A stretch of 64,000 nt of DNA from Zhihengliuella halotolerans. GTDB lineage: Bacteria > Actinomycetota > Actinomycetes > Actinomycetales > Micrococcaceae. Of this stretch, positions 1 to 64,000 are shown piece by piece. The notes under the pieces were generated by a model. That model was given only the letters and a program-made list of their open reading frames with translations. It was not told the DNA's origin and did not search any database. The translations under genes were made by a program, and so were the position numbers. Positions within the stretch are counted from its first letter, which is position 1. The number at the start of each line of letters is the position of its first letter. The DNA is taken from the NCBI RefSeq assembly GCF_004217565.1, contig NZ_SHLA01000001.1:3348001-3412000 (forward strand), read 5' to 3'.

Positions 1-1
1 G

Positions 2-880
2 GCCCCGGCTGTGCGCGCGCTCGCCGCCGAGCGGGCTGCTGCCGTGCGCGAGCGCCTGACCGCGGGGGAGCAGGTCGACCTGGCCGCCGAGCTCGCCGCG
101 CCCATCCCGCCGACGATCATGGCAGAACTGACCGGCACGGACTGCCCCGACCTGGATACCCTCAAGCGCTGGAGCCAGGACTCGTTGGAGCTCTTCTGGG
201 GCTGGCCCGGCGAGGCGCGGCAGGTCGAGCTCGCGCGCAGCGCCGCCGAGTTCTACGCGTGGCTGCGCTCCAGCGTGCGGGCCAGCCGCGGCGGCGACTC
301 GCTCTTCGGGGTGCTGCACGCGGGCGGCCTCGGCGAACGGGAGATCTGCTCGCTGGGCTACTTCCTCGTCATCGCCGGCCAGGAGACCACCGCGCTGCTC
401 ATCAACACGGTGCTGTACCGGAGCCTGCGCGACCGCGACGCGTGGGCCGCGTGCCGGGAGATGGACGCGGCGCGGGCGCAGGTGCGGGCCGTGATCGCCA
501 CCGAGTCCTCCGTGCACACGTGGCGCCGGCGGGCCGTGACCGACGCGGTCGTCGACGGCGTCGCGCTGCCGGCCGGGGCGGAGATCCTGCTCGAGCTCAG
601 CGGGCACCATGCGGTGCCGGACGGCTCCGGCTACGGGCTCGCGTTCGGGCACGGCGTGCACCGGTGCCTGGGCGCCCGGCTCGCCGAGCTCGAAGCCGGG
701 ATCGTCCTGCACGAGGCTGCGCGCGCCCTGCCCGACGCCATCGGGTCCGGCGGCACCCCGCCGTGGCTGCGGTTGCTCTCGTTTCAGGCGCCGCTCGCGG
801 TCGAGGCGCGGGCGCAGGGGCACGACGGCGGCCGCGAGCACGCGGGCGCCGGTGCCGGTACCGCGGGGGTGTGCGCATGA
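2..880 (+). CDS. Cytochrome P450, BioI-like and degenerate (5' partial)
   Basis: The reading frame is open to the left edge, so the N-terminal part is outside the window. The visible 292 residues keep the P450 I-helix (AGQETT) and the cysteine heme loop (LAFGHGVHRCLG), so the thiolate ligand is present. The usual K-helix ExxR is not recognisable: the aligned segment reads AVIATESSV just before the RRRAV strand. The stretch between that strand and the heme loop is about ten residues short. Its stop overlaps the bioD start (ATGA). By analogy with BioI of Bacillus, which cleaves acyl chains to pimelate, a role in biotin precursor supply is a reasonable inference but unproven; catalysis may be altered. 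Confidence 0.72.
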   Translation, partial: APAVRALAAERAAAVRERLTAGEQVDLAAELAAPIPPTIMAELTGTDCPDLDTLKRWSQDSLELFWGWPGEARQVELARSAAEFYAWLRSSVRASRGGDSLFGVLHAGGLGEREICSLGYFLVIAGQETTALLINTVLYRSLRDRDAWAACREMDAARAQVRAVIATESSVHTWRRRAVTDAVVDGVALPAGAEILLELSGHHAVPDGSGYGLAFGHGVHRCLGARLAELEAGIVLHEAARALPDAIGSGGTPPWLRLLSFQAPLAVEARAQGHDGGREHAGAGAGTAGVCA

Positions 881-1611
881 TTCTCGTGATCACCGGGACG
901 GACACCGGGGTCGGCAAGACGGTCGTGACCGCGGCGCTCGCCGCGGCCCACCTCGCGGCCGGCCGGACGGTCGCGGTCTACAAGCCCGTGCAGACCGGGG
1001 AACCGGCGGCGGGGGAGAGCCGCGGCGGCGACATCGGAGAGGTCGAGCGGCTCGCCGGGGCCGGCGTCGTGCTGGCGGAGGGGGCCCGCTTCGCCGAGCC
1101 CATGGCGCCGATGGCAGCGGCCGCCGCCGAGGGTCGCGCGCTGCCCGGGTTCGAGGAGCACGTGGCCGCGATCGGCCGCCTGCGCGCGCGGGTCGACGTC
1201 GTGCTCGTCGAGGGGGCCGGCGGGCTGCTCGTCCGGCTCACCGCGGCCGGACACACGATTGCGGACGTGTGCCGCGCCGCCGACGGGCGGCTGGTCGTGG
1301 TCGCCCGGGCCGGCCTAGGGACCCTCAACCACACGGAGCTCACGCTCGAGGCGGCCGCAGCGCGCGGGGTGCCGGCCGCCGGCGTCGTGCTGGGCGCGTG
1401 GCCGGCGGACGCCGGGCCCATCGAGGAGTCGAACGCGGACACGCTGCGCCGAGTGTGCGCAGCCGCGGGGGTCGGCTGGTGGGGCGCGTTGCCCGAGGGG
1501 TCGGGTGCCTGGGACGCCGACCGATTCGGCGCCGCGGCGGTTGGCTGGTTCGGGGGAGTACGTGGGAGAGACCCGGTGCCGGCGGGGGCGGTAGCCCAGC
1601 CGAATGTGTGA
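877..1611 (+). CDS. bioD: Dethiobiotin synthetase
   Basis: The 244-residue protein forms dethiobiotin from 7,8-diaminopelargonate, CO2 and ATP, the penultimate step of biotin synthesis in the cytoplasm. It begins with the P-loop GTDTGVGKT (residues 7-15), followed by KPVQTG and the EGAGGLLVRL segment that are typical of BioD. The ATG at 877 overlaps the P450 stop by four bases, so translation is probably coupled; no separate promoter is needed. Length fits the family (about 220-240), with a slightly long C-terminus. The other bio genes are not in the window and may lie upstream of the left edge. Confidence 0.93.
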   Translation: MILVITGTDTGVGKTVVTAALAAAHLAAGRTVAVYKPVQTGEPAAGESRGGDIGEVERLAGAGVVLAEGARFAEPMAPMAAAAAEGRALPGFEEHVAAIGRLRARVDVVLVEGAGGLLVRLTAAGHTIADVCRAADGRLVVVARAGLGTLNHTELTLEAAAARGVPAAGVVLGAWPADAGPIEESNADTLRRVCAAAGVGWWGALPEGSGAWDADRFGAAAVGWFGGVRGRDPVPAGAVAQPNV

Positions 1612-1676
1612 ACCCCGGAGTCCTCGAACCAACGGAAGAACTCGCATCACCCGCGCCGCTCCGGTAAACTCGGCTC

Positions 1677-1697
1677 GTAAGAGCCCCTGACTCTTAC
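1677..1697 (+). promoter_or_regulatory. Inverted repeat in the purA leader
   Basis: A perfect 7-bp inverted repeat (gtaagag, 7-base spacer, ctcttac) lies about 160 bases before purA, just downstream of a possible -10 box taaact at 1665-1670. It could be an operator or a short leader hairpin. No matching purine riboswitch was recognised in the 243-base gap. Confidence 0.35.
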
Positions 1698-1854
1698 GTT
1701 CCAGTGCGCCCGATTCGCGTCGATGGCCACGAGCAAGAGGCCCAGGGGCTTACGTGTGTCCGGTTCGACCGGAACCCGGTTCCGCGCCGCGCCGCACCAG
1801 AGTGGCCGGCGCAACCAAGGACCGGACGCTGACCCGATGCAAGGGGAGGATCCC

Positions 1855-3144
1855 ATGCCAGCAATCGTGATCGTAGGCGCCCAGTGGGGCGATGAAGGCA
1901 AGGGCAAGGCCACCGATCTCCTCGGTGGACGAGTCGACTACGTCGTCAAGCCCAACGGCGGCAACAACGCCGGCCACACCGTCGTCGTGAACGGCGAGAA
2001 GTACGAGCTCAAGCTCCTTCCCGCCGGCATTCTGTCCCCGAACGCCACCCCGATCATCGGCAACGGCTGTGTGGTGAACCTGGAGGCCCTGTTCGAGGAG
2101 ATCGACGGGCTCGAGGCCCGCGGCGCGGACACGTCCAAGCTGCGCGTCTCCGCCAACGCACACCTCGTGGCCCCGTACCACCAGACCATGGACAAGGTCA
2201 CCGAGCGGTTCCTCGGCAAGCGCGCGATCGGCACCACCGGGCGCGGCATCGGCCCGGCCTACATGGACAAGATCGGCCGCCTCGGCATCCGCGTGCAGGA
2301 CGTCTTCGACGAGTCCATCCTGCGGCAGAAGGTCGAGGGCGCGCTGCGCCAGAAGAACGAGCTGCTGCTGAAGGTCTACAACCGCCGCAGCGTCGAGGTT
2401 GAGGAGATCGTCGAGTACTTCCTCTCCTACGCGGAGCGGCTGCGCCCGCTCGTCATCGACTCGACCTTCGTTCTCAACGAGGCCCTCGACGCCGGCAAGG
2501 TGGTCCTCATGGAGGGCGGCCAGGCGACGTTCCTGGACGTCGACCACGGCACCTACCCGTTCGTGACCAGCTCGAACCCGACCGCGGGCGGCGCGTCCGT
2601 GGGTTCGGGCATCGGCCCCACGCGCATCAACCGCTCCGTCGGCATCATCAAGGCCTACACGACGCGCGTCGGCGCGGGCCCGTTCCCGACCGAGCTGTTC
2701 GACGACTGGGGCATCTACCTGCAGAAGACCGGCGGCGAGTTTGGCGTGAACACCGGCCGCCCGCGCCGCTGCGGTTGGTACGACGCGGTCCTGGCCCGCC
2801 ACGCTTCGCGCGTGAACGGCTTCACCGACTACTTCCTGACGAAGCTGGACGTGCTCACCGGCATCGAGCAGATCCCGGTGTGCGTGGCCTACGACGTGGA
2901 CGGCGTCCGCCACGACGAGATGCCCATGACGCAGACCGACTTCCACCACGCCAAGCCGATCTTCGAGTACTTCGACGGGTGGACCGAGGACATCACCGGC
3001 GCCCGCACGCTCGAGGATCTGCCGGAGAACGCCCGGAAGTACGTGCTCGCACTCGAGGAGCGCTCCGGGGCGCGGTTCTCCGCGATCGGCGTCGGCCCGG
3101 ACCGCGAGCAGACGATCGTTCGCTACGACCTGGTCGAAGCCTAG
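1855..3144 (+). CDS. purA: Adenylosuccinate synthetase
   Basis: PurA joins IMP and aspartate using GTP, the first committed step from IMP to AMP. The 429-residue product is exactly family length. It opens with the GTP-binding loop [11 protein letters not shown] (residues 8-18) and contains NGGNNAGHT and the [11 protein letters not shown] block, all diagnostic. The ATG at 1855 was chosen because the conserved N-terminus starts there and a strong ribosome site (ggggagga, 1843-1850) precedes it; in-frame upstream codons code for unrelated sequence. A factor-independent terminator follows the stop, so purA is probably monocistronic. Confidence 0.98.
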
Positions 3145-3158
3145 GAATCTCCTTTGAG

Positions 3159-3192
3159 AGGCCGTGTCCCCTTTGTGGGGCACGGCCTTTTC
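3159..3192 (+). terminator. Rho-independent terminator of purA
   Basis: Stem arms aggccgtg and cacggcct enclose a second cccc/gggg stem with one bulged base and a five-base loop. The stem runs into tttt. It lies 15 bases after the purA stop. Confidence 0.9.
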
Positions 3193-3243
3193 CGTACGCT
3201 CGCGAGGGTAGTCTTGTCAAGGACTCGGATTAAGGATGCAGCT

Positions 3244-4233
3244 ATGGGGGAGATCCAGCTTCGTCGACTCGTGACGGCTGACGATGTCGTGCTGCGCGCG
3301 GCGACGCACGCCAACATGAACTGGCGCGGCCGAGAGCGGTTCTCCTACCGGCAGATCGACACCCAATCCCATTTCCGGCAGTACTGCCGCCTCGACCCCG
3401 AGCGCGGGGACTTCGGCTTCGTCGCCGAGATTGACGGCCAGCCCGTCGGTGTCGTCTGGTGCCTCTTCCTCGACGCCGACCACCCCGGGTACGGGTACAT
3501 CGGCGACGGCGTCCCCGAGCTGAGCCTCTCTGTCTGGTCCGGCTACCGCGGTGCGGGCCTCGGGCAGCAGCTGCTCAGCCGCGCGCTCGACGCCGCCCGG
3601 AAACAGCGCATCGCCCGCATCAGCTTGAGCGTCGAGGCCGCCAACGTGTCCGCCGTGCGCCTCTACCGGCGAGTCGGCTTCCGCCCGTCCCCCGAGGCGA
3701 TCGACGAGGGAACGTACGTCATCGAGCTCTCCTCCGTCGCGGTCCGCCCCGAGCGGCCGAGCGAGAAGGACCGCGTCCGCGAAGTCGTGTCCGCCGCGTT
3801 CGCGACGGAGGCGGAGGCCGACCTGGTCGACGCCCTCCGGCGCGAGCCCGAGTGGATGCCCGGGCTCGCGTGGGTCGGCGAGGACCCCGAACGCGGAATC
3901 GTCGCTCACGCGCTGCTGACGCGCTGCCGCATCGGCGAGGCCGACGCCCTTGCACTGGCCCCGTGCGCCGTGGATCCCGCCGAGCAGCGCCGCGGGGTCG
4001 GCACCGCCGTGATCAGCGGCGCGCTTGAGGCGGCGCGCGAGCGGGGGGAACGCTACGTCGTAGTCCTGGGCCACTCGGCGTACTACCCGCGGTTCGGATT
4101 CCGCGCGGCGTCCGCCTTCGGGGTGGACATCCCGGGCGGAGCGCCCGACGGTGCCCTCATGGTGCTGGACCTGGGCGGCGCGTGGGACGTTCCGGCGGGG
4201 ACCGTCGAGTACGCCGCGCCGTTCGGCCTCTGA
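3244..4233 (+). CDS. Tandem GNAT-domain N-acetyltransferase
   Basis: The 329-residue protein contains two acetyl-CoA-dependent GNAT domains in one chain. The first (about residues 1-165) has the acetyl-CoA loop YRGAGLGQQLL and the LYRRVGF tail seen in RimI-like enzymes. The second (about 165-329) has EQRRGVGTAVI and the GHSAYYPRFGF motif of YhbS-type enzymes. The ATG at 3244 follows an aagga ribosome site. It stands alone between the purA terminator and glsA. The acceptor substrate cannot be predicted. Confidence 0.85.
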   Translation: MGEIQLRRLVTADDVVLRAATHANMNWRGRERFSYRQIDTQSHFRQYCRLDPERGDFGFVAEIDGQPVGVVWCLFLDADHPGYGYIGDGVPELSLSVWSGYRGAGLGQQLLSRALDAARKQRIARISLSVEAANVSAVRLYRRVGFRPSPEAIDEGTYVIELSSVAVRPERPSEKDRVREVVSAAFATEAEADLVDALRREPEWMPGLAWVGEDPERGIVAHALLTRCRIGEADALALAPCAVDPAEQRRGVGTAVISGALEAARERGERYVVVLGHSAYYPRFGFRAASAFGVDIPGGAPDGALMVLDLGGAWDVPAGTVEYAAPFGL

Positions 4234-4258
4234 ACTCCGCGCCGGCGGTGGCTAGGAT
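4230..4258 (+). promoter_or_regulatory. Predicted leaderless promoter of glsA
   Basis: A taggat -10 box (4253-4258) ends six bases before the glsA ATG, with a weak -35 (ctgaac, 4230-4235) 17 bases upstream. Transcription would start at or next to the start codon. No ribosome site precedes the ATG. Confidence 0.55.
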
Positions 4259-4264
4259 CGGGTC

Positions 4265-5539
4265 ATGAGATCACCGATCCCCGATTACCTGACAGAGGTC
4301 CTCGACTCGACCCGGGAGGACGCGAGCGGGAACGTTGCCGACTACATCCCGGAACTGGCGCGCGCGAACCCGGACGTCGCGGCGATCGCCCTCGCCACGG
4401 TCGAGGGCTCGGTCTACTGCGTCGGCGACGCGGAGCAAGAGTTCTCGATCCAGTCGATGTCGAAGCCGTTCACGTACGCGCTGGCCCTGGCAGATCGCGG
4501 GATCGAGGCCGTCGGGGAGCGCATCGGCGTCGAGCCCTCGGGCGAAGCCTTCAATGAGATCTCCCTCGAAGCCGGCACCGGCCGCCCGCTGAATCCGATG
4601 ATCAACGCCGGGGCCATCGCTGCGCACTCCCTCGTCCGCGCCGATTCGGCGGCCGAACGCGATCGCCGCGTGCTCGAGCACTACTCGGCATTCGCCGGCC
4701 GGGAGCTGGGCATCGCGGAGGAAGTCTTCGAGTCGGAGCAGTCCACGGGGCACCGCAATCTCGGGCTCGGCCACCTCATGAAGTCCTTCGGGATCATCGA
4801 CGACGACCCGGTCGACGTCGTCAACGGGTACATCCGCCAGTGCTCGGTGGCCGTCACGGTCCGAGACCTGGCGCTCATGGCGGCCACGCTCGCGAACTCG
4901 GGAGTCCAGCCGGTCACCGGGCAGCGGGTCGTCGACGCGTACGCGACCCGGCACGTGCTCAGCGTGATGACGAGCTGCGGGATGTACGACGCGGCGGGCG
5001 ACTGGCTGACGACCGTGGGGATTCCAGCCAAGAGCGGCGTTGCCGGCGGCATCATCGGCGTCCTACCCGGGCAGGTCGGCGTCGCCGTCTTCTCCCCGCG
5101 GCTCGACGCGCACGGCAACAGCGCTCGCGGCATCCGCATGATGGAGCGGATCTCCCGGGACCTGGGCATGCACCTCATGGAGGCGACGCGCCCGTCCCGC
5201 TCGGCGATCCGGGACCACCGGGTCGAGACCGTGCGGGGCGAAGACGTCACGGTCTACGAGCTCCAAGGCGATCTGGTCTTCGTCAGCACCGAGTCGCTCA
5301 TCCGGCACGCGGTCGAGAATCCGCCGACGACGTCGGTCGTCGCCTTCGACATGCACCGCGTCGACGAGATCTCCGACGTTGCCAAGAAGATGTCGGCCGA
5401 GGCCGCACGGAGAATGAAGCTCGACGGGCACCGGGTCGTGCTGATCGACCCGAACGAGGTGCTTCCGTCCTTCGAGCTCGGGGATGGGACGACCCCGGAG
5501 TACTTCGCAAGCGTCGCCGATATCGACGTCGGCCGCTGA
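4265..5539 (+). CDS. glsA: Glutaminase A with C-terminal STAS domain
   Basis: The enzyme hydrolyses L-glutamine to glutamate and ammonia in the cytoplasm. Residues 1 to about 310 are the serine-dependent glutaminase domain: the SxxK catalytic pair is S64/K67 inside FSIQSMSKPF, and ASGNVADYIPELA and NPMINAGAI are family signatures. Residues from about 320 to 424 form a STAS-like domain (VYELQGDLVFVSTESL, then a long helix), a combination seen in actinobacterial glutaminases and probably regulatory. The gene starts directly after a -10 box, suggesting a leaderless transcript, and looks monocistronic. Confidence 0.93.
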   Translation: MRSPIPDYLTEVLDSTREDASGNVADYIPELARANPDVAAIALATVEGSVYCVGDAEQEFSIQSMSKPFTYALALADRGIEAVGERIGVEPSGEAFNEISLEAGTGRPLNPMINAGAIAAHSLVRADSAAERDRRVLEHYSAFAGRELGIAEEVFESEQSTGHRNLGLGHLMKSFGIIDDDPVDVVNGYIRQCSVAVTVRDLALMAATLANSGVQPVTGQRVVDAYATRHVLSVMTSCGMYDAAGDWLTTVGIPAKSGVAGGIIGVLPGQVGVAVFSPRLDAHGNSARGIRMMERISRDLGMHLMEATRPSRSAIRDHRVETVRGEDVTVYELQGDLVFVSTESLIRHAVENPPTTSVVAFDMHRVDEISDVAKKMSAEAARRMKLDGHRVVLIDPNEVLPSFELGDGTTPEYFASVADIDVGR

Positions 5540-5693
5540 GGCAGTGCGGGCGCGCACGGCACCGGTAGCCGAATCGTGACCGGGCCGTCACGCCGTCGTC
5601 ACGGGGGCGGTGAATCGGTAGGGTTGTTCACACTCACGCTGGGTGTGAGGCGAGAACCGGCCTTGGGCCGTCGGCGCAGACGAGGAGGCGACG

Positions 5694-6473
5694 ATGAAGA
5701 TTAGCGTGGCACAGCTGAACCCGTCGGGGGACCTGGAGGACAATCTCGAGGTCGTCCGGAGGCTCACGCGCCGGGCGCGCGACGAGGGCGCCGACCTGGT
5801 CCTCTTCCCGGAGGAGACGATGTTCACCATCCGTCACGTGGAGGGCGACCTGCGCGAGGCGGTGGACCGGGACTGGTCGACGTTCGTCCAGCAGCTCAGC
5901 CTGCTGGCGGCCGAGGAGTCGATCGCGATCGTCGCCGGAGGCTACGAGTCCAGCGGGGAGGCCCGACCCTACAATACGGTGGTGGCCATCGACGGCGGAG
6001 GGCGGATTGTCAGTACCTACCGCAAGGTCCACCTCTTCGACGCGTTCTCCTACAAGGAGTCCGAGCGGATCAAGCCCGGCGACCCCGATGACGTCGGTGT
6101 GATCGAGATCGACGGCCTGCGCTTCGGTGTGATGACCTGCTATGACATCCGCTTCCCGGAGATCGCGCGCCGGCTCACCACAGCGGGGGCCGACGTCCTT
6201 CTGGTCGCTGCCGCCTGGTTCAAGGGCGACCACAAGGTCGAACATTGGGAGACGATCCTGCGCACCCGCGCGATCGAAAACACTGTGTGGGTCGCTGCGG
6301 CCGGGACGTCGTCGACGAACACGGTCGGACACTCTGCTGTGCTCGATCCGATGGGCATCCCGGTCGATTTCCTCGACGACGAGGCCGAGGGACTCGTCAC
6401 GGTCGACGTCACGCGCAAGCGCATCGAGGAGGTCCGGGAATTCCTCCCGGTATTGGCCAACCGGCGCCTCTAG
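5694..6473 (+). CDS. Carbon-nitrogen hydrolase (nitrilase superfamily)
   Basis: This 259-residue cytoplasmic hydrolase has the full nitrilase-superfamily triad: E40 (FPEETMF), K111 (YRKVHLF) and C149 (MTCYDIRFPE). Members cleave amide or nitrile C-N bonds, often deaminated glutathione, omega-amides or carbamoyl compounds. The overall look is of the omega-amidase/NIT-like branch rather than true nitrilases. A clear aggagg ribosome site (5682-5687) supports the ATG at 5694. It lies after glsA on the same strand, but a 154-base gap argues for its own promoter. Substrate is not determined. Confidence 0.88.
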   Translation: MKISVAQLNPSGDLEDNLEVVRRLTRRARDEGADLVLFPEETMFTIRHVEGDLREAVDRDWSTFVQQLSLLAAEESIAIVAGGYESSGEARPYNTVVAIDGGGRIVSTYRKVHLFDAFSYKESERIKPGDPDDVGVIEIDGLRFGVMTCYDIRFPEIARRLTTAGADVLLVAAAWFKGDHKVEHWETILRTRAIENTVWVAAAGTSSTNTVGHSAVLDPMGIPVDFLDDEAEGLVTVDVTRKRIEEVREFLPVLANRRL

Positions 6474-6517
6474 AAGGCCCGGGGTCCCCCGGAAACACGC
6501 GGATGTCGGGGCTCTTC

Positions 6518-6540
6518 AAAAAAAGTTCAGAAAAAAGTTC
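6518..6540 (+). repeat. A-tract/gttc direct repeat upstream of sigma gene
   Basis: Two copies of a run of A followed by gttc occur 12 bases apart (6518-6528 and 6531-6540), strikingly AT-rich for this genome. A cgtaac box follows at 6548-6553. This may be part of an alternative-sigma promoter or an operator for the downstream sigma operon. Confidence 0.45.
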
Positions 6541-6583
6541 CCCGCCGCGTAACCTCCGAGGGGGTCGGGGCGATGACGTATAT

Positions 6584-6634
6584 GGAGCCGGGCTGAGAGT
6601 TTCCCCCCAACGATTTTCAGCCCGGCTCCTTTAT
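6584..6634 (+). terminator. Hairpin before sigma gene (terminator or attenuator)
   Basis: A perfect 13-bp inverted repeat (ggagccgggctga and its complement) flanks a 20-base loop and runs into tttat. It lies 110 bases after the nitrilase stop and 64 bases before the sigma start. It can end transcription from the hydrolase gene or attenuate a transcript starting near 6550. Confidence 0.75.
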
Positions 6635-6697
6635 AACTTATTGATAACTTCGCACTACACTGGTTCTCGACCGTCGTCGACGAACCTGAGGAGTGCA

Positions 6698-7249
6698 GTG
6701 GCCGCCATCTTGACGGATGACGTGCTCGAGCAGGCTCGGCACGGCGACACCGGCGCATTGACCGCCATTTACCAGAACCTGGCCGCGCCGGTGCATGGCT
6801 ATCTGGCGGCGAAGGGACTTGAGGACCCGGAAGCTGCGGCTCAGGAGGTGTTCCTCACCGTGTTCGCCCGCCTCGCCGATGTGACCGGCGGAGCTGCAGG
6901 TCTCCGAAAGTTCACCTTCTCCATCGCGCACGCCCGCATGGTCGACGCCACGCGGGCACGTGCCCGCGCCCCCCTCGCCGTCGAATACGACGCCGCCACC
7001 GACCCCCGCGTGGAGTCCTCCCCCCAAGACGAGCTGCTCGGGCGGCTCGAATCCGGAAACCTCGCGCAGGCCCTAGAGTCCCTCGTACCCGATCAGCGCG
7101 AGTGCGTCATGCTGCGCATCGTCGCCGGGATGAGCATCGAAGAGACGGCCGAAATCATGGGCAAGTCCGCCGGGTCCATCAAGCAGTTGCAGCGCCGGGG
7201 GCTGCTCACCATGAAGAAGAGCCTCGAGGAGGTGAACGGCGATGACTGA
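6698..7249 (+). CDS. RNA polymerase sigma-70 family (ECF-type) factor
   Basis: The 183-residue protein has a region-2-like N-terminal half (about residues 10-90, with the AAQEVFLTVFARL helix) and a clear region 4 at about 125-178 (LVPDQRECVMLRIVAGMSIEETAEIMGKS, split by the turn, then the recognition helix SIKQLQRRGL), the layout of small alternative sigma factors. A GTG start at 6698 is preferred because ctgaggag sits five bases upstream; earlier in-frame codons run through the hairpin. The stop overlaps the next gene by eight bases, so the two are probably co-translated. Region 2 is divergent, so promoter specificity is unknown. Confidence 0.82.
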   Translation: MAAILTDDVLEQARHGDTGALTAIYQNLAAPVHGYLAAKGLEDPEAAAQEVFLTVFARLADVTGGAAGLRKFTFSIAHARMVDATRARARAPLAVEYDAATDPRVESSPQDELLGRLESGNLAQALESLVPDQRECVMLRIVAGMSIEETAEIMGKSAGSIKQLQRRGLLTMKKSLEEVNGDD

Positions 7250-7910
7250 TCCGCATCGGGAATCCTTCGACGTCGACGCCCTGCTCGAGGAGGCGGGAAT
7301 CGCCGACGCCGCGGCGCTGCGCGACGCCGTCGAATCCCTGCACGCCGCCGGGTCGATGCCGGCCCCGGTCCCCACCGGGCCGCTGGCCGATCTGCTCGAG
7401 GGGCGGCTCACTGCCGCCGAAGCCGCGGCGGCCGCCGGCATCTCGGCGGGATCCGACGACAACGTCATCGGTTTCGACCCGGCGAAGCCGCGCAAGCGAC
7501 GCGGGGGCGCCGTCACGGGCGGCCTGACCGTCGTCGCGCTCGCTGCGGCAGCCGGTTTGGCCGGCGTGGCCGCTGCCGATGTGCCGCCGCGGGCGGCGTC
7601 TCCGGTCGTCAACGTGACGGTCCCGACGGGTGAGCTGACGAACAAGCCGGAGCGGCCGACCCTCGAGGCCTCGAATCCGCCCGAGCCGACGCCGGAACGG
7701 GTGGTCCACCGCGATCCGATCCCGACCCCGACGACACCTCCCGCTCCTGCGCCCGTTCCGGCGCCGAAGCCGACTCCCACACCGGCGCCCGCTGCGGAAC
7801 GTGCGCCGGGGAAGAAGCCGGGCGGGGCGGCGAAGGTCCTCAACCCGGGGAAGCTGGCCTCCACGCTGCCCAAATCCGTCCCTGTGAAGCCGAAGACCAA
7901 GCGGCCGTAG
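7242..7910 (+). CDS. Single-pass membrane protein, possible sigma-factor partner
   Basis: No family is recognised. The 222 residues comprise an acidic cytoplasmic N-terminus (1-82), a KPRKRR stop before one membrane segment (about 88-110), and a proline/alanine-rich external tail (about 135-222) rich in PTP and PAP, ending strongly basic. This topology, together with the eight-base overlap with the sigma gene, resembles a transmembrane anti-sigma factor, but the zinc HxxxCxxC signature of ZAS anti-sigmas is absent. The role as regulator is inference from position only. Confidence 0.7.
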   Translation: MTDPHRESFDVDALLEEAGIADAAALRDAVESLHAAGSMPAPVPTGPLADLLEGRLTAAEAAAAAGISAGSDDNVIGFDPAKPRKRRGGAVTGGLTVVALAAAAGLAGVAAADVPPRAASPVVNVTVPTGELTNKPERPTLEASNPPEPTPERVVHRDPIPTPTTPPAPAPVPAPKPTPTPAPAAERAPGKKPGGAAKVLNPGKLASTLPKSVPVKPKTKRP

Positions 7911-7917
7911 GCGCGGT

Positions 7918-9300
7918 TCACTGCTCGGCGAGCTGCTGCCGGATGTCCTCCGCCTCGGCAGCGACCGTGTCCGCATCGACGAGGTCCGCGGCCTCGGCGG
8001 TCAGGAGTCCGCTCCAGTCGGAGAGGATGCGCTCGACTGCGCCCGACTCGACGAGATCCTCCTGTAGCCGTTCCTGCGCCCCGGCGTAGGCCGCCGCGAA
8101 CGCCGCGTCGGCGAGGAACCGCTCCACGAGCGGATTCGATCCCCCGCCCGGACCGGCGGCCCCACGCCCGGGGCCAGCCCCGGCGGCACCGTCGCCGGAG
8201 TCTTGGGGGAGCTCGAAGCCCTCGGGCGGGGTGCGCTCGCCGTCGGCCGGCGGTTCGAAGCCGCCCGAAGCGTCACCCTGCTGACCGCCGGGCCCGGGGC
8301 CCGTTCCTTCGCCCGGACCACCGCCTCGCCCACTCACGCCGCCGAATGCCAGGTTCATGTCCCAGGACACGACCTTCATCAGGCCCGTGGCGGCGTCGTA
8401 GCGCAGGTAGGAGTTGTTGCCGGGGCCGTCGATGTCGTCGGTGTTCCCGACGAGATCCTGCACCGCGAGGTAGGTCGCGAACGCGTCCACGTCGAGGTGT
8501 TCGCTGAGGTCGGCGGAGAACTCCTCGTCGGTGGAGTTGTTGACGAAGTCGAGGAACCCGGCGACCGGGGCCAGATCGTCGCCGCCGGCCTTCGGCGTGA
8601 AAGCCTCGGCGTAGTCCGTGCCGTCCTCGCCGCGGTAGCTGTAGTCGCCGTCGGATTCGGCCTCATACGTGATGCCCGCGCCCGCGAAGTTCGCCTCGCT
8701 CCAGAGCTCGTCGTCCGGATTGTCGATGACGAGCCGCAGCTCGGCGTCCGCGCCGTTGACGCTGAACCGGGCGGCCGCGGCCGCCTCCGTCTCGAGGCCC
8801 GCCTCGCCGACGAGGGCCAGCGCCAGCGCCTCGTTCAGGCTCGTCTCGGTGTTGTTCTGCCGCACCACGTACTCCGCCCGGGACGCGTGCTGCTGGCCGT
8901 CCACGTACTTGTCGAGCCGGATCAGCCAGGGCAGCGCGGTCGGTTCGGCGTCGGCGTCGACGCCGCGCAGCGACGAGTTCCCCTTCAGCCGCAGCCCGAC
9001 GTTCTCGTAGACGGAACCGTCGATCGTGACCGTCGCGCTGACCCACTCCTTGCTCCCGTCCTCGGCGTACGCTGTCAACGCGGCGTCCAGCTCGGCTGCG
9101 TCCGCCTCGACGTCGACCTCGTGCACCGCCGAGTTGTCGAAGAACGACGTCGACGCGTCCGTCGCGCTGTCCGCGTTCGCGTTGGTGATGTCGAGGATGT
9201 CGGTGACAGCGCAGCTGGTGAGCGCGACGGCGGCGATGGCGCCCGCGGCGACGGCGGTGGACAGGCGGCGGGACGTGGGGAATCGCGGTGCGCCGGTCAT
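7918..9300 (-). CDS. CotH-kinase-family lipoprotein
   Basis: The 460-residue protein starts with a lipoprotein signal whose lipobox is LTSC (about residue 29), so it is exported and lipid-anchored. The CotH domain follows, with the LRLKGNSSLRG motif near residue 100 and SWDMNLAFGG near residue 325; CotH proteins adopt a protein-kinase-like fold. A Gly/Pro-rich linker and an Ala-rich helical tail close it. Its ATG overlaps the stop of the VTC gene by four bases, completing the DUF4956-VTC-CotH cassette. It may modify or bind a surface target; the target is unknown. Confidence 0.88.
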   Translation of the reverse strand: MTGAPRFPTSRRLSTAVAAGAIAAVALTSCAVTDILDITNANADSATDASTSFFDNSAVHEVDVEADAAELDAALTAYAEDGSKEWVSATVTIDGSVYENVGLRLKGNSSLRGVDADAEPTALPWLIRLDKYVDGQQHASRAEYVVRQNNTETSLNEALALALVGEAGLETEAAAAARFSVNGADAELRLVIDNPDDELWSEANFAGAGITYEAESDGDYSYRGEDGTDYAEAFTPKAGGDDLAPVAGFLDFVNNSTDEEFSADLSEHLDVDAFATYLAVQDLVGNTDDIDGPGNNSYLRYDAATGLMKVVSWDMNLAFGGVSGRGGGPGEGTGPGPGGQQGDASGGFEPPADGERTPPEGFELPQDSGDGAAGAGPGRGAAGPGGGSNPLVERFLADAAFAAAYAGAQERLQEDLVESGAVERILSDWSGLLTAEAADLVDADTVAAEAEDIRQQLAEQ

Positions 9301-10103
9301 CGGCGGGCCTCCTTGCGGGATGCGGTCAGGGGTCGGATGCGGTGCCGTTCGAGCGTCCGGTGCCAGCGGTTGGACGGCAGCCCGGGGTGCAGGACGGCGA
9401 GGCCCGTGGCGAACTTGGAGATGCGGGCCGGGCGGATCCCGGCGCGCCACAGCAGGCGATCGAGGGGGCCCGCGGCACCGGCCGACTTCGTCTCCAGGAC
9501 GACCTGGTCCTGCAGACCGAAGGCCCGCCCTCCGCCGCCGGAGGAGGCGTCGGTCCAGACCAGATCGGTGTCGAGGGTGACGCGGCTCGCGGATTCCGGC
9601 AGCAGGAAGGTCGTGCGCCGGTAGTCGGATGCGAGGACGGGCGCGAGCTCGTCGAGGCGGTCCGGGCGGCGGCCCAGCGCCTCGTCGAGCTGGCGCTCCA
9701 GGTAGTCGTGGCCGGCGTCGTCCAGCTCGTCGGCGTGAGCCGGGCCGTGCGGGACACGGTCCTTGACGGTGACCGCACGGCGCCCGCGCGTCTTGACCTC
9801 GAGGAAACTCGTCCCCGTATCCAGGTAGGTCCGCGTGCGGACCTTGAACCGGTGGCGCCGCCCGTGCGCCGAGAGGTGGTAGCTGGCCAGATCGGGGGTG
9901 TCGAAGTAGACGGAGTGGTAGCCGAAGCTGCGCCGCCCGGAGATGTCGAGGACGCGGACGTCCTCCCCGAGGAGCGCGATCAGCCGCCATGCCTCGGCGG
10001 TGTCGAGCACGTACTTGCGGTCCGTGCGGGACTGCAGCGCCGCCGTCGTGTTCAGTTCGTCGAGACAGACGCCCGGCACGGTCCGGAGCCACGCGGGGCT
10101 CAT
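9297..10103 (-). CDS. VTC-domain polyphosphate polymerase-like protein
   Basis: The 268 residues form a VTC/triphosphate-tunnel domain. The basic and acidic residues lining the tunnel are seen in order: RTDRKYVL (about 26-33), KVRTRTYLD, FLEVKTRGRR, SDYRRTTF, LDTDLVW and VVLETKS. In eukaryotic VTC this domain makes polyphosphate from ATP. Here the enzyme is soluble and linked by four-base overlaps to an upstream membrane protein (DUF4956) and a downstream CotH lipoprotein, suggesting a membrane-associated nucleotide-phosphate reaction. Activity has to be inferred from family. Confidence 0.88.
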   Translation of the reverse strand: MSPAWLRTVPGVCLDELNTTAALQSRTDRKYVLDTAEAWRLIALLGEDVRVLDISGRRSFGYHSVYFDTPDLASYHLSAHGRRHRFKVRTRTYLDTGTSFLEVKTRGRRAVTVKDRVPHGPAHADELDDAGHDYLERQLDEALGRRPDRLDELAPVLASDYRRTTFLLPESASRVTLDTDLVWTDASSGGGGRAFGLQDQVVLETKSAGAAGPLDRLLWRAGIRPARISKFATGLAVLHPGLPSNRWHRTLERHRIRPLTASRKEARR

Positions 10104-10705
10104 CGCGCGCTCACCGCCGGCTCGAGGACCTCGTGGTTCGCGGCCGAGCGCGCCGGCGCGTCACCGCCGGCGGAGAAGCGGACCTTGACGAGGGTCTTGT
10201 CGTTGACGAGGTCGAGCTGCTGCACGATGGCCGAGTGGACGCGGCCGCCGAGGACGGCCTCGAGGCTGCGGGTCAGCTCCGCCTCGTCGGCGATGGCGCG
10301 GTCCAGCACGACCTCCTGGTGGCGGTAGCGCGGCAGGATCCGCGAGTGGTCGGCGACGGCGATAACGGTGAGGATCAGCGCGATCAGGGTGATGCCGAGC
10401 CACAGCGGCGTCGGGACCAGGCCGGCGATGAGGCCGACGGCGAGGGCGGAGAAGTAGTAGGCGATCTCGTGCTGCTCGAGCTCGTTCGAGCGCAGCCGGA
10501 TGATCGACAGGACGCCGAAGAGCCCCATGCCGACGCCGATGCCGATGCTGGAGCCGCTCAGCGTCGCGGCGACGCCGAAGACGCCGATGTTGATGCCGAG
10601 GTAGGAGACGGCGAGGTCCCGGCGGCGGTGCCGGCGCAGGTACAGGCCGAAGGTGAGGAAGACGATGGCGGCCAGATCGACGGCGCCCATGATGAGCAGG
10701 TTCAT
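10100..10705 (-). CDS. DUF4956 membrane protein
   Basis: The 201-residue protein has about four membrane segments in its first 125 residues (for example around 5-20, 33-55, 82-98 and 103-120), with an IIRLRSNEL cytoplasmic loop after the second, followed by a soluble ferredoxin-like C-terminal domain (about 128-201). This is the DUF4956 pattern. Its ATG at 10705 follows an aggag ribosome site. It is the first gene of the coupled cassette and overlaps the VTC gene by four bases. It may anchor the VTC enzyme at the membrane; function is otherwise unknown. Confidence 0.85.
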   Translation of the reverse strand: MNLLIMGAVDLAAIVFLTFGLYLRRHRRRDLAVSYLGINIGVFGVAATLSGSSIGIGVGMGLFGVLSIIRLRSNELEQHEIAYYFSALAVGLIAGLVPTPLWLGITLIALILTVIAVADHSRILPRYRHQEVVLDRAIADEAELTRSLEAVLGGRVHSAIVQQLDLVNDKTLVKVRFSAGGDAPARSAANHEVLEPAVSAR

Positions 10706-10853
10706 GCGGAATTCTCCTGAAGTCTGAGGGGATGGCTTCAGTCTTCCCGGCGCCGCTGTGGCGAGACTATGAGGGGACTTTGACGCGCTTTTGAGTCTGT
10801 CCTCAGGTAGGAACCAGGAAGGGGCAACGCGCCTACGTGCGGGTAGCAATCTG

Positions 10854-10859
10854 TAGGGT
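10854..10859 (+). promoter_or_regulatory. Leaderless -10 box before the YcaQ-like gene
   Basis: A tagggt box ends six bases before the ATG at 10866. No ribosome site lies in between. A -35 element is not obvious. Confidence 0.5.
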
Positions 10860-10865
10860 GGGTCC

Positions 10866-11984
10866 ATGATCGAGTTGTCCGCCGCCGAGGCCCGCCGCGC
10901 CGTCGTCAACGCCCACTTCGCCCCCGCGGCCGCCGACGCGCTCGACGTGCTGCGCAACGAGCGTCTCCTCCAGCTCGACGGGATCAGCCGCGTCGACAAG
11001 GCCCACCGCCTCGCGGCCTCGGCCCGCCTGCCGGCGCGGCGCCCGGCGGCGGCGTACGACGAGGCCTTGTGGAACGCGGACGAGGCCGTGTCCTTCGAGA
11101 CCTTCACCGACGTGGCGTGCCTCTTCCCCATCGAGGACTGGCCGCTCTTCGATCTCTCCCGGCAGTGGTTCCGCGACCACTTCGCCGCGAAGGGCTCGAC
11201 GCCTCCGCCCGAGCTCAAGCACGACATCCTGCGCATCGTCGCGGGGACCGAGGGCGGGGCGACGATCGGCGACATCGAGGACGGCGGGCCGCGCGGGGGC
11301 AGCTGGGGGTGGAGCGAGCGGCAGAAAGCGGCCGAGTTCATGCTCTGGTGCGGGGAACTGGTCTGCACGCGGCGCACGGGGATCAAGCGGCTCTTCGACC
11401 TGCCGGAATCCCGCGTGCCCACCCACCTGTTCGAGGCGCGGCCCCACCGGGAGGAGGTCCTGACCGGGCTCGTGGCCTCGGCGCTGCGCGCGCTCGGCGT
11501 CGCCACGGTTCCCGACCTGCGCCGCCACTACCGCCTCAGCGCCGAGGACGTGCACACGGGGCTGGAAGGCGCGGGCGCCGTCGTCGTGCGCGTGCAGGGC
11601 TGGGGTGAGGACGCGTACGCGCTCGGCGAGCCCGCCATCGCGCCGATCGCGACGACCGAGACGCGCGGCAGCCGGCTGATCGGGCCGTTCGACAACCTGC
11701 TGCGCAACCGCAAACGCGCGGCGCGGATCTTCGGCTACGAGTACCTGTTCGAAGCGTACGTCCCGAAAACCAAGCGGCAGTACGGGGCGTACGTCATGTC
11801 GGTGCTGCACGGCGACCGGTTCGTGGGCCGCGCTGACGCCCAGCGCACGGGTCGCGACGTGAACCTGTGGCGCGTCTTCGGCGAGGACGGGGTGCCCGCG
11901 CGCAGCGTGCGAGCTGCGGCGCGGAGGGGCGGTACGCACCTGGCCCGGCAACTGGGAGGCGAACTGAGGATGGAGACGGAATGA
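10866..11984 (+). CDS. YcaQ/AlkX-like winged-helix DNA glycosylase
   Basis: The 372-residue protein is a member of the HTH_42/AlkZ-like family of winged-helix DNA glycosylases that act on alkylated or crosslinked DNA. The catalytic QxD motif of the YcaQ branch is seen as Q36-L-D38 (RLLQLDGISRV), and the hallmark LIGPFDNLLRNRKR and YVPKTKRQYG blocks sit in the last third. It begins after a leaderless promoter and overlaps the DUF2087 gene by four bases. Repair of unusual lesions is inferred from family; an ogt-alkB alkylation operon lies 3 kb away. Confidence 0.88.
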   Translation: MIELSAAEARRAVVNAHFAPAAADALDVLRNERLLQLDGISRVDKAHRLAASARLPARRPAAAYDEALWNADEAVSFETFTDVACLFPIEDWPLFDLSRQWFRDHFAAKGSTPPPELKHDILRIVAGTEGGATIGDIEDGGPRGGSWGWSERQKAAEFMLWCGELVCTRRTGIKRLFDLPESRVPTHLFEARPHREEVLTGLVASALRALGVATVPDLRRHYRLSAEDVHTGLEGAGAVVVRVQGWGEDAYALGEPAIAPIATTETRGSRLIGPFDNLLRNRKRAARIFGYEYLFEAYVPKTKRQYGAYVMSVLHGDRFVGRADAQRTGRDVNLWRVFGEDGVPARSVRAAARRGGTHLARQLGGELRMETE

Positions 11985-12481
11985 GCGCATTGGATTGGCG
12001 GCGGCTCGTCGCCGTGCTCGCGAGCCAGGACCAGCGCACGGTGTTCGCGCACCTTCTGCTGGGGCAGGACCCCGGGCCGGCGCTGGCCGAGATGAAACCC
12101 AAGACGCGGGGCAAGGTGCGGGCCGCGCTGCTCGCCTCCGGGGTGGTGGAGGACGACGACGGAGCGCTCACCGTGCGCGACGGGGCGTTCAAGGAGATGC
12201 TGGCCGCATCGGCTCCGGCGCGCCGGGAGGGAATCGAGCGCTTCCGCAACGGGCGGCGAATCGTGCAGTTCCCGGCGAGTCCGGCGGAGCGCCGCGAATT
12301 GCTGGAGTGGGTTGCCTCGGAGGCGCTGGAGCCCGGCGAGCAGCTGGACGAGCGCGGCGTCAACGAGCGCCTCGGCGAATTCCACCCGGACACCGCACTC
12401 GTGCGCCGCTACCTCGTCGACCACGATCTGCTGCGGCGCAGCCCGGACGGTTCGGTCTACGTCCGTGACGCAGCGAACTGA
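11981..12481 (+). CDS. DUF2087-domain protein
   Basis: The 166-residue protein has an N-terminal helical segment (1-85) that resembles a small winged-helix domain and a C-terminal DUF2087 domain (about 90-160) shown by RRIVQFPASPAERRELLEW and LVRRYLVDHDLLRRS. DUF2087 proteins are small DNA-binding-like proteins of uncertain role. The ATGA overlap with the YcaQ-like gene indicates one transcript, so it may regulate or assist that repair protein. Confidence 0.85.
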   Translation: MSALDWRRLVAVLASQDQRTVFAHLLLGQDPGPALAEMKPKTRGKVRAALLASGVVEDDDGALTVRDGAFKEMLAASAPARREGIERFRNGRRIVQFPASPAERRELLEWVASEALEPGEQLDERGVNERLGEFHPDTALVRRYLVDHDLLRRSPDGSVYVRDAAN

Positions 12482-12506
12482 CGGGGAGCCGGCGCGGCGC
12501 TAGGGT
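12478..12506 (+). promoter_or_regulatory. Leaderless promoter of the phosphatase gene
   Basis: A ctgacg -35 (12478-12483), a 17-base spacer and a tagggt -10 (12501-12506) end six bases before the ATG at 12513. Confidence 0.6.
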
Positions 12507-12512
12507 GAGAGC

Positions 12513-13064
12513 ATGGCGAAAAGACTGGTGATGATGCGGCACGGGCAGACCGACTGGAATGCGGAGGGCCGGCTGCAGGGCCAGGTGGACATCCCGCTCA
12601 ACGAGACCGGACGCCAGCAGGTGCGCGACGCCATCGCCGAGATCCATGCGCTGGGGCTGGAGGCCGGCGGCTGGGACATGGTCGTCTCCTCCCCGCTGGG
12701 CCGCGCCGTCGAGACCGCACGCATCGTCGCGGACGGGCTCGCGCTGCCGATCGGCGAGACCGAGGCCGGGCTCCTCGAGCGGTCCTTCGGCACCGCCGAG
12801 GGAGTCGAGGCGTGGGGCCTGAGCGACGAGGAGAAGAGCGAACTCTTCGCCGTGGCCGAACCCGAGGACGCCGTCGCCGCCCGCGGCATCGACGCGCTGC
12901 GCCGCATCGCGCAGCTGTACCCGGGGCTGAACGTGCTGATCGTCGCGCACGGGACGCTCATACGGCTGACCGCGGACGCGCTGACCGGCGCCGAGTGCCC
13001 GCGGCTGGACAACTGCGAGACGATCGAGATCGAAACGGACCTCATCGCCGAACCCGCGCTGTAG
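12513..13064 (+). CDS. Histidine phosphatase family protein
   Basis: This 183-residue cytoplasmic enzyme belongs to the phosphoglycerate-mutase-like histidine phosphatases. The phosphoryl-accepting RHG motif is R9-H10-G11 (MMRHGQTDWN), a second arginine lies in SSPLGRAVETA, and the second catalytic histidine is in LIVAHGTLIRL. It lacks the features that fix a substrate, so broad phosphatase is the safest call. The start is set by a promoter whose -10 lies six bases upstream. Confidence 0.9.
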   Translation: MAKRLVMMRHGQTDWNAEGRLQGQVDIPLNETGRQQVRDAIAEIHALGLEAGGWDMVVSSPLGRAVETARIVADGLALPIGETEAGLLERSFGTAEGVEAWGLSDEEKSELFAVAEPEDAVAARGIDALRRIAQLYPGLNVLIVAHGTLIRLTADALTGAECPRLDNCETIEIETDLIAEPAL

Positions 13065-13076
13065 GGAGGGGAAACC

Positions 13077-13661
13077 ATGCCCCCGAGAGTCGCCAGCGGA
13101 AGCGCGACCGCCGCTTTGGGACTGCTGGTTGCGACAGCGTTCGCCGGGTGCACCGGCGGGGCCGCGCCGAAACCCTCGGACGAGCCCGCGCCCAGCTCCA
13201 CGCCCGCCGCTGCGCCCGTCTCCGACAAGACCTTTGACGCCGCCATGGAGGCGTTCGGGTACGCACGGCTCGACGACGGGTGGACCCGCGGGTCATATGA
13301 TGCCGCGGTCATGGGCGGAAGCGGTGTCGTGTGGGCCGGGGCGGGACACGGTTCGATCCGTGCGGATCAGCATGGACCGACTCTGGCCGCGGGCGACTAC
13401 TACCTCGAGGTCCAGTGCTACGGCGTCGAGTTCCCCGGCCGTGGTGCCTCCATCTTGTGGGACGTGACCGTTGGCGACGCACCCGCGGTGGACGAAACCA
13501 GCAGCGTGAGCTGCCCCGAGGGTGAGGTGACCACCTCGCTGGCGCCGATCGAGTTGGCGAAGCCGCGGGACGGCCTCCGCATCGAGATCGCCCCGCTGGA
13601 CGGCGTCACCGCCGTCGTCGACTACGCCCTCTACCAAGGTGAGATGCCGCCGCAGGAGTGA
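13077..13661 (+). CDS. Predicted secreted lipoprotein
   Basis: No family is recognised. The 194 residues begin with a signal peptide ending in the lipobox AGC (about residues 23-25), then a Pro/Ser/Ala-rich linker, then a small beta-rich domain with two cysteines near residues 120 and 142 that could pair. A ggagggg ribosome site precedes the ATG at 13077. It follows the phosphatase gene by 12 bases and is probably co-transcribed with it. Likely a lipid-anchored surface protein; no function assigned. Confidence 0.75.
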   Translation: MPPRVASGSATAALGLLVATAFAGCTGGAAPKPSDEPAPSSTPAAAPVSDKTFDAAMEAFGYARLDDGWTRGSYDAAVMGGSGVVWAGAGHGSIRADQHGPTLAAGDYYLEVQCYGVEFPGRGASILWDVTVGDAPAVDETSSVSCPEGEVTTSLAPIELAKPRDGLRIEIAPLDGVTAVVDYALYQGEMPPQE

Positions 13662-13667
13662 CGGCGA

Positions 13668-14117
13668 TCAGGAGCCGTTCTGGCGCGAGGCCTTGCGCTG
13701 GTGACGCTTCTGCGCCTTGAGGGCGATGATGCGGCCGGCACCGGCCAGGGCCACGATGACGCCACCGGCGACGGCTGCTGCGAGCACTGTCAGGCCCACG
13801 TTCACAGTGCCCTCCCACGCGAAGTAGCGCAGCGTGGTGGTCTCCTGGTTCTGCGCGATGAAGATGATCAGCAGGATCAGGACGATCAGGGAAAAGATCG
13901 TCGTCGTCCAGATGGCGCCCGAGCGCGTGGTCGTCATTTTGTCCTGATACGCGTCCGCTGCGGGTTTCTCCCGCTTCGTCGGCGCGAGCTCGACGTCCGG
14001 GGTCACCGGGCCCGGGGTCGTGTTGTCCGCGGGCACCATGTCAGGCGTCGTTTCCAGCGGCGCGTCGACGCCTTCGGCGGCCTGCTGTCGATCGGGCTTG
14101 GAATCCTTCGTGGCCAT
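13668..14117 (-). CDS. LapA-domain membrane protein
   Basis: The 149-residue protein has a long, charged N-terminal cytoplasmic tail (1-67), then two membrane segments (about 70-91 and 103-127) flanking the conserved QNQETTTLRYFAWEG block, and a basic C-terminus. This is the LapA (DUF1049) arrangement, in a family linked to lipopolysaccharide or envelope assembly in Gram-negatives and of unknown role in actinobacteria. A ggagg ribosome site lies upstream of the ATG. It converges with the lipoprotein gene, with only a six-base gap and no visible terminator. Confidence 0.85.
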   Translation of the reverse strand: MATKDSKPDRQQAAEGVDAPLETTPDMVPADNTTPGPVTPDVELAPTKREKPAADAYQDKMTTTRSGAIWTTTIFSLIVLILLIIFIAQNQETTTLRYFAWEGTVNVGLTVLAAAVAGGVIVALAGAGRIIALKAQKRHQRKASRQNGS

Positions 14118-14236
14118 CGTTTCCTCCCTTGACGTCTTCGCGTATCCGGGTCCACCGGGGAGCCGTTAATACATGAAACTACACGTCAACTTGCCTTAGG
14201 GCTATGCGCGGCACAGTCTGTCACCCTAGTGTTGTG

Positions 14237-14245
14237 AAAAAGTTC
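14237..14245 (+). promoter_or_regulatory. AaaaaGTTC box upstream of alkylation sigma gene
   Basis: The aaaaagttc block followed by tcc repeats the motif found upstream of the other sigma gene at 6531-6540. It lies 44 bases before the predicted start. It may be a promoter or regulator site; shared occurrence is the only evidence. Confidence 0.35.
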
Positions 14246-14289
14246 TCCGTCGGACCTCACGCCGGGGCCCCGGTGGTCGTCTACAAGGT

Positions 14290-14814
14290 GTGAGGAACGT
14301 GAAACGGACACCCCCGCGCGAGCCGCTGCCGCCCTTCGAGCACGTCGTCGAGCAGCACGGCGTCGCGGTGCTGCGGCTGTGTCGGGCGCTGGTCGGCAGC
14401 CACGATGCGGACGACGTCTGGCAGGAGACCTTCCTCGCCGCACTGCGCGCCTACGCCGTGATGGAGCCACCCGCGAACTTCGAAGCCTGGCTCGTGCGCA
14501 TCGCCCGGAACAAGGCGGTCGACCATCTGCGCGCCGCTGGCCGCCGCCCGGTCCCCGTGGCAATCCTCGAGTACGACGACGGTGAGTTGCCTGGCGCGCA
14601 AGGCAGCGGCGCGGAGGAGGACGTCTGGGATGAAGTGGCCCGCCTGCCGGAGAAACAGCGCAAGGTCATCGCCTACCGCTACCTCGGCGGGCTGTCCTAC
14701 GCCCAGATCGCGGAGGTCCTCGGCGGGAGCGCCGCCGCGGCCCGGCGCGCCTCCGCTGACGGCATGGCGAACCTCAGGAAGTCCGAACTGACCGCCGGAA
14801 GGACCACGGCATGA
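14290..14814 (+). CDS. ECF sigma factor of the ogt-alkB operon
   Basis: The 174-residue protein shows sigma region 2 (about residues 15-85; DADDVWQETFLAAL and AWLVRIARNKAVDHLR) and region 4 (about 112-168; LPEKQRKVIAYRYLGGLSYAQIAEVL). These recruit RNA polymerase to specific promoters. The start is uncertain: GTG at 14290 or at 14299, as neither has a well-placed ribosome site. Its stop overlaps the ogt start by four bases. Coupling to two direct-reversal DNA repair genes suggests it controls, or is controlled with, an alkylation response. No anti-sigma gene is adjacent. Confidence 0.88.
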   Translation: MRNVKRTPPREPLPPFEHVVEQHGVAVLRLCRALVGSHDADDVWQETFLAALRAYAVMEPPANFEAWLVRIARNKAVDHLRAAGRRPVPVAILEYDDGELPGAQGSGAEEDVWDEVARLPEKQRKVIAYRYLGGLSYAQIAEVLGGSAAAARRASADGMANLRKSELTAGRTTA

Positions 14815-15413
14815 CATCCATCGTCGAAGACGCCCTGCGCGTCACCATGTTGAAGGCGCGGCTGGCCATGACCGCCGCGGACAGCGGCGACCTCGACATC
14901 GCGTACCGCGTGATCGACTCACCTGTCGGTCCGCTCCTGCTCGCGGCCACCGAGTCCGGCCTCGTCCGCATCGCGTTCGCCTGCGAGGGCCACGACGCCG
15001 TGCTCGAAGCCCTCGGGCGACGGATCAGCCCCCGCATCCTGAACGCCCCGGAGCGGCTGGATCCGGCCGCCGAGCAACTCGATGCCTACTTCGCCGGCCG
15101 CCGCCGCTCCTTCGACCTGCCAGTGGATTTCTCGCTCTCCACCGAGTTCCGACGTCGAGTCCAGGAGCAACTGCCCCATATCGCCTACGGGCGCACCGCG
15201 ACCTACAAGGAACTCGCCGGCCTTGTGGGCAACCCGGCGGCGGTGCGCGCGGTCGGGACGGCATGCGCCACCAACCCCCTGCCCGTCGTCGTCCCGTGCC
15301 ACCGCGTGCTGCGCACGGACGGGGGGCTCGGCGGCTACCTCGGCGGGCTCGAGGCCAAGACGGCATTGCTCACGCTCGAGGGCGCCCTCGACGAGGAGGG
15401 CCGCCGTGCCTGA
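14811..15413 (+). CDS. ogt: Methylated-DNA--protein-cysteine methyltransferase
   Basis: The suicide enzyme transfers alkyl groups from O6-alkylguanine (and O4-alkylthymine) in DNA to its own cysteine. The active motif PCHR is at residues 162-165, so C163 is the acceptor; RAVGTACATNP upstream carries the arginine finger of the helix-turn-helix. The 200-residue length is a little long owing to an N-terminal helix of about 25 residues. It overlaps the sigma gene by four bases and alkB by eight, forming one operon. Confidence 0.94.
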   Translation: MTSIVEDALRVTMLKARLAMTAADSGDLDIAYRVIDSPVGPLLLAATESGLVRIAFACEGHDAVLEALGRRISPRILNAPERLDPAAEQLDAYFAGRRRSFDLPVDFSLSTEFRRRVQEQLPHIAYGRTATYKELAGLVGNPAAVRAVGTACATNPLPVVVPCHRVLRTDGGLGGYLGGLEAKTALLTLEGALDEEGRRA

Positions 15414-16101
15414 GACGCCTGCGCTCTTCGACGCGGACTTCGGCGGCGACGGACCGCGGGAGATCGTGCCCGGCGCCGTGCACGTGCCCGGCTGGCTCGA
15501 CCTCCCTGCCCAGCGTTGGGTCGCCGAGCAGTTCCGCAGTTGGTCCGCGGGCCCCGTTCCGCCGCGCGGAGCGATGGTTCGCGGGCACGAGATGTCCGTC
15601 AGGACGGTGTGCCTCGGTTGGCACTGGCAGCCGTACCGCTACACGCGCGAGGCCACCGACGTGAACGGCCACCGCGTGCTCGACATGCCGGACTGGATGG
15701 TGCGCATGGGCCGGCGGGCGCTCGCCGACGTCGCTTGGTCGACCCCGTGGGAGGCGGGCCGGGACGTCGCCGACTACACGCCCGACACAGCACTCGCGAA
15801 CTTCTACGACGAGAACGCACGGATGGGTATGCACCAGGACAAAGACGAGAAGTCTCTCGCGCCCGTCGTCTCGGTCTCCGTCGGCGAGGCCTGCACGTTC
15901 CGCTTCGGCAATACCGGGAACCGGAACCGGCCCTATCAGGACCTGACGCTCGCCTCCGGCGACCTGTTTGTCTTCGGAGGGCCGGCGCGCCTGGCCTACC
16001 ACGGGGTGACACGGATCCTCCCCGATACCGCCCCCGCCGGCTGCGGCGTGGCTGACGGGCGCATCAACATCACCCTGCGGGAAACGGGGCTGGACGGCTG
16101 A
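15406..16101 (+). CDS. alkB: AlkB-type alpha-ketoglutarate-dependent dioxygenase
   Basis: The 231-residue enzyme oxidatively removes methyl groups from 1-methyladenine and 3-methylcytosine in DNA using Fe(II) and 2-oxoglutarate. The iron ligands are seen as H143-x-D145 (MHQDKDE) and H199 (AYHGVTRI); R219 and R225 (GRINITLR) fit the oxoglutarate and substrate contacts. A GTG start at 15406 follows gaggaggg (15393-15400) and overlaps the end of ogt. The N-terminus begins with the typical ALF(D) and PGAVHVPGWLD segments. Confidence 0.93.
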   Translation: MPETPALFDADFGGDGPREIVPGAVHVPGWLDLPAQRWVAEQFRSWSAGPVPPRGAMVRGHEMSVRTVCLGWHWQPYRYTREATDVNGHRVLDMPDWMVRMGRRALADVAWSTPWEAGRDVADYTPDTALANFYDENARMGMHQDKDEKSLAPVVSVSVGEACTFRFGNTGNRNRPYQDLTLASGDLFVFGGPARLAYHGVTRILPDTAPAGCGVADGRINITLRETGLDG

Positions 16102-16204
16102 GTCGACCGTGTGCGGCGGCGATGGACAGGGGCAATGTCCCGTGGAAGTCTGGTTGAGAGACCGTGCGGGCGAACGGGCCGGCGGAGGAGGCGAGGGGGA
16201 GCGC

Positions 16205-16567
16205 ATGTCGGAGCAGGGCTACCGGACCTTGTCCGCCATCTGCCTCGCCGCGGTCATGGCCAGCATCGCGATGCGCCCCAGCATCGGGTGGGGTGGAATG
16301 CTCGTCGGCGTCGGCGTGGGAATTGGTGTGGGACTCGCGGTGAGGCCGCGGGATATGCGGCAACGCAGGGCGTACCTCCGCCCGGGCGGGGGTATCGGAC
16401 GGTGGGGGTTGTTCCTGCCCGCCTGCGGCAGTCTCGGCACGCTCGTCGGCGAATTCACGGAGGCAAACACCAACTTCGCCGTCTCGATCCTCCTGTTCGT
16501 CGGGATCATGCTTGCGGCCGAGCGCTATTTCATGGCCATCGACGAATCGGTGCGGCGGGCCGAGTGA
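16205..16567 (+). CDS. Small multi-pass membrane protein (paralogue 1)
   Basis: No family is recognised. The 120 residues have about four hydrophobic segments (roughly 8-22, 26-44, 65-80, 88-106). The start ATG at 16205 has a gaggggga ribosome site just upstream. Its N-terminus resembles the next gene (YR.LSA...AVMASIAMRPSIG against YRYVSSA...AVAMASIALTPSVG), so the two appear to be diverged tandem duplicates. Function unknown; exported or membrane location predicted. Confidence 0.7.
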   Translation: MSEQGYRTLSAICLAAVMASIAMRPSIGWGGMLVGVGVGIGVGLAVRPRDMRQRRAYLRPGGGIGRWGLFLPACGSLGTLVGEFTEANTNFAVSILLFVGIMLAAERYFMAIDESVRRAE

Positions 16568-16614
16568 GGCGCGCCGTGCGGTAGCGTTGACCCGTTCTCT
16601 TTCGAAGGGTAGTA

Positions 16615-17007
16615 ATGACTCCGGGCGCCTATCGATATGTCTCCAGCGCCGCCTACGCGGTGGCGATGGCGAGCATCGCACTGACCCCTTCCGTGGGTGT
16701 TGTCGTCACGGGCTTCGTCGCGGGGTTGGCCCTTGTGGTGGTCGTCGCGATCCCGCTGGCGAGCCGGGAAATCCGCGATGGCTATGCCAGCCCCGCACTC
16801 CACGCGGGCGACGGGCTCCTGCTGCCGTTCGCCGTGGCCATCGCCGCCGCTTTCATCGCCCGCAGCGATCCAGGGATCTGGAACCTCGGGCTCGGGGCGT
16901 TGACGCTCGTCGTCTCCTGGTTCATGGGGTTGAGCTTCTGGCGTCAGGCGCTCGAACGCGCCGACAAGGCGCGCCGAGGCGAAACCGAGGCTGACGGCGA
17001 CGCGTAG
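16615..17007 (+). CDS. Small multi-pass membrane protein (paralogue 2)
   Basis: This 130-residue protein is a probable paralogue of the gene 48 bases upstream: both keep a MASIAx(T/R)PSxG motif in the first membrane segment and have four predicted segments (here about 10-24, 28-48, 68-84, 90-108). The tail is charged and alanine-rich. A gaagggt ribosome site precedes the ATG. It converges on the M23 peptidase gene with a 12-base gap. No function can be assigned. Confidence 0.7.
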   Translation: MTPGAYRYVSSAAYAVAMASIALTPSVGVVVTGFVAGLALVVVVAIPLASREIRDGYASPALHAGDGLLLPFAVAIAAAFIARSDPGIWNLGLGALTLVVSWFMGLSFWRQALERADKARRGETEADGDA

Positions 17008-17019
17008 TCGCCCCTCGAG

Positions 17020-18429
17020 TTAAAGGTCTAGGAGGTCTTCGATCGGCTCCAGCAACGAGCCGGACGGATCCGGGCTGGGGCTGACCGAGGACTCGACGAC
17101 CGGGACGTCCGCGGCAGATTCCTCGGATTCGACCGGGGGAGCCGTCGTCTCACTTGCCGGCGAGGGGGACGGTTTGCTGGTCGGTGCGGGTGCGGATGCG
17201 GTGGAAGACGACGCCGCGGGTTTCGGGCTCGGGGACGGAGAGGTGGACGCCGCCGGCTTCGCGGCCTCCACTTTCTCGGTGGGCGTCGGCTCCGGAGCCG
17301 GCTTGGTCGGCGTCGGCGATTCCGAGGCCGCTGGCGACTCCGACTCGGCCGGAGGCGCGGATGGCTTCGGGGTGGGCGACCCGGACGGCTTGGGTTTCGG
17401 CGACGAGGACTCCGGAGGCGTCGGGGAAGGCGACTCGGACGGTTTCGGTTTTGGTTTCGGCTTGGGCGCCGGGCTCTCGGAGGGCGTCGGGGAAGCGCTG
17501 GGCGACGGCGTCGCGCTCGGCTTCTTGCTCGGTGACGGCGAGGTCGCGGGCTTCGGGGTCGTGGAACCGGCGGGGAGCAGCGGCTCGTGGCTGGCGGAAT
17601 CGCGCGGTGGATTGATGGAATTGCGTAGCCGCTCGCGCTCCTCCGGGGACAACGGGATCGGCTGCCCGGGGACACGCGGTACGTAGTACGCGGGGTCGGT
17701 CCACTTGCCGTTCCGGTACACCTCGAAGTGAACGTGGCAGCCCGTCGAGTTGCCCGTGGTGCCGGCCAGCGCAATGAGGTCGCCCTGTCTTACTTTGTCG
17801 CCGACCTTTGCGACGAGTCGGGAGTTGTGACTGTAGGCCGTCTCGGTGCCGCTGCCGTGATCGATGCGCACGCGATATCCGGAGTGGCCTGCCCACGCCG
17901 ACTGGGTGACCGTTCCGGCTTCCGACGCTCGGACGGGGGTGCCGCACGGGACCGCGTAGTCCTGTCCGATGTGGATATGCGACCCGGGACCGGTGGGATT
18001 CTGCCGCCATCCGAAGCGGCTCGTCAGCCGGAAATTCGCCACCGGGTGTGCCAGTTTGAGCTCGCCGGGCAGGCCGGCCTCGGCACCTTCCCACTCGACG
18101 GCCGAGACGGTTGTCTTAATCGACTCGCCGTCGGCCGCGCTGCCGTCGGCCAGGATCTCCGGGCGTTCGACCACGATCTTTCCGTCGGAGCCGACCACCA
18201 CCGGTGAAACAGTGAAAGGTTCGGGGTTGCGCGGGACGTCCACGGCGGCTATGCCGGCTTCGCGCGCGGGTTCAAAGGAGAGGCCGATGGCTGATGGACC
18301 GGAGAGTACCGCCAGCGACATGCCGAGGACCGCGATGGTGGAAACACTTCGTGCGGTGACGGCGGGAGGGAGAACATGTTTCGGCACATCTCTGAGTCGT
18401 CTGTGATCCGACTGCGACGAGTCCGTCAT
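17020..18429 (-). CDS. M23-family peptidoglycan endopeptidase with long Ser/Pro tail
   Basis: The 469-residue protein has an N-terminal membrane/signal segment (about 25-50), a linker, then an M23 (lysostaphin-type) metallopeptidase domain at about 125-245. Zinc ligands are seen in HIGQDYAVPCG (HxxxD) and CHVHFEV (HxH). Such enzymes cut peptidoglycan cross-bridges. The C-terminal half (about 270-469) is low-complexity Ser/Pro/Lys/Glu repeats (SPSP, PKPKP), likely a wall-spanning or wall-associated tail. No ydaO-type riboswitch was recognised upstream, although these often precede actinobacterial M23 genes. Confidence 0.88.
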   Translation of the reverse strand: MTDSSQSDHRRLRDVPKHVLPPAVTARSVSTIAVLGMSLAVLSGPSAIGLSFEPAREAGIAAVDVPRNPEPFTVSPVVVGSDGKIVVERPEILADGSAADGESIKTTVSAVEWEGAEAGLPGELKLAHPVANFRLTSRFGWRQNPTGPGSHIHIGQDYAVPCGTPVRASEAGTVTQSAWAGHSGYRVRIDHGSGTETAYSHNSRLVAKVGDKVRQGDLIALAGTTGNSTGCHVHFEVYRNGKWTDPAYYVPRVPGQPIPLSPEERERLRNSINPPRDSASHEPLLPAGSTTPKPATSPSPSKKPSATPSPSASPTPSESPAPKPKPKPKPSESPSPTPPESSSPKPKPSGSPTPKPSAPPAESESPAASESPTPTKPAPEPTPTEKVEAAKPAASTSPSPSPKPAASSSTASAPAPTSKPSPSPASETTAPPVESEESAADVPVVESSVSPSPDPSGSLLEPIEDLLDL

Positions 18430-18512
18430 TGTTATCCCTGCCCAACGCTGGTGCCTGAAAATAACGATCCGCGGCCAACGCTAGTCACGTTTCGGACACA
18501 TAGCCATAGTTT

Positions 18513-18528
18513 CTCAGAAAACTCTGAG
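18513..18528 (-). promoter_or_regulatory. Inverted repeat upstream of the M23 peptidase gene
   Basis: A perfect 6-bp inverted repeat (ctcaga, aaac, tctgag) lies 84 bases before the peptidase start, in its likely promoter region. It could be an operator; no matching regulator is evident. Confidence 0.35.
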
Positions 18529-18608
18529 CAAAAGACGCGGATGTGTCACAGTGGCGGTTCGACGGTGCGTCGAAACCGGGCCGGCCGGAACAAGCGGGCC
18601 CGCTGGGA

Positions 18609-19598
18609 TCAGGCGCCGATGAGCAGGGATTCGCCGACGTCGGCCCGCCGGTAGAAGACCTCCCGACCAGTGCGCAGCGACGCCGTCAGACCTCCTGCGG
18701 ACATGACTTTCAGGTGGGTGTTGACGGTCGCGGGGGCGAGGTCGAGCGCGCAGGCGAGCTGCGTCGTCGTCATCGGCACGTCCAGCTGCGCGAGGATCTG
18801 CGCGCGAGTGCGGCCGAGCAGCTTGGCCAGCGGGGCGGTCGGCGTCGGCGAAGCCGTCTCCCACAGCCGCCCCACGCCGCGGGGCGCGTAGGTCAGCGTC
18901 GGGACGAACGGGGCGACGTTCAGGACCAGCGTCTCCGGCCAGATGAAGGCGTTGGGGACGAGGATCAGCCCGCTGCCCGGCGCAGGGTGGCCGGTGGCGT
19001 CGCAGTCGCGCATGATCTCCAGGCCGTCGGTGGTGGGGACCACACTGGGGTGCAGCGATTTGAAGACCTCGTGAATGCCGTGGCGGGAAAGCTGTGAGAG
19101 GCGCCAGTCGATGTCGGCCAGCTGCAGCGAGCGCAGGCGCGGCCACCAGGGCTCGATCGCCAGCTCCCAGTACCAGTCGAGCGCCGCGACGATGTTCGCG
19201 ATGCCGGCGGGTAGGTCCCGGAGCAGCAGGTCCACGGTCTCGACGACGCGCGGCACCGGGTCGAAACGGCGAACGTACTCGAGATTATCCCGCCAGATCT
19301 CCGGCTCGACGGCGGCCACATCCGCCAGCGCGTCCGCGAAGGTGCCGTGCCGGACCGGCGTGGGCGTGAGCGCGTCCGCCATGTAGCCGCGGGGGCGGAC
19401 CACCGTGCTGAGGATGTCCAGGTAGCTCGCCTTGTCCGGTTCCGGGGAGCCTGCCAGCGCCGTGCGCGTCGCGTCGACCCAAGGCCGGTGGATTGTCGGC
19501 TGGCGATGCAGGGCGCGGATGCTCGCGGCGGTCTCCCAGAGGGGAGAGGACTCGAAGCGGACACGCGTCAGGTCCTCGGTCGTCAGTCGGATGTGCAT
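18609..19598 (-). CDS. ArsR-like winged-helix transcriptional regulator
   Basis: The 329-residue protein carries a C-terminal winged-helix DNA-binding domain (about 255-320): TRAQILAQLDVPMTTTQLACAL is split by the helix turn, followed by APATVNTHLKVMSAGGL and a wing with REVFYRRA, as in ArsR-family regulators with a large N-terminal ligand domain (DUF5937-like). A tacgct -10 box lies six bases before the ATG, so the transcript is probably leaderless. Neighbours do not reveal its target. The function as repressor is inferred from the fold. Confidence 0.82.
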   Translation of the reverse strand: MHIRLTTEDLTRVRFESSPLWETAASIRALHRQPTIHRPWVDATRTALAGSPEPDKASYLDILSTVVRPRGYMADALTPTPVRHGTFADALADVAAVEPEIWRDNLEYVRRFDPVPRVVETVDLLLRDLPAGIANIVAALDWYWELAIEPWWPRLRSLQLADIDWRLSQLSRHGIHEVFKSLHPSVVPTTDGLEIMRDCDATGHPAPGSGLILVPNAFIWPETLVLNVAPFVPTLTYAPRGVGRLWETASPTPTAPLAKLLGRTRAQILAQLDVPMTTTQLACALDLAPATVNTHLKVMSAGGLTASLRTGREVFYRRADVGESLLIGA

Positions 19599-19604
19599 GG
19601 GATC

Positions 19605-19610
19605 AGCGTA
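19605..19610 (-). promoter_or_regulatory. Leaderless -10 box of the ArsR-like gene
   Basis: Read on the minus strand, tacgct ends six bases before the ATG at 19598. The -35 is weak. Confidence 0.45.
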
Positions 19611-19690
19611 GGCTGCGGCCCGCGGAGAGGCGAGGATTCGGGCTGGGCCGAATCGTGGCAGTCCTGCGCTGGGGCGCGGACGCTGGGTGC

Positions 19691-19936
19691 ATGACAACGG
19701 ACAATGCCTTCACCCCTACATCCACCCCATCCGCACCCGTGCACTCGGCCCGAGTGCCGCGACCGGTGAGCCCGACCCGGCAGCGCCGCGAATCCAAGAT
19801 GCTGAACGTGCTGCGCGCCGTCGGGCGATACCTCCGAGTGAACTGGATCCGAGCCGCCGCGCAGGAATCCGAGTATTTGCGGCTGCGCGAAGAGAATCTG
19901 CGCAAGTACTGGGAAGCCTCGGGCGGGCGGATGTGA
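19691..19936 (+). CDS. Small hypothetical protein
   Basis: An 81-residue frame diverges from the ArsR-like gene. It has a Pro/Ser/Thr-rich N-terminus, then a basic, amphipathic helical half (about 30-81; RQRRESKMLNVLRAVGRYLRVNW), ending acidic/basic. Codon use fits the local GC-rich third positions, but the ribosome site is weak. It could be a small cytoplasmic protein; no family recognised. Confidence 0.45.
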   Translation: MTTDNAFTPTSTPSAPVHSARVPRPVSPTRQRRESKMLNVLRAVGRYLRVNWIRAAAQESEYLRLREENLRKYWEASGGRM

Positions 19937-19962
19937 AGGGGGTGCCTTCAGGGCGAGGGCGA

Positions 19963-21258
19963 TCACGCCGGGGTGTCGGCGTCGCTACCCTCGTCGCCCC
20001 GACGGGCCGCGCGGCGGCGGCGCACCCGGTCGAGTGCGGCCATTGTCGGTGTGGCTGTCACCCCGTGGAGCAGGACCGAGCCGAGGACGACGAGCGAGAC
20101 GATCGCCCACAGGTGGTCCGCGCCCGCGAACTCGCCGTTCTCCAGGGCATAGGCCACATAGAACAGGGATCCGACGCCGCGCACGCCGAAGAACGAGATG
20201 ACGGCGCGCTCGCGGGCACCGGTCTTGCCGGGTGTGAGGCCGATCCATCCGGCCAGCGGCCGGACCACCAGGAGCACCACGGCGGCGAACACGTAGTCGG
20301 CTAGCGTGAGCGTCTCGAGGATCCCGCGGGCCACCGCGCCGCCGAGGAGTACCAGGACGACGACGGTCAGCAGTCGCTCGATCTGCTCGACGAAGGTGTG
20401 GAGGATGGAGTGGGCACCGTGGGACTGCTCGCCGGCACGGATCGTGCACGCGCACACGAAGACGGCGATGAAGCCATACCCCTCGGCGACCTCGGCGGCC
20501 CCGTAGGCGAGAAAGGTGGCGCCCAAAGCGATGAAGCCGTCGGCGCGATCGGTCAGGCCGATCCGCTGCGACGCGGCCGAGAAGAACAGGCGACGCAGCA
20601 GCCAGCCCGCGCCGAGACCGACGATCACGCCGACGGAGAGACGCCACAGCACGTCGACCAGCAGCCACTCGCCGAGCCATCCGCCCGGCGCGAGTCCAAC
20701 CAGGCTGATGGCGATCGCAGCGTAAGTGAACGGGAAGGCGAGTCCGTCGTTGAGCCCCGCCTCCGACGTCACGGCGAAGCGGGCCTCGTCGTCGCCGTGC
20801 TCGTCCTTCGCGAGTGGTTCGCTCACCTGCACCTCGCCGGCGAGGACTGGGTCGGTAGGGGCGAGCGCCGCCGCCAGCAGCGCCGCCCCGGCGGCGCCGA
20901 CTCCGAGTCCCCACCATCCGAGGAACGCCACGGCGACGATGGAGAGCGGCATCGTGATGGACAGCAGGCGCCACGTCGTCGCCCACGTGCGCCACCGGAA
21001 CCGACGATTGATCGCGAGTCCCGCGCCCATCAGCGACACGATGACGCACAGCTCGGTGAGGTGGACGGTCAACTCTGGATGTTGGAGTGGATCAGGGTCC
21101 GGCAGATCGCGGAAAAGCGCGAACGCGCCGACGCCGGCTGCGACGAAGACGATCGGCATCGAGACCGGGGCCTTCCGGAGCAGGCTCGGCAGGAGTGCGG
21201 CGACGAGGGTCGCGACACTGGCTGCGAGGTACAGCAGCCCGACGGGGTCGAGTGACAT
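19963..21258 (-). CDS. Cation/proton antiporter (CPA1/NhaP-like)
   Basis: The 431-residue integral membrane protein has about twelve hydrophobic segments. The ion-binding signature APTDPVLA lies near residue 132, and the conserved EAGLNDGLAFP block near 167 is typical of NhaP-type Na+(K+)/H+ antiporters; FFGVRGVGSLFY is the matching late helix. It would exchange monovalent cations for protons to control pH and salt. An aagga ribosome site precedes the ATG at 21258. It stands alone, convergent with the small protein gene. Confidence 0.9.
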   Translation of the reverse strand: MSLDPVGLLYLAASVATLVAALLPSLLRKAPVSMPIVFVAAGVGAFALFRDLPDPDPLQHPELTVHLTELCVIVSLMGAGLAINRRFRWRTWATTWRLLSITMPLSIVAVAFLGWWGLGVGAAGAALLAAALAPTDPVLAGEVQVSEPLAKDEHGDDEARFAVTSEAGLNDGLAFPFTYAAIAISLVGLAPGGWLGEWLLVDVLWRLSVGVIVGLGAGWLLRRLFFSAASQRIGLTDRADGFIALGATFLAYGAAEVAEGYGFIAVFVCACTIRAGEQSHGAHSILHTFVEQIERLLTVVVLVLLGGAVARGILETLTLADYVFAAVVLLVVRPLAGWIGLTPGKTGARERAVISFFGVRGVGSLFYVAYALENGEFAGADHLWAIVSLVVLGSVLLHGVTATPTMAALDRVRRRRAARRGDEGSDADTPA

Positions 21259-21344
21259 CGTGATCCTTCCGGGAGCGGCAGTTCTCCTCCGAAGATACCG
21301 GGCGGGCGGATGTGCAGGGCAGGGCGGAACCCGGGGGTGGGGTG

Positions 21345-21373
21345 TTGACGTGACACCACCGTGGTGTCATCAT
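21345..21373 (+). promoter_or_regulatory. Leaderless promoter of the RHH-DUF4097-ABC operon
   Basis: A ttgacg -35 (21345-21350), 17-base spacer and catcat -10 (21368-21373) end six bases before the GTG at 21380. The spacer is almost entirely occupied by the palindromic operator. Confidence 0.7.
21351..21369 (+). promoter_or_regulatory. Palindromic operator of the RHH regulator
   Basis: A perfect palindrome tgacaccac-c-gtggtgtca (9-bp arms, one central base) fills the promoter spacer. The half-site recurs inside the regulator gene at 21609-21617 (tgacaccac) and 21619-21626 (gacaccac), giving candidate auxiliary sites 250 bases downstream. Repression by the first gene's product is the natural inference. 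Confidence 0.75.
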
Positions 21374-21379
21374 GGTGCT

Positions 21380-21883
21380 GTGGATATTTCAAGACATGTA
21401 GAAGAACTTCAGGATCAGCTGGTCGAGAGCACCGGGCTGGCCGGCGGGCAGGCGGCGGAGATCGCCCGTCAGCTGAGCCGTTCACTCGATGCCTCACTGC
21501 GGATGGTCATGCTGGAGGTGCTCTCCGAGGCCGCCGGCGAGATCACCGCCGAACTCGCTCCGGGCTCCGTTGATGTCCGCCTGCGCGGCCGGGAGCCGGA
21601 GTTCATTGTGACACCACCGACACCACTCGAGGCGGAAGCGCGAGTCACGGGGGCCGCACCGGCTTCCCCGGCGGACTACGCGGTGGACGGCCGTGCAACG
21701 CGCACGACCCTCCGACTGCCCGAGAACCTCAAAACGAAAGCGGAGGCGGCTGCCGCCCGCGAAGGAATGTCCGTCAACACGTGGCTCGTCCGCGCGGTAG
21801 CGACCGCGCTCGCCGAACAGGCGACCCCCACCCCGATGCCGCCCGAAAACAGCGGCACGCGATTCACCGGCTGGGTCCGGTAA
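21380..21883 (+). CDS. Ribbon-helix-helix transcriptional regulator
   Basis: The 167-residue protein has an acidic helical N-terminal region (1-65) and a C-terminal ribbon-helix-helix DNA-binding motif (about 110-150): TRTTLRLPENLKTKAEAAA then MSVNTWLVRAVATAL, as in Arc/HicB-type repressors. The GTG at 21380 was chosen because it follows a near-ideal promoter by six bases. It heads an operon with a DUF4097 protein and an ABC transporter, and a perfect palindrome lies in its promoter, so auto-repression of the operon is likely. Confidence 0.82.
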   Translation: MDISRHVEELQDQLVESTGLAGGQAAEIARQLSRSLDASLRMVMLEVLSEAAGEITAELAPGSVDVRLRGREPEFIVTPPTPLEAEARVTGAAPASPADYAVDGRATRTTLRLPENLKTKAEAAAAREGMSVNTWLVRAVATALAEQATPTPMPPENSGTRFTGWVR

Positions 21884-21892
21884 GGAGATCTC

Positions 21893-22753
21893 ATGCACTA
21901 CACCTACGAGGCCCCCGGGGCCGTCGACGCCGTTGTCAATCTCGCGATGGGGGAGCTGGTCGTCACTGCGGACGACGTCGAAACCATCACCGTGGACGTC
22001 ACGCCGACCAAGGCGGACCGCCCGGCCGACGTCCGGGCCGCCGAGAACACGGAGGTCGACTTCGCCGCCGGGCGCCTGACGGTCACCCAGAAGCGCGAGA
22101 GCCTCATCAGCACCTGGGTCAACAAGGGCTGGTCGATCGACGTGCACGTGCGGGTGCCGAAGCGGTCGCGGATCCAGGCCAAGTCCGCCTACGGGAACAT
22201 CCGCGTCGTCGGGATGATCGGGCCCTCCTCGCTGACCGCCTCCTATGGGGACATCACGGCCGGCGACGTCGCCGAGCTGAGCGCGAAGACCGCCTACGGC
22301 GACGTGGTCGTCGATCGAGTCAGCGGTACCACCCGCTTGACGGGCACCACCGTCCGCGTCGGCGAGGTGTACGGGGAGGCGACAGTCAAGTCCACGCAGG
22401 GCGACCTCTCGACGGGCCTCGTCATGGGCCGGCTCGAGGCGATCAGCGCGCAGGGCCGGATCGACGTCCGCACCCTCATGGGCGAACTCGATGCCCGTTC
22501 CGCGCACGGCAAGATCCGTGTCGATGAGGCCGTGAGCGGGACCGCGACGTTGAACGTCAACTACGGCGACATCCAGATCGGCATCCGCGAAGGAAGCCTG
22601 ACATGGCTAGACCTCGACTCCAAGCAGGGGGCCGTCCGCAACGAACTCGACGCCTTGCCCGACGCGCCGGCCGACGACGACGGCGACCGGCTCAAGATCA
22701 CCGCGCGTGCCGGATACGGAAGCGTCCGCGTTTTCCGCGCGGCCGCCGCCTAG
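21893..22753 (+). CDS. DUF4097 beta-strand repeat protein
   Basis: The 286-residue protein is a right-handed beta-repeat ('toastrack') with repeated AYGDI/SYGDI/AHGKI-type turns: SAYGNIRV, SYGDITAG, TAYGDVVV, SAHGKIRV and NYGDIQI. Such DUF4097 proteins have no enzymatic motif and often accompany regulators and ABC exporters, possibly as cell-envelope stress sensors. There is no signal peptide or membrane segment here. An aaggaga ribosome site supports the ATG. It sits between the RHH repressor and the ABC ATPase in one operon. Confidence 0.87.
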   Translation: MHYTYEAPGAVDAVVNLAMGELVVTADDVETITVDVTPTKADRPADVRAAENTEVDFAAGRLTVTQKRESLISTWVNKGWSIDVHVRVPKRSRIQAKSAYGNIRVVGMIGPSSLTASYGDITAGDVAELSAKTAYGDVVVDRVSGTTRLTGTTVRVGEVYGEATVKSTQGDLSTGLVMGRLEAISAQGRIDVRTLMGELDARSAHGKIRVDEAVSGTATLNVNYGDIQIGIREGSLTWLDLDSKQGAVRNELDALPDAPADDDGDRLKITARAGYGSVRVFRAAAA

Positions 22754-22763
22754 AGGAGGGGCC

Positions 22764-23747
22764 ATGGCCACCACCACCGCCGTCGCCGCCGATCTCGCTT
22801 TCGAGGTCCGCGGATTGCGCAAGAGCTACGGGAAGACCGCGGTTCTCGAGGGTGTGGACCTGCGCATTCCCCGCGGATCCGTCTTCGCTCTGCTCGGCCC
22901 CAACGGGGCGGGCAAAACCACCACCGTTCAGATCCTCTCGACGCTCATCTCCGCCGACGGCGGCAGCGCCAGAGTGGGCGGCTTCTCGGTCGCCGACGAA
23001 CCGGAACGGGTCCGCGGTGTCATCGGTGTCACGGGCCAGTTCTCGGCCGTCGACGACCTGCTCAGCGGCGCCGAGAACCTCCGGCTCATGGCCCGCCTCC
23101 GGCACATCCCGCGGGGCGACGAAGCGGCCCTGATCGCCGATCTCCTGCGCGAGTTCGACCTGGCAGAAGCAGCCGACCGGCCGGCGTCCACCTACTCGGG
23201 CGGCATGCGCCGGCGGCTCGACCTCGCGATGACGCTCGTCGGGGATCCGCAGATCATCTTTCTGGACGAGCCGACCACGGGCCTGGACCCGCGCAGCCGT
23301 AACAGGATGTGGGATGTGGTGCGCGAGCTCGTGGCGCGCGGGGTCACTATCCTGCTCACGACCCAGTACTTGGAAGAGGCCGACCAGCTGGCGGATCGGA
23401 TCGCCGTCCTCGACGGCGGCCGGATCGTCGCGGAGGGAACGCCTTCCGAGCTCAAACGCCGGGTCGGCGACGAACAGCTGCGGCTGCGCTTCGACACCGC
23501 GTCCGAGGCGAGCCGCGCGCGCGATGCGCTCGCCGCCGTCGTTCCCGGGAATCTTCCCGCGCCGGACGCCGAACACACACTGCACGTGCCCGTCGCCGCG
23601 GGCGCCGGCGCGATCCGCAACGTCCTCAACACGCTGGCCGCAGCCGGCCTCGACCCCGTCGAAGTGTCGACGGCGGCCCCCGACCTCGACGACGTGTTCC
23701 TCGCCCTGACGGGCTCGGCCGCCGTCACGACCCAGGAGCAGTCATGA
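22764..23747 (+). CDS. ABC transporter ATPase, DrrA-like
   Basis: The 327-residue ATPase energises an exporter. Walker A is GPNGAGKTTT (about residues 41-50), the ABC signature is YSGGMRRRLDLAM (about 141-153) and Walker B is IIFLDEPTTGLD. The C-terminal region after about residue 225 matches the daunorubicin-resistance (DrrA) family. The ATG at 22764 follows gaggagg. It overlaps the permease gene by four bases. Export of a lipid, drug or stress compound is likely; cargo unknown. Confidence 0.92.
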   Translation: MATTTAVAADLAFEVRGLRKSYGKTAVLEGVDLRIPRGSVFALLGPNGAGKTTTVQILSTLISADGGSARVGGFSVADEPERVRGVIGVTGQFSAVDDLLSGAENLRLMARLRHIPRGDEAALIADLLREFDLAEAADRPASTYSGGMRRRLDLAMTLVGDPQIIFLDEPTTGLDPRSRNRMWDVVRELVARGVTILLTTQYLEEADQLADRIAVLDGGRIVAEGTPSELKRRVGDEQLRLRFDTASEASRARDALAAVVPGNLPAPDAEHTLHVPVAAGAGAIRNVLNTLAAAGLDPVEVSTAAPDLDDVFLALTGSAAVTTQEQS

Positions 23748-24571
23748 TCACGACGACGCCGGCCCGCGCGGCCGCTGCCCGTCACGGCGCCGCGCGCCGG
23801 GCGCTTTCTGACACCGGTACCCTGCTGAACCGGGGCTTGAAGCGGCTCGCCCGCTACCCTTCCATGCTGATCATGATGGTCGGACTGCCCGTCCTCTTCC
23901 TGCTCATGTTCGTCTACGTGTTCGGCGGCATGCTCGGCGCGCAGCTGGGTGGTACGGGCGGGACCGCCGCCTATCTCCAGTACGTGGTGCCGGGGATCGT
24001 GCTCATGGCCGTCGGTTCGGGCGGAGCCGGCACGGCGATCTACATCGCGATGGACATGCGGCAGGGCATCGCCGCCCGGCTGGCCACGATGGACGTCTCC
24101 CGCGCGGCGATCCTCACCGCGCACGCGCTCGTCAGTGTGGTGCAGGCGCTCCTGGCCACCATCGCAGTCGGCGTGGTGGCGGTGCTCCTCGGGTTCCGGC
24201 CGACCGGCGGGGTGACCGGGGTGCTGGGCGCGCTCGCCGTCGTCGCGGGTATCGCGTTCGCCATCACGTGGCTGTGCCTGGCCCTCGGAATCATCTCCGA
24301 CACCGTCGAGACCGCGAGCAACCTGCCCATGCCGCTGTCCTTCCTGCCGTTCCTCAGCAGCGGGTTCGTTCCGACGGACACCATGCCCGGATGGTTGCGC
24401 GTGGTGGCCGAGTACCAGCCGTTCACCCCCTTCATCGAGACCGTGCGCGGGCTGCTCATGGGCACGGGGACCGGCGACTACGGTCTCCAGAGCCTGATCT
24501 GGGTGCTGGTCGTGACGGGCATCGGCATGGTGTGGTCGCTTTCGAAGTACTCGGCGAGCCAGAGCCGGTAG
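23744..24571 (+). CDS. ABC-2 transporter permease, DrrB-like
   Basis: The 275-residue permease has six membrane segments (about 40-62, 77-100, 120-145, 150-172, 180-200, 245-265) and the ABC-2 consensus SLSFLPFLSSGFVP-like block near residue 200 (PLSFLPFLSSGFVPTDTMP), where these transporters carry the E/F-rich turn before the last helix. It pairs with the ATPase through an ATGA overlap. The operon likely ends here; the next gene has its own promoter. Confidence 0.9.
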   Translation: MITTTPARAAAARHGAARRALSDTGTLLNRGLKRLARYPSMLIMMVGLPVLFLLMFVYVFGGMLGAQLGGTGGTAAYLQYVVPGIVLMAVGSGGAGTAIYIAMDMRQGIAARLATMDVSRAAILTAHALVSVVQALLATIAVGVVAVLLGFRPTGGVTGVLGALAVVAGIAFAITWLCLALGIISDTVETASNLPMPLSFLPFLSSGFVPTDTMPGWLRVVAEYQPFTPFIETVRGLLMGTGTGDYGLQSLIWVLVVTGIGMVWSLSKYSASQSR

Positions 24572-24598
24572 CTGGCACGGCTCGACAACAGCGGGGCG

Positions 24599-24628
24599 TT
24601 GGCCATCCCGGAGCGCGGGAGGCAGAAT
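24599..24628 (+). promoter_or_regulatory. Leaderless promoter of twin membrane gene 1
   Basis: A ttggcc -35 (24599-24604), 18-base spacer and cagaat -10 (24623-24628) end six bases before the ATG at 24635. Confidence 0.55.
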
Positions 24629-24766
24629 CGACCCATGGGAGCAGAACACGTGGTGAATCGCAGGGTGCAGGCTGAAGCGGGTGCCGCGGCACCGCCGTCG
24701 TACCCGGAACCGGAACCCGCACCGGACGCCGGCCGATTCGCCGCGAGGTTGCTGTGGATCTTCGCC
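24614..24766 (+). repeat. 5' duplicated block, copy 1
   Basis: This 153-base block covers a promoter -10, the start codon and the first 44 codons. It is repeated with no indels and few substitutions at 25302-25454. Sequence identity stops abruptly after codon 44 in both genes. Confidence 0.85.
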
Positions 24767-25264
24767 GCAGGTTCCGCCGCTGGCGTCGTACTCAACTGGG
24801 CAGCGCTCGGCCCCGGGCTGGACCTGTCGATGGCGGCTTCCCTCGGGAGTTTCGTCCTGCCACTCGTGCTCGCCGAAGCCGTCTTCCTCTGCGCGCGGCG
24901 GGTGCCCGCGTACCGAGGCGTCGCCCTCATCGGGTTCCTCCTCGCGGGTGCCTGCATGCTCCTGGCCGGGTGGTCGGTCTCGCCGGTGGCTTTCTACATC
25001 GCGGCCGCCCTGGTGCTGTGGGGAGTGAAGCTCAAGCGCACGCTCGTCGTGACCGGCGGCATGGTGGCGCTGGCCGCGTGGTCGACGCCGTGGCTGCTCT
25101 CCGGATGGATCCGCTGGCCTCGCTACGCGGACTACGTGGACAGCGGGTTCGAGGCCGGCATCGGCTACATCCAGCTGTTGCTGGGCGCCGGCGTCGCGGC
25201 CGCACTCGTGCTCGCGGTGCTCGCCGCGCTCCAGCGGCGCGCGGGCGAGCGCACGCAGGACTGA
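24635..25264 (+). CDS. Integral membrane protein, twin 1
   Basis: No named family. The 209 residues start with a cytoplasmic, Ala/Pro-rich tail (1-35) and the segment RFAARLLWIFA that begins the first membrane helix; six hydrophobic helices follow. The first 44 codons are nearly identical to the next gene, while the remainder is only broadly similar in topology. The ATG at 24635 follows a leaderless promoter. An origin by tandem duplication with selective conservation of the 5' end, or by gene conversion, is likely. Confidence 0.75.
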   Translation: MGAEHVVNRRVQAEAGAAAPPSYPEPEPAPDAGRFAARLLWIFAAGSAAGVVLNWAALGPGLDLSMAASLGSFVLPLVLAEAVFLCARRVPAYRGVALIGFLLAGACMLLAGWSVSPVAFYIAAALVLWGVKLKRTLVVTGGMVALAAWSTPWLLSGWIRWPRYADYVDSGFEAGIGYIQLLLGAGVAAALVLAVLAALQRRAGERTQD

Positions 25265-25286
25265 CCGGATCGTTACGCGCGGGACG

Positions 25287-25316
25287 CTGGTCATCCAGGA
25301 CCGCGGGAGGCAGAAT
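25287..25316 (+). promoter_or_regulatory. Leaderless promoter of twin membrane gene 2
   Basis: A ctggtc -35 (25287-25292), 18-base spacer and cagaat -10 (25311-25316) end six bases before the ATG at 25323. The -10 lies within the duplicated block. Confidence 0.55.
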
Positions 25317-25454
25317 CGGCCCATGGGAGCCGAACACATAGTGAATCGCAGGGCGCAGGCTGAAGCGGGTGCCGCGGCACCGCCGTCGTACCCGGCCCCG
25401 GAACCCTCGCAGGAGGCGGGCCGGTTCGCCGCGAGGTTGCTGTGGATCTTCGCC
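25302..25454 (+). repeat. 5' duplicated block, copy 2
   Basis: Second copy of the 153-base block found at 24614-24766; it includes the -10 region, start codon and the shared N-terminal coding segment. Confidence 0.85.
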
Positions 25455-25940
25455 CTCGCTTACCTGCCCAATCTCTTCTGGCACGTGGCGGTGATGGCGA
25501 TTCCGCCGTCGGAGCCGTTCGAGCCTTGGCCGCGCTGGCCGTCCTATGTCACGGTTGCGGCTCCGTTGGCAGCGGCCGTGGCCGCCTTGGTGCTTACTCG
25601 GTGGAGCCCTCGATCGCGCAGGACCGCGATCGCGCTCGTCGCCGTCGCCTTGGCCGGGGCCGGACTCTCGGTTCTGACGGGCCAGATCTCTCTGGTCCTC
25701 GTCGTCCAGCTCGTGGTCTGGGCGGTCGTGCTGCGGGAGCGGTCCGTCGTGCTGGGGGCGGGAATCGCGTTCGCCGCCCTGGCAATCCCGGCGATCGTGT
25801 TCGAGGCGTTCATGATGCTCGGCGGGGTTGCGTTCGGGCTCGGGACGCTGTCCTGGGTGTCCGCAGTGGCGCCACCGGTCGCGCTCGCGGTGCTCGCCGT
25901 GCTCCAGCGGCGCGTGAATCGAGAGCACGCTCGCGCGTAG
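25323..25940 (+). CDS. Integral membrane protein, twin 2
   Basis: This 205-residue membrane protein shares its first 44 residues (MGAEHIVNRRAQAEAGAA and the Pro-rich stretch) with the preceding gene, then diverges while keeping six predicted helices and a similar VLAVLQRR end. No enzyme motif is visible. Its promoter -10 lies six bases before the ATG, inside the duplicated block, so both copies should be expressed from near-identical promoters. Confidence 0.75.
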   Translation: MGAEHIVNRRAQAEAGAAAPPSYPAPEPSQEAGRFAARLLWIFALAYLPNLFWHVAVMAIPPSEPFEPWPRWPSYVTVAAPLAAAVAALVLTRWSPRSRRTAIALVAVALAGAGLSVLTGQISLVLVVQLVVWAVVLRERSVVLGAGIAFAALAIPAIVFEAFMMLGGVAFGLGTLSWVSAVAPPVALAVLAVLQRRVNREHARA

Positions 25941-25967
25941 CCCCGGCGAGGCGGCCATGTCTCCTCG

Positions 25968-26016
25968 TATGACGTCATCCGGCGTGGTTCTTCGTCTCGG
26001 CTTGTCATATGACGTC
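25968..26016 (+). repeat. tatgacgtc direct repeats upstream of the riboswitch
   Basis: tatgacgtc occurs at 25968-25976 and 26008-26016, exactly 40 bases apart. The first copy lies in the palindrome atgacgtcat (25969-25978). They fall in the likely promoter region of the SAM-riboswitch transcript and could bind an activator or repressor of sulfur genes. Confidence 0.45.
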
Positions 26017-26042
26017 GTTCTATGGCCCAATAGTTTGGAACA

Positions 26043-26141
26043 AACCATCCAGAGCGGCCGAGAGATCTGGCTCGAAGACGCCGCAGCAACCCCCAACCGG
26101 TTTCCGGGGCGGGAAGGTGCTCACGCCAGAACCGATGGAGG
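26043..26141 (+). ncRNA. SAM riboswitch (SAM-I clan)
   Basis: Conserved blocks of the S-adenosylmethionine riboswitch are visible in order: gagaga (26060-26065), ctggctcgaagacgcc (26067-26082), gcagcaacc (26083-26091), a variable stem with the ccgg/ccgg arms (26097-26106), and aaggtgct-a--ccag (26114-26129). Closing helix P1 can form between ccatc (26045-26049) and gatgg (26134-26138), whose 3' arm overlaps the ggagg ribosome site (26137-26141) of the next gene. SAM binding would stabilise P1 and hide the ribosome site, so translation would fall when methionine/SAM is abundant. Confidence 0.88.
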
Positions 26142-26146
26142 CTTTA

Positions 26147-27469
26147 ATGGGCGTTCCCGCCGATCCGAATCGTCATGCGTCGCAGCCGTCTGCCGGCCCG
26201 CCCGCGAACGACGATGAGCCGCGCCTGCTGCTCAAGCTCACGCCCGGCACGCCCCTCGGGGACCACTACGACACCCTCGCCGACCGTTTCCGCCCCGTCT
26301 TCGCGCGCATCGCCGAGGGCGCGGCTGAGCGCGACGCGCTGCGCCGGCTGCCGATCGAACAGGTCGGCTGGCTCAACGCCGAGCGCTTCGGCGCGCTGCG
26401 CCTGCCCGTCGAGGACGGCGGCTACGGCGCGTCCCTCATCGACTCGTTCCGGCTGCTCATCGAACTCGCCGAGGCCGACTCCCAGGTCGCCCATCTACTG
26501 CGCGCGCACATCGCGTTCGTGGAGCAGATCCTCGTGCACCCGGACGACGCCGTGCGCACCAAGTGGATCGAGCGGATCGCCGCCGGCCAGCTCGTCGGCA
26601 ACGCCTACGCCGAGCGCGGCGGGAACCGCATGGGCACGTGGAACACCCAGCTGAACGTCACCCCGTACGGCGTGACCGTGACGGGCCAGAAGTACTACTG
26701 CACGGGCACGATCTTCGCCGACTGGACGGTGGTCGCGGCCGCGAACCCCTCGGCGCCCGGCCGCCACCTCGCCGTCGTCTCGACGCACCACTCGTCGGTA
26801 TCGATGTACGACGACTGGGACGGGTTCGGCCAGCAGCTCACCGGCACCGGCTCCACTGTGTTCGACGAGGTCCCGGTGGACACGCTGTTCGGGCCCGCCG
26901 AGCAGCCGCACTTCCCGGAATCGTCCGTCTTCCAGCTCGTGCTCCTGTCCGTGCAGGCCGGCATCGCGCGGGCGATCCTCGCCGACGCTCGGGCCGCGGT
27001 CCAGGCGCGCACCCGCGCCTTCAACACCGGCACGGGAGTGGCCCTGCGCGACGAGCCGCAGGTGCTCCAGCTCATCGGCGAGATCTCCGCGAGCGCGTTC
27101 GCGGCGGAGTCCGTGGTGCTGGCGGCCGTCGGCGAGGTCGAGGGCCTGTTCGGCCAGGACGCGCTCACGCCCGAGGAGACGTACACGGCGTGCGAGCTCG
27201 TCGCGAACCGCGCGCAGTCCGCGGTCCAGCCGGTCGTGCTCGCCGCCGCCTCGAAGCTCTTCGACGGGCTCGGCGCTTCCAGCACGTCCACGGCGTCCAA
27301 CTACGACCGGCACTGGCGCAACGCGCGCACGATCGCCACGCACAACCCGGCGATCTACCGGGCGCGCATCATCGGCGACTACGAGGTCAACGGGACGCCG
27401 CCGGCGACTCACGACTCGGCCGGCGAGGCGCCGTCGTCGTACGTGTATCCCGTCAACAACCCGATCTGA
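26147..27469 (+). CDS. Flavin-dependent monooxygenase, SfnB/DszC-like (acyl-CoA dehydrogenase fold)
   Basis: The 440-residue protein has the three-part acyl-CoA dehydrogenase fold without the catalytic glutamate pattern of beta-oxidation enzymes, as in SfnB, DszC and related FMN-dependent monooxygenases that release sulfur from organosulfur compounds. Typical blocks are GALRLPVEDGGYGAS (about 85-100), GNAYAERGGN and the C-terminal DGLGASSTSTASNYDRHWRNART. The ATG at 26147 follows ggagg by five bases. Control by a SAM riboswitch places it in sulfur acquisition; the exact substrate (sulfone, sulfonate or other) is inference. Confidence 0.85.
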   Translation: MGVPADPNRHASQPSAGPPANDDEPRLLLKLTPGTPLGDHYDTLADRFRPVFARIAEGAAERDALRRLPIEQVGWLNAERFGALRLPVEDGGYGASLIDSFRLLIELAEADSQVAHLLRAHIAFVEQILVHPDDAVRTKWIERIAAGQLVGNAYAERGGNRMGTWNTQLNVTPYGVTVTGQKYYCTGTIFADWTVVAAANPSAPGRHLAVVSTHHSSVSMYDDWDGFGQQLTGTGSTVFDEVPVDTLFGPAEQPHFPESSVFQLVLLSVQAGIARAILADARAAVQARTRAFNTGTGVALRDEPQVLQLIGEISASAFAAESVVLAAVGEVEGLFGQDALTPEETYTACELVANRAQSAVQPVVLAAASKLFDGLGASSTSTASNYDRHWRNARTIATHNPAIYRARIIGDYEVNGTPPATHDSAGEAPSSYVYPVNNPI

Positions 27470-27470
27470 C

Positions 27471-27493
27471 GTGCCGGAGAGCACCCCGGCGCG
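27471..27493. terminator. Possible bidirectional hairpin between convergent genes
   Basis: gtgccgg and ccggcgc can form a 7-bp stem with one wobble pair. It sits in the 33-base gap between two convergent stops. There is no T-tract, so confidence is low. Confidence 0.35.
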
Positions 27494-27502
27494 TCGACGT
27501 GA

Positions 27503-29668
27503 TCAGAGCGCGACAGCGCGCAGCAGCAGCGCGTGCTCCGGGTTCAGCACCGGCAGCTGAAGGCCCACCTGCTCCAGCCAGGCGCCCGACGCCGTGAAGG
27601 CGTCGCCGTCGCGCAGCCACGCCGGCGGCCGGATCTGAGTGAAGGCGTGGGAGTGATCGGCATCCGCCGACGACGGCAGGAGCACCTCGACGCGGTAAGA
27701 GGCATCCGGGTCGAGACCCGGCAGTGGCACGGGCCCCGGCATCTCCGCGTACGACGACGCCACGGCCACCGCTGCGAAGAGCGCCTCGCGGCCGTCGCGG
27801 GAGACGACACCGTGCAGGCGCAGCGCCTCGTCGGGCAGGTCTGCGTTCACTCGTATCCCTGAGTGCAGCAGCGCGCGGTGCTCCTTGTAGAGCGCGATCG
27901 CGCGCGCGAGGGTCTCGCGTTCGGGTGCGCTCGCCTGGCGTACGTCCCACTCCATCCCGAAGTGGCCGAACAGTGCGGTGATCGCCCGGAACGAGATGTC
28001 GTGCACCCTGCCCGTGGTGTGCGAGCGGGTGGGGCCCACGTGCGACCCGACGAGTTCGGGCGGCAGGACCGCCTGGGTCCAGCGCTGGATGGTCTGCCGT
28101 TCCAGGGCGTCGTTGCAGTCCGATGCCCACACGCGGTCCGTGCGTTCGAGGATGCCGAGGTCCACGCGCGCACCGCCGGAGGAGCACGACTCGATCTCGA
28201 CGCCCGGGTGCGCGGCCCGCAGCTCGTCGAGGAGCCGGTACGCGGCCAGGGTCTGCTCGTGCACCGACGGAGCCCCGGCGCTGCCGTGCTCACTCAGGTC
28301 CCGGTTCTGGTCCCACTTCAGGTAGGCGATGTTGTTCTCCGCCAGCAACGCGTCGAGCTGGTCGAAGACGTGCCTCCAAGCGCCAGGGTTGGTCAGGTCG
28401 AGGATGTGCTGGCTTCGCCACTCCAACGGCAGCCGGCCGCCCGTCGTGTGCGCGGCCGGGTCGGGCCCCACGATCCAGTCCGGGTGGTCGCGGGCCACGT
28501 CAGAGTCCAGGTTCACCATCTCCGGCTCGACCCATAGCCCGAACTCCATCCCGAGGGCGTTCACCCCTTCGATGAGCGGCGTCAGCCCCTCGGGCCACAG
28601 CTGCGAGTCCACGACCCAGTCGCCGAGCCCGGCGGTGTCGTCGCGGCGGCCGGCGAACCAGCCGTCGTCGAGCACGAACCGCTCCGCGCCGAGCTCCGCG
28701 CCGGATGCGGCGAGATCCAGCAGCTCGTCGATCCGGTGATCGAAGTACACGGCCTCCCACGTGTTCAGCACGACGGGCCGAACGCGTCCGGCAACTGTGC
28801 CCACGTGGTGCTCGCGCGCGCGGAACCACTCGTGGAAGCGGGCGCTCACGCCGTCGAGCCCGCGGTTCGAGTACGCGGCGAAGAACGCCGGCGTCGTGTA
28901 GCTTTGTCCGGATTCGAGGACGATCTCGCCCGATCCCAGCAGTTCGGACGCGCCCAGCAGGCGCCGCCCGTCGGGGAGCTGCTCGACGAACTGCTCGTGG
29001 TTGCCGCTCCACGCGAAGTGGCTCGCCCAGACCTCACCCGCGCGGTTCGCGAACCCTGGGGTGCCGACGGCCGTCAGCAGCGAGGAGTCGTGCCCCGTGC
29101 GCCCGTGCCGACCGGACCGCACCCAGGTGCCCTGGCGCAGCCGCGCCCGCTGCGGGTGGTTCTCGCGGCACCAGCGCCCGGTCAGGTCCAGCACCTCGTC
29201 GGCGCGTCGCGGGAGGGGTACGACGACGGCGAGCTCCTCGAGCTGGTACGGGTCGCCCGCGGTGTTGGTCAGGGTGTGGGCGACCTCGAGCAGCCCGCCC
29301 GGGTGCACGCGCAGGTGCGAGGAGAGCGTGAGCCCGAGGTCGCCGTCGTGCGCGGTGATGACGACGGCGTCCGCCGCCGCGTCGACGGATTCGACACGCA
29401 GTGCGGGGGAGAACCCGCGCCCGGGGCGTCCGCCCGCCAGAAACGAACCGCGCAGCCCCGGCCGGCCCTGCCAGCCCGACGACGCCTGCGGGATGATCCC
29501 GACGACGACCGGGACGTCCAGGGCCGAGTTCGGGATCGGGGGTGTCAAGAGGTCGGGGTCTGGTAGATCGGTTCCGAGGTCGGCGCCGAAGTGGGTGATC
29601 TCGGTTTCGCCGGCGGGGAAGGTCAGCAGCAGGCTCGTGCCGGCCGCGCGGAGGTGGACGGGGTCCAT
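27503..29668 (-). CDS. Alpha-galactosidase, GH36 family
   Basis: The 721-residue enzyme removes alpha-1,6-linked galactose from melibiose, raffinose or stachyose. GH36 signatures are all present: NTWEAVYFDH, FVLDDGWF, the nucleophile D453 in KWDQNRD, ESCSSGGARVD, and the acid/base D517 in SDCND. No signal peptide, so it is cytoplasmic. It is the last gene of an operon with a CUT1 importer, separated from the binding-protein gene by a GC-rich hairpin. The locus thus imports and cleaves alpha-galactosides. Confidence 0.95.
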   Translation of the reverse strand: MDPVHLRAAGTSLLLTFPAGETEITHFGADLGTDLPDPDLLTPPIPNSALDVPVVVGIIPQASSGWQGRPGLRGSFLAGGRPGRGFSPALRVESVDAAADAVVITAHDGDLGLTLSSHLRVHPGGLLEVAHTLTNTAGDPYQLEELAVVVPLPRRADEVLDLTGRWCRENHPQRARLRQGTWVRSGRHGRTGHDSSLLTAVGTPGFANRAGEVWASHFAWSGNHEQFVEQLPDGRRLLGASELLGSGEIVLESGQSYTTPAFFAAYSNRGLDGVSARFHEWFRAREHHVGTVAGRVRPVVLNTWEAVYFDHRIDELLDLAASGAELGAERFVLDDGWFAGRRDDTAGLGDWVVDSQLWPEGLTPLIEGVNALGMEFGLWVEPEMVNLDSDVARDHPDWIVGPDPAAHTTGGRLPLEWRSQHILDLTNPGAWRHVFDQLDALLAENNIAYLKWDQNRDLSEHGSAGAPSVHEQTLAAYRLLDELRAAHPGVEIESCSSGGARVDLGILERTDRVWASDCNDALERQTIQRWTQAVLPPELVGSHVGPTRSHTTGRVHDISFRAITALFGHFGMEWDVRQASAPERETLARAIALYKEHRALLHSGIRVNADLPDEALRLHGVVSRDGREALFAAVAVASSYAEMPGPVPLPGLDPDASYRVEVLLPSSADADHSHAFTQIRPPAWLRDGDAFTASGAWLEQVGLQLPVLNPEHALLLRAVAL

Positions 29669-29695
29669 AGAGCGGTTCCCTTTCGCGGGAGACGG

Positions 29696-29724
29696 GCGGC
29701 GCGCCGGTGGGCCCGGCGCGCCGC
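29696..29724 (-). terminator. Strong intercistronic hairpin after the binding-protein gene
   Basis: A perfect 12-bp GC-rich inverted repeat (gcggcgcgccgg, 5-base loop, complement) lies between the solute-binding gene and the galactosidase gene. With no T-tract, it is more likely to stabilise the upstream message or attenuate read-through than to stop all transcription. Confidence 0.65.
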
Positions 29725-29752
29725 GGAGGCGGGGTTCAGCGGGGTGTGCGGC

Positions 29753-31075
29753 CTATTCGAACAGGGCGTTGACCTGGTCGTTGGCGCCGGTCAATGAGCT
29801 GGCCGGCGCCTTGCCGGAGACGACGGCGTCCATCGCCGGCGCCATGATCCCGTCGATCTGGGAGGCGTGCGCGGTGATCGGGAAGAGGAACGTGCTGCCC
29901 TCCTCGACGTGGGTCGTGAAGGGGGAGACGTCCACACCCTGGGCGTCGTAGGCCGCGGCGGCCTTCTCGGCGGAGGCCGTGATGGCGGGGAAGACGACCG
30001 CAGCCTCGGCGACGACGTCCTGGCAGTCGGCGGAGCCGAGGTAGGCCACGAGCTGCGCCGCCTCCTCCGGGTGGTCGGTGCCCGCGTAGACGGAGTCGGC
30101 CAGGCCGTTGAACATCGAGGCGCGTTCGCCGGACGGGCCGGTCGGGGTCGGGGCGATGCCGACCTCGACGTCGTCGTACCCCGTGTACTGGCCGATCATC
30201 CACGAGCCGTTCGCGTTGAGCACGGACTTGCCGGCGGCGAAGGTGTCCGCCATGGAGGCGCCGACGGTGGTCTCGAGCTTGGGCATGAAGCCCTTGTCGG
30301 CGAGGGCGGCGAACCAGTCCATCGAGGCCTGGAAATCCGGGTCGTCGTAGTTGTAGTGGGTGCCCCACGGGTTCTCGTCGGTGTGGGCCCAGCCGGTGGT
30401 CCCGGTCAGGTAGCTCCACTCGGTCTGGCCCTGGCCGGATCCGGCGCCGTTGAGGCCCAGCCCGTAGACGGCGACGTTGTTCTTGTCGAAGCCGTCCTCG
30501 TCGCCGCGGATGCCGTTGGCGTCGACGCTCAGGTGGGCGATGGCCTCCTCATAGGTGCCGCCGTCGTCGGGGTTCCAGGTCAGGTCGGCGAGGTCGCCAG
30601 CGGTGTATCCGGCGTCGTCGAGCAGCTGCTCGTTGTAGAAGAGCGCGATCGTGTCCCAGTCCTTGGGCAGCCCGTAGCGCTGCCCGTCTTCGGCGATCCA
30701 GAGGTCGGCGAGGCCCTCGTTGTAGATAGAGGTGTCGACGGCGGCCGTGGCCGCGAGGTCGTCGAGGGCGAGCAGCTGGCCGTTCGCGACGAATTCGGGA
30801 TAACGGGAGAGGTGGTTGGTGAAGACGTCGGGGGCGGTGTCGGCGACGAAGCCGTTCGTCACCGAGCTCCAGTAGTCGTCCCAGCCCATCTGCGTGACCT
30901 CGACGTCGATGCCGGTGTCGGCGGTGAAGTCGGAGACGCACTGCTGGTAGGCGGGCAGCTGGTTCGCGTCCCAGAGCCAGTAGTCGAGGGCGGCGTCGTC
31001 GCCGTCCCCGCCTCCGCCGCAGGCGGTCAGAGCGAGGGTCGCGACGCCGAGGGCGCCGAGGGCTGTTCTGCGCAT
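29753..31075 (-). CDS. Alpha-galactoside ABC importer, solute-binding lipoprotein
   Basis: The 440-residue lipoprotein has a signal peptide with lipobox LTAC (about residues 16-19), then a CUT1-type family 1 extracellular binding fold (ALDYWLWDANQLPAYQQC near the start and KDWDTIALFYNEQLLDDAGY near 150). It captures sugar outside the cell and delivers it to the two permeases encoded upstream. Gene order with alpha-galactosidase makes melibiose or raffinose the probable ligand. It is flanked by two hairpins. Confidence 0.92.
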   Translation of the reverse strand: MRRTALGALGVATLALTACGGGGDGDDAALDYWLWDANQLPAYQQCVSDFTADTGIDVEVTQMGWDDYWSSVTNGFVADTAPDVFTNHLSRYPEFVANGQLLALDDLAATAAVDTSIYNEGLADLWIAEDGQRYGLPKDWDTIALFYNEQLLDDAGYTAGDLADLTWNPDDGGTYEEAIAHLSVDANGIRGDEDGFDKNNVAVYGLGLNGAGSGQGQTEWSYLTGTTGWAHTDENPWGTHYNYDDPDFQASMDWFAALADKGFMPKLETTVGASMADTFAAGKSVLNANGSWMIGQYTGYDDVEVGIAPTPTGPSGERASMFNGLADSVYAGTDHPEEAAQLVAYLGSADCQDVVAEAAVVFPAITASAEKAAAAYDAQGVDVSPFTTHVEEGSTFLFPITAHASQIDGIMAPAMDAVVSGKAPASSLTGANDQVNALFE

Positions 31076-31095
31076 CAGGATGTTCCTTTCGAAGG

Positions 31096-31113
31096 GGCGG
31101 GCAGGGGCCCGCC
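31096..31113 (-). other. Hairpin just upstream of the binding-protein gene
   Basis: A perfect 7-bp inverted repeat (ggcgggc, aggg, gcccgcc) lies in the permease to binding-protein gap, 20 bases before the binding-protein start. It may protect the binding-protein transcript from decay after processing. Confidence 0.5.
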
Positions 31114-31142
31114 GGGTGCGGTGAGGTGAAGGTGCGGGGGCG

Positions 31143-32063
31143 TTACTTGACGCCGGAGAAACCGATCGAGTTGACGATCTTCTTGCCGAAGATCATGAAG
31201 AGCGTCAGGACGGGCAGGGCGGAGATCAGGGTCGCGGCCATCAGGCCGGACCAGTCGGGGGCACCCTGCGGGGACTGGGACTTGAACACGCCGAGGCCGA
31301 CCGTCAGGACGCGCACGTCCGCCGAGTTGCCCACGAGCAGCGGCCAGAAGTACTCGTTCCACTGCTGGATGAAGGTCAGCAGGACCAGGGTGGCGATGGG
31401 GGCTGCCGCGTTCGGCAGGATGATCTGGAAGAAGATGCAGAAGTGCTTGGCGCCGTCGAGCATGGCCGCCTCCTCGACCTCCCGGGACATGTTCATGAAG
31501 AACTGGCGCAGGAAGAACACGGCGAACGGGGTCATGAAGATGAACGGCAGCACCATCCCCAGCATCGTGTTCAGCAGGCCCAGGTCCTTGATCAGCAGGA
31601 AGTTCGGCAGGGCCGTGAAGATCGGCGGCACCATCATCGTCGCGAGGAAGGCGCTGAAGACCACGTTGCGCCCCTTCCAGCGCAGGCGTGAGAAGGCGTA
31701 GGCCGCCATCGCGCTGAAGAACACGGCGCCGGCCGTGGTGATGGAGGCGAAGACGACCGAGTTGCGCAGGTAGACCCAGAAGTTGATGTCCGCGCCCGAA
31801 CCGCCCTGGGCGATGGACTCCTGCGTCGACTGCAGGCCGAAGACACGCTCGAACGCGCCGAAATTGAAACCGACGGGCAGCAGGCTGGTGGCGTTGGCGG
31901 CCAGCGACGAGTTCATCGACAGCGAGGTCCGCAGGACCCAGTAGAACGGCAGGACCGAGACGGCGATGGCGATCAGCAGCAGGACCCACGGGACGACGTC
32001 GCGCCAGTTGATGCGTTTGGCCGGGCGGTCGTAGGAGCGGTGGGGGGAACGGGTGAGGGGCAT
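31143..32063 (-). CDS. CUT1 ABC importer permease (MalG/UgpE type)
   Basis: The 306-residue permease has six membrane segments starting near residue 25 and the EAA loop EEAAMLDGAKHFCIFFQIILP (split here as EEAAMLDGAK and FFQIILP) at about 195-215, which docks the shared ATPase. It forms the membrane channel with the upstream permease. As in most actinobacterial CUT1 systems, no ATPase gene is present locally, so a shared MsiK-type ATPase elsewhere is expected. Confidence 0.93.
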   Translation of the reverse strand: MPLTRSPHRSYDRPAKRINWRDVVPWVLLLIAIAVSVLPFYWVLRTSLSMNSSLAANATSLLPVGFNFGAFERVFGLQSTQESIAQGGSGADINFWVYLRNSVVFASITTAGAVFFSAMAAYAFSRLRWKGRNVVFSAFLATMMVPPIFTALPNFLLIKDLGLLNTMLGMVLPFIFMTPFAVFFLRQFFMNMSREVEEAAMLDGAKHFCIFFQIILPNAAAPIATLVLLTFIQQWNEYFWPLLVGNSADVRVLTVGLGVFKSQSPQGAPDWSGLMAATLISALPVLTLFMIFGKKIVNSIGFSGVK

Positions 32064-32075
32064 GTTCGTGTCTCC

Positions 32076-33044
32076 TTAGCCCAGGTCCGACTCGTTGCCG
32101 CGCAGGAACTTCATCTGGACGAAGGCCACGAGGACGAGGATGAGGAAGAGGATGACGGCGAGGGCGGATCCGTAGCCGAACTGCGACTCGGTGAACGCCT
32201 TCTGGAAGATGTAGTACTGCATGACGCGGCTCGCGTTGACCGGGCCGCCCTGCGTGGTGACGGCGACCGTGTCGAATACCTGGAAGGAGCCGATGACGGT
32301 GACGACCAGGACGAGCACCAGGACCGGGCGCAGCAGGGGCAGGGTGATGCGGAAGAACGTCTGCACGGCGTTCGAACCGTCCAGGCTCGCCGCCTCGTAG
32401 AGCTGGCGGGGGATGACCTGCAGGCCCGCGAAGATCAGCAGGGCCGTATAGCCCATGTGGCGCCACGTGTTAATGAGCGCCTGGGTGGGGATCGCCCACT
32501 CCTCGGAACCGAAGAACGCGATCCGGCTGCCGCCGAAGGTCTCGATCAGGTGGTTGACGATGCCGATCTGGTAGTCGAGCAGCCAGAACCAGAGCAGTGC
32601 CGCGATCACGTTGGCCATGAGGTACGGCAGCAGCAGCATGCCGCGGATGAACGTCGACTTGGCGATGCGCTGCATCAGCAGTGCGATGCCGAGGGCGAGC
32701 AGGGTCTGCAGCACGATGTTGATCACCACGTACTGCCCCGTGACTGCGAGGGCGTTCCAAAAGAGGGGGTCGCGGGCGATGGCCTCGTAGTTCGCCGTGC
32801 CCACCCACGTCGGAGTGCCCAGGATGTTGTATTGCGTGAAGCTCAGGTAGACACCGCGGAGCATCGGCAGCAGGAAGAAGACGCCGAGGCCGAGTAGCGC
32901 AGGGGCGATGAACATGAGGGCGGCGGGCAGGTCGCCTTTCGTCGGGCTCCAGCCGGCGCGTGCCGGACGACGGCGCCGCACCGGATCGCGCGGCGGCGTG
33001 GGCGGCGGCGGAGAATCCGTGCCGGTGGTGGCGAAAGTACTCAT
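32076..33044 (-). CDS. CUT1 ABC importer permease (MalF/UgpA type)
   Basis: The 322-residue permease has a Pro/Arg-rich cytoplasmic tail (1-35) and six membrane helices, with the EAA loop YEAASLDGSNAVQTFFRITLP spread over about 220-240. It is the first gene of the alpha-galactoside operon. The promoter upstream is well formed, with a probable LacI-type operator inside its spacer. It works with the MalG-type permease 12 bases downstream. Confidence 0.93.
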   Translation of the reverse strand: MSTFATTGTDSPPPPTPPRDPVRRRRPARAGWSPTKGDLPAALMFIAPALLGLGVFFLLPMLRGVYLSFTQYNILGTPTWVGTANYEAIARDPLFWNALAVTGQYVVINIVLQTLLALGIALLMQRIAKSTFIRGMLLLPYLMANVIAALLWFWLLDYQIGIVNHLIETFGGSRIAFFGSEEWAIPTQALINTWRHMGYTALLIFAGLQVIPRQLYEAASLDGSNAVQTFFRITLPLLRPVLVLVLVVTVIGSFQVFDTVAVTTQGGPVNASRVMQYYIFQKAFTESQFGYGSALAVILFLILVLVAFVQMKFLRGNESDLG

Positions 33045-33086
33045 CGTCGATCACTCCGAATGTGAGGTGGCTAACAGCTGACGATG

Positions 33087-33115
33087 AATCTACTGGAGTA
33101 AATCTTACTTGGCAA
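33087..33115 (-). promoter_or_regulatory. Promoter of the alpha-galactoside operon with LacI operator
   Basis: On the minus strand: ttgcca (-35), 17-base spacer, tagatt (-10). The region contains the imperfect palindrome aatctact-gg-agtaaatc (33087-33104) and the perfect inverted repeat agtaa-atc-ttact (33097-33109), likely operator sites. Start of transcription would be near 33080, giving a leader of about 36 bases. Confidence 0.75.
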
Positions 33116-33166
33116 GGGCTACTTCCCTTTTAAATCGGCGAATCTGAGCGAACAAGTCTTTCACTA

Positions 33167-33195
33167 TTGACCCGAGTAGATTTGCCGGGCAGGAT
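33167..33195 (+). promoter_or_regulatory. Leaderless promoter of the oxidoreductase-LacI operon
   Basis: ttgacc (-35), 17-base spacer, caggat (-10) end six bases before the ATG at 33202. The spacer holds agtagattt (33175-33183), the same half-site as in the divergent promoter (33087-33094, inverted). Both promoters are therefore likely under the LacI regulator encoded downstream. Confidence 0.75.
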
Positions 33196-33201
33196 GGCCG
33201 C

Positions 33202-34425
33202 ATGACGTTTTCACTCGGAATAGTTGGAGCCGGCCAGTTCGCCGGCGTGTTCGCCAAGCTCTTCGCCGCGCACCCCGGAGTGGACCGCGTCTATGTCACG
33301 GACGTCGTCGCCGAGCGTGCCGATGCCCTCGCCGAGCGGCTCGACCTGGCGGGGGTGCACGCCGACTTCGAGCAGATGCTCGCCAGCGATGTCGACGCCG
33401 TCGCGCTGTTCACCCAGCGGTGGACCCATGGCCCGCTCGTCGTGCAGGCGCTGAACGCGGGCAAGCACGTGTACTCGGCGGTGCCCATGGCCGTGAGCCA
33501 GGCGGAGATCGCCGCGATCATCGAGGCCGTGCGTGCAACGGGCCTGACCTACATGATGGGGGAGACCAGCCAGTACAACCCGGCGACGGTCTACGCCCGC
33601 GGTCGCCATGCCAACGGGGACTTCGGGCGCATCATCTACGCCGAGGGCGACTACGTGCACGACATGGATCTGGGCTTCTACGACGCCTACAAGTACTCGG
33701 GCGGAGCGGACTGGAAGAAGACCGCGAGCTACCCGCCTATGCTGTATCCGACGCACTCGATCGGCGGCGTGCTCGGTGCGGTCGGCGGTCGGGCGACGAG
33801 CGTGAGCTGCATCGGCGTGCGGGACCAGCGGGGCGACGGCGTCTTCGACAAGGACATCAGCATGTTCGACAACGACTTCTCCAACGCCACGGCGCTCTTC
33901 GAGCTCGACGGCGGCGGCACCATGCGCATCAACGAGATGCGCCGCGTCGGCTACCCGTCGCACTTGCGCGAGTCCCGCTTCCGCTACTTCGGCACCGAGG
34001 CGAGCTTCGAGCAGCTCGCCGAGGTCAGCGTGTGGCAAGACAAGGAGAAAGTCACCGATGTCAGCTCAGTACTCGCCACCGCCGCGACGATGGGCGACGA
34101 CGATGACGCGCTCGCCGACGTCGCCCCCGCCCTGCGCGACGCCTTCGCCTCCGGCATGGCCGAGGTGCATGACGCCTCCCGGCTGCCGCGCGAGTTTGTC
34201 GGCCTGCCGAATGGGCATGAGGGCAGCCACCACTTCCTCGTCGACGACTTCGTCACCGCCGTGAACACGGGGACGCTGCCGCCCGTCAACGCGTGGGTCG
34301 CCGCGCGCTACACGTTGCCCGGCATCATCGCGCACGAATCGGCGCTGCGCGGCGGCGAGCGCCTGCCCGTCCCGGATTTCGGGGATCCCGAGGCGCCGGT
34401 GGGTGCCGCGGACCGCCGCGGATAG
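33202..34425 (+). CDS. Gfo/Idh/MocA family oxidoreductase
   Basis: The 407-residue NAD(P)-dependent oxidoreductase starts with a Rossmann motif GIVGAGQFAGVFAK (about 6-19). The next block, GKHVYSAVPMA, corresponds to the usual EKP/AKP catalytic lysine region but lacks the typical lysine-proline pair, which may change catalysis. Members oxidise sugars, inositols or sugar acids. Divergent from the alpha-galactoside operon and followed by a LacI gene four bases later, it should act on a galactoside or a derived sugar. Confidence 0.85.
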   Translation: MTFSLGIVGAGQFAGVFAKLFAAHPGVDRVYVTDVVAERADALAERLDLAGVHADFEQMLASDVDAVALFTQRWTHGPLVVQALNAGKHVYSAVPMAVSQAEIAAIIEAVRATGLTYMMGETSQYNPATVYARGRHANGDFGRIIYAEGDYVHDMDLGFYDAYKYSGGADWKKTASYPPMLYPTHSIGGVLGAVGGRATSVSCIGVRDQRGDGVFDKDISMFDNDFSNATALFELDGGGTMRINEMRRVGYPSHLRESRFRYFGTEASFEQLAEVSVWQDKEKVTDVSSVLATAATMGDDDDALADVAPALRDAFASGMAEVHDASRLPREFVGLPNGHEGSHHFLVDDFVTAVNTGTLPPVNAWVAARYTLPGIIAHESALRGGERLPVPDFGDPEAPVGAADRRG

Positions 34426-34429
34426 GGCC

Positions 34430-35461
34430 ATGAGTACGATGGCTGGTGTGAACTCCAGTCCAGCCGCAGCCCGCTCCGCCGTCACGCGCAAGGACGTCGC
34501 GCGTCTGGCCGGCGTCAGCACCGCCGTCGTGAGTTATGTCGTCAACGGCGGGCCGAAGCGCGTGGCGCCGGCGACCGAGGAGAAGGTGCGCCGGGCCGTC
34601 GAGGCCCTCGGCTACCAGCCCAACGCCGCCGCCCGCGCTCTGAAGCTCGGGTCCTCCGAAATGTTCGGGATGGTGGTCCCGGACGCGACCAACGCCTTCT
34701 TCGCGGCAATGGTGCGGGCCGTGGAGAACGCGGCGCTGGAGCGCGGGTTCGCTGTCCTCTTCGCCGATTCGGATGGCTCGCTGCGGACGGAGCGCCGGCT
34801 CGTGCAGAACCTCGTGAACCGGCGGGTCGACGGCGTGTTCCTGGCCAGCGTGCTCGCCGAGCCCGATCTGAGCGATCTCGAGCGGGCCGAGATGCCTGCG
34901 GTCCTGCTCAACCGCAGCGTCGAGAGTCCGGCGTTCAGCTCCGTGGGCGTGACCTTCGAGGAGGGGGCGCGGCGGGCGGTCGCGCATCTCATCGGCCACG
35001 GGCATCGCGATGTCGGCCTGATCATGGGCACCAATTCGGGTGCGGAGCTGGACCCCCGCGAGGCGGGCTGGCGGCGGGCGCTCGCGGAGGCGGGGCTGGA
35101 GGAGGGGATGGTCCTGCGTTCGGAGTTCACGCGCGAGGGCGGTTACCGCGCCGGGCGGCGGTTCCTCGCCGCCGCCGAGCGGCCCTCCGCGGTGTTCGTG
35201 AGCTCCGACCTGCAGGCGATCGGTTTCCTGCACGCGGTCCTCGAGGGCGGGCTGAAGGTTCCGGAGGACCTGGCGATCTTCGCCTTCGACGGTTCTCCGG
35301 AGTCCGCGTACAGCTGGCCGGCACTGAGCACGGTGGTTCAGCCGGTCGAGAAGATGGCGCGCGCCGCGGTCGACGCGCTGTTCGCTACGCGCGAGGGTCG
35401 ACCCGTCGAGCACCGGGTTTTCGACGTCGAATTGCTCCCGCGCGCCTCCTGCGGCTGCTAG
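34430..35461 (+). CDS. LacI-family transcriptional regulator
   Basis: The 343-residue repressor has an N-terminal LacI helix-turn-helix (about 20-65): VTRKDVARLAGVSTAVVSYV and the hinge ALGYQPNAAARAL. A sugar-binding periplasmic-protein-like domain follows (about 75-340). Start at 34430 is preferred (gatagg upstream); an ATG nine bases later is possible. It is co-transcribed with the oxidoreductase and probably controls the divergent alpha-galactoside operon. It overlaps the end of the convergent kinase gene by four bases. Confidence 0.93.
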   Translation: MSTMAGVNSSPAAARSAVTRKDVARLAGVSTAVVSYVVNGGPKRVAPATEEKVRRAVEALGYQPNAAARALKLGSSEMFGMVVPDATNAFFAAMVRAVENAALERGFAVLFADSDGSLRTERRLVQNLVNRRVDGVFLASVLAEPDLSDLERAEMPAVLLNRSVESPAFSSVGVTFEEGARRAVAHLIGHGHRDVGLIMGTNSGAELDPREAGWRRALAEAGLEEGMVLRSEFTREGGYRAGRRFLAAAERPSAVFVSSDLQAIGFLHAVLEGGLKVPEDLAIFAFDGSPESAYSWPALSTVVQPVEKMARAAVDALFATREGRPVEHRVFDVELLPRASCGC

Positions 35462-36120
35462 TCCCAGTCGATGACGCGGTCCGCGCGGTCCCTGGTCTGC
35501 TCGATGAGCCGGGCGTTGGCCTCGTCCGTGTCCGTGACCCAGGCCCGCGCCGCGTCGGGCGTCTTGCCGAACCGCTCGTGCCGGGCGATGAGCCGCTCGA
35601 TTCTCTTCTGCGCCGGCAGGTCCACGAACCAGATCTCGTCGCAGAGGCCGCGCAGCCGGGGCCATGGGTCGGCGTCGGCGAGCAGGTAGTTTCCCTCCGT
35701 GATGATCAGGCGGGCAGCGGGCGGAACTTCGATGCCGGCGGCGATGGGTTCCTCCAGGTCGCGCTCGAACCGCGGCGCGAACACCGGCCGGTCCGCGTCG
35801 CGGGCCAGCCGCTCCAGCAGCGCGACGTAGCCGTCGGCGTCGAACGTGTCGATCGCGCCTTTGCGTCCCAGCGCGCCGTGGGCTCTCAGGACGCGGTCGC
35901 TCAGGTGGAAACCGTCCATCGGCACGACGGCGGCCGCCGGCCCGAGGCGTTCGGCCAGAAGCTCGGCGAACGTCGATTTGCCCGCGCCGGGTGCGCCGGC
36001 GATGCCCAGTATGGCGCGCCCTTCCGAGACGCGGAGTAGATCCTCGGCACGCCGCACTGCGGCGGCGATCGCGGCCGTAGGGGCCGGCTGGGACGCGGTG
36101 GAGGGCGGACGAACGCGCAT
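35458..36120 (-). CDS. P-loop nucleoside/sugar kinase family protein
   Basis: The 220-residue ATP-dependent kinase belongs to the PRK/uridine kinase/PanK-like P-loop group. Walker A is GAPGAGKST (about 42-50), followed by VPMDGFHLSD and ITEGNYLL, which form the substrate lid. Similar kinases sit in sugar and polyol gene clusters and phosphorylate a sugar or nucleoside; none of the features fixes the substrate. It is divergent from the mannitol-type dehydrogenase, so phosphorylation of the ketose product (fructose or a relative) is a plausible inference. A tagact -10 lies seven bases before the ATG. Confidence 0.85.
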   Translation of the reverse strand: MRVRPPSTASQPAPTAAIAAAVRRAEDLLRVSEGRAILGIAGAPGAGKSTFAELLAERLGPAAAVVPMDGFHLSDRVLRAHGALGRKGAIDTFDADGYVALLERLARDADRPVFAPRFERDLEEPIAAGIEVPPAARLIITEGNYLLADADPWPRLRGLCDEIWFVDLPAQKRIERLIARHERFGKTPDAARAWVTDTDEANARLIEQTRDRADRVIDWD

Positions 36121-36127
36121 GAGAGGC

Positions 36128-36133
36128 AGTCTA
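36128..36133 (-). promoter_or_regulatory. Leaderless -10 box of the kinase gene
   Basis: On the minus strand tagact ends seven bases before the ATG at 36120. The -35 is not clear. Confidence 0.45.
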
Positions 36134-36167
36134 TGCGTCGTCGTGAGGGCACTCCGGACAACTTACT

Positions 36168-36198
36168 GCTCATCTGAGACAATCACAGCGCTCAAATG
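36168..36198 (+). promoter_or_regulatory. SorC-type operator pair upstream of the polyol dehydrogenase
   Basis: Half-sites gctcatctg (36168-36176) and gctcaaatg (36190-36198) lie 22 bases apart, start to start. A likely -10, tatgct (36200-36205), follows. The same two half-sites recur at 39584-39690 by the SorC and polyol importer genes, so this is probably the SorC regulator's site. Confidence 0.75.
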
Positions 36199-36286
36199 TT
36201 ATGCTCGATGGAAGCGAGGGTGTCGTGCATCACTTTGACGGTGACCGCGGGGCCTCGGAACGACTCTCGACACGAGGACGGGGAGC

Positions 36287-37849
36287 ATGATCATGGGCCA
36301 AAACGAAGTGGGGCTGGATGGACCCGTCCGCCTGAACGCGGCGGACCTGAAGTCGCCAGCGGCGCACGGGCGGGGCGTCGAGACGCCTGGGTATGCGCTG
36401 GATCAGCGCCGGGTCGGCATCGTGCACTTCGGCGTCGGCGGCTTCCACCGCGCCCACCAGGCCCTTTACCTCGACCGGCTCATGCAGCAGGGCCGCGCGC
36501 TCGACTGGGCCATCTGCGGCGTCGGCCTCATGCCCTTCGACACCGCGATGCGCGACGCGCTCACCGCCCAGGACGGGCTCTACACACTCGTCGAGAAGGC
36601 CCCGGACGGCACGCGTACCGCGCGTGTCGTCGGATCCATTGCCGAGTACCTCTACGCGCCCGACTACCCCGAGGCGGTGCTCGCGCGCCTGGCCGATCCG
36701 GCGGTCCGTATCGTCTCCCTCACCGTGACCGAGGGTGGCTACAACTACAACGCGCGCACCGGGGAGTTCCTCGCCGACACCCCCGAGGTGGCCGCCGACC
36801 TCGCGGCGGGGGCAGGGCAGCCCCCGCGCACCACCTTCGGGTTCGTGATCGAGGCCCTCCGCCGCCGTCGTGCCGCGGGGACCGCGCCCTTCACGGTGAT
36901 GAGCTGCGACAACATCCAGGGCAACGGGCATCTCGCGCAGAAGGTCTTCACCGCGTTCGCAGACCTGAAGGACCCGGAGCTGGGTACCTGGATCCGCGCG
37001 AACGTCGCGTTCCCGAACTCCATGGTCGACCGCATCACCCCGGTTACGACCGACGCCGACCGCGAGGCCGTCGCCGCCGACTACGGGATCGCGGACGCGT
37101 GGCCCGTCGTCTGCGAGGACTTCATCCAGTGGGTGCTCGAGGACGCCTTCCCGGCCGGACGCCCGCCGTTCGAGGAGGTGGGCGTGCAGGTGGTCGACGA
37201 CGTCGAGCCGTACGAACTCATGAAGCTGCGCCTGCTCAACGCGACGCACCAGGCGATGGCCTACACCGGCTACCTCGCCGGATACCGCTACGCGCACGAG
37301 ACTGCGCGCGACCCGCTCTTCGCCGAATTCTTCGCCGCCTACATGGACCGCGAGGCGACGCCGACCCTGCGCCCGGTCCCGGGCATCGACCTGGACGCCT
37401 ACAAACGCCAGCTCATCGAGCGCTTCTCCAACGAGCAGGTCCGCGACACGCTCGCCCGCCTCTGCGCGGAGTCCAGCGACCGCATCCCCACCTGGCTCGT
37501 CCCGGTCATCGCACACAATCTGGACGACGACGGCGGTGCCGCCCCACGCGGTTCGGTCGCCCTGAGTGCGGCGATCGTCGCGTCGTGGGCGCGCTACGCG
37601 GAGGGTGTCGACGAGGCGGGTGAGTCGATCGAGATCGTCGACCGTCTGAAGGACCGCGTCACGGCGGCGGCCGCGCGCCAGGATGAGGACGAGCTCGCGT
37701 TTCTGCGCGACCCGGAGCTCTTCGGCGATCTGGTGGAGAACGAGGAGTTCACCGCCCACTATGTTGCCGCGCTGCGCAGCTTCAAGACCGTCGGTTCGCG
37801 CGCGACGCTGGAGGCGCTGAGCGCGTCCGGCTGGAGCGGCCTCGTCTGA
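36287..37849 (+). CDS. Mannitol-type 2-dehydrogenase (polyol dehydrogenase)
   Basis: The 520-residue enzyme is a long-chain polyol dehydrogenase that interconverts a sugar alcohol (mannitol, arabitol or related) and its ketose with NAD. The nucleotide-binding block is FGVGGFHRAH (48-57), and the catalytic KxxxxNxxH motif is K313, N318 and H321 (KLRLLNATH). The ATG at 36287 has ggggag upstream. Its promoter carries two SorC half-sites, matching the downstream polyol ABC importer. It works with that importer and probably the adjacent kinase. Confidence 0.94.
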   Translation: MIMGQNEVGLDGPVRLNAADLKSPAAHGRGVETPGYALDQRRVGIVHFGVGGFHRAHQALYLDRLMQQGRALDWAICGVGLMPFDTAMRDALTAQDGLYTLVEKAPDGTRTARVVGSIAEYLYAPDYPEAVLARLADPAVRIVSLTVTEGGYNYNARTGEFLADTPEVAADLAAGAGQPPRTTFGFVIEALRRRRAAGTAPFTVMSCDNIQGNGHLAQKVFTAFADLKDPELGTWIRANVAFPNSMVDRITPVTTDADREAVAADYGIADAWPVVCEDFIQWVLEDAFPAGRPPFEEVGVQVVDDVEPYELMKLRLLNATHQAMAYTGYLAGYRYAHETARDPLFAEFFAAYMDREATPTLRPVPGIDLDAYKRQLIERFSNEQVRDTLARLCAESSDRIPTWLVPVIAHNLDDDGGAAPRGSVALSAAIVASWARYAEGVDEAGESIEIVDRLKDRVTAAAARQDEDELAFLRDPELFGDLVENEEFTAHYVAALRSFKTVGSRATLEALSASGWSGLV

Positions 37850-38034
37850 TCGAGGCTTTCCGGCTGTTCAGCAGCTGGCACAGGCCCGACGGAGCGTCCC
37901 GGAACAGCCCGGCGAGGCCTCCGGCGTGCGCGTGACCTACACGGACCGCTTGCGCATTACCCGCTGGTCGGTCGTCACCGGTGTGTACCTGTCGGTCCAG
38001 CCGCACGACGGCCGGTGCGCTTGAAGCCGGAGCC
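37850..38034. other. Non-coding gap after the polyol dehydrogenase gene
   Basis: No convincing gene, terminator with a T-tract, or regulatory motif was seen in these 185 bases. Frames here are short and lack ribosome sites. It separates two convergent genes. Confidence 0.4.
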
Positions 38035-38487
38035 CTACGCGTTCTCGGTCGTGGCTGCGGCCGCTGGCGCCCGCGCGGGAAGAGCGGCCGGCGGGCGGCG
38101 CCGCAGAGCGCGCCGGGCCAGCCAGAACGCGCCGGCGAGTGCGATCGCGGACAATGGCAGGCTCGCGAGCGGGACGAGCGTCTGCCCGACCATCAGGCTG
38201 TGCCAACACGCGGCGACGAGCATCAGTGTGACGGCGACGGTCGCGACGAACCGCGACATCCGGAAGCGCCAGAGCAGGACGAAGGCCATAGCCCCGGAGA
38301 CCAGAGGAACCGCGAGGGTCATGTAGACGAACATCGCCGTCGAGACCGCGGGCGGGCCGAACAGCGACGAACTCACCCAGAAGCCCCAGTCCAGGGGGAC
38401 CGCCACGAGCAGGCCGAGGGCCCCGCCTGTGACGACGGCGCCGACTGCCGCCGCTCCTCGACGCAATTCGTCCGCTGCCATTCTCAT
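38035..38487 (-). CDS. Hypothetical four-helix membrane protein
   Basis: The 150-residue protein has four predicted membrane helices (about 15-33, 45-65, 77-97, 105-125) with basic ends and an alanine/proline-rich tail. No family is recognised. The start used is the ATG at 38487, preceded by a cagggg ribosome site; an in-frame ATG two codons later is also possible. It lies between the dehydrogenase and SorC genes and points toward the dehydrogenase gene. Function unknown. Confidence 0.6.
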   Translation of the reverse strand: MRMAADELRRGAAAVGAVVTGGALGLLVAVPLDWGFWVSSSLFGPPAVSTAMFVYMTLAVPLVSGAMAFVLLWRFRMSRFVATVAVTLMLVAACWHSLMVGQTLVPLASLPLSAIALAGAFWLARRALRRRPPAALPARAPAAAATTENA

Positions 38488-38584
38488 CCCCCTGATTTGT
38501 CCGCGGAACCCTCCGTCCGCGCCATTGTTTCCACGGTATCGTGAAACAACCCACAGGGGCGACAACTCATGGTGAAGCGCGCGG

Positions 38585-39523
38585 CTATGCGTCGGCCAGA
38601 CCCGCGTGCTCGGCGAGGGCCGCGGCCAGCTCCCCGTCCACGACGAGCTGCTGGACGAATCCGCTGCGCAGCGCGGCCAGGACCCCGGGCAGGTTGTCCG
38701 CGCCGTAGGCGACGGCGACCGTCGTCGCGGCCGTGCGCAGCTGGTCGATCGTGACCGAGATGACCCGGCCGTCGAGGCCCGCGTCCACGTGCCCCCCGTC
38801 TGCCGTCAGCAGGCGCCCGGAGACCTCCGCCACGGCTCCCGCCTCCGCGATCGCTGTCCGTTCCGGCCCCGTGAGGCGCTCCCAGACCGTCGATCGGCCG
38901 GCGGTCCACGTGCCGATCGCGACCATCGCGATATCCAGACGGTCCGCCCGCGCCTGCGCCTGCGAGATCTCCGGAAGCCGGCGCAGGCTGTCGGCGAGCT
39001 CGGCTGTCTCGACGATCAGCGGCGCCGGCAGTGGCCAGGTCCGCCCGTCCGTCGCTGCGCCGAGCCGGTGGATCAGCTGGCCCGAGCCGCCGTCGTCGCC
39101 GACGCGCAGGTCGCCGGCGAGCTGTACGACGTCGCACGTGGGCAGTCGTTCGAGGTGCGTGGACATGAGGCTGAGCGTGCGGGACCAGGAGACGCCGATC
39201 GTGTCTCCTTCGCGAGCCAGCGAGCCGAGCGTGTCGGCGGCCTGTTCGGCCACGGATTCGCGCGCCGTGAAGCCGGCGGCTCCCCGCGCGATATCGATCG
39301 CGTCGACGCCGAGTGCCGCGGCGAGGGCGGCGGCGTCGATGCGCGTGTGGGCGGGGCGGTGGATCGTGATGTCGACGATGCCGTCCCGGCGCGCTTCGTC
39401 GAGGTAGCGGGCCACCTGGAAGCGCGAGATCCCGTGCTCCTTGGCGATCTCCACCTTCGACGTGTTGTTCAAGTAGTAGGCCGTGGCGATATCGGCCAGT
39501 AGCTCGTGGTGCGTCGTCGACAT
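38585..39523 (-). CDS. SorC-family sugar-binding transcriptional regulator
   Basis: The 312-residue regulator has an N-terminal helix-turn-helix (about 5-50): IATAYYLNNTSKVEIAKEHG and ISRFQVARYLDEAR. It is followed by the SorC effector domain, with IGVSWSRTL as the anion/sugar-phosphate site and TSxGRLL-type (VSGRLLTADG) strand near residue 215. It is divergent from the polyol importer. Half-sites with gctca cores over the importer promoter, upstream of itself and at the polyol dehydrogenase suggest that it controls all three. Confidence 0.92.
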   Translation of the reverse strand: MSTTHHELLADIATAYYLNNTSKVEIAKEHGISRFQVARYLDEARRDGIVDITIHRPAHTRIDAAALAAALGVDAIDIARGAAGFTARESVAEQAADTLGSLAREGDTIGVSWSRTLSLMSTHLERLPTCDVVQLAGDLRVGDDGGSGQLIHRLGAATDGRTWPLPAPLIVETAELADSLRRLPEISQAQARADRLDIAMVAIGTWTAGRSTVWERLTGPERTAIAEAGAVAEVSGRLLTADGGHVDAGLDGRVISVTIDQLRTAATTVAVAYGADNLPGVLAALRSGFVQQLVVDGELAAALAEHAGLADA

Positions 39524-39583
39524 GGCGATCCTCGGTCAAGGGGGGGGGAGTGGCGGCGGTGCGCTGAGACCCGCGGCCTTGGC

Positions 39584-39595
39584 GCTCAAATGAGC
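39584..39595. promoter_or_regulatory. Palindromic SorC site near its own gene
   Basis: gctca-aa-tgagc is a perfect palindrome containing the gctcaaatg half-site. It lies 61 bases upstream of the SorC start. It is 42 bases from the half-site at 39626, consistent with four helical turns and autoregulation. Confidence 0.65.
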
Positions 39596-39623
39596 GTTTC
39601 TGGTGATTCTGAGTATGCCACTC

Positions 39624-39652
39624 TTGCTCATCTGCGCAAATGTGGCTACAGT
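39624..39652 (+). promoter_or_regulatory. Promoter of the polyol ABC importer operon
   Basis: ttgctc (-35, 39624-39629), 17-base spacer, tacagt (-10, 39647-39652). The SorC half-site gctcatctg (39626-39634) overlaps the -35. Confidence 0.65.
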
Positions 39653-39659
39653 CACATAA

Positions 39660-39690
39660 CAGATGAGCGTCTACGACTGATCATTTGAGC
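39660..39690 (+). promoter_or_regulatory. SorC operator pair at the importer transcription start
   Basis: Inverted half-sites cagatgagc (39660-39668) and catttgagc (39682-39690) are 22 bases apart, mirroring the pair at 36168-36198. They cover the predicted transcription start, as expected for repression. Confidence 0.7.
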
Positions 39691-39727
39691 ATGACGCCTG
39701 ACACTGACACGAGGAGCGCACCCCACC

Positions 39728-41107
39728 ATGAATCGTCAAAGCGCCCGACGCCTCGGCGAGATGCCGCTGAGCCGCCGCGGACTGCTGGGCCTCGGGCTCG
39801 GCGCGGCAGCCACCGCCGGGCTCTCCGCCTGCGGATCCAACGGATCGCCGCAGAGCCAGGAGATCGTCGTCGCGATCGTCTCCAATCCGCAGATGCAGGA
39901 CGCGATCTCGCTGATCGAAGACTTCCGCGCGAAAAATCCGGGCATCAACGTCCGCTTCGTCTCCCTGCCCGAGAACGAGGCCCGGGCCAAGATCACCGCG
40001 TCGGTGGCCACAGGAGGCGGCGAGTTCGACGTCGTCATGGTCTCCAACTACGAGACCCCCATGTGGGCGGAGAACGGGTGGATCACCGACCTCGTCCCGT
40101 TCATGGATGCGACCGACGGCTACGACCGCCAAGACTTCATCCCGACCATCCGCGAGGCGCTGACCGTGGGGGCCGGGCAGTACTCGGTCCCGTTCTACGG
40201 GGAGTCCTCCTTCCTGGTCTACCGCCAGGACCTGTTCGACGACGCCGGTATCAGCATGCCCGAGCAGCCTACGTGGGACGAGGTGGCGGAGATCGCCGCC
40301 CGGATGCACGACCCCGCGAACAACTTCTCCGGCATCTGCCTGCGCGGACTCGCCGGCTGGGGTGAGGTCATGGCCCCGCTGAACACCGTCATCAACACGT
40401 ACGGCGGGCGCTGGTTCGACGAGGCCTGGAACCCGCAGCTGGACAGCCCCGAGGTGCACGCCGCGGTGAGCGATTACGTGAACCTCGTGCGCAACCACGG
40501 CCAGCCCGGCGCAGCGACCTCCGGATACGGCGACTGCCTGACCCGTTTCTCCCAGGGCAACGCGGCCATGTGGTACGACGCGACGGCGATGGTCTCCTCC
40601 GTGGAGGATCCGGCGTCGTCCCTCGTGGTCGGCAAGACCGGCTACGCGCTCGCTCCCGTGAAGGAGACCGAGTCGGCCGGCTGGCTGTACACGTGGTCGC
40701 TCGCGATCCCCGAGACCAGCGAGCGCAAGCAGGCCGCCTGGGACTTCATCGCGTGGATGACCAACAAGGACTACTTCCAGCTCGTCGGCGACCAGGTCAG
40801 CTGGGAGCGACTGCCGCCCGGCAGCCGGCAGTCCACCTACGAGATCCCGCAGTATGCGGAGATCGCGTCGTCCTACGCGGGCCCGACGCTCAAGGCCATG
40901 GGCCAGGCCAGCCAGGAGACGTCGATGGTGCACCCCGTGCCCTACACGGGACTCCAGTTCGTGGGCATCCCCGAGTTCCAGGATCTCGGCACCCGCGTCG
41001 CGCAGCAGATCTCCGCCGCGATCGCCGGGCAGCAGAGCGTCGAGGCCGCGCTCGAACAATCCCAGAGCTTCGCCACGTCCGTGGCCCGTACCTACCAGGA
41101 AGGCTGA
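39728..41107 (+). CDS. Polyol ABC importer, solute-binding lipoprotein (SmoE/MtlE-like)
   Basis: The 459-residue lipoprotein has a Tat-like start (SRRGLLGLGLG) and lipobox LSAC (about 34-37), then a CUT1 binding-protein fold with similarity in layout to sorbitol/mannitol receptors (VPFYGESSFLVYRQDLFDDAG near 160, split as PFYGESS and LVYRQDLFDDAG). It binds sugar alcohols outside the cell. It is the first gene of a three-gene importer whose promoter overlaps SorC half-sites; linkage with a mannitol-type dehydrogenase supports a polyol ligand. Confidence 0.9.
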   Translation: MNRQSARRLGEMPLSRRGLLGLGLGAAATAGLSACGSNGSPQSQEIVVAIVSNPQMQDAISLIEDFRAKNPGINVRFVSLPENEARAKITASVATGGGEFDVVMVSNYETPMWAENGWITDLVPFMDATDGYDRQDFIPTIREALTVGAGQYSVPFYGESSFLVYRQDLFDDAGISMPEQPTWDEVAEIAARMHDPANNFSGICLRGLAGWGEVMAPLNTVINTYGGRWFDEAWNPQLDSPEVHAAVSDYVNLVRNHGQPGAATSGYGDCLTRFSQGNAAMWYDATAMVSSVEDPASSLVVGKTGYALAPVKETESAGWLYTWSLAIPETSERKQAAWDFIAWMTNKDYFQLVGDQVSWERLPPGSRQSTYEIPQYAEIASSYAGPTLKAMGQASQETSMVHPVPYTGLQFVGIPEFQDLGTRVAQQISAAIAGQQSVEAALEQSQSFATSVARTYQEG

Positions 41108-41110
41108 GCC

Positions 41111-42052
41111 ATGAGCACCGAAACCGCCGTGCGCCGCGGGGAGGGGGCCGGGCCCGCGAGCCCGGAGGCCCGCCGGGCCGCGCGCCGCGAGGGCTGGTCC
41201 CGCCGGCTTCCCCTGCTGCCCGCCCTGATCTTCACGATCATCGTCACCCAGATCCCGTTCGCGATGACCATCTGGTACTCGCTGCGGTCCTGGAACCTGC
41301 TGCGGCCCGACGGCGAGACGTTCGTCTGGTTCCAGAACTTCGTCGACATCTTCGCCGACTCCACGTTCCGCGGCGCCGCCGTGAACTCGATCCTCATCAC
41401 CCTCGGCTGCGTCTTCGCGTCCCTGATCCTCGGCACGCTGTTCGCGATCCTGCTGGACCGCGAGTTCCTCGGCCGCGGCATCGTGCGCACGCTGCTCATC
41501 ACCCCGTTCCTCATCATGCCGGCGGCGACGTCGATGCTGTGGAGCGTCTCCATGCTGAATCCGAGCTTCGGACTGTTGAACTGGGTCATCGGGCTCGTCG
41601 GCATCGGGCCGATCGACTTCACCTCGCAGCTGCCGCTGTTCTCCGTGATCATGGCGCTTGTCTGGCAGTGGACCCCGTTCATGATGCTCCTGATCCTCGC
41701 GGGGCTGCAGGCCCAGCCGAAGGACGTGCTCGAGGCCGCCTCGCTCGACGGCGCGGGGTGGGGCAAGACGTTCCTCTTCGTCACGCTGCCGCAGCTGCGC
41801 CGCTACATCGAGCTGGCCGTGCTCCTCGGCGCGATCTACGTGGTCAACACGTTCGACCAGATCTACCTGATGACGGCGGGCGGTCCCGGCACGGCCAGCG
41901 CCAACCTGCCCTTCTACATCTACCAGCGTGCCTTCCTCGGGTTCGACGTCGGCCAGGCCGCGGCCATGGGCGTCGTCACCGTGATCGCCACCATCATCAT
42001 CGCGACCTTCGCGCTGCGCCTGATCTTCCGCAGCTTCGACGTAAAGGACTGA
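41111..42052 (+). CDS. Polyol ABC importer permease (SmoF/MtlF-like)
   Basis: The 313-residue permease begins with a charged N-tail (1-40), then six membrane helices. The EAA loop (DVLEAASLDGAGWGKTF, LFVTLPQL) is at about 208-232. It follows the binding-protein stop by three bases and precedes the partner permease by three, so the three are one transcript. The transporter presumably uses a shared ATPase encoded elsewhere. Confidence 0.93.
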   Translation: MSTETAVRRGEGAGPASPEARRAARREGWSRRLPLLPALIFTIIVTQIPFAMTIWYSLRSWNLLRPDGETFVWFQNFVDIFADSTFRGAAVNSILITLGCVFASLILGTLFAILLDREFLGRGIVRTLLITPFLIMPAATSMLWSVSMLNPSFGLLNWVIGLVGIGPIDFTSQLPLFSVIMALVWQWTPFMMLLILAGLQAQPKDVLEAASLDGAGWGKTFLFVTLPQLRRYIELAVLLGAIYVVNTFDQIYLMTAGGPGTASANLPFYIYQRAFLGFDVGQAAAMGVVTVIATIIIATFALRLIFRSFDVKD

Positions 42053-42055
42053 GTC

Positions 42056-42949
42056 ATGGCCACGACACTGACTTCACCCACCCCCGCGCCTGGCGCGGCC
42101 GGCGAGGGGCCAGCGGCGCGCGCGCCCCGTCGTCGTACCGGATCCGCCGGCGGGCGACTGCTGACGATCCTCACCTGGCTGCTCGCGCTCGTGTTCTTCG
42201 CGCCGGTGCTGTGGATGGTGACGACGTCGTTCAAGCAGGAGAACGCGGCCGCCTCGACGCCGCCGACGTTCGTCTTCGAGCCGACCCTGCAGCAGTACGC
42301 GGACGTGCTGGCCCAGAACGCCGGGCCGTATTTCGCGAACTCGCTCATCGCGACGGGCGTCTCGACGCTGCTGGTCATCGCGCTCGCCGTGCCCGCGGCC
42401 TACGCGCTGAGCATCCGGCCCGTGCAGAAGACCTCCGACGTGCTGTTCTTCTTCATCTCCACGAAGATGCTGCCGGTCGTCGCCGTCATCATGCCGATCT
42501 ACGTGATCTCCGGCCGGTTGCACGTGCTCGACAACGTCTGGACGCTCGTGGTCCTCTACACGTCGATGAATCTGCCGATCGCCGTCTGGATGATGCGCTC
42601 CTTCTTCCAGGAGGTGCCGAGCGAGGTGCTCGAGGCCGCCCAGATGGACGGCGCCGGGCTCATGAAGACGCTGCGCTCGGTCCTCATCCCGATGGTGGCG
42701 CCGGGTATCGCCGCGACCGCGCTGATCTGCGTGATCTTCTCCTGGAACGAGTTCTTCTTCGCACTCAACCTGACTGCGGCGAAGGCCGCCACCGTGCCCG
42801 TGTTCCTCATGGGCACGATGACGAGCGAGGGGTTGTTCCTCGCCAAGCTCTCCGCCGCGAGCGTGCTGGCCTCGCTGCCCGTGGTCCTGGCCGGCTGGGC
42901 CGCCCAGAAGCAGCTGGTCCGCGGCCTGTCGATGGGTGCGGTGAAGTAG
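42056..42949 (+). CDS. Polyol ABC importer permease (SmoG/MtlG-like)
   Basis: The 297-residue permease has a Pro/Ala-rich N-tail, six membrane helices from about residue 37, and the EAA loop SEVLEAAQMDGAGLMKTL at about 190-207, followed by VLIPMVAPG. It pairs with the permease upstream to form the channel. The operon ends here; it converges on aspA with a seven-base gap. Confidence 0.93.
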   Translation: MATTLTSPTPAPGAAGEGPAARAPRRRTGSAGGRLLTILTWLLALVFFAPVLWMVTTSFKQENAAASTPPTFVFEPTLQQYADVLAQNAGPYFANSLIATGVSTLLVIALAVPAAYALSIRPVQKTSDVLFFFISTKMLPVVAVIMPIYVISGRLHVLDNVWTLVVLYTSMNLPIAVWMMRSFFQEVPSEVLEAAQMDGAGLMKTLRSVLIPMVAPGIAATALICVIFSWNEFFFALNLTAAKAATVPVFLMGTMTSEGLFLAKLSAASVLASLPVVLAGWAAQKQLVRGLSMGAVK

Positions 42950-42956
42950 GCCGGGC

Positions 42957-44357
42957 TCAGTCCGAGAGGTTCGCCAGGCGCTCGGGGCGGAGCATCTCGG
43001 CCAGCTGTTCCGGGGTGAGCAGGCCGCGTTCGAGGACGAGGTCGGCCACCCCGCGGCCGCTGTGCAGGGCCTCGAGCGCGATCGATGTCGACTCCGCATA
43101 CCCGAGCACCGGGTTCAGCGCGGTGACGAGCCCGATCGAGTTCTCCACCGTTCGGCGCAGCTCGTCCGCGTTGGCCGTGATGCCGGCGACGCAGCGCGTT
43201 GAGAGCGTGGTGCAGGCGGCGGCCAGGTGCGCCATCGACTTCGAGAGGCTGTGGACGATCACCGGCTCGAACGCGTTGAGCTGCAGCTGCCCGCCCTCCG
43301 CCGCCATCGAGATCGTCACGTCGTTGCCGACGACCTCGAACGCGACCTGGCTGACGACCTCGGGGATCACCGGGTTGACCTTACCCGGCATGATCGAGGA
43401 TCCGGATTGCACCGCCGGCAGGTTGATCTCGTTGAACCCGGCGCGGGGGCCGGAGGACAGCAGGCGCAGGTCGTTGCAGATCTTCGAGAGCTTCAGCGCT
43501 ACGCGCTTGAGCACGCCGGAGAGGTGCACGAACGCTCCGACGTCCTGCGTGGCCTCGATGAGGTCCGGCGAGGTGGTCAGCTCGAGCCCGCTGATCTCGG
43601 CCAGGTGCCGGCGGGCGACCTCGGCATATCCGACCGGGGCGTTGAGTGCGGTGCCGATCGCGGTGGCACCCAGGTTGATCTCGTGCACGAGGCGCAGCGA
43701 CTCCTCGAGCCGGTCATGGTCCTCGCGCAGGGTCACGGCGTAGCCGCGGAACTCCTGACCCAGTGTCATCGGGACGGCGTCCTGCAGCTGGGTCCGGCCC
43801 ATCTTCACAACCGTCCGGAACTCCTCGCCCTTCGCGGCGAAGGCGGCCTCGAGGTCCTCGAGCGCGTCGAGCAGAGGCCGCGCCGCGAACACGGTGGCGA
43901 CGTTGACCGCCGTCGGGTACGCGTCGTTGGTGGACTGGCTGAGGTTCACGTGGTCGTTGGGGTGCAGGCGCGCGTAGTCGCCCTTGGCGCAGCCCAGCAG
44001 CTCGAGCGCGCGGTTGGCGATGACCTCGTTCGCGTTCATGTTGGTCGAGGTCCCGGCCCCGCCCTGGACGACGTCGACCACGAACGCCTCGTGCAGAGCG
44101 CCGCCGATGATCTCGGCGCACGCGGCGTCGATCGCCCCGGCGCGCTCGGCGTCGAGCAGGCCGAGGTCCCGGTTGGCGCGGGCTGCCGCCTGCTTGACCA
44201 TGGCCAGGGCCCGGACGAGGTGGGGGTTCGAGGAGAGACGCTGCCCCGTGATGGGGAAGTTCTCGACGGCGCGCAGCGTGTGCACGCCCCAGTAGGCGTC
44301 GGCGGGCACATCGCGGTCGCCGATGAGGTCGTGTTCGGTGCGGGTGGGCTGGGACAA
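42957..44357 (-). CDS. aspA: Aspartate ammonia-lyase
   Basis: The 466-residue enzyme of the fumarase/aspartase superfamily splits L-aspartate to fumarate and ammonia. Superfamily signatures are QGGAGTSTNMNANEV (about 98-112) and GSSIMPGKVNP (319-329), which form the flexible catalytic loop. Class II fumarase is the main alternative, but position downstream of an asparaginase and a FadR regulator makes aspartase the better call. The asparagine made free by the asparaginase is thus carried on to fumarate. Confidence 0.93.
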   Translation of the reverse strand: MSQPTRTEHDLIGDRDVPADAYWGVHTLRAVENFPITGQRLSSNPHLVRALAMVKQAAARANRDLGLLDAERAGAIDAACAEIIGGALHEAFVVDVVQGGAGTSTNMNANEVIANRALELLGCAKGDYARLHPNDHVNLSQSTNDAYPTAVNVATVFAARPLLDALEDLEAAFAAKGEEFRTVVKMGRTQLQDAVPMTLGQEFRGYAVTLREDHDRLEESLRLVHEINLGATAIGTALNAPVGYAEVARRHLAEISGLELTTSPDLIEATQDVGAFVHLSGVLKRVALKLSKICNDLRLLSSGPRAGFNEINLPAVQSGSSIMPGKVNPVIPEVVSQVAFEVVGNDVTISMAAEGGQLQLNAFEPVIVHSLSKSMAHLAAACTTLSTRCVAGITANADELRRTVENSIGLVTALNPVLGYAESTSIALEALHSGRGVADLVLERGLLTPEQLAEMLRPERLANLSD

Positions 44358-44439
44358 AGCGGGGCTCCTGTGGGTGGTGGTGCCGGCTCGCGCGGGCGTG
44401 GGAAGAATGGGCCGGAGGGGATCGGCGGGGCTGGAGTGG

Positions 44440-45405
44440 CTAGAAGGCGGCGTCGAGCCAGCCGACGTGTTCGCCGCCGCCGAGCACGGATACGCGGGTC
44501 AGCGGGTCCAGGGCCGCGGCGAGTTCGGCGTCGCAGACCGCGCGCAGCAGCGCGGCGGTGGCGACGGGCATGCGGGCGCGGTCCCCGCCGTCGGAGACCT
44601 TGACCGCGACGGCGGTCCCGTCCGGCAACGCGGCGACCTGGATGCCCTCGAACCCGTCCTTGGCGATCGAGCCGGGCACGGCCCGCATGAACGCGGTCAC
44701 ATCGCGGCCTTCGCCGGCGACGAGCTCCGGGTGTGCGCTCATCGCGTCCGCGACCGCGCGGGCACCGGTGCCGGCCGGCGCGGTGGCGAGGCGGGAGAAA
44801 GCCCGCGCCAGCGCGGTCAGCGTGAGCGCGTAGACGGGGGTGCCGCAGCCGTCGGTGCTCGCGACAGCCGGCACCGCGCCGGTGAGGGTGGAGACCGAGC
44901 CGGCCAGCAGGTCGGCGACCGGGTGCCCGGGCTGCAGGTATCCCGCGACCGGCCAGCCGCGGGCGGCGCACAGTGCGACGAGCGCGGCGTGTTTGCCCGA
45001 GCAGTTCTGGGCCAGTCGCGTCGGCGACCCGCCGGCGGCGAGGAAAGCCGCGCGCTCGGCCGGGCCGTAGGGCAGATCGAGCGAGTTGGCCAGAGCCGAC
45101 TCGTCGAGACCGGCCGCGGCGAGGGTCGAGAGCGCGACCTCCTGGTGCCGCGCGGCGCCGGAGTGGCTCGCGGCCGCGAGGGCGAGCTGCTCGTGCGTGA
45201 GCTGCGCGCCGGCGTCGTGCATTCCGGCGGCGAAGAGCGGCTTGAGTGCCGAGCGCGGATAGAACAGCGCGTCCGGATCGCCGATCGAGTACAGCACCTC
45301 GCCGGCGGAGGAGAGGACGACGGCGGAACCGTAGTGCACGCTCTCGACGAGATCGCCGCGGCTCTGCAGGGCGACGGGTGCGTGGCGGGGCAGAGTGGTG
45401 TTCAC
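44440..45405 (-). CDS. L-asparaginase (asparaginase II family)
   Basis: The 321-residue protein belongs to the bacterial asparaginase II family (PF06089 type), with family blocks YPRSALKPLFAAGM, NCSGKHAALVALC and STDGCGTPVYAL. It deaminates L-asparagine to aspartate, supplying aspA downstream. A GTG start at 45405 overlaps the regulator stop by four bases. No signal peptide; cytoplasmic. Confidence 0.9.
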   Translation of the reverse strand: MNTTLPRHAPVALQSRGDLVESVHYGSAVVLSSAGEVLYSIGDPDALFYPRSALKPLFAAGMHDAGAQLTHEQLALAAASHSGAARHQEVALSTLAAAGLDESALANSLDLPYGPAERAAFLAAGGSPTRLAQNCSGKHAALVALCAARGWPVAGYLQPGHPVADLLAGSVSTLTGAVPAVASTDGCGTPVYALTLTALARAFSRLATAPAGTGARAVADAMSAHPELVAGEGRDVTAFMRAVPGSIAKDGFEGIQVAALPDGTAVAVKVSDGGDRARMPVATAALLRAVCDAELAAALDPLTRVSVLGGGEHVGWLDAAF

Positions 45406-46109
45406 TTCTCGGTCTCCTCGACGATGGTGGTGACGGTGCGGCGGACGGCGCCCAGGTGGGCCTCCATGGCGGCGGCGGCCGCCTGCGGATCGCGAGCCGC
45501 GATCGCCTCCAGGATGTGACGGTGCTCGGCGTCCGACGTGCGACGGCGGCCGGCGACCAGGTTCAGGGTTTCGGACTGGTGCGTGAGGGCATCGCGGATG
45601 TCGGCGACGATCTTCGCGAAGACGGCGTTGCCGCTGGCGTCGGCGATGGCGGCATGGAAGGAGGCGTCGAGCTCGACCCAGGCCTCGCCGTCGTCCTCCG
45701 CGTCCATGGCGTCGACGAGGCGGCGGAGCCCGGCGAGCTCGTCGTCGGCGCGGTGCCCGGCGGCGAGCTCGGCGGCCGGGATCTCGATGTGCGGGCGGGC
45801 CTGGTTGAGGTCGTGGGCCGAGTAGGCGCCGAGGACGAGGTCCTGCGGCGGGCGGGTGGCGACGACGAACGTGCCGCGGCCCGTCTCCGTGCGCGTCAGG
45901 CCGAGCGCGGCGCACGAGCGCAGAGCCTCGCGGACCACGGAGCGACTGACGCCGAAGTCGGCGGCGAGGCGCGCCTCGGCGGCGAGCTTGGTCCCGACGG
46001 GCAGTGTGCCGTCTCCGATGGCCTGGCGCAGGGAGCGGAAGACGGCTTCGGCGGCGCTGCTGCGCTCGATCGGAGGCAGTCCGGCTGTAGGGCTGTCTGA
46101 CAGGTTCAC
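45402..46109 (-). CDS. FadR/GntR-family transcriptional regulator
   Basis: The 235-residue regulator has an N-terminal winged helix-turn-helix (about 12-75; ERSSAAEAVFRSLRQAIGDG and ARLAADFGVSRSVVREALR) and a helical FCD ligand-binding domain (about 90-230) whose histidines may bind metal. The GTG at 46109 sits seven bases after a strong -10, so translation is leaderless. It heads an operon with asparaginase and aspartase genes and probably controls them in response to asparagine, aspartate or a related acid. Confidence 0.92.
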   Translation of the reverse strand: MNLSDSPTAGLPPIERSSAAEAVFRSLRQAIGDGTLPVGTKLAAEARLAADFGVSRSVVREALRSCAALGLTRTETGRGTFVVATRPPQDLVLGAYSAHDLNQARPHIEIPAAELAAGHRADDELAGLRRLVDAMDAEDDGEAWVELDASFHAAIADASGNAVFAKIVADIRDALTHQSETLNLVAGRRRTSDAEHRHILEAIAARDPQAAAAAMEAHLGAVRRTVTTIVEETEK

Positions 46110-46116
46110 GTCTTCG

Positions 46117-46145
46117 AGTATGCGCTCGCGGCATGTTGCGGTCAA
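46117..46145 (-). promoter_or_regulatory. Leaderless promoter of the asparagine operon
   Basis: On the minus strand ttgacc (-35, 46145-46140), 17-base spacer, catact (-10, 46122-46117) end seven bases before the GTG at 46109. The -35 overlaps the -35 of the divergent promoter, so the two may compete. Confidence 0.75.
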
Positions 46146-46163
46146 GCCGGACGGGAATAGGGT
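46136..46163 (+). promoter_or_regulatory. Leaderless promoter of the CoA-binding protein gene
   Basis: ttgcgg (-35, 46136-46141), 16-base spacer, tagggt (-10, 46158-46163) end six bases before the ATG at 46170. Confidence 0.65.
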
Positions 46164-46169
46164 GGGGCC

Positions 46170-46592
46170 ATGGAGACGAAGCCGCACTCGAACGATCCGT
46201 CCGTCATCAAGCGCCTGATGACCACCCCGGGCCGGTGGGCCGTCGTCGGCCTGACGAACAATCCATCCCGCGTCGCGCTGCCCGTGGCGACGTGGGTTCG
46301 CGACCGGCTGGGCATGGAGATCGTCCCCGTGAACCCGCGCGGCGAGGACGTGCTCGGGGCGCGCGGGCACACCCGGCTCGCGGACATCGAAGGGCACATC
46401 GACGTCGTCGACTGCTTCGTGAACTCCGAGCGCGTCGGCGACGTTGTCGACCAGGCGATCGAGATCGGCGCCGGTGCGGTCTGGCTGCAGCTCGGGGTCA
46501 TCGACGAGGACGCCGCCCGGCGCGCGAAGGAGGCCGGGCTCGACGTCGTGATGAACACCTGCCCGAAGATCGAGGCGGTGCGGCTGCCGTGA
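46170..46592 (+). CDS. CoA-binding domain protein (YccU-like)
   Basis: The 140-residue protein is a small Rossmann CoA-binding domain: WAVVGLTNNPSRVALPVATW (early nucleotide loop), IVPVNPRG, and GAVWLQLGVIDEDAARRA leading to VVMNTCPKIE. Such proteins bind CoA or a nucleotide but have no known reaction. It overlaps the next gene by four bases (GTGA). It diverges from the asparagine operon regulator, but a link in function is not evident. Confidence 0.88.
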   Translation: METKPHSNDPSVIKRLMTTPGRWAVVGLTNNPSRVALPVATWVRDRLGMEIVPVNPRGEDVLGARGHTRLADIEGHIDVVDCFVNSERVGDVVDQAIEIGAGAVWLQLGVIDEDAARRAKEAGLDVVMNTCPKIEAVRLP

Positions 46593-47023
46593 GCGGCGGC
46601 CTGACGACGGCGGACGTGCGCCGGATGTGCCTCGCGCTGCCTGGTGCGTTCGAGGACCAGCCCTTCGGCCCGGACACCCTCGTGGTCAAGGTGCGCGGGC
46701 GTGCGGCGACCCGGCCCAAGATGTTCGCGCTGATCTGGAGCGAGGGCCGGGAGGTCGCCGGGGCAGGGACGGCCCCGGCGGCGACGGCGCGCATGAACCT
46801 GAAGGTCGATCCTGCGCTCGGCGACCAGTTGCGGGCCGCGCACCCCGAGATCACGCCCGGCTACCACATGAACAAACGCCACTGGGTGACGCTGATCTGC
46901 GGGCCGGGGCTGCCGGAGGCCATGGTGCGGGACATGATCGAGGACTCGTACGATCTCGTCGTGGAGACCCTGCCGGCCGCGGATCGGGAGGCGCTCGGCT
47001 GGCGCCGCTCGGTCGGCGCGTGA
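46589..47023 (+). CDS. MmcQ/YjbR-family protein
   Basis: The 144-residue protein matches the MmcQ/YjbR (DUF419) family: an N-terminal LPGAFEDQPFG segment and the C-terminal PGYHMNKRHWVTL block with MIEDSYDLV. The fold is a CyaY-like DNA-binding one; biological role is unknown. The GTG at 46589 overlaps the upstream stop by four bases. It forms a two-gene unit with the CoA-binding protein. Confidence 0.87.
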   Translation: MSGGLTTADVRRMCLALPGAFEDQPFGPDTLVVKVRGRAATRPKMFALIWSEGREVAGAGTAPAATARMNLKVDPALGDQLRAAHPEITPGYHMNKRHWVTLICGPGLPEAMVRDMIEDSYDLVVETLPAADREALGWRRSVGA

Positions 47024-47086
47024 TGTCGTTGCGAGGATCACGGCCGGCGAGCCGATCCGACTCTGCCCTGAGGCCGTCGCCGGCCG

Positions 47087-47092
47087 TAGGGT
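47087..47092 (+). promoter_or_regulatory. Leaderless -10 box before the monooxygenase gene
   Basis: tagggt ends six bases before the ATG at 47099. A weak ctgccc -35 lies 18 bases upstream. Confidence 0.5.
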
Positions 47093-47098
47093 GGAAGC

Positions 47099-47419
47099 AT
47101 GATTTTCATCGTCGTTAAGTTCACCGTGAAGCCCGAATCCGCCGACACCTTCATCGGGGCCACGCGCCCGTTCACCGAGGCCACCCGCGCCGAGGCCGGG
47201 AACCTCTGGTTTGACTGGTCCCGCAGCGTCGAGGATCCGAACGAGTTCGTGCTCGTCGAGGCCTTCGCCGACGACGCCGCCGAGGCGCACGTGAGCAGCG
47301 ATCACTTCGCGGCCGGGCTCGAGGCCATGCGCCCGCACCTCGTCGAGACCCCGCGCATCATCAGCCGCCAGATCGACGGCGACAGCTGGGACGCCATGGG
47401 CGAACTGCAGATCGACTGA
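47099..47419 (+). CDS. Antibiotic biosynthesis monooxygenase (ABM) domain protein
   Basis: The 106-residue protein is a single dimeric alpha-beta barrel (ABM/YgiN-like): VVKFTVKPESADTFIGATR at the start, then EAGNLWFDWSRSVEDPNEFVLVE across 40-62 in two strands, and SDHFAAGL. Members include quinol monooxygenases and heme-degrading enzymes; active residues are not fixed here. It is probably monocistronic. Confidence 0.87.
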   Translation: MIFIVVKFTVKPESADTFIGATRPFTEATRAEAGNLWFDWSRSVEDPNEFVLVEAFADDAAEAHVSSDHFAAGLEAMRPHLVETPRIISRQIDGDSWDAMGELQID

Positions 47420-47477
47420 CCCCGCCCTGCCCGCCGCCTTGCGGTTGCGGGCTCGGCGCCGCCCGCGGCGTCATCAC

Positions 47478-47494
47478 CCGGACCCGGGGTCCGG
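47478..47494. other. Short GC hairpin upstream of the LuxR-type gene
   Basis: ccggacc and ggtccgg pair around a three-base loop. It lies 60 bases before the LuxR-type gene. Could be a weak terminator of the monooxygenase gene or an operator. Confidence 0.3.
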
Positions 47495-47553
47495 CCGCAT
47501 GCTACGTTGGTGCCTGAATTGCGGGGGGCAATCAGAAATGCGGGTCACAACGA

Positions 47554-49941
47554 ATGGTTCAACGAGGGGGCGTCGTCGTACGCCCGCGCCTGTCAGAGCG
47601 TCTTGAGCGCTGCCACGCGGTCACGATCGTTCAGGCGCCGCCCGGTTACGGCAAGACCGCGCTGCTGGCCGACTGGGTTGAGCACGCTCCCTCGGCCCAC
47701 ACCGCCCACGCCCCCGACCTGCCCGGGATCCTCGCTGCGCAGACCGGCGGGGTCGTCGTCGTGGATGATTTCGCCCGGCATGAAACCGCCGGGCTTGCGG
47801 AGAGCATCGTCTCAGCGCTGGCCCGCCCCGGAGCTCCGCGCCTGATCGTCGCCACACGGACCACGCCCCTGCTGCGCATGTACGCGTGGGACTACGGGCT
47901 CGACGTCGGCACTGTCGGGGCCGGGGACCTTCTGGCCACCGAGTCGGAACTCGCGGAGATGGTCGCCGCGTGGGGCGGGCGGGCCCCGGACGGCCTGCAC
48001 GAGGCGACCGGCGGCTGGCCCCGCGTCGCCCGACTCCTCGTCGAGGAGGGGTCCGCGGAAGAGTACCTGCGCCACGCCGTCCTCGCCCGGCTCGAACGGC
48101 AGAGCCTGGCCTTCGCGCTCGCCCTCTCCTCGAGCCGCAGCCTGGCCCCCGCCCACCGCCGGGTCTCACCCGGTGCGGGCGCGCCGTCGTCGGACGTTTT
48201 CGAGCGACTGCTGGAGTCCGGCGTCGTGCAGCGCCGCGTCGACGGATGCGAGCACGTCCCGCCCGTCGTCGCAGCCGCGCTGCGCCTCCTCGTGCCGGAG
48301 CAGGAGGCGCTGGCGTGGCACCGCGCGCTCGTCGAGGAACTCGGGCACGACGGCGACGCCGCCTCCCGCGCGCCCCGCATGGAGCACGCCCGGGCGAGCG
48401 AGGACTGGGGCGTCCTCGCCCAGTTGTGGACGCGGCACGGGCTGCAGCTGCTGGAAGTGGACGAGGCCGCCGTCGCGCGGGTCTACTCCGATGTTCCCGC
48501 CGAGGCCGTCGCCACGTGGCCGGTCCTGACGCTGGCCGTCGCCACGGCCCGGGCCCTGCGCGATCGACGGCCGTTCCACGACGTGCAACCCGTGCTGTGG
48601 CAGGCCGCGCGGCGGGCGGCGCAGCAGTTCAAGGGCCCCGGAATGGATCACGGCGGCGATCTCGAGAATTACATCTACCTGGCGGCCACGGCGCTCATCG
48701 ACGCGCGGATGGACGGGCGCTGGGAGGAACATCGACGTATCGCCGAGGCGGCGGAGGAGCGGTACCGCGCCGAGCGCGGCCCCGTGCCCGACAGCCAGCG
48801 GTACGCGTGGTTCCTGTTGCAGGTGTTCCTGGGCGAGATGACGGCAGGCGACGCGGTGCGTGCGAAGCCGGCGGGGCGGAGGGCGCACGTCGTGGCGCAC
48901 GACGCTCCCGACTCGCGGGTCTCGTCGGCTGCGGCGGCGGCCGGCATGTGCGCGCTCGCCACGATCGAGGGGTCGGCGCGGGACGCGGCCTACTGGAGTG
49001 AGCAGTACGCGGCCGTGGCCCGCGAGGAGGCGTGGGGCTTCGGCTACGCGACGAGCCTGTTCGCGCTCGTGCGCGCGATGCGGGCCGTCGACCGCCTCGA
49101 CCTCGAGGCCGCCGAGGCGGCGCTGAGCGACGCGGGCGACCCGCGCTGCGACGTCGAGTTCTGGCCGTTCGCCCTGCTGCCGCGCACCCAGCTCGCGCTG
49201 CTGCGCGGTGCGCCGGGCGACATGCTCGACGAGATCGACCGGGTGGTTTCGGCGCACCAGGCGCAGTACGACGCCGGCGGGTGGGGGACGCGCGTCGTCG
49301 CGTGTCTGCGCGTCGAACTGCTGACGGCGCTCGGCGAGGTGGGGCGCGCCCTGGAGATCGCCGAGTCCGTGGCGGACGCCTCGACGGCGGTCATCCCGCT
49401 GGGCGCGCGCGCCCACCTGGTCGCCGGAGATGCAGGGCGGGCGTTCGAGATGGCGAGGCAGCCGCGGTGGGACGCCGGCGTCACCCCGCGGACCCGCCTC
49501 GGCCGGCTGCTCGTGACGGCGGGCGCCGCCGAACAGCTGGGGGACCGCCACGGGGCCGACGCCGCGTTCTCCGCCGCACTCGCGCTCTCCGGGGCAACGG
49601 GGCTCATGGCCACCGTGGCGAAGCTGCCGCGCCAGGTCCGGCAGGCCCTGCTCGAACGCCACCACCGCGCGCTGAGCGCGGAGGCGCTCGAACTGCTTTC
49701 CGGTTACCGCGAGGTCTTCGAGACAAGCACCGAGCCGGTGCGCCTGACGCCGCGGGAGAAGGTAGTTCTGGCGGAGATGGGCCGTGCAACGACGCTCGCT
49801 GAGGTTGCTAGAAGGTTGACCGTTTCAGCAAACACGGTTAAGAAACAAGCCATCTCCGTCTACGCGAAGCTCGGCGTGCACGATCGGGAGGCCGCGCTCG
49901 AGCGGGCGCGCGTGCTGGGGCTGCTGCCTCCGGCTGACTGA
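47554..49941 (+). CDS. Large MalT/LAL-type LuxR-family regulator
   Basis: The 795-residue protein has an N-terminal STAND-type NTPase: Walker A APPGYGKTALL (about 28-38) and Walker B VVVVDDFARH (about 66-75). A long helical TPR-like middle follows, then a C-terminal LuxR helix-turn-helix (about 725-790): LTPREKVVLAEMGRATTLAEV and ARRLTVSANTVKKQAISVYA are split across the turn. Such regulators bind a ligand plus ATP to activate a promoter. The target is not next door. The gene stands alone and its start ATG follows no strong ribosome site. Confidence 0.88.
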   Translation: MVQRGGVVVRPRLSERLERCHAVTIVQAPPGYGKTALLADWVEHAPSAHTAHAPDLPGILAAQTGGVVVVDDFARHETAGLAESIVSALARPGAPRLIVATRTTPLLRMYAWDYGLDVGTVGAGDLLATESELAEMVAAWGGRAPDGLHEATGGWPRVARLLVEEGSAEEYLRHAVLARLERQSLAFALALSSSRSLAPAHRRVSPGAGAPSSDVFERLLESGVVQRRVDGCEHVPPVVAAALRLLVPEQEALAWHRALVEELGHDGDAASRAPRMEHARASEDWGVLAQLWTRHGLQLLEVDEAAVARVYSDVPAEAVATWPVLTLAVATARALRDRRPFHDVQPVLWQAARRAAQQFKGPGMDHGGDLENYIYLAATALIDARMDGRWEEHRRIAEAAEERYRAERGPVPDSQRYAWFLLQVFLGEMTAGDAVRAKPAGRRAHVVAHDAPDSRVSSAAAAAGMCALATIEGSARDAAYWSEQYAAVAREEAWGFGYATSLFALVRAMRAVDRLDLEAAEAALSDAGDPRCDVEFWPFALLPRTQLALLRGAPGDMLDEIDRVVSAHQAQYDAGGWGTRVVACLRVELLTALGEVGRALEIAESVADASTAVIPLGARAHLVAGDAGRAFEMARQPRWDAGVTPRTRLGRLLVTAGAAEQLGDRHGADAAFSAALALSGATGLMATVAKLPRQVRQALLERHHRALSAEALELLSGYREVFETSTEPVRLTPREKVVLAEMGRATTLAEVARRLTVSANTVKKQAISVYAKLGVHDREAALERARVLGLLPPAD

Positions 49942-50288
49942 GCTGCGGGCTCGATCGCCGGCCACGCGGTGGACCGGCGTCGAACCTGCACGCTAGCCGC
50001 CCCGCGTTGCTGGTGCCGGCGAGCGGAAAGGACCAAAGGGGGACCAATTGTCGCCTTATTTCGTCCACTCAGTGGCACTTCGGGTCAAGTAGGCGTCAGA
50101 ATGGAGGCAGGGCCGGGGGCCCTGTGGTCGAGACGCGAGTGCCGGCCTGGTCCGTTGGGGGGACCGGGAAGGCCGGGGGTTGTGTCTGACCGAATGGACG
50201 GGCCGGAGCCTCGGGGGAGAGCTCCGGCCCGCCCACGGTCACCGCGGAGGCTCCGGCGAAGCCCGCGCCGATCCTGACGCGACGCGAA
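49942..50288. other. 347-base intergenic region after the LuxR-type gene
   Basis: Contains a direct repeat ggaccaa at 50030-50036 and 50041-50047 (11 bases apart) and the GC-rich hairpin at 50200-50230. A short frame at 49969-50277 has no credible ribosome site or codon pattern and is not accepted as a gene. Confidence 0.5.
50200..50230. terminator. GC-rich terminator-like hairpin between convergent genes
   Basis: gggccggagc and gctccggccc form perfect 10-bp arms around an 11-base loop, in the gap between the LuxR-type gene and the convergent lipoprotein gene. There is no T-tract, as is common in high-GC actinobacterial terminators. Confidence 0.65.
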
Positions 50289-51299
50289 TCAGCGTTCCTT
50301 CCAGATCGCCGTGAATGAGCCGTAGCCGCCGTCGATCTCGCATTCGCCGTCGATCCCGTAGCCCGGCCACAACCCGTCGAGCGTCGCGCCGAGTTCCTTG
50401 AGGGTGCACGACCACTTGCCGGCGACCTTGACCGTCGCCCCGTTCTTCGAATCCCAGTCCTCTGCGATGCGCGTCGTGTGGTAGATGCTCTGCACCGTGT
50501 CGCAGTCGACGTTGATCGCTTCGTAGACGAACGCGGTGCCGTCGCACTCCAGCTTCTTCGCCTTCGCCGGGTGGTACTGCAGCGACCCGATCATGTGCGC
50601 GATATCCGCGAACTCCTGCGAGAGCGCGTAGTCGCGGGCCACTTGTTCGGCGTCGTCGGTGCGCCCGGGCATCTCGGCGATGCCGAGGTCCGCGCGCCCC
50701 TCGAACCGCAGCGGCCCGGCCAGCTTCGGGTACCCCTTGGTGCCGCCGCCGAGTGGCAGCTCGCTCCCGGGCGCGAGCTTGGCCGGCACCCGCTTGTTCG
50801 AGACCAGCCCGTAGCTGGCGATACTGTCGGCGTTCGGGTGCGTCACGAGATCCAGCACGACGCCGGTCTTGCCGCCGCCGAGCACCTCCGCCTCGGGTGC
50901 ATCTACTCTGTCGATCGGGGTGAAGGAGGACCCCGGAATGGATTCGACCGTTGCGCGGCCCGGGTTCTGCTGCAGTGTCGCCAGGAGCCGGCCGTTCGCA
51001 TCCGTGACTTCGTAGCCCGCGATGCCGGTGCTCGAGGAGTTCCCCTTTGCCTCGAGCGTCGTGACCGTCCAGTCCTCGTGTACGAGGAACGACATGTCGC
51101 CCGACTCCGTCGGCACGCGGCGCCACGCCTCCTCCGGGGACGGCTCCGCCTTCGTGCTCGGCTGCACCTCCGCCGGCTCCTCTTTCTCGAAGGCCTTGGG
51201 GAAGACGTCCGCAAGCGCATCGCATCCCGTCAGGGCCGTCGTCGCCATCAGGGCGACGGCGGCTAGTGCCAATCGCTGTCGAGTCCGCCGTGCGTTCAT
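50289..51299 (-). CDS. Predicted lipoprotein of unknown function
   Basis: The 336-residue protein has a signal peptide with lipobox LTGC (about 23-26), a short linker, and a mixed alpha/beta region in which four cysteines (DCDTV, WSCTL, ECEID and KLECDG) could form disulfides outside the cell. No family is recognised. On the minus strand a tagggt box (51311-51306) ends six bases before the ATG, suggesting leaderless expression. It is divergent from the TetR gene; relation to it is unclear. Confidence 0.75.
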   Translation of the reverse strand: MNARRTRQRLALAAVALMATTALTGCDALADVFPKAFEKEEPAEVQPSTKAEPSPEEAWRRVPTESGDMSFLVHEDWTVTTLEAKGNSSSTGIAGYEVTDANGRLLATLQQNPGRATVESIPGSSFTPIDRVDAPEAEVLGGGKTGVVLDLVTHPNADSIASYGLVSNKRVPAKLAPGSELPLGGGTKGYPKLAGPLRFEGRADLGIAEMPGRTDDAEQVARDYALSQEFADIAHMIGSLQYHPAKAKKLECDGTAFVYEAINVDCDTVQSIYHTTRIAEDWDSKNGATVKVAGKWSCTLKELGATLDGLWPGYGIDGECEIDGGYGSFTAIWKER

Positions 51300-51305
51300 G
51301 CCCCC

Positions 51306-51311
51306 ACCCTA
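51306..51311 (-). promoter_or_regulatory. Leaderless -10 box of the lipoprotein gene
   Basis: On the minus strand tagggt ends six bases before the ATG at 51299. No good -35 was found. Confidence 0.5.
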
Positions 51312-51387
51312 GCCACACCGCCCCCTGCTGACGTGGCGTGACGGGCAAAGGTGAACAAACTGTGACACGAGGGGCGCGCAAACCCCG

Positions 51388-51415
51388 TTGACACCAGACT
51401 GAACACGCGTATAGT
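51388..51415 (+). promoter_or_regulatory. Promoter of the TetR-ABC operon
   Basis: A near-consensus promoter: ttgaca (-35), 16-base spacer, tatagt (-10). Transcription start near 51422 falls inside the palindromic operator. Confidence 0.85.
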
Positions 51416-51416
51416 C

Positions 51417-51436
51417 AATTGAACAAGCGTTCAATT
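51417..51436 (+). promoter_or_regulatory. Palindromic TetR operator
   Basis: aattgaac-aagc-gttcaatt is a perfect palindrome with 8-bp arms and a 4-base centre. A second partial copy, tgaacacgcg, lies in the promoter spacer (51400-51409). Position over the transcription start fits repression. Confidence 0.85.
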
Positions 51437-51452
51437 ATGGAGGGGAGATCTG

Positions 51453-52118
51453 ATGCCGGCCTCCGACATCACCGCCCGGGCGAGGATCCGGGACACCGCG
51501 ATCGAGCAGATCGCGCGCAAGGGGTACGGCGTGAGCATGCGCGTCATCGCCGAAGCCGCCGGAGTCAGCCTCGGGCTGATCAACCACCACTTCGGATCCA
51601 AGGTCGGCCTCCGCACTGCCTGCGACGACCACGTGCTCGAGACGATCAGGAACGTCAAGAGCGAAACCGTGCGCGGCGGGGCCGCGGCGACGTTGGCCGC
51701 CCTTGGCCGGATGAGTGAATACGCGAACCTCACCGCGTACTGCCTGCGCGCGATCTCCACCGGTGGGGAGGTCGCCCGCCGATTCGTCGACCACTTCGTC
51801 GCCGACTCGCGCACCTGGATGGCACAGGGGGTCGCCGACGGTACGCTGCGACCCTCCGTCGACGAGGAAGCGCGCATCCGCATGATGACGCTGCAGGGAT
51901 TCGGCGGCATGCAGCTCTACCTCGCTCAGCGCATGGGTGAAGCAGACGTGGAACTGGCCCCCGATCAGATCAACGCGCTGCTCGAGGACTACCTGGGCGA
52001 GTACGGTCTGGTCACCCTCGAGCTCTACAGCTTCGGGTTGTTCGCCACGTCCGACATCTTCGACGCCTTCCTGCAAGCCGGGCCGAACCCCGGCGCCGCG
52101 ACCACCGAGGAGCACTGA
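51453..52118 (+). CDS. TetR-family regulator of an ABC exporter
   Basis: The 221-residue repressor has an N-terminal TetR helix-turn-helix (about 8-55; ARIRDTAIEQIARKGYGVSM and AAGVSLGLINHHFGSKVGL) and a helical ligand domain. It overlaps the ATPase start by one base. A strong palindrome over its promoter points to autoregulation. The order TetR, ATPase, large permease matches the Rv1219c-Rv1218c-Rv1217c efflux locus of Mycobacterium, which supports a multidrug role by analogy. Confidence 0.93.
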   Translation: MPASDITARARIRDTAIEQIARKGYGVSMRVIAEAAGVSLGLINHHFGSKVGLRTACDDHVLETIRNVKSETVRGGAAATLAALGRMSEYANLTAYCLRAISTGGEVARRFVDHFVADSRTWMAQGVADGTLRPSVDEEARIRMMTLQGFGGMQLYLAQRMGEADVELAPDQINALLEDYLGEYGLVTLELYSFGLFATSDIFDAFLQAGPNPGAATTEEH

Positions 52119-53071
52119 TGGAACCCGTCATCGAGGTCGAGAACCTCACGAAGAACTTCGGAAAGGTCCGGGCACTCGACGGGCTCGACCTGAGCGTCGC
52201 GCCGGGCGAGGTCCACGGCTTCCTGGGGCCCAACGGCGCTGGCAAGTCGACGACGATCCGCGTCCTGCTGGGCCTGCTGCGTGCTGACGCCGGAGTGACC
52301 CGGCTCTTCGGCGACGACCCGTGGGCGCACGCAGTCGAGCTGCACCGCCGGCTCGCCTACGTCCCGGGCGACGTGACTCTCTGGCCGAAGCTGACCGGCG
52401 GCGAGGCCGTCGACCTGCTCGGAGGGCTGCGCGGCGGCCTGAACGCCGCGCGCCGCGCCGAATTGCTCGACCGCTTCGACCTCGACCCCACCCGGAAGGG
52501 GCGCACTTACTCCAAGGGCAACCGCCAGAAGGTTGCCCTCGTCGCGGCCCTCGCCGCTGACGTTGATCTGCTGGTCCTCGACGAGCCCACCTCGGGGCTC
52601 GATCCGCTCATGGAGCTCGTCTTCCAGGAGACCGTGCGCGAGGCCGTCGCCGACGGGAAAACCGTTCTGCTCTCGAGCCACATCCTCGCCGAAGTCGAGG
52701 CCCTGTGCTCGCGGGTCACGATCATCCGCGACGGTGCGACCGTGCAGACCGGCTCGCTCGCCGAGCTGCGCCGCCTCACGCGCAGCAACGTCATCCTCGA
52801 CGCCGATGTTACGGCGGAGGAACTGGGCCGGCTCGACGTCGTGCACGCGATCACCACGGACGCCGAGCGTCTGCACTTCAGCGTGGACGACGGCGGGATG
52901 GGCGCCGTGCTCTCGGTCCTCGCCGGGCGCGAGGTGCGGTCGCTGACCGCGACCCCGCCGAGCCTGGAGGAGCTGTTCGTGCACCACTACGACGCGGCGG
53001 CGGGACGAAACGACGTAGCCGGTGCCGGCCGTGACGGCGATTCAGTGCGGAAGGCGGCGCATCGGGCATGA
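52118..53071 (+). CDS. ABC exporter ATPase
   Basis: The 317-residue ATPase has Walker A GPNGAGKSTT (about 38-47), signature YSKGNRQKVALVAAL (about 130-144; an SKGNRQK variant of the usual SGGxxQ) and Walker B LLVLDEPTSGLDP. The C-terminal segment after residue 215 resembles drug-export ATPases. It overlaps both flanking genes (TGATG upstream, ATGA downstream), a tightly coupled efflux operon. Confidence 0.93.
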   Translation: MEPVIEVENLTKNFGKVRALDGLDLSVAPGEVHGFLGPNGAGKSTTIRVLLGLLRADAGVTRLFGDDPWAHAVELHRRLAYVPGDVTLWPKLTGGEAVDLLGGLRGGLNAARRAELLDRFDLDPTRKGRTYSKGNRQKVALVAALAADVDLLVLDEPTSGLDPLMELVFQETVREAVADGKTVLLSSHILAEVEALCSRVTIIRDGATVQTGSLAELRRLTRSNVILDADVTAEELGRLDVVHAITTDAERLHFSVDDGGMGAVLSVLAGREVRSLTATPPSLEELFVHHYDAAAGRNDVAGAGRDGDSVRKAAHRA

Positions 53072-54684
53072 GCCACACTTTCGCCGGAACGGGGCGGCTC
53101 GCCGCCGCCATGCTGCGGGCGGACCGCATCCGCATCCCCGTCTGGGTCCTAGCCATGGCGGCCTTCGTCGCCTACGCCGCCGCCGGTATCCCCGCCGTCA
53201 TGGGCGAGGAGGGGCTGCAGGCGCGCGCGGAGGTCATGAAGGAGCCGGCCGGGGCGATGATGGCCGGACCCGGGTACGGGATCGAGAACTACACGATCGA
53301 GATCCTCATGGCCAACGAGATGCTCGGCATGTTCGCGGTCGCGGTCGCCATCATGTCGCTGCTGCTCGTCGTCCGACACACGCGCGCCGAGGAGGAGGCC
53401 GGCCGCACGGAACTGGTCCGGGCCGCTCCGGTCGGGCGGTTCGCGCAGCTCACGGCCGCGCTGCTCGTGCTGCTCGCCGCGAACGCGGCCGTCGCCGTCG
53501 GTCTAGGCGCCGCGATGGTCGCGGTCGGCATGGCGCCGACGCTCGACGCCTGGGTCTTCGGCGCCGCACTCGGCGGCGTGGGGCTCGTCTTCGGCACGAC
53601 GGCGGCCGTCACGTCCCAGCTGAGCGCGAACTCCCGTGCCGCCTCCGGCATGGCCGGCGGTCTGCTTGGCGCCGCCTACGTCCTGCGGGCCGTCGGCGAC
53701 GCGCAGCAGCCCGGCGGCAGCGCCCTCTCCTGGCTCTCTCCGATCGGCTGGGCGCAGCAGCTGCGCGTCTTCGTGGATCTGCGCCCGGAGCCGGCGTGGC
53801 TTGCTGCGGGCGCCGTCGTCGTGCTGAGCGGAACGGCGTACGCGCTTGCCGCGCGCCGCGACGTCGGGGCGGGCCTGCTCCCCGAGCGCCGCGGTCGGGC
53901 TCGTGCGAGCGCGGCCGGCCGGACCCTGCTGGGAGTGACGATCCGGCTCGAGCGTCCGCGCCTGATCTGGTGGGCGGTCGGGCTGTACGTGTTCGCCGCG
54001 CTGACCGGATCGCTCGCCGGGCCGATGGCCGAGGTGATGGGGGAGCAGCCGCAACTGCTGGCGGTCCTCGGGGTGGACCCGGCTGACGAGGAGGCGATGG
54101 CGAGCCTGGTCTCGGAGGCGATGGGGATGTTCCTGATGTTCTTCGCGATGGCGGTGGCGGTCTATGCCGCGGCGGCGGCCCACCGGCTGCGCGGGGACGA
54201 AGCGGAGTTCCGCACCGAACTCGCGCTCTCGGCCGCGGTGCAGCGCGCGTGGTGGCTCGGCGCCCCGCTGCTCGTCTCCGTCGTCGGCAGCGCGCTGCTG
54301 CTTGTCGTCGCCGGCGTCGGACTCGGCACGGGCGCGGCGGCCGAGATCGGGGCCGGGGCCGTCGGCGAATTCGCGCTCGCCGCCCTTGCGTACGCGCCGC
54401 TGCTGGCCTGCTGGGCGGCCGCGGCGATGCTCCTCTACGGGCTCGGCCGCGGTTCGGCGGTCCTCTGGGCGGTGCTCGGGGCCGCATTCGTGATCGGCAT
54501 GTATGGGTCGCTGCTCGACGTGCCCGCTGCCGTGCAGGACGCCGAACCCTTCGGGATGGTCGAGGCGATGGCCCTCGCCGGCGGCGACGGCGACTGGACG
54601 CCGATCTGGTGGGCCGCTGCCGTGGCTGCGGTGCTGTCGGCGGCCGCGATGGCGCTGTTCCGCCGCCGCGACCTGACGGGGTAG
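53068..54684 (+). CDS. Large ABC exporter permease (tetronasin/Rv1217-like)
   Basis: The 538-residue protein has two six-helix ABC-2 modules: helices at about 23-45, 85-105, 128-180 in the first half, and a second set from about 305 on, with TLLGVTIRLERPRLIWW at the join. This single-chain double permease fits polyketide/tetronasin-type exporters. It is the last gene of the TetR operon and uses the upstream ATPase. Cargo is unknown. Confidence 0.9.
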   Translation: MSHTFAGTGRLAAAMLRADRIRIPVWVLAMAAFVAYAAAGIPAVMGEEGLQARAEVMKEPAGAMMAGPGYGIENYTIEILMANEMLGMFAVAVAIMSLLLVVRHTRAEEEAGRTELVRAAPVGRFAQLTAALLVLLAANAAVAVGLGAAMVAVGMAPTLDAWVFGAALGGVGLVFGTTAAVTSQLSANSRAASGMAGGLLGAAYVLRAVGDAQQPGGSALSWLSPIGWAQQLRVFVDLRPEPAWLAAGAVVVLSGTAYALAARRDVGAGLLPERRGRARASAAGRTLLGVTIRLERPRLIWWAVGLYVFAALTGSLAGPMAEVMGEQPQLLAVLGVDPADEEAMASLVSEAMGMFLMFFAMAVAVYAAAAAHRLRGDEAEFRTELALSAAVQRAWWLGAPLLVSVVGSALLLVVAGVGLGTGAAAEIGAGAVGEFALAALAYAPLLACWAAAAMLLYGLGRGSAVLWAVLGAAFVIGMYGSLLDVPAAVQDAEPFGMVEAMALAGGDGDWTPIWWAAAVAAVLSAAAMALFRRRDLTG

Positions 54685-54729
54685 CGCGCCTTGGTCCGGT
54701 CCGCCATCGACGCGCGGCGTCCGCACCGC

Positions 54730-54735
54730 TAGGCT
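54730..54735 (+). promoter_or_regulatory. -10 box before the double-VOC gene
   Basis: taggct ends eight bases before the ATG at 54744, giving at most a two-base leader. No ribosome site is visible. Confidence 0.4.
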
Positions 54736-54743
54736 CCGGTGAC

Positions 54744-55481
54744 ATGGGCATGGATCTCGTTCAAGTCAATTTCAAGGCGCGCGACCACGAGCGGGTCGGC
54801 AAGTTCTGGGCCGACGCACTCGGCTGGGGCCTCTCGAGCGAGGGCCCCGGCGTGAGCAACGTCGAGCCGGTCGGGTTCGACTGGCCGGATCCGTCGGCTG
54901 TGTGCATCGACGTCGTCGCGGTGCCCGACCTCGAGTCGGTCGCGTACCGGGGGCATCTGGATCTCGCCACCGAGTCGGCGCAGCACCACGCCGAGCTCGT
55001 CGCGCGGCTCGTCTCGCTCGGCGCGACGGAGGCCGACATCGGCCAGGGCGAGGTGCCCTGGACGGTCTTGGCCGACCCGGAGGGCAACGTGTTCTGCGTG
55101 CTCGAGCCGCGTGAGGTCTACCGCGACACCGGCCCCATCGCGACCGTCGTCGTCGACTGCGCGGACCCGCGGGCCATGGCCGAGTTCTGGGGCGCGGCCA
55201 CCGACTGGACGGTGCACGCGGCGGACGACGAGCACGCCCGGCTGCGCTCGGCCCGCGGCGTCGGGCCCTACCTGGAGTTCCTGCGCACGCCCGACCCGCA
55301 CGCGGACCGGCACCGGCTCCACCTCGATCTCATGCCGCCACCCGACGGCGATCAGGCCGCGGAGGCCGAGCGGTTGCGGTCTCTCGGCGCGCGGGACGCC
55401 GACGTCGGGCAGGGCGAGGCGCCCTGGATGTGCCTGGCCGACCCGGAGGGCAACGAGTTCTGCATCATCGCGCCGCGGTGA
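54744..55481 (+). CDS. Two-domain VOC-superfamily protein
   Basis: The 245-residue protein is a tandem duplication of the glyoxalase/bleomycin-resistance (VOC) fold: domain 1 about 1-122, domain 2 about 125-245. Each ends with a similar block (WTVLADPEGNVFCVLEP and WMCLADPEGNEFCIIAP). Members bind metal for lyase or dioxygenase chemistry, or sequester drugs. The 3' end overlaps the convergent hydrolase gene by 17 bases. Confidence 0.9.
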   Translation: MGMDLVQVNFKARDHERVGKFWADALGWGLSSEGPGVSNVEPVGFDWPDPSAVCIDVVAVPDLESVAYRGHLDLATESAQHHAELVARLVSLGATEADIGQGEVPWTVLADPEGNVFCVLEPREVYRDTGPIATVVVDCADPRAMAEFWGAATDWTVHAADDEHARLRSARGVGPYLEFLRTPDPHADRHRLHLDLMPPPDGDQAAEAERLRSLGARDADVGQGEAPWMCLADPEGNEFCIIAPR

Positions 55482-56523
55482 ACGCCGCCGCCAGGTGCTC
55501 GACGAGCCGCGCGTGGATGACGCGGCCGTCGACGCGGTGGCCGCCGTCGTGCTCGACGACGGTCAGGGGCCCGTCCGTGCCGTACGCGCGCCGCAGCGAA
55601 CGGGCGGCGGCCCGGAAGCCGGGCAGCGGGAAGATCGGGTCGTCCCGCCCGCTCTCGATCAGGAGCGGGCGCGGCGCGAGGTCGGCGAGCACGTCCTGCA
55701 TCTCGCCGAAACGGGCGAGCCCGGGCACGTAGTTGCACGGGCAGTGGTGCATGGCCAGGATGCTGCTCGCGTACGTGTTCGCGTAAGCCGACAGCGCGAC
55801 GGCGCGCACGCGGTCGTCCAGGAGGCCGAGGGACGAGGCGAGCAGCGAGCCGCCCGAGTGGCCGGCCGCGCCGAGCGGTGCCCGCGGATCCAGGCCCACG
55901 CCGGCCAGCGAATCGAGCACGTGCACGAGCTCGGCGAGGCGGGCGCCGACGAGGGAGAGACCCGAGAACGCCAGATGGTTGGTCAGGCGCGCGCACGCCG
56001 AGATCTCCGCCGGCTCCCGGTCGGCGGGCGAACGCCGCTGGCCGAACCCCAGGATGTCCGGCACGACGACGTTCGCACCCAGGGCCGCGAGCGACTCGGC
56101 GAAATGCGCGTGCCCGTCGGTGCGCTCGGCGTCGGTGCTCCCGTCGTCGGTGAGCCCGACGAGCTGGCGGGAACCGTACCCGTGGCCGTGCAGCGCGAGC
56201 ACGGTCGGCGCACCGGCGGCGGGCTCGGTCGGCCGCAGCACGAAGACGCCGAACGGCATGGACGCGAACGCCTCGATCACCCAGCGCTGGCGGACGTAGC
56301 CGGGGCCGGGAACCGCGTCGATCAGGCGCGGCGGGACGCCCGGCGCCGCGGCGGCCAGAGAGTGGAAGGGCTCGACCAGCGACGCGAGATACGAGGGAGC
56401 GGTCGCGCCGGGTTCCGCTGCCGGCGGCGGGCAGCGCCGGATGCGTTCGAGCAGGGGCTCGGCTCCGACGCCGTGCGACGGGTCGCCCGTGTCGTCCGCG
56501 GGCGACGCCGGCCGCTCAGGCAC
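55465..56523 (-). CDS. Alpha/beta hydrolase
   Basis: The 352-residue enzyme shows the hydrolase fold: oxyanion block LALHGHGYG (about 108-116), nucleophile serine in AAGHSGGSLL, acid in ESGRDDPIFP and histidine in HDGGHRV. It looks like a carbohydrate or xenobiotic esterase. Its start overlaps the end of the solute-binding gene by eight bases, linking it to sugar uptake; deacetylation of imported oligosaccharides is a possible role. No signal peptide. Confidence 0.87.
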   Translation of the reverse strand: MPERPASPADDTGDPSHGVGAEPLLERIRRCPPPAAEPGATAPSYLASLVEPFHSLAAAAPGVPPRLIDAVPGPGYVRQRWVIEAFASMPFGVFVLRPTEPAAGAPTVLALHGHGYGSRQLVGLTDDGSTDAERTDGHAHFAESLAALGANVVVPDILGFGQRRSPADREPAEISACARLTNHLAFSGLSLVGARLAELVHVLDSLAGVGLDPRAPLGAAGHSGGSLLASSLGLLDDRVRAVALSAYANTYASSILAMHHCPCNYVPGLARFGEMQDVLADLAPRPLLIESGRDDPIFPLPGFRAAARSLRRAYGTDGPLTVVEHDGGHRVDGRVIHARLVEHLAAAFTAAR

Positions 56524-57895
56524 TTTCGATCACGCCCGTGACCTCGGAGGTGAACGCCTCGGCTGCCTCCTGCGGAGTCGACTGCTTGAAGAGCACCTGC
56601 TCGACGTACCGCGCGAGGACGTTCTGCGTGTCGCTGCTGCCGCGTGGCGGGACCACCGGCGTGCTGGTGATCTCGGACCCGATGTCGCTCATGAAGTCGA
56701 GGAAGGTCCGGTCCGGTGCCTCGAGCACGTCGATCACGGCGGACTCGGTGGCGCTGTTCGCGGGCGCGCCCCGGTCGACGCGCAGGATCGCGGCGGCCTC
56801 GGGATCGTTGACGAGGAAGTTCAGGAACGAGACCGCAGTCGGGTTCGCTGCCGCGGCGGCGCCGAGCGACCAGAACATGGTCGGCTTGAAGTAGGCGCCG
56901 TTCTCGGCCGCGGAGCCGGCGATGCTCGGCGGGCGGAGCATCACGAGGTCGCTGCCCGTCGTGGCGACGAAAGAGCTGAACTGGTTGGCCCACGCCCACG
57001 TCAGTCCGGCCTTGTTGGTACCGAATGCGGACTGCTCGAGGGCCACGCCGAGCTCCTCGGCGGCCCCCGAGGCGTCGAAGCCGGCCCGGGTCTCCATGAG
57101 GTCGAGCAGGTGGGTGAACATCTGCGTGAGCGTCTGCGTCCGGTAGCCGAGGCCGCCGTCGGTGGAGTAGAGGTCCTCACCGTGCTGGCGCAGCCACGTG
57201 ACGAGGTAAGCCTCGTTGACGCCGTAGACGGTCCCGATGGTGTCTGGACGAGAGGCCTGGATCTCGCGGGAGATCCGCGCATAGTCCGCCCACGTCCACG
57301 TCGTGTCGTCGGGAATCTCGACGCCGGCGTCGTCGAAGACGGCCCGGTTCGCGAGGACGCAGTAGCTGTTCTGGCCGGTGCTGATCCCGTAGAGCGTGCC
57401 GTCGACGGTTCCGGCCTCGAGCGCTCCGGGATCGATCGTGCCGAGGTCGAGACCCTCGAGCGAGGTGAGGTCGGCGAGGACGCCGCGGCCGCCGTACTCG
57501 GAGATGTACTTCTGGTCCATGTTGATGATGGCCGGCTCGTCGCCGGCGGCCGCCTGGGTCGCCAGCCGGTCCCAGTAGCTGCCCCACTGGCCGGGCTCGC
57601 CGTCGATCGCCGCGTCGGGGTGCTGCGAGGTGAACGCCGCGATGACCTCATCCGTCTGCCGGTTCAGGTAGTCGTTGCCCCACCACGCGAAACGCACGTC
57701 CCCGCCGCCGCCCACCGCGGAGCCGCTGGTGCTCGCCGCGGTCTGACCGCCGCACGCCGCGAGGACGCCGGCGGCTCCGAGACCGAAGCCGCCGGCCAGG
57801 AGGGAGCGACGCGAGACGGCGTAGCGGCTGCGCCGGCGGCCGGAGGCCTGCGGGAAGCGCCGGATGGTGCGGGGGAAGGCGGTGGGGGTGCCCAT
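56516..57895 (-). CDS. CUT1-type solute-binding lipoprotein, orphan
   Basis: The 459-residue protein has a Tat-type start (YAVSRRSLLAGGFGLG) and lipobox LAAC (about 45-48), then a family 1 binding domain (RFAWWGNDYLNRQTDEVIAAF near residue 70). Its ATG at 57895 follows a ggaga ribosome site. No permease genes of this type lie adjacent; it is followed by the alpha/beta hydrolase gene. The ligand is probably a sugar or glycoside from the neighbouring GH32 locus. Confidence 0.9.
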   Translation of the reverse strand: MGTPTAFPRTIRRFPQASGRRRSRYAVSRRSLLAGGFGLGAAGVLAACGGQTAASTSGSAVGGGGDVRFAWWGNDYLNRQTDEVIAAFTSQHPDAAIDGEPGQWGSYWDRLATQAAAGDEPAIINMDQKYISEYGGRGVLADLTSLEGLDLGTIDPGALEAGTVDGTLYGISTGQNSYCVLANRAVFDDAGVEIPDDTTWTWADYARISREIQASRPDTIGTVYGVNEAYLVTWLRQHGEDLYSTDGGLGYRTQTLTQMFTHLLDLMETRAGFDASGAAEELGVALEQSAFGTNKAGLTWAWANQFSSFVATTGSDLVMLRPPSIAGSAAENGAYFKPTMFWSLGAAAAANPTAVSFLNFLVNDPEAAAILRVDRGAPANSATESAVIDVLEAPDRTFLDFMSDIGSEITSTPVVPPRGSSDTQNVLARYVEQVLFKQSTPQEAAEAFTSEVTGVIESA

Positions 57896-58028
57896 GGAAG
57901 TTCTCCGTTCACGTCATCGGGATGGTGCGTGCGAGTGGTTCCGACAGGCTACGACGCACCGGGGCACGTGGGGAGGGAATCGTCCGGATGGGCACCGTGC
58001 CATGCCGGGCGCGCATGGCTGTGAACGG

Positions 58029-58061
58029 GGGCGCCGCCGGGCGTCCAGCCCGGCGGCGCCC
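58029..58061 (-). terminator. Terminator hairpin of the GH32 genes
   Basis: A perfect 13-bp GC-rich inverted repeat (gggcgccgccggg, 7-base loop, complement) lies 34 bases after the secreted GH32 stop. A tract of few T bases follows, as often in high-GC genomes. Confidence 0.75.
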
Positions 58062-58094
58062 GAATCCTGCACCTGGCCGTCGGCCCCGCGGCTC

Positions 58095-59720
58095 TCAGCC
58101 GACCGCGAGTTCCCGGATCGTCAGGTCGCGGTAGACGGCCTCGCCGTCGTGCACGAACAGGCGGATGCCGTCGTCGCCCGCGAGCGGGAAGACGCGGTGG
58201 GAGTGCACCACGCGTCCGTTGCCGACGAAGAACTCCACGCTCGCGTGGTCCACGAGGATCCGTACCTCCAGCTCGCCGGTCGCCGAGTCGAAGGGGACCT
58301 GCGACTCGCCGCCGTTTCCGGGGTTGAAGGTGGGCCGGCGATTCACGTAGGTGAAGCCGTCGCCGATGACGGCACCCGCGGCGACGTGGCGCCCGCCGCC
58401 CGGTGCCCGGCAGAGCTCGAACCCGATGTTGCCGGGCGGCTTCGCCGGGTTCCAGTCCAGCGTGCACGTCAGCTCGAACGCGCGGGAGCGGATGTCGAGA
58501 TCTTTGTTCCCCGACAGGCTCACGTTGCCGAGCCGGTGCGTCGCCGTGGCGTAGCCTCGCAGCGCCGAAGTCGGCTGCGAGACGAGGACGTACCGGCCGC
58601 CGTCGCGGATCAGTCGGACGTCGCGCACGATCATGTCGTCGCCGTTGTACCCGTCCGTGACAAAACTGGGGGCGTTGTGCGGGTAGTCCCAGAAGTTCGC
58701 CCAGCCGATCGCGTGGCGCAGTTCGGGGTCCGGCTGACCGTCGTCGTCGTGACCCTCGTAGGTGACCGCGCCGTAGAAGTCGAAGCCGCGATCCAGCCAC
58801 TCGGGCTCGTCGGCATCCGGGGTGAACGAAGCGCCGTCGAACTCGCCGGTCCAGTACGCGTAGGTGGCCGGAAGGTCCCGCGCCTTGGCGTTGGCGCTGA
58901 CGCCGAGGACCCAGTGATCGGTGCCGTCGTCTGCGCGCATGCGGAACAGGTCCGGGCACTCCAACAGGCCTAGGTCGTCGCGGGGGAAATCGGCCACGTA
59001 GGTCCAGTCGCGGAGGTTCGGCGAGCTGTAGAACGCCAAGCGCTGTCCCTCCGCGTTGGCCATGAACCAGCGGCCGCGCGTCTCGTCCCAGAAGACCTTG
59101 GGGTCGCGGAAGTCGTGCACCCCCGGGTTCGGCAGAACCGGCTCGTCGCCGCCCGGGGCGAAGGTCCGGCCCTTGTCTCTCGAGTACCAGAGGTATTGGG
59201 CCTGTCTGCCCTCGGGTGCCTGGGTGACGAGGGCGACGAGGGTGCCGGCGCCGTACCCGGCGGTGTCCTCGTGGTCGACGACGACGCAGCCCGACCAGCA
59301 GTCGCCGTTGTCGTTGCTGAACTTCGGGATCGCGACGCCCCGGTCCACGAACGAGACGTGGTCCGTGGTGGTGGCTAAACGCCAGGAGGTGCCCGGGCCG
59401 CCGGCGAGGTAATCCTCGTTGTAGAGGTAGTAGTACAGGTACTCGCCGTCGACGAAGACGGGGCGCTGTGGGTCGTTCTTCCAGTTGTCGGGCACGCTGA
59501 AGTGGTAGGCGGGCCGGTACGAGTGCTCCACGACCGCCCGGGCGGACTTGTCGCTCGGTCCGCCGGGGTTGGCATGGCCGGACTTGCCGTTCCCGGGCGC
59601 GGCGGCTGCGGGCATGATTCCTCCTAGGGTCGCGGCGACGCCGGCGCCGCCGATGAGCATCGAGCGGCGGCCGAGCTGCGGGGTGCTGCGCTTGGCCTGG
59701 GGAGCGTTGTTCTCGGACAT
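58095..59720 (-). CDS. Secreted GH32 beta-fructosidase (levanase/inulinase type)
   Basis: The 541-residue enzyme cleaves fructans or sucrose. A Tat signal (LGRRSMLIGG, about 16-40) predicts export, and Ala-Pro-Gly linker follows. GH32 motifs are NDP with nucleophile D83 (WKNDPQRP), FRDPKVFW and ECPDLF, whose glutamate is the acid/base. The C-terminal beta-sandwich is present. It lies 34 bases after the cytoplasmic GH32 gene in the same direction, so the pair is probably co-transcribed. Confidence 0.93.
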   Translation of the reverse strand: MSENNAPQAKRSTPQLGRRSMLIGGAGVAATLGGIMPAAAAPGNGKSGHANPGGPSDKSARAVVEHSYRPAYHFSVPDNWKNDPQRPVFVDGEYLYYYLYNEDYLAGGPGTSWRLATTTDHVSFVDRGVAIPKFSNDNGDCWSGCVVVDHEDTAGYGAGTLVALVTQAPEGRQAQYLWYSRDKGRTFAPGGDEPVLPNPGVHDFRDPKVFWDETRGRWFMANAEGQRLAFYSSPNLRDWTYVADFPRDDLGLLECPDLFRMRADDGTDHWVLGVSANAKARDLPATYAYWTGEFDGASFTPDADEPEWLDRGFDFYGAVTYEGHDDDGQPDPELRHAIGWANFWDYPHNAPSFVTDGYNGDDMIVRDVRLIRDGGRYVLVSQPTSALRGYATATHRLGNVSLSGNKDLDIRSRAFELTCTLDWNPAKPPGNIGFELCRAPGGGRHVAAGAVIGDGFTYVNRRPTFNPGNGGESQVPFDSATGELEVRILVDHASVEFFVGNGRVVHSHRVFPLAGDDGIRLFVHDGEAVYRDLTIRELAVG

Positions 59721-59754
59721 GGGTGACCTCGCTGTCGGTTCGATGGTGGTGCGG

Positions 59755-61293
59755 TCAGGGGTGCAGGACGCGGCCGGGCTCCTCGGTCCCGTCCATCGCC
59801 CACGCGCGAGCGGAGCCGATGCGGGCGTCGCCGAGGGTGGCGAAGTGGATCCGATCGGCGTCGGGCCGGGTCGGGTAGACGCGCGTCGTCAGGGCGACGC
59901 CGTCGACGAAGACCTCGACGCTCGAGCGGTCGAGCAGGATCCGCACCCGGGTGTCCGCCCCGGCGCCGGGAACGACGCCGGCGTGCGGCGACGGGTCGCA
60001 ACCCGCCGCCAGCGTCGAGCCCGAGCGGTCCAGGCGAACGCGCAGGCCGTCGTCGTCCCGGTGCAGTTCCAGCACCGTGCGCTCGGCGCCGTCGGCGGTC
60101 GCGAAGAGTTCGACGTCGACGCCGCCGCCCGCGGCGATGTCCGCCGTGAACTCCACGTCCAGGGCCGTTCCCGACAGGGCGGTGACCGCCGGCGAGGCGG
60201 CCCCGTTGAGGGCGCTCCCGGTTCCGGAGGGGCCGGGCAGGAGCTGCACGCCCCGCAACTGCGCGACTTCGGCGACGGGTTCGCTGCGCAGCGTTCCGGA
60301 CGCGTCGAGCCACAGCCGGCGCGGGACGGTCATGGCGCCGGACCAGCCGGCGGCGGCCGTCGCGGCGTCGTCGCGCCCCTCCTGCATCCACGACCAGAGG
60401 ATGCGGCGGCCGGAGGCGTCCCGGAATGTCTGCGGCGCGTAGGCGTGCCGGCCGCCCAGGTCGAGGCGCTGGACCCGCTCGATGGCGAACCGCCGGCCGT
60501 CGTAGGAGCCGATCGCGACGAGCGGATGCAGCGTGTGACCCTCGTGCCAGGCGGAGAAGATCAGCACGTGCTCGTCGTCGCTCGTGCCGTCCGGGGCGGC
60601 CGTGGCGCCGTCCGCGCCCCGGCTCATGCGGAAGAAGTCCACGCACTCCCACATGGTGCCGGTCCAGTCGGGATCGTCGAGCCTTTCCTCACCGGCCTCG
60701 CCGACGGCGAGCGGGCCGAGCTCGGTCCACGAGCGCAGGTCCTCCGACTCGTACAGGAACGCCGTGCCGCCCGCGCCGGCGATGCCGCTGCCGACGAGCT
60801 GGCGCCACCGGCCGCCCTCGCGCCAAACGCAGTGGTCGCGGAACTCGGTGATCTCGTGATCGGCGGGAGGCGCGTCGATGATCGGCTCGGTGCGCGGCGT
60901 CCACGCGTCGAGATCGGGTGATCCGGTGGCCAGGCAGGGCAGTTCGCGGCCGTCGGCGCGGCCCGAGTAGATGATCGTCGGCGTGCCGTCGTCGTCGACC
61001 AGGACACCCGACCAGCACCCCTCGCGGTCGGGCCCGGTACCGGGGGCGAGGGCGATCGGCCGGTCGCGCCAGCGCACCAGGTCCTCGCTCACCGCGTGGC
61101 CCCAGTGGATCCGGTCGTGGAAGGGCCCGTCCGGGTTGTACTGGTAGAAGAGGTGGTACGTCCCGTCGACCTGGCTGACGCCGTTGGGGTCGTTGAGCCA
61201 GCCGGCCGGGGCCGTGAAGTGGTAGGCCGGGCGCAGCAGGTCCGCGTGCGCCGCCTCGATCATGTCGGCGGCCGGGGCGGCGGCGGGGTTCAT
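59755..61293 (-). CDS. Cytoplasmic GH32 beta-fructosidase
   Basis: The 512-residue enzyme has no signal peptide. GH32 motifs are WLNDPNG (nucleophile Asp near residue 35), FRDHCVW (a histidine replaces the usual proline of the RDP motif) and ECVDFF (acid/base Glu); the C-terminal sandwich is present. It would hydrolyse imported fructo-oligosaccharides or sucrose. Its ATG overlaps the stop of an Opp-type ATPase gene by four bases, tying it to oligosaccharide uptake. Confidence 0.92.
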   Translation of the reverse strand: MNPAAAPAADMIEAAHADLLRPAYHFTAPAGWLNDPNGVSQVDGTYHLFYQYNPDGPFHDRIHWGHAVSEDLVRWRDRPIALAPGTGPDREGCWSGVLVDDDGTPTIIYSGRADGRELPCLATGSPDLDAWTPRTEPIIDAPPADHEITEFRDHCVWREGGRWRQLVGSGIAGAGGTAFLYESEDLRSWTELGPLAVGEAGEERLDDPDWTGTMWECVDFFRMSRGADGATAAPDGTSDDEHVLIFSAWHEGHTLHPLVAIGSYDGRRFAIERVQRLDLGGRHAYAPQTFRDASGRRILWSWMQEGRDDAATAAAGWSGAMTVPRRLWLDASGTLRSEPVAEVAQLRGVQLLPGPSGTGSALNGAASPAVTALSGTALDVEFTADIAAGGGVDVELFATADGAERTVLELHRDDDGLRVRLDRSGSTLAAGCDPSPHAGVVPGAGADTRVRILLDRSSVEVFVDGVALTTRVYPTRPDADRIHFATLGDARIGSARAWAMDGTEEPGRVLHP

Positions 61294-62255
61294 GCGTTCT
61301 CCTGTCGTGAGGTGTGCTCGTGCGGCGTCAGGACCCAGTGGGCGGTGGCGGCGTCGACGACCTCGCGGCGCTGGCCCGGCGCCGCCGTCCAGTCGGCGAT
61401 CTCGCGGCGCAGTTCCGCCCGGGCGTCGGGGTCGAAGGGTTCGGTGCGCTCCGGGTCGGGTACCGCGCCCACCAGGAGGCGGGTGTAGGGGTGCTGCGGG
61501 TCGTCGAGCAGCCGCATCGATGGCCCGCCCTCGACCATGGAGCCGGCGTTCATGACGATCGTCCGGTCCGCCAGGTACCGGGCCGAGGCGAGGTCGTGCG
61601 TGACGTAGAGGATCGCGATGCCGTGCTCGTCGCGCAGCTTGGCCAGCAGATTCAGGACGCCGATGCGCACGGAGACGTCGAGCATCGACGTCGGTTCGTC
61701 GGCGAGGATGACCTCTGGTTCGACGGCGAGGACGCGGGCGATCGCGATGCGCTGGCGCTGCCCGCCCGAGAGTTCGTGCGGGAACGCGCTGAGGACCGCC
61801 GGGTCCAGGTCGACGGACTCGACGAGTTCGACGAGCCGGGCGCGCACGTTCGATCCGGCCTTGCCGTGCACGCACAGGGAGCGCTCGAGCACGTGCTCGA
61901 CCCGGTGCGTGGGGTTCAGCGAACCGAACGGGTCCTGGAAGACCATCTGCACGCACCGGCGGTAGCCGCGCGAGGCGCCGCGGCGCTGGGTGGCCAGCAC
62001 GTTCTCGCCGAAGACCTCGAGCGAGCCGGTCTCCGGCTGCTCGAGCCGGGCGATGCAGCGCGCGAGGGTCGACTTGCCGGAGCCGGACTCGCCGACGAGG
62101 GCGACGATCTCGCCGGCGCCGATCTCGAGCTCGATGTCCCGCAGGGCCCGCAGCCGCGTGCGGGACACGAAGCTCCCCGAGGTGAAGGTCTTGTTGAGGC
62201 CGCGGATCCGCACCGCCGGGGTCCCGGCGGCGGGAGGGGCCGTCGTCGTGCTCAT
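61290..62255 (-). CDS. Opp/Dpp-type ABC importer ATPase (second ATPase)
   Basis: The 321-residue ATPase has Walker A GESGSGKST (about 54-62), signature HELSGGQRQRIAIARVLA (about 160-177) and Walker B VILADEPTSMLDVS, and the C-terminal HPYTRLLVGAVPDP block of DppF-type subunits. It is paired with the ATPase gene upstream by a four-base overlap. Family members import peptides or oligosaccharides; coupling to GH32 favours a fructo-oligosaccharide substrate here. Confidence 0.9.
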   Translation of the reverse strand: MSTTTAPPAAGTPAVRIRGLNKTFTSGSFVSRTRLRALRDIELEIGAGEIVALVGESGSGKSTLARCIARLEQPETGSLEVFGENVLATQRRGASRGYRRCVQMVFQDPFGSLNPTHRVEHVLERSLCVHGKAGSNVRARLVELVESVDLDPAVLSAFPHELSGGQRQRIAIARVLAVEPEVILADEPTSMLDVSVRIGVLNLLAKLRDEHGIAILYVTHDLASARYLADRTIVMNAGSMVEGGPSMRLLDDPQHPYTRLLVGAVPDPERTEPFDPDARAELRREIADWTAAPGQRREVVDAATAHWVLTPHEHTSRQENA

Positions 62256-63172
62256 CGCTGCGTCTCCTTCTCGAAGGGTGCTTCCGTGGTGTCGGCCGGG
62301 GCGACGAAGTGGCCCGGCGCGACCTCCGCGAGGTCGCCGATGGACGTGAAGCGCACGCCCTCGCCGAGCCCGGTGAGCTTCACCCGCGGGCCGGTGATGG
62401 GCGGGAACGCGCCCATGAGGGCCTGCGTGTAGGCGTGGCGCGGTTCGCGCCGCAGCGCCGACGCCGGCGCGAGCTCGACGATCCGGCCCGCGTACATGAC
62501 GCCGATCCGGTCGGAGAGCTCGAGCATGAGGGACATGTCGTGCGTGATGAACAGGACCGCGAAGCCGAGCTCGGCCTGCAGCTCGCGGATCTGCGCGAGG
62601 ATCTCCTGCTGTACGACGACGTCGAGCGCCGTCGTCGGCTCGTCGAGGATGAGCAGCCGCGGCCGCAGCGCGCAGGCCATCGCGATGACGACGCGCTGGC
62701 GCTGGCCGCCGGAGAGCTGGTGCGGGTAGGCGTCGATCCGGGAGGAGGGGATGCCGACGAGCTCGAGCAGCTCGGCGGCCCGCGCCGCCGCCGCCCGCTT
62801 GGGCATTCGCTCGTGGGTCGTGAAGACGTCGGCCAGCTGGTCGCCGATCCGCATCACCGGGTTGAGCGAGTTCATGGCCGACTGGAACACCATCGCCACC
62901 TCGCGCCAGCGCCACGAGCGCAGCTCGTCGGGGGCCATGCCCAGCACGTCGGCGCCGTCGAACCGGATGGACCCGTGAGTGATCCGCGCCGGATCCTTGA
63001 GCAGGCGCATGATCGAGTGGGCGATCGTCGACTTGCCGCAGCCGGATTCACCGGCCAGCCCCAGAATCTCCCCGGGGGCGATCTGCAGGCTGACGCGGTC
63101 GGCGCCGCGGACGGAGCGCTCGTCGCTGACGTATTCGACCGTCAGCTCGTCGATGTCGAGAACTGGTCTCAT
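62252..63172 (-). CDS. Opp/Dpp-type ABC importer ATPase (first ATPase)
   Basis: The 306-residue ATPase shows Walker A GESGCGKST (about 41-49), signature HQLSGGQRQRVVIAMACA (about 150-167), Walker B LLILDEPTTALDV and the HAYTQALMGAFPP tail of DppD-type subunits. Both flanking genes overlap by four bases. It energises import with the DppF-like partner. Confidence 0.9.
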   Translation of the reverse strand: MRPVLDIDELTVEYVSDERSVRGADRVSLQIAPGEILGLAGESGCGKSTIAHSIMRLLKDPARITHGSIRFDGADVLGMAPDELRSWRWREVAMVFQSAMNSLNPVMRIGDQLADVFTTHERMPKRAAAARAAELLELVGIPSSRIDAYPHQLSGGQRQRVVIAMACALRPRLLILDEPTTALDVVVQQEILAQIRELQAELGFAVLFITHDMSLMLELSDRIGVMYAGRIVELAPASALRREPRHAYTQALMGAFPPITGPRVKLTGLGEGVRFTSIGDLAEVAPGHFVAPADTTEAPFEKETQR

Positions 63173-64000
63173 GCTTGTGCTCCTTGCGTGACGGCGGTCG
63201 GGGCGTTCGCGCTGGCCGCGCGCCGGGGCTTGCGCAGCCGCGGGTTGGTGATTTCGTCGACCGCGTAGTTGCACATCGCCAGGGCGAAGGCGACGAGGGC
63301 GATGGCCAGGCCGGAAGGGGCGAAGATCCACCACTGGCCGAGCATGAGCGAGCCGTCGGTGGAGGCCCAGAACAGGTTGGTTCCCCACGAGATGGTGTTG
63401 GCGTCGCCGAGGCCGAGGAATTCGAGGCCGGCCTGCGCGCCGATGGCGCCGATGACGCTGCCGAGCAGGGTCGTCATCACGATCGAGGCCATGTTGGGCA
63501 GGATTTCCCGCAGCATGATCCGCAGCGGGCGCTCGCCGGTGACGAGGGCAGCCGCGACGTAGTCTTTGCCCCGGATCGACAGGGCCTGCGACCGCAGGAC
63601 GCGGGCGCTGCCCGCCCAGCCGGTGATGACAAGGACGATGATGACCGTGCCGAGGCCCGGCGGCATGAACGCGGCGAGGATCACGAGCAGCGGCAGCCCG
63701 GGCAGCAGCAGGAACACGTTCGTCAGGAGCGAGAGGACGTCGTCGACGGCCTTGCCGAAGTAGGCGCAGGCGAGCCCGACGATGATGCCGACGATCGTGG
63801 CGAGGATGCCCGCGATCACGCCGACGAACAGCGAGGAGCGCGAGCCCCACACGGTCAGCGCGAGCACGTCCTGCCCCTTGGCCGTGGTGCCCAGCCAGTG
63901 TTCGGCGCCGGGCGCACTCGCACCGCCGGACCCGATGCGGGAGGGGTCCTCGGGGAAGAGGACGGGGGCGAGCAGGGCCAAGGCGATGAAGATCGCGAGG
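63169..64000 (-). CDS. Opp/Dpp-type ABC importer permease (DppC-like, 5' partial)
   Basis: The frame runs off the right edge, so the N-terminus is missing. The visible part has about five membrane segments and the periplasmic-binding-type EAA loop region (DYVAAALVTGERPLRIMLREILPN, split as DYVAAALVTGE and LREILPN) at mid-protein, as in DppC. It overlaps the first ATPase gene by four bases. A companion DppB and binding protein should lie beyond the edge. Confidence 0.88.
   Translation of the reverse strand, partial: LAIFIALALLAPVLFPEDPSRIGSGGASAPGAEHWLGTTAKGQDVLALTVWGSRSSLFVGVIAGILATIVGIIVGLACAYFGKAVDDVLSLLTNVFLLLPGLPLLVILAAFMPPGLGTVIIVLVITGWAGSARVLRSQALSIRGKDYVAAALVTGERPLRIMLREILPNMASIVMTTLLGSVIGAIGAQAGLEFLGLGDANTISWGTNLFWASTDGSLMLGQWWIFAPSGLAIALVAFALAMCNYAVDEITNPRLRKPRRAASANAPTAVTQGAQA

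Follow-up and report, generated by a model that had tools for sequence, protein, structure and literature searches.

Two pairs of nine-base words stand before a polyol dehydrogenase gene and a polyol importer gene in a 64-kb stretch of the Zhihengliuella halotolerans genome (the window, 64,000 nucleotides in length), raising the question of whether they are operators of the SorC-family regulator encoded between these genes. Our best reading, in which we place high confidence, is that SorC, probably as a tetramer, binds the repeats and represses the importer, the dehydrogenase and itself.

The paired words and their genes

The dehydrogenase (36287..37849, forward strand) was assigned by its Pfam domains, Mannitol_dh (172 bits, cut-off 27) and Mannitol_dh_C (151 bits, cut-off 30.7), to the long-chain polyol (mannitol 2-) dehydrogenases, with mannitol 2-dehydrogenase 7rk4 and mannitol dehydrogenase 1lj8 as the nearest solved structures; its score for the DalD equivalog (D-arabinitol 4-dehydrogenase, NCBIfam NF043014) was 353.5 bits, below the cut-off of 600. 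The polyol-type ABC importer comprises a substrate-binding protein (39728..41107, forward strand; SBP_bac_1), whose nearest solved structure is 4rya, an ABC substrate-binding protein (sorbitol; 395.5 bits), and the permeases A (41111..42052) and B (42056..42949), both on the forward strand and matching BPD_transp_1. The regulator (38585..39523, reverse strand) matched Pfam Sugar-bind PF04198 (150 bits, cut-off 27) and is similar over nearly its full length to 2w48, a sorbitol operon regulator, and 8r7y, DeoR. A Pfam search at E 0.001 gave it no HTH family; the phmmer alignments to 2w48 and 8r7y start at residue 6/7 and take in an N-terminal HTH with an alignable recognition helix. We rejected it as the equivalog of Bacillus subtilis DeoR (NCBIfam NF053881, 117 bits against a curated cut-off of 420), of which it is a relative only.

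Scanning the window placed both pairs, a palindrome and a further copy over a proposed -35 element exactly where the preliminary description had put them. At the dehydrogenase promoter, predicted SorC site 1, GCTCATCTG(AGA), occupies 36168..36176 and site 2, GCTCAAATG, 36190..36198, both on the forward strand and 22 bp apart from start to start. The same spacing separates, on the reverse strand, sites B (GCTCATCTG, 39660..39668) and C (GCTCAAATG, 39682..39690) at the importer promoter; here the two words come in the opposite order from the dehydrogenase copy, so that the importer copy is more than a simple inversion of it. Site A, GCTCATCTGCGC (39626..39637, forward strand), includes a copy of GCTCATCTG at 39626-39634, and site D is a perfect dyad, GCTCAAATGAGC (39584..39595), which holds the genome's sole exact GCTCAWNTGAGC; dyads of this kind are present also in three further loci (L002-L004). 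The site count excludes GCGCAAATG, which begins a further 8 bp away from site A, at 39634.

The single words are ordinary. Allowing one mismatch, they occurred 17 and 5 times in the window, against shuffle means of 15.7 and 5.2, and genome-wide GCTCAWMTG was found 60 times (6 of them at this locus), compared with 83 for its backwards control. The unusual feature is the spaced pair: among the 16 places in the genome with a pair at exactly 22 bp and up to two mismatches (control, 21), two were exact, both of them here, none had one mismatch and 14 had two, so that pairs with zero or one mismatch are confined to these two promoters in 3.58 Mb. With 0-30 bases between the words, GCTCANNTG pairs numbered three in the genome, two of them at this locus, and two in the control.

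Conservation alongside SorC

A SorC orthologue was found in 48 of the 197 family genomes searched, and the 22/23-bp pair in 43 of the 197, the backwards control giving three matches in all. The exact pair was present in 39 of the 48 genomes with SorC (absent in nine) and in 4 of the 149 without, and 63 of the 69 pairs lay within 20 kb of SorC; as the compared genomes are related, these and the following counts are not independent. The spacing in relatives was 22 bp in 38 and 23 bp in 15 exact same-strand cases, so the strict 22-bp rule proposed at the outset holds for both pairs here and loosens to 22 or 23 bp elsewhere. The upstream, other-family and half-site counts given below scored only these two spacings.

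The pair stays with the same two genes. It lies upstream of 39 of 44 dehydrogenases (up to two mismatches; reversed control, 0 of 44) and of all 39 importers (reversed control, 0 of 39). The five dehydrogenases with no pair at two mismatches were those of L058, L065, L071, L073 and L080. The dehydrogenase set consisted of the window, L033, L040-L071, L073, L075-L081, L087 and L089, with L031 and L032 omitted because they duplicate L040 and L041; some of its loci are nearly identical to one another, and 300 bases were scanned upstream of starts that, coming from tblastn, are approximate. Importers were taken at 60% identity or more, leaving out L065 and a second copy in L086. Where the dehydrogenase is sited apart from SorC, the pair goes with it, be it 16 kb from SorC (L043), several kilobases off (L064) or on another contig (genome G070, L081). 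Genome G164, whose 20 kb around SorC yielded no importer, has an exact pair in front of an MFS transporter of the RbtT/DalT/CsbX family, 466 kb away from SorC, and in G182 the importer has the pair, yet the best SorC relative is just 30% identical. Beyond the family, a pair with at most one mismatch was found near SorC in 16 of 21 loci (control, 0); these were the best-scoring 21 of 61 matching genomes from other families, that is, the 22 loci L096-L117 minus L099, which belongs to the window's own family.

Because dozens of relatives carry the same words at the same genes, the repeats are very probably the places where the neighbouring SorC regulator binds. Comparative genomics thus points to SorC as the binder and ties dehydrogenase, importer and regulator together, as the preliminary description had proposed. 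Chance similarity in intergenic DNA could draw on the ordinary frequency of the single words and on the GCTCANNTG pairs which, at any spacing of 0-30, occurred in at least 125 of the 197 family genomes, a scan that we replaced by the 22/23-bp one; it is barely credible, being contradicted by the co-occurrence with SorC and by exact 22/23-bp pairs before 27 of 44 dehydrogenases and 33 of 39 importers, with none in the reversed controls of either set. Binding by another protein, either the LacI-type one encoded nearby (34403-35461) or one of CRP/GlxR type, is very unlikely. Although a CRP/GlxR-like dyad lies between sites A and B, its sequence differs from the repeats, and the pair accompanies SorC across many genera and beyond the family. 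The LacI-type neighbour was rejected as the binder, since a close relative of it (83-95%) flanks the locus only in the same-genus loci L040-L042.

The suggestion that the divergent small kinase (35458..36120, reverse strand) might share this control drew no support from conservation. This member of the nucleoside/nucleotide kinase family (NF006743, 286 bits, cut-off 227), whose nearest solved structure, 3c8u, is named a fructokinase, adjoins the dehydrogenase in three genomes only and was rejected as a conserved target; in L042, from the same genus, the pair is kept, and the 20 kb retrieved showed no kinase. The pair is conserved for the dehydrogenase, and control of the kinase is unsupported.

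Proposed action at the promoters

The promoters of both genes are proposed from recurrence. After dehydrogenase site 1, AG follows in 31 of the 39 upstream regions with a pair, and after site 2, whose final TG could act as an extended -10 TG, the proposed -10 TATGCT (36200..36205, forward strand) holds a conserved position; no good -35 hexamer was seen. Before the importer, the proposed -35 TTGCTC (39624..39629), overlapped by the GCTCATCTG copy in site A, stands 17 bp before the proposed -10 TACAGT (39647..39652; both forward strand). TTG[CT]TC-N17-TAnnnT precedes 36 of 39 importers, in 30 cases with TA[GCA]AGT (an uncontrolled count). Neither promoter was among the calls of a generic promoter scan, which offered before the dehydrogenase another candidate, at 36267-36294, that runs over the start codon. 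Site A also falls inside the proposed SorC promoter, and site D between that promoter and the SorC start codon. A CRP/GlxR-like dyad, TGTGGCTACAGTCACA, is located at 39641-39656.

In the mechanism that we propose, near-palindromic sites (consensus GCTCAnnTGAG) are paired 22 or 23 bp apart at each of the two promoters, and each pair very probably takes up one SorC tetramer built of two dimers, in the manner of B. subtilis DeoR. The dehydrogenase pair would cover about -44 to -14, site 2 providing the extended -10 TG, and at the importer one site would lie over the -35 with the pair just past the transcription start. Since the sites would thus lie over promoter elements, SorC without inducer would block RNA polymerase at both promoters; it would block its own gene through site A and the palindrome, and a sugar alcohol or catabolite would release it. 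It seems highly improbable that the words serve chiefly as promoter elements, TTGCTC being a -35 and TG part of an extended -10, with the repeat as a by-product: site A does overlap a recurrent -35-like hexamer and dehydrogenase site 2 does end in a recurrent extended -10 TG, but the proposed core hexamers do not reach sites B, C and D or dehydrogenase site 1, and both promoters repeatedly carry the 22/23-bp pair, of which B, C and site 1 are part.

Some SorC-family members also activate, and the outer dehydrogenase site, at about -44 to -36, is in a position usable by activators, at a promoter with no good -35 hexamer seen. We nevertheless consider it unlikely that SorC binds these sites as an inducer-dependent activator or mixed regulator. 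As occlusion predicts, site 2 overlaps the TG of TGn-TAnnnT in 34 of 39 dehydrogenase pairs (an uncontrolled hexamer count) and the -35-like hexamer is overlapped at 36 of 39 importers; moreover, DeoR and CggR are called repressors in the title of PMC11229326.

The geometry favoured here, two helical turns spanned by a putative tetramer, is consistent with published SorC-family operators, as the preliminary description's link between two-turn spacing and a tetramer would have it: counted from the sequences given in PMC11229326, the B. subtilis DeoR operator is a direct repeat of half-sites at 22 bp and that of CggR a GGGAC repeat at 20 bp. Like these, the pair has half-operators about two helical turns apart, and its presence tracks the regulator gene. 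As described in PMC11229326, the DeoR operator (dra-nupC-pdp) resembles ours in having one palindromic and one half operator side and in overlapping the promoter beside the regulator gene, with TTCAA half-sites instead of GCTCAnnTG and TTGAAn6TTCAA in place of the compact CTCAnnTGAG. The polarity of the half-sites differs, and the DeoR geometry is therefore not directly transferable, with no base-for-base match. A 22-bp register common to both in different sequence suggests that the shape of the tetramer sets the spacing. The CggR/gapA operator, according to the same paper, is likewise two palindromic half-operators about two turns apart, there tetramer-bound, but differs in its DNA-binding domain, its position (+32 to +77) and its GGGAC motif.

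At the protein level, the regulator aligns with DeoR, of the same SorC family (DeoR subclass), with arginine here opposite DeoR R34 and R39; its targets are polyol genes, not deoxyribonucleoside genes. The alanine of VVQLAGD aligns with a DeoR lysine that we take to be the covalent effector lysine. The 2w48 regulator, presumably from Klebsiella, likewise controls a sugar/polyol operon and, compared as protein, is distant in sequence (71.5 bits, residues 7-302). The gene content recalls the Sinorhizobium meliloti smo locus, which combines, in the account of PMC10433430, a polyol ABC importer (SmoEFGK), a mannitol/arabitol dehydrogenase (MtlK) and a regulator (SmoC), but with a DeoR-type regulator, a sorbitol dehydrogenase gene, smoS, and an ATPase gene, smoK, whereas the importer genes read here encode a single binding protein and two permeases. 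Another actinobacterial regulator of arabitol/mannitol genes, the Corynebacterium glutamicum repressor AtlR, is DeoR-type by the description in PMC7999487, and is set beside SorC by that description only.

Residue 39 and a possible operator code

Every position of the recognition helix SRFQVAR is identical in 65 to 70 of 70 loci (L030/L061 and L067/L099 being the same genomes). Where SorC carries Arg39, 135 of 140 half-sites begin with G, as against 2 of 12 where it carries Ala39 or Asn39; the latter count is rough because in L071 and L075, two of the four importer pairs in this class, the best-scoring pair adjoins site A instead of being the B-C pair. Both counts exclude four upstream regions without a pair (the L058, L065, L071 and L073 dehydrogenases), and of the four non-Arg39 loci three share a genus, while the fourth comes from a different genus and has a possibly transferred SorC. 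This covariation suggests that residue 39 may read the first base. Against it, GCTCA is retained at site A in the non-Arg39 loci L125, L126, L127 and L130, a retention that we attribute to the -35 role of this site, and L126 and L127 still have single half-sites with G within their pairs; in this further set, 4 of 13 loci had no pair near SorC, and residue 39 was unreadable in L128 and L129. Measured from centre to centre, distances between near-palindromic sites show maxima at 22/23, 31 and 53/54 bp, or roughly 2, 3 and 5 turns, a pattern that could let two tetramers fit between the importer promoter and the divergent SorC promoter. That actinobacterial SorC regulators share a general operator code, with two tetramers on one face of the DNA and residue 39 reading the first base, is a tentative possibility against which we would lean.

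Among the matches listed, the titles and abstract openings of open-licence papers contained no description of this operator or of a SorC polyol regulon in this group. As a gene switch, the locus is solid but of an ordinary type; a specific operator and a small regulon of importer, dehydrogenase and regulator would now be assigned to the SorC orthologue. Such a regulon would be recognisable in other genomes by a simple rule, and the way in which residue 39 covaries with the first base yields a rule for the specificity of SorC regulators that can be tested.

Polyol locus and its spaced repeats

The locus, in a window at 3,348,001-3,412,000 of a single-contig genome of 3.58 Mb, comprises a small kinase (35458-36120, minus strand), a polyol dehydrogenase (36287-37849, plus), a SorC-family regulator (38585-39523, minus) and an ABC importer consisting of a binding protein and two permeases (39728-42949, plus). 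Among solved structures, the enzyme comes closest to mannitol dehydrogenases, the importer to a sorbitol ABC binding protein, and the regulator to both the sorbitol operon regulator and DeoR. The polyol context, though not the exact substrate, is therefore sound. The dehydrogenase scores far under the cut-off of the D-arabinitol 4-dehydrogenase model. A small ORF of 176 aa (38035-38565, minus), which begins ~20 bp past the SorC stop, matched no family of Pfam or NCBIfam at E 0.001, and among the loci scanned a relative turned up only in L040/L031. A Gfo/Idh/MocA-type oxidoreductase and a LacI-type regulator flank the locus (33202-35461) and are retained in the same-genus loci L040-L042, with no close relative in the other genera fetched.

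All repeat copies lie where the preliminary description had placed them. As single words the repeats are ordinary in frequency: GCTCAWMTG occurs 60 times genome-wide, six of them at this locus, versus 83 for the reversed pattern. The spaced pair, unlike the single words, is not ordinary: the pairs ahead of the dehydrogenase (sites 1 and 2, 36168-36176 and 36190-36198, plus) and the importer (sites B and C, 39660-39668 and 39682-39690, minus) are the only ones genome-wide that stand 22 bp apart with at most one mismatch; a further 14 have 2 mismatches (control at ≤2 mismatches, 21 in all).

Association of the pair with SorC across the family

Across the loci compared, the pair (≤2 mismatches of 14) was found upstream of the dehydrogenase in 39 of 44 loci (27 exact; reversed control 0/44) and upstream of the importer in 39 of 39 (33 exact; control 0/39). 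The five dehydrogenase regions lacking it were L058, L065, L071, L073 and L080, the last preceding a 46%-identical homologue. The spacing, exactly 22 bases at both window pairs, is either 22 or 23 across relatives: among same-strand exact sites ≤60 bp apart in 41 loci (854,575 bases), 38 were 22 bp apart, 15 were 23 bp apart and 14 had other spacings (control, none).

SorC orthologues (E ≤ 1e-40) were detected in 48 of the 197 family genomes. The motif GCTCANNTG-N13/14-GCTCANNTG occurs at 69 places in 43 genomes (backwards control, 3), whereas allowing any gap of 0-30 bases gave a match in 125, so that the spacing is the informative part. The pair is present in 39 of the 48 SorC genomes versus 4 of the 149 others (Fisher P ~6e-28, treating genomes as unrelated), and SorC is no more than 20 kb away from 63 of the 69 places, in support of the postulated tie between dehydrogenase, importer and regulator. 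Of the six remaining places, one is at a dehydrogenase on a separate contig in G070, one at an MFS transporter in G164 (described below), and one at an importer in G182, where the only SorC relative is distant (30%). The other three, in G066, G107 and G108, are probably due to chance, as the stretch fetched contained no query gene. In other families, the pair (≤1 mismatch) was found near SorC in 16 of 21 loci, drawn from the best 21 of 61 matching genomes (control, none).

Nine SorC genomes have no exact pair; some carry degenerate pairs (L051, L075, L076), and L072, L074 and L088 show neither importer nor dehydrogenase beside SorC, both genes being absent from the 20 kb fetched for L072 and L088. 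The SorC orthologues of L123 and L124 (the same genomes as L072 and L088), L128 and L129 have no paired operator upstream; the regulators of L072, L088, L123, L124, L128 and L129 may be decaying orphans. G164 has an exact 22-bp pair (L082:8477-8510) at a distance of 466 kb from SorC, ahead of an MFS transporter of the RbtT/DalT/CsbX family, and the 20 kb surrounding its SorC yielded no importer; one type of transporter may have replaced another here, with the operator retained.

The suggested link of the divergent kinase to SorC gained no support from the comparison. The window, L040 and L041 (the latter two being the same genomes as L031 and L032) are the only loci in which the kinase was found next to the dehydrogenase, and the pair persists without it in the same-genus locus L042 and in the other genera fetched; SorC control of the kinase is thus possible but unsupported.

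Proposed recognition and promoter layout

At the dehydrogenase, site 2 is followed by TGn-TAnnnT in 34 of 39 loci (a recurrence count without control), so its TG could serve as the extended -10 TG; with a -10 at 36200-36205, the pair would span about -44 to -14. The importer shows TTG[CT]TC-N17-TAnnnT in 36 of 39 loci, with TA[GCA]AGT in 30 (likewise without control). Generic promoter scans gave none of these dehydrogenase or importer hexamers. Site A (39626-39637, plus) overlaps the proposed importer -35, and sites B and C would fall just past the inferred transcription start. The opposite strand offers a candidate SorC promoter, TTTGCG-N17-CATACT (39640 to 39612), which encloses site A and has the palindrome (39584-39595) downstream. 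Such a layout suits a repressor blocking RNA polymerase. A CRP/GlxR-like dyad, TGTGGCTACAGTCACA (39641-39656), covers the proposed -10 of the importer. Loci L001-L004 of the same genus carry it unchanged; other genera have a ATGACTAGAGTCAC-like sequence there. It is possibly a second, catabolite-linked input.

At each position of the SorC helix SRFQVAR, between 65 and 70 of 70 loci share one residue. Arg34 and Arg39 align with the 8r7y residues that, by our count with a 5-residue offset, correspond to DeoR R34 and R39, which PMC11229326 names as base-contacting. The first base of the half-site is G in 135 of 140 half-sites in Arg39 loci versus 2 of 12 with Ala or Asn (P ~1e-10, treating loci as unrelated); the latter class comprises four loci, three from one genus, so that a single event, or two, may account for it, and two of the pairs counted in it do not consist of the canonical sites B and C. 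In a wider sample of that genus, all 10 readable loci have Ala, Asn or Ser at position 39. Against the rule, site A retains its G in several of these loci, which may reflect its -35 role. That residue 39 reads the first base is a lead, not proof.

An AG extends the first site toward a palindrome in 31 of 39 dehydrogenase pairs and 30 of 39 importer pairs, but extends the second rarely (3/39 and 1/39). An AG-extended first site with a plain second site recalls the palindrome-plus-direct-repeat of the Bacillus subtilis DeoR operator, in which, counted on the sequence given in PMC11229326, TTCAA stands at 13 and 35, 22 bp apart; in the CggR operator, counted likewise, GGGAC stands at 5 and 25, 20 bp apart. 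That paper describes each regulator as occupying two half-operators in the form of a tetramer built as a dimer of dimers (PMC11229326). Among the matches listed in a search of open-licence papers, none described the present operator. SorC operators with spacing of the 22-bp type are already known from B. subtilis; the present locus adds a new and well-supported member in this actinobacterial group, whose sequence and promoter arrangement are its own.
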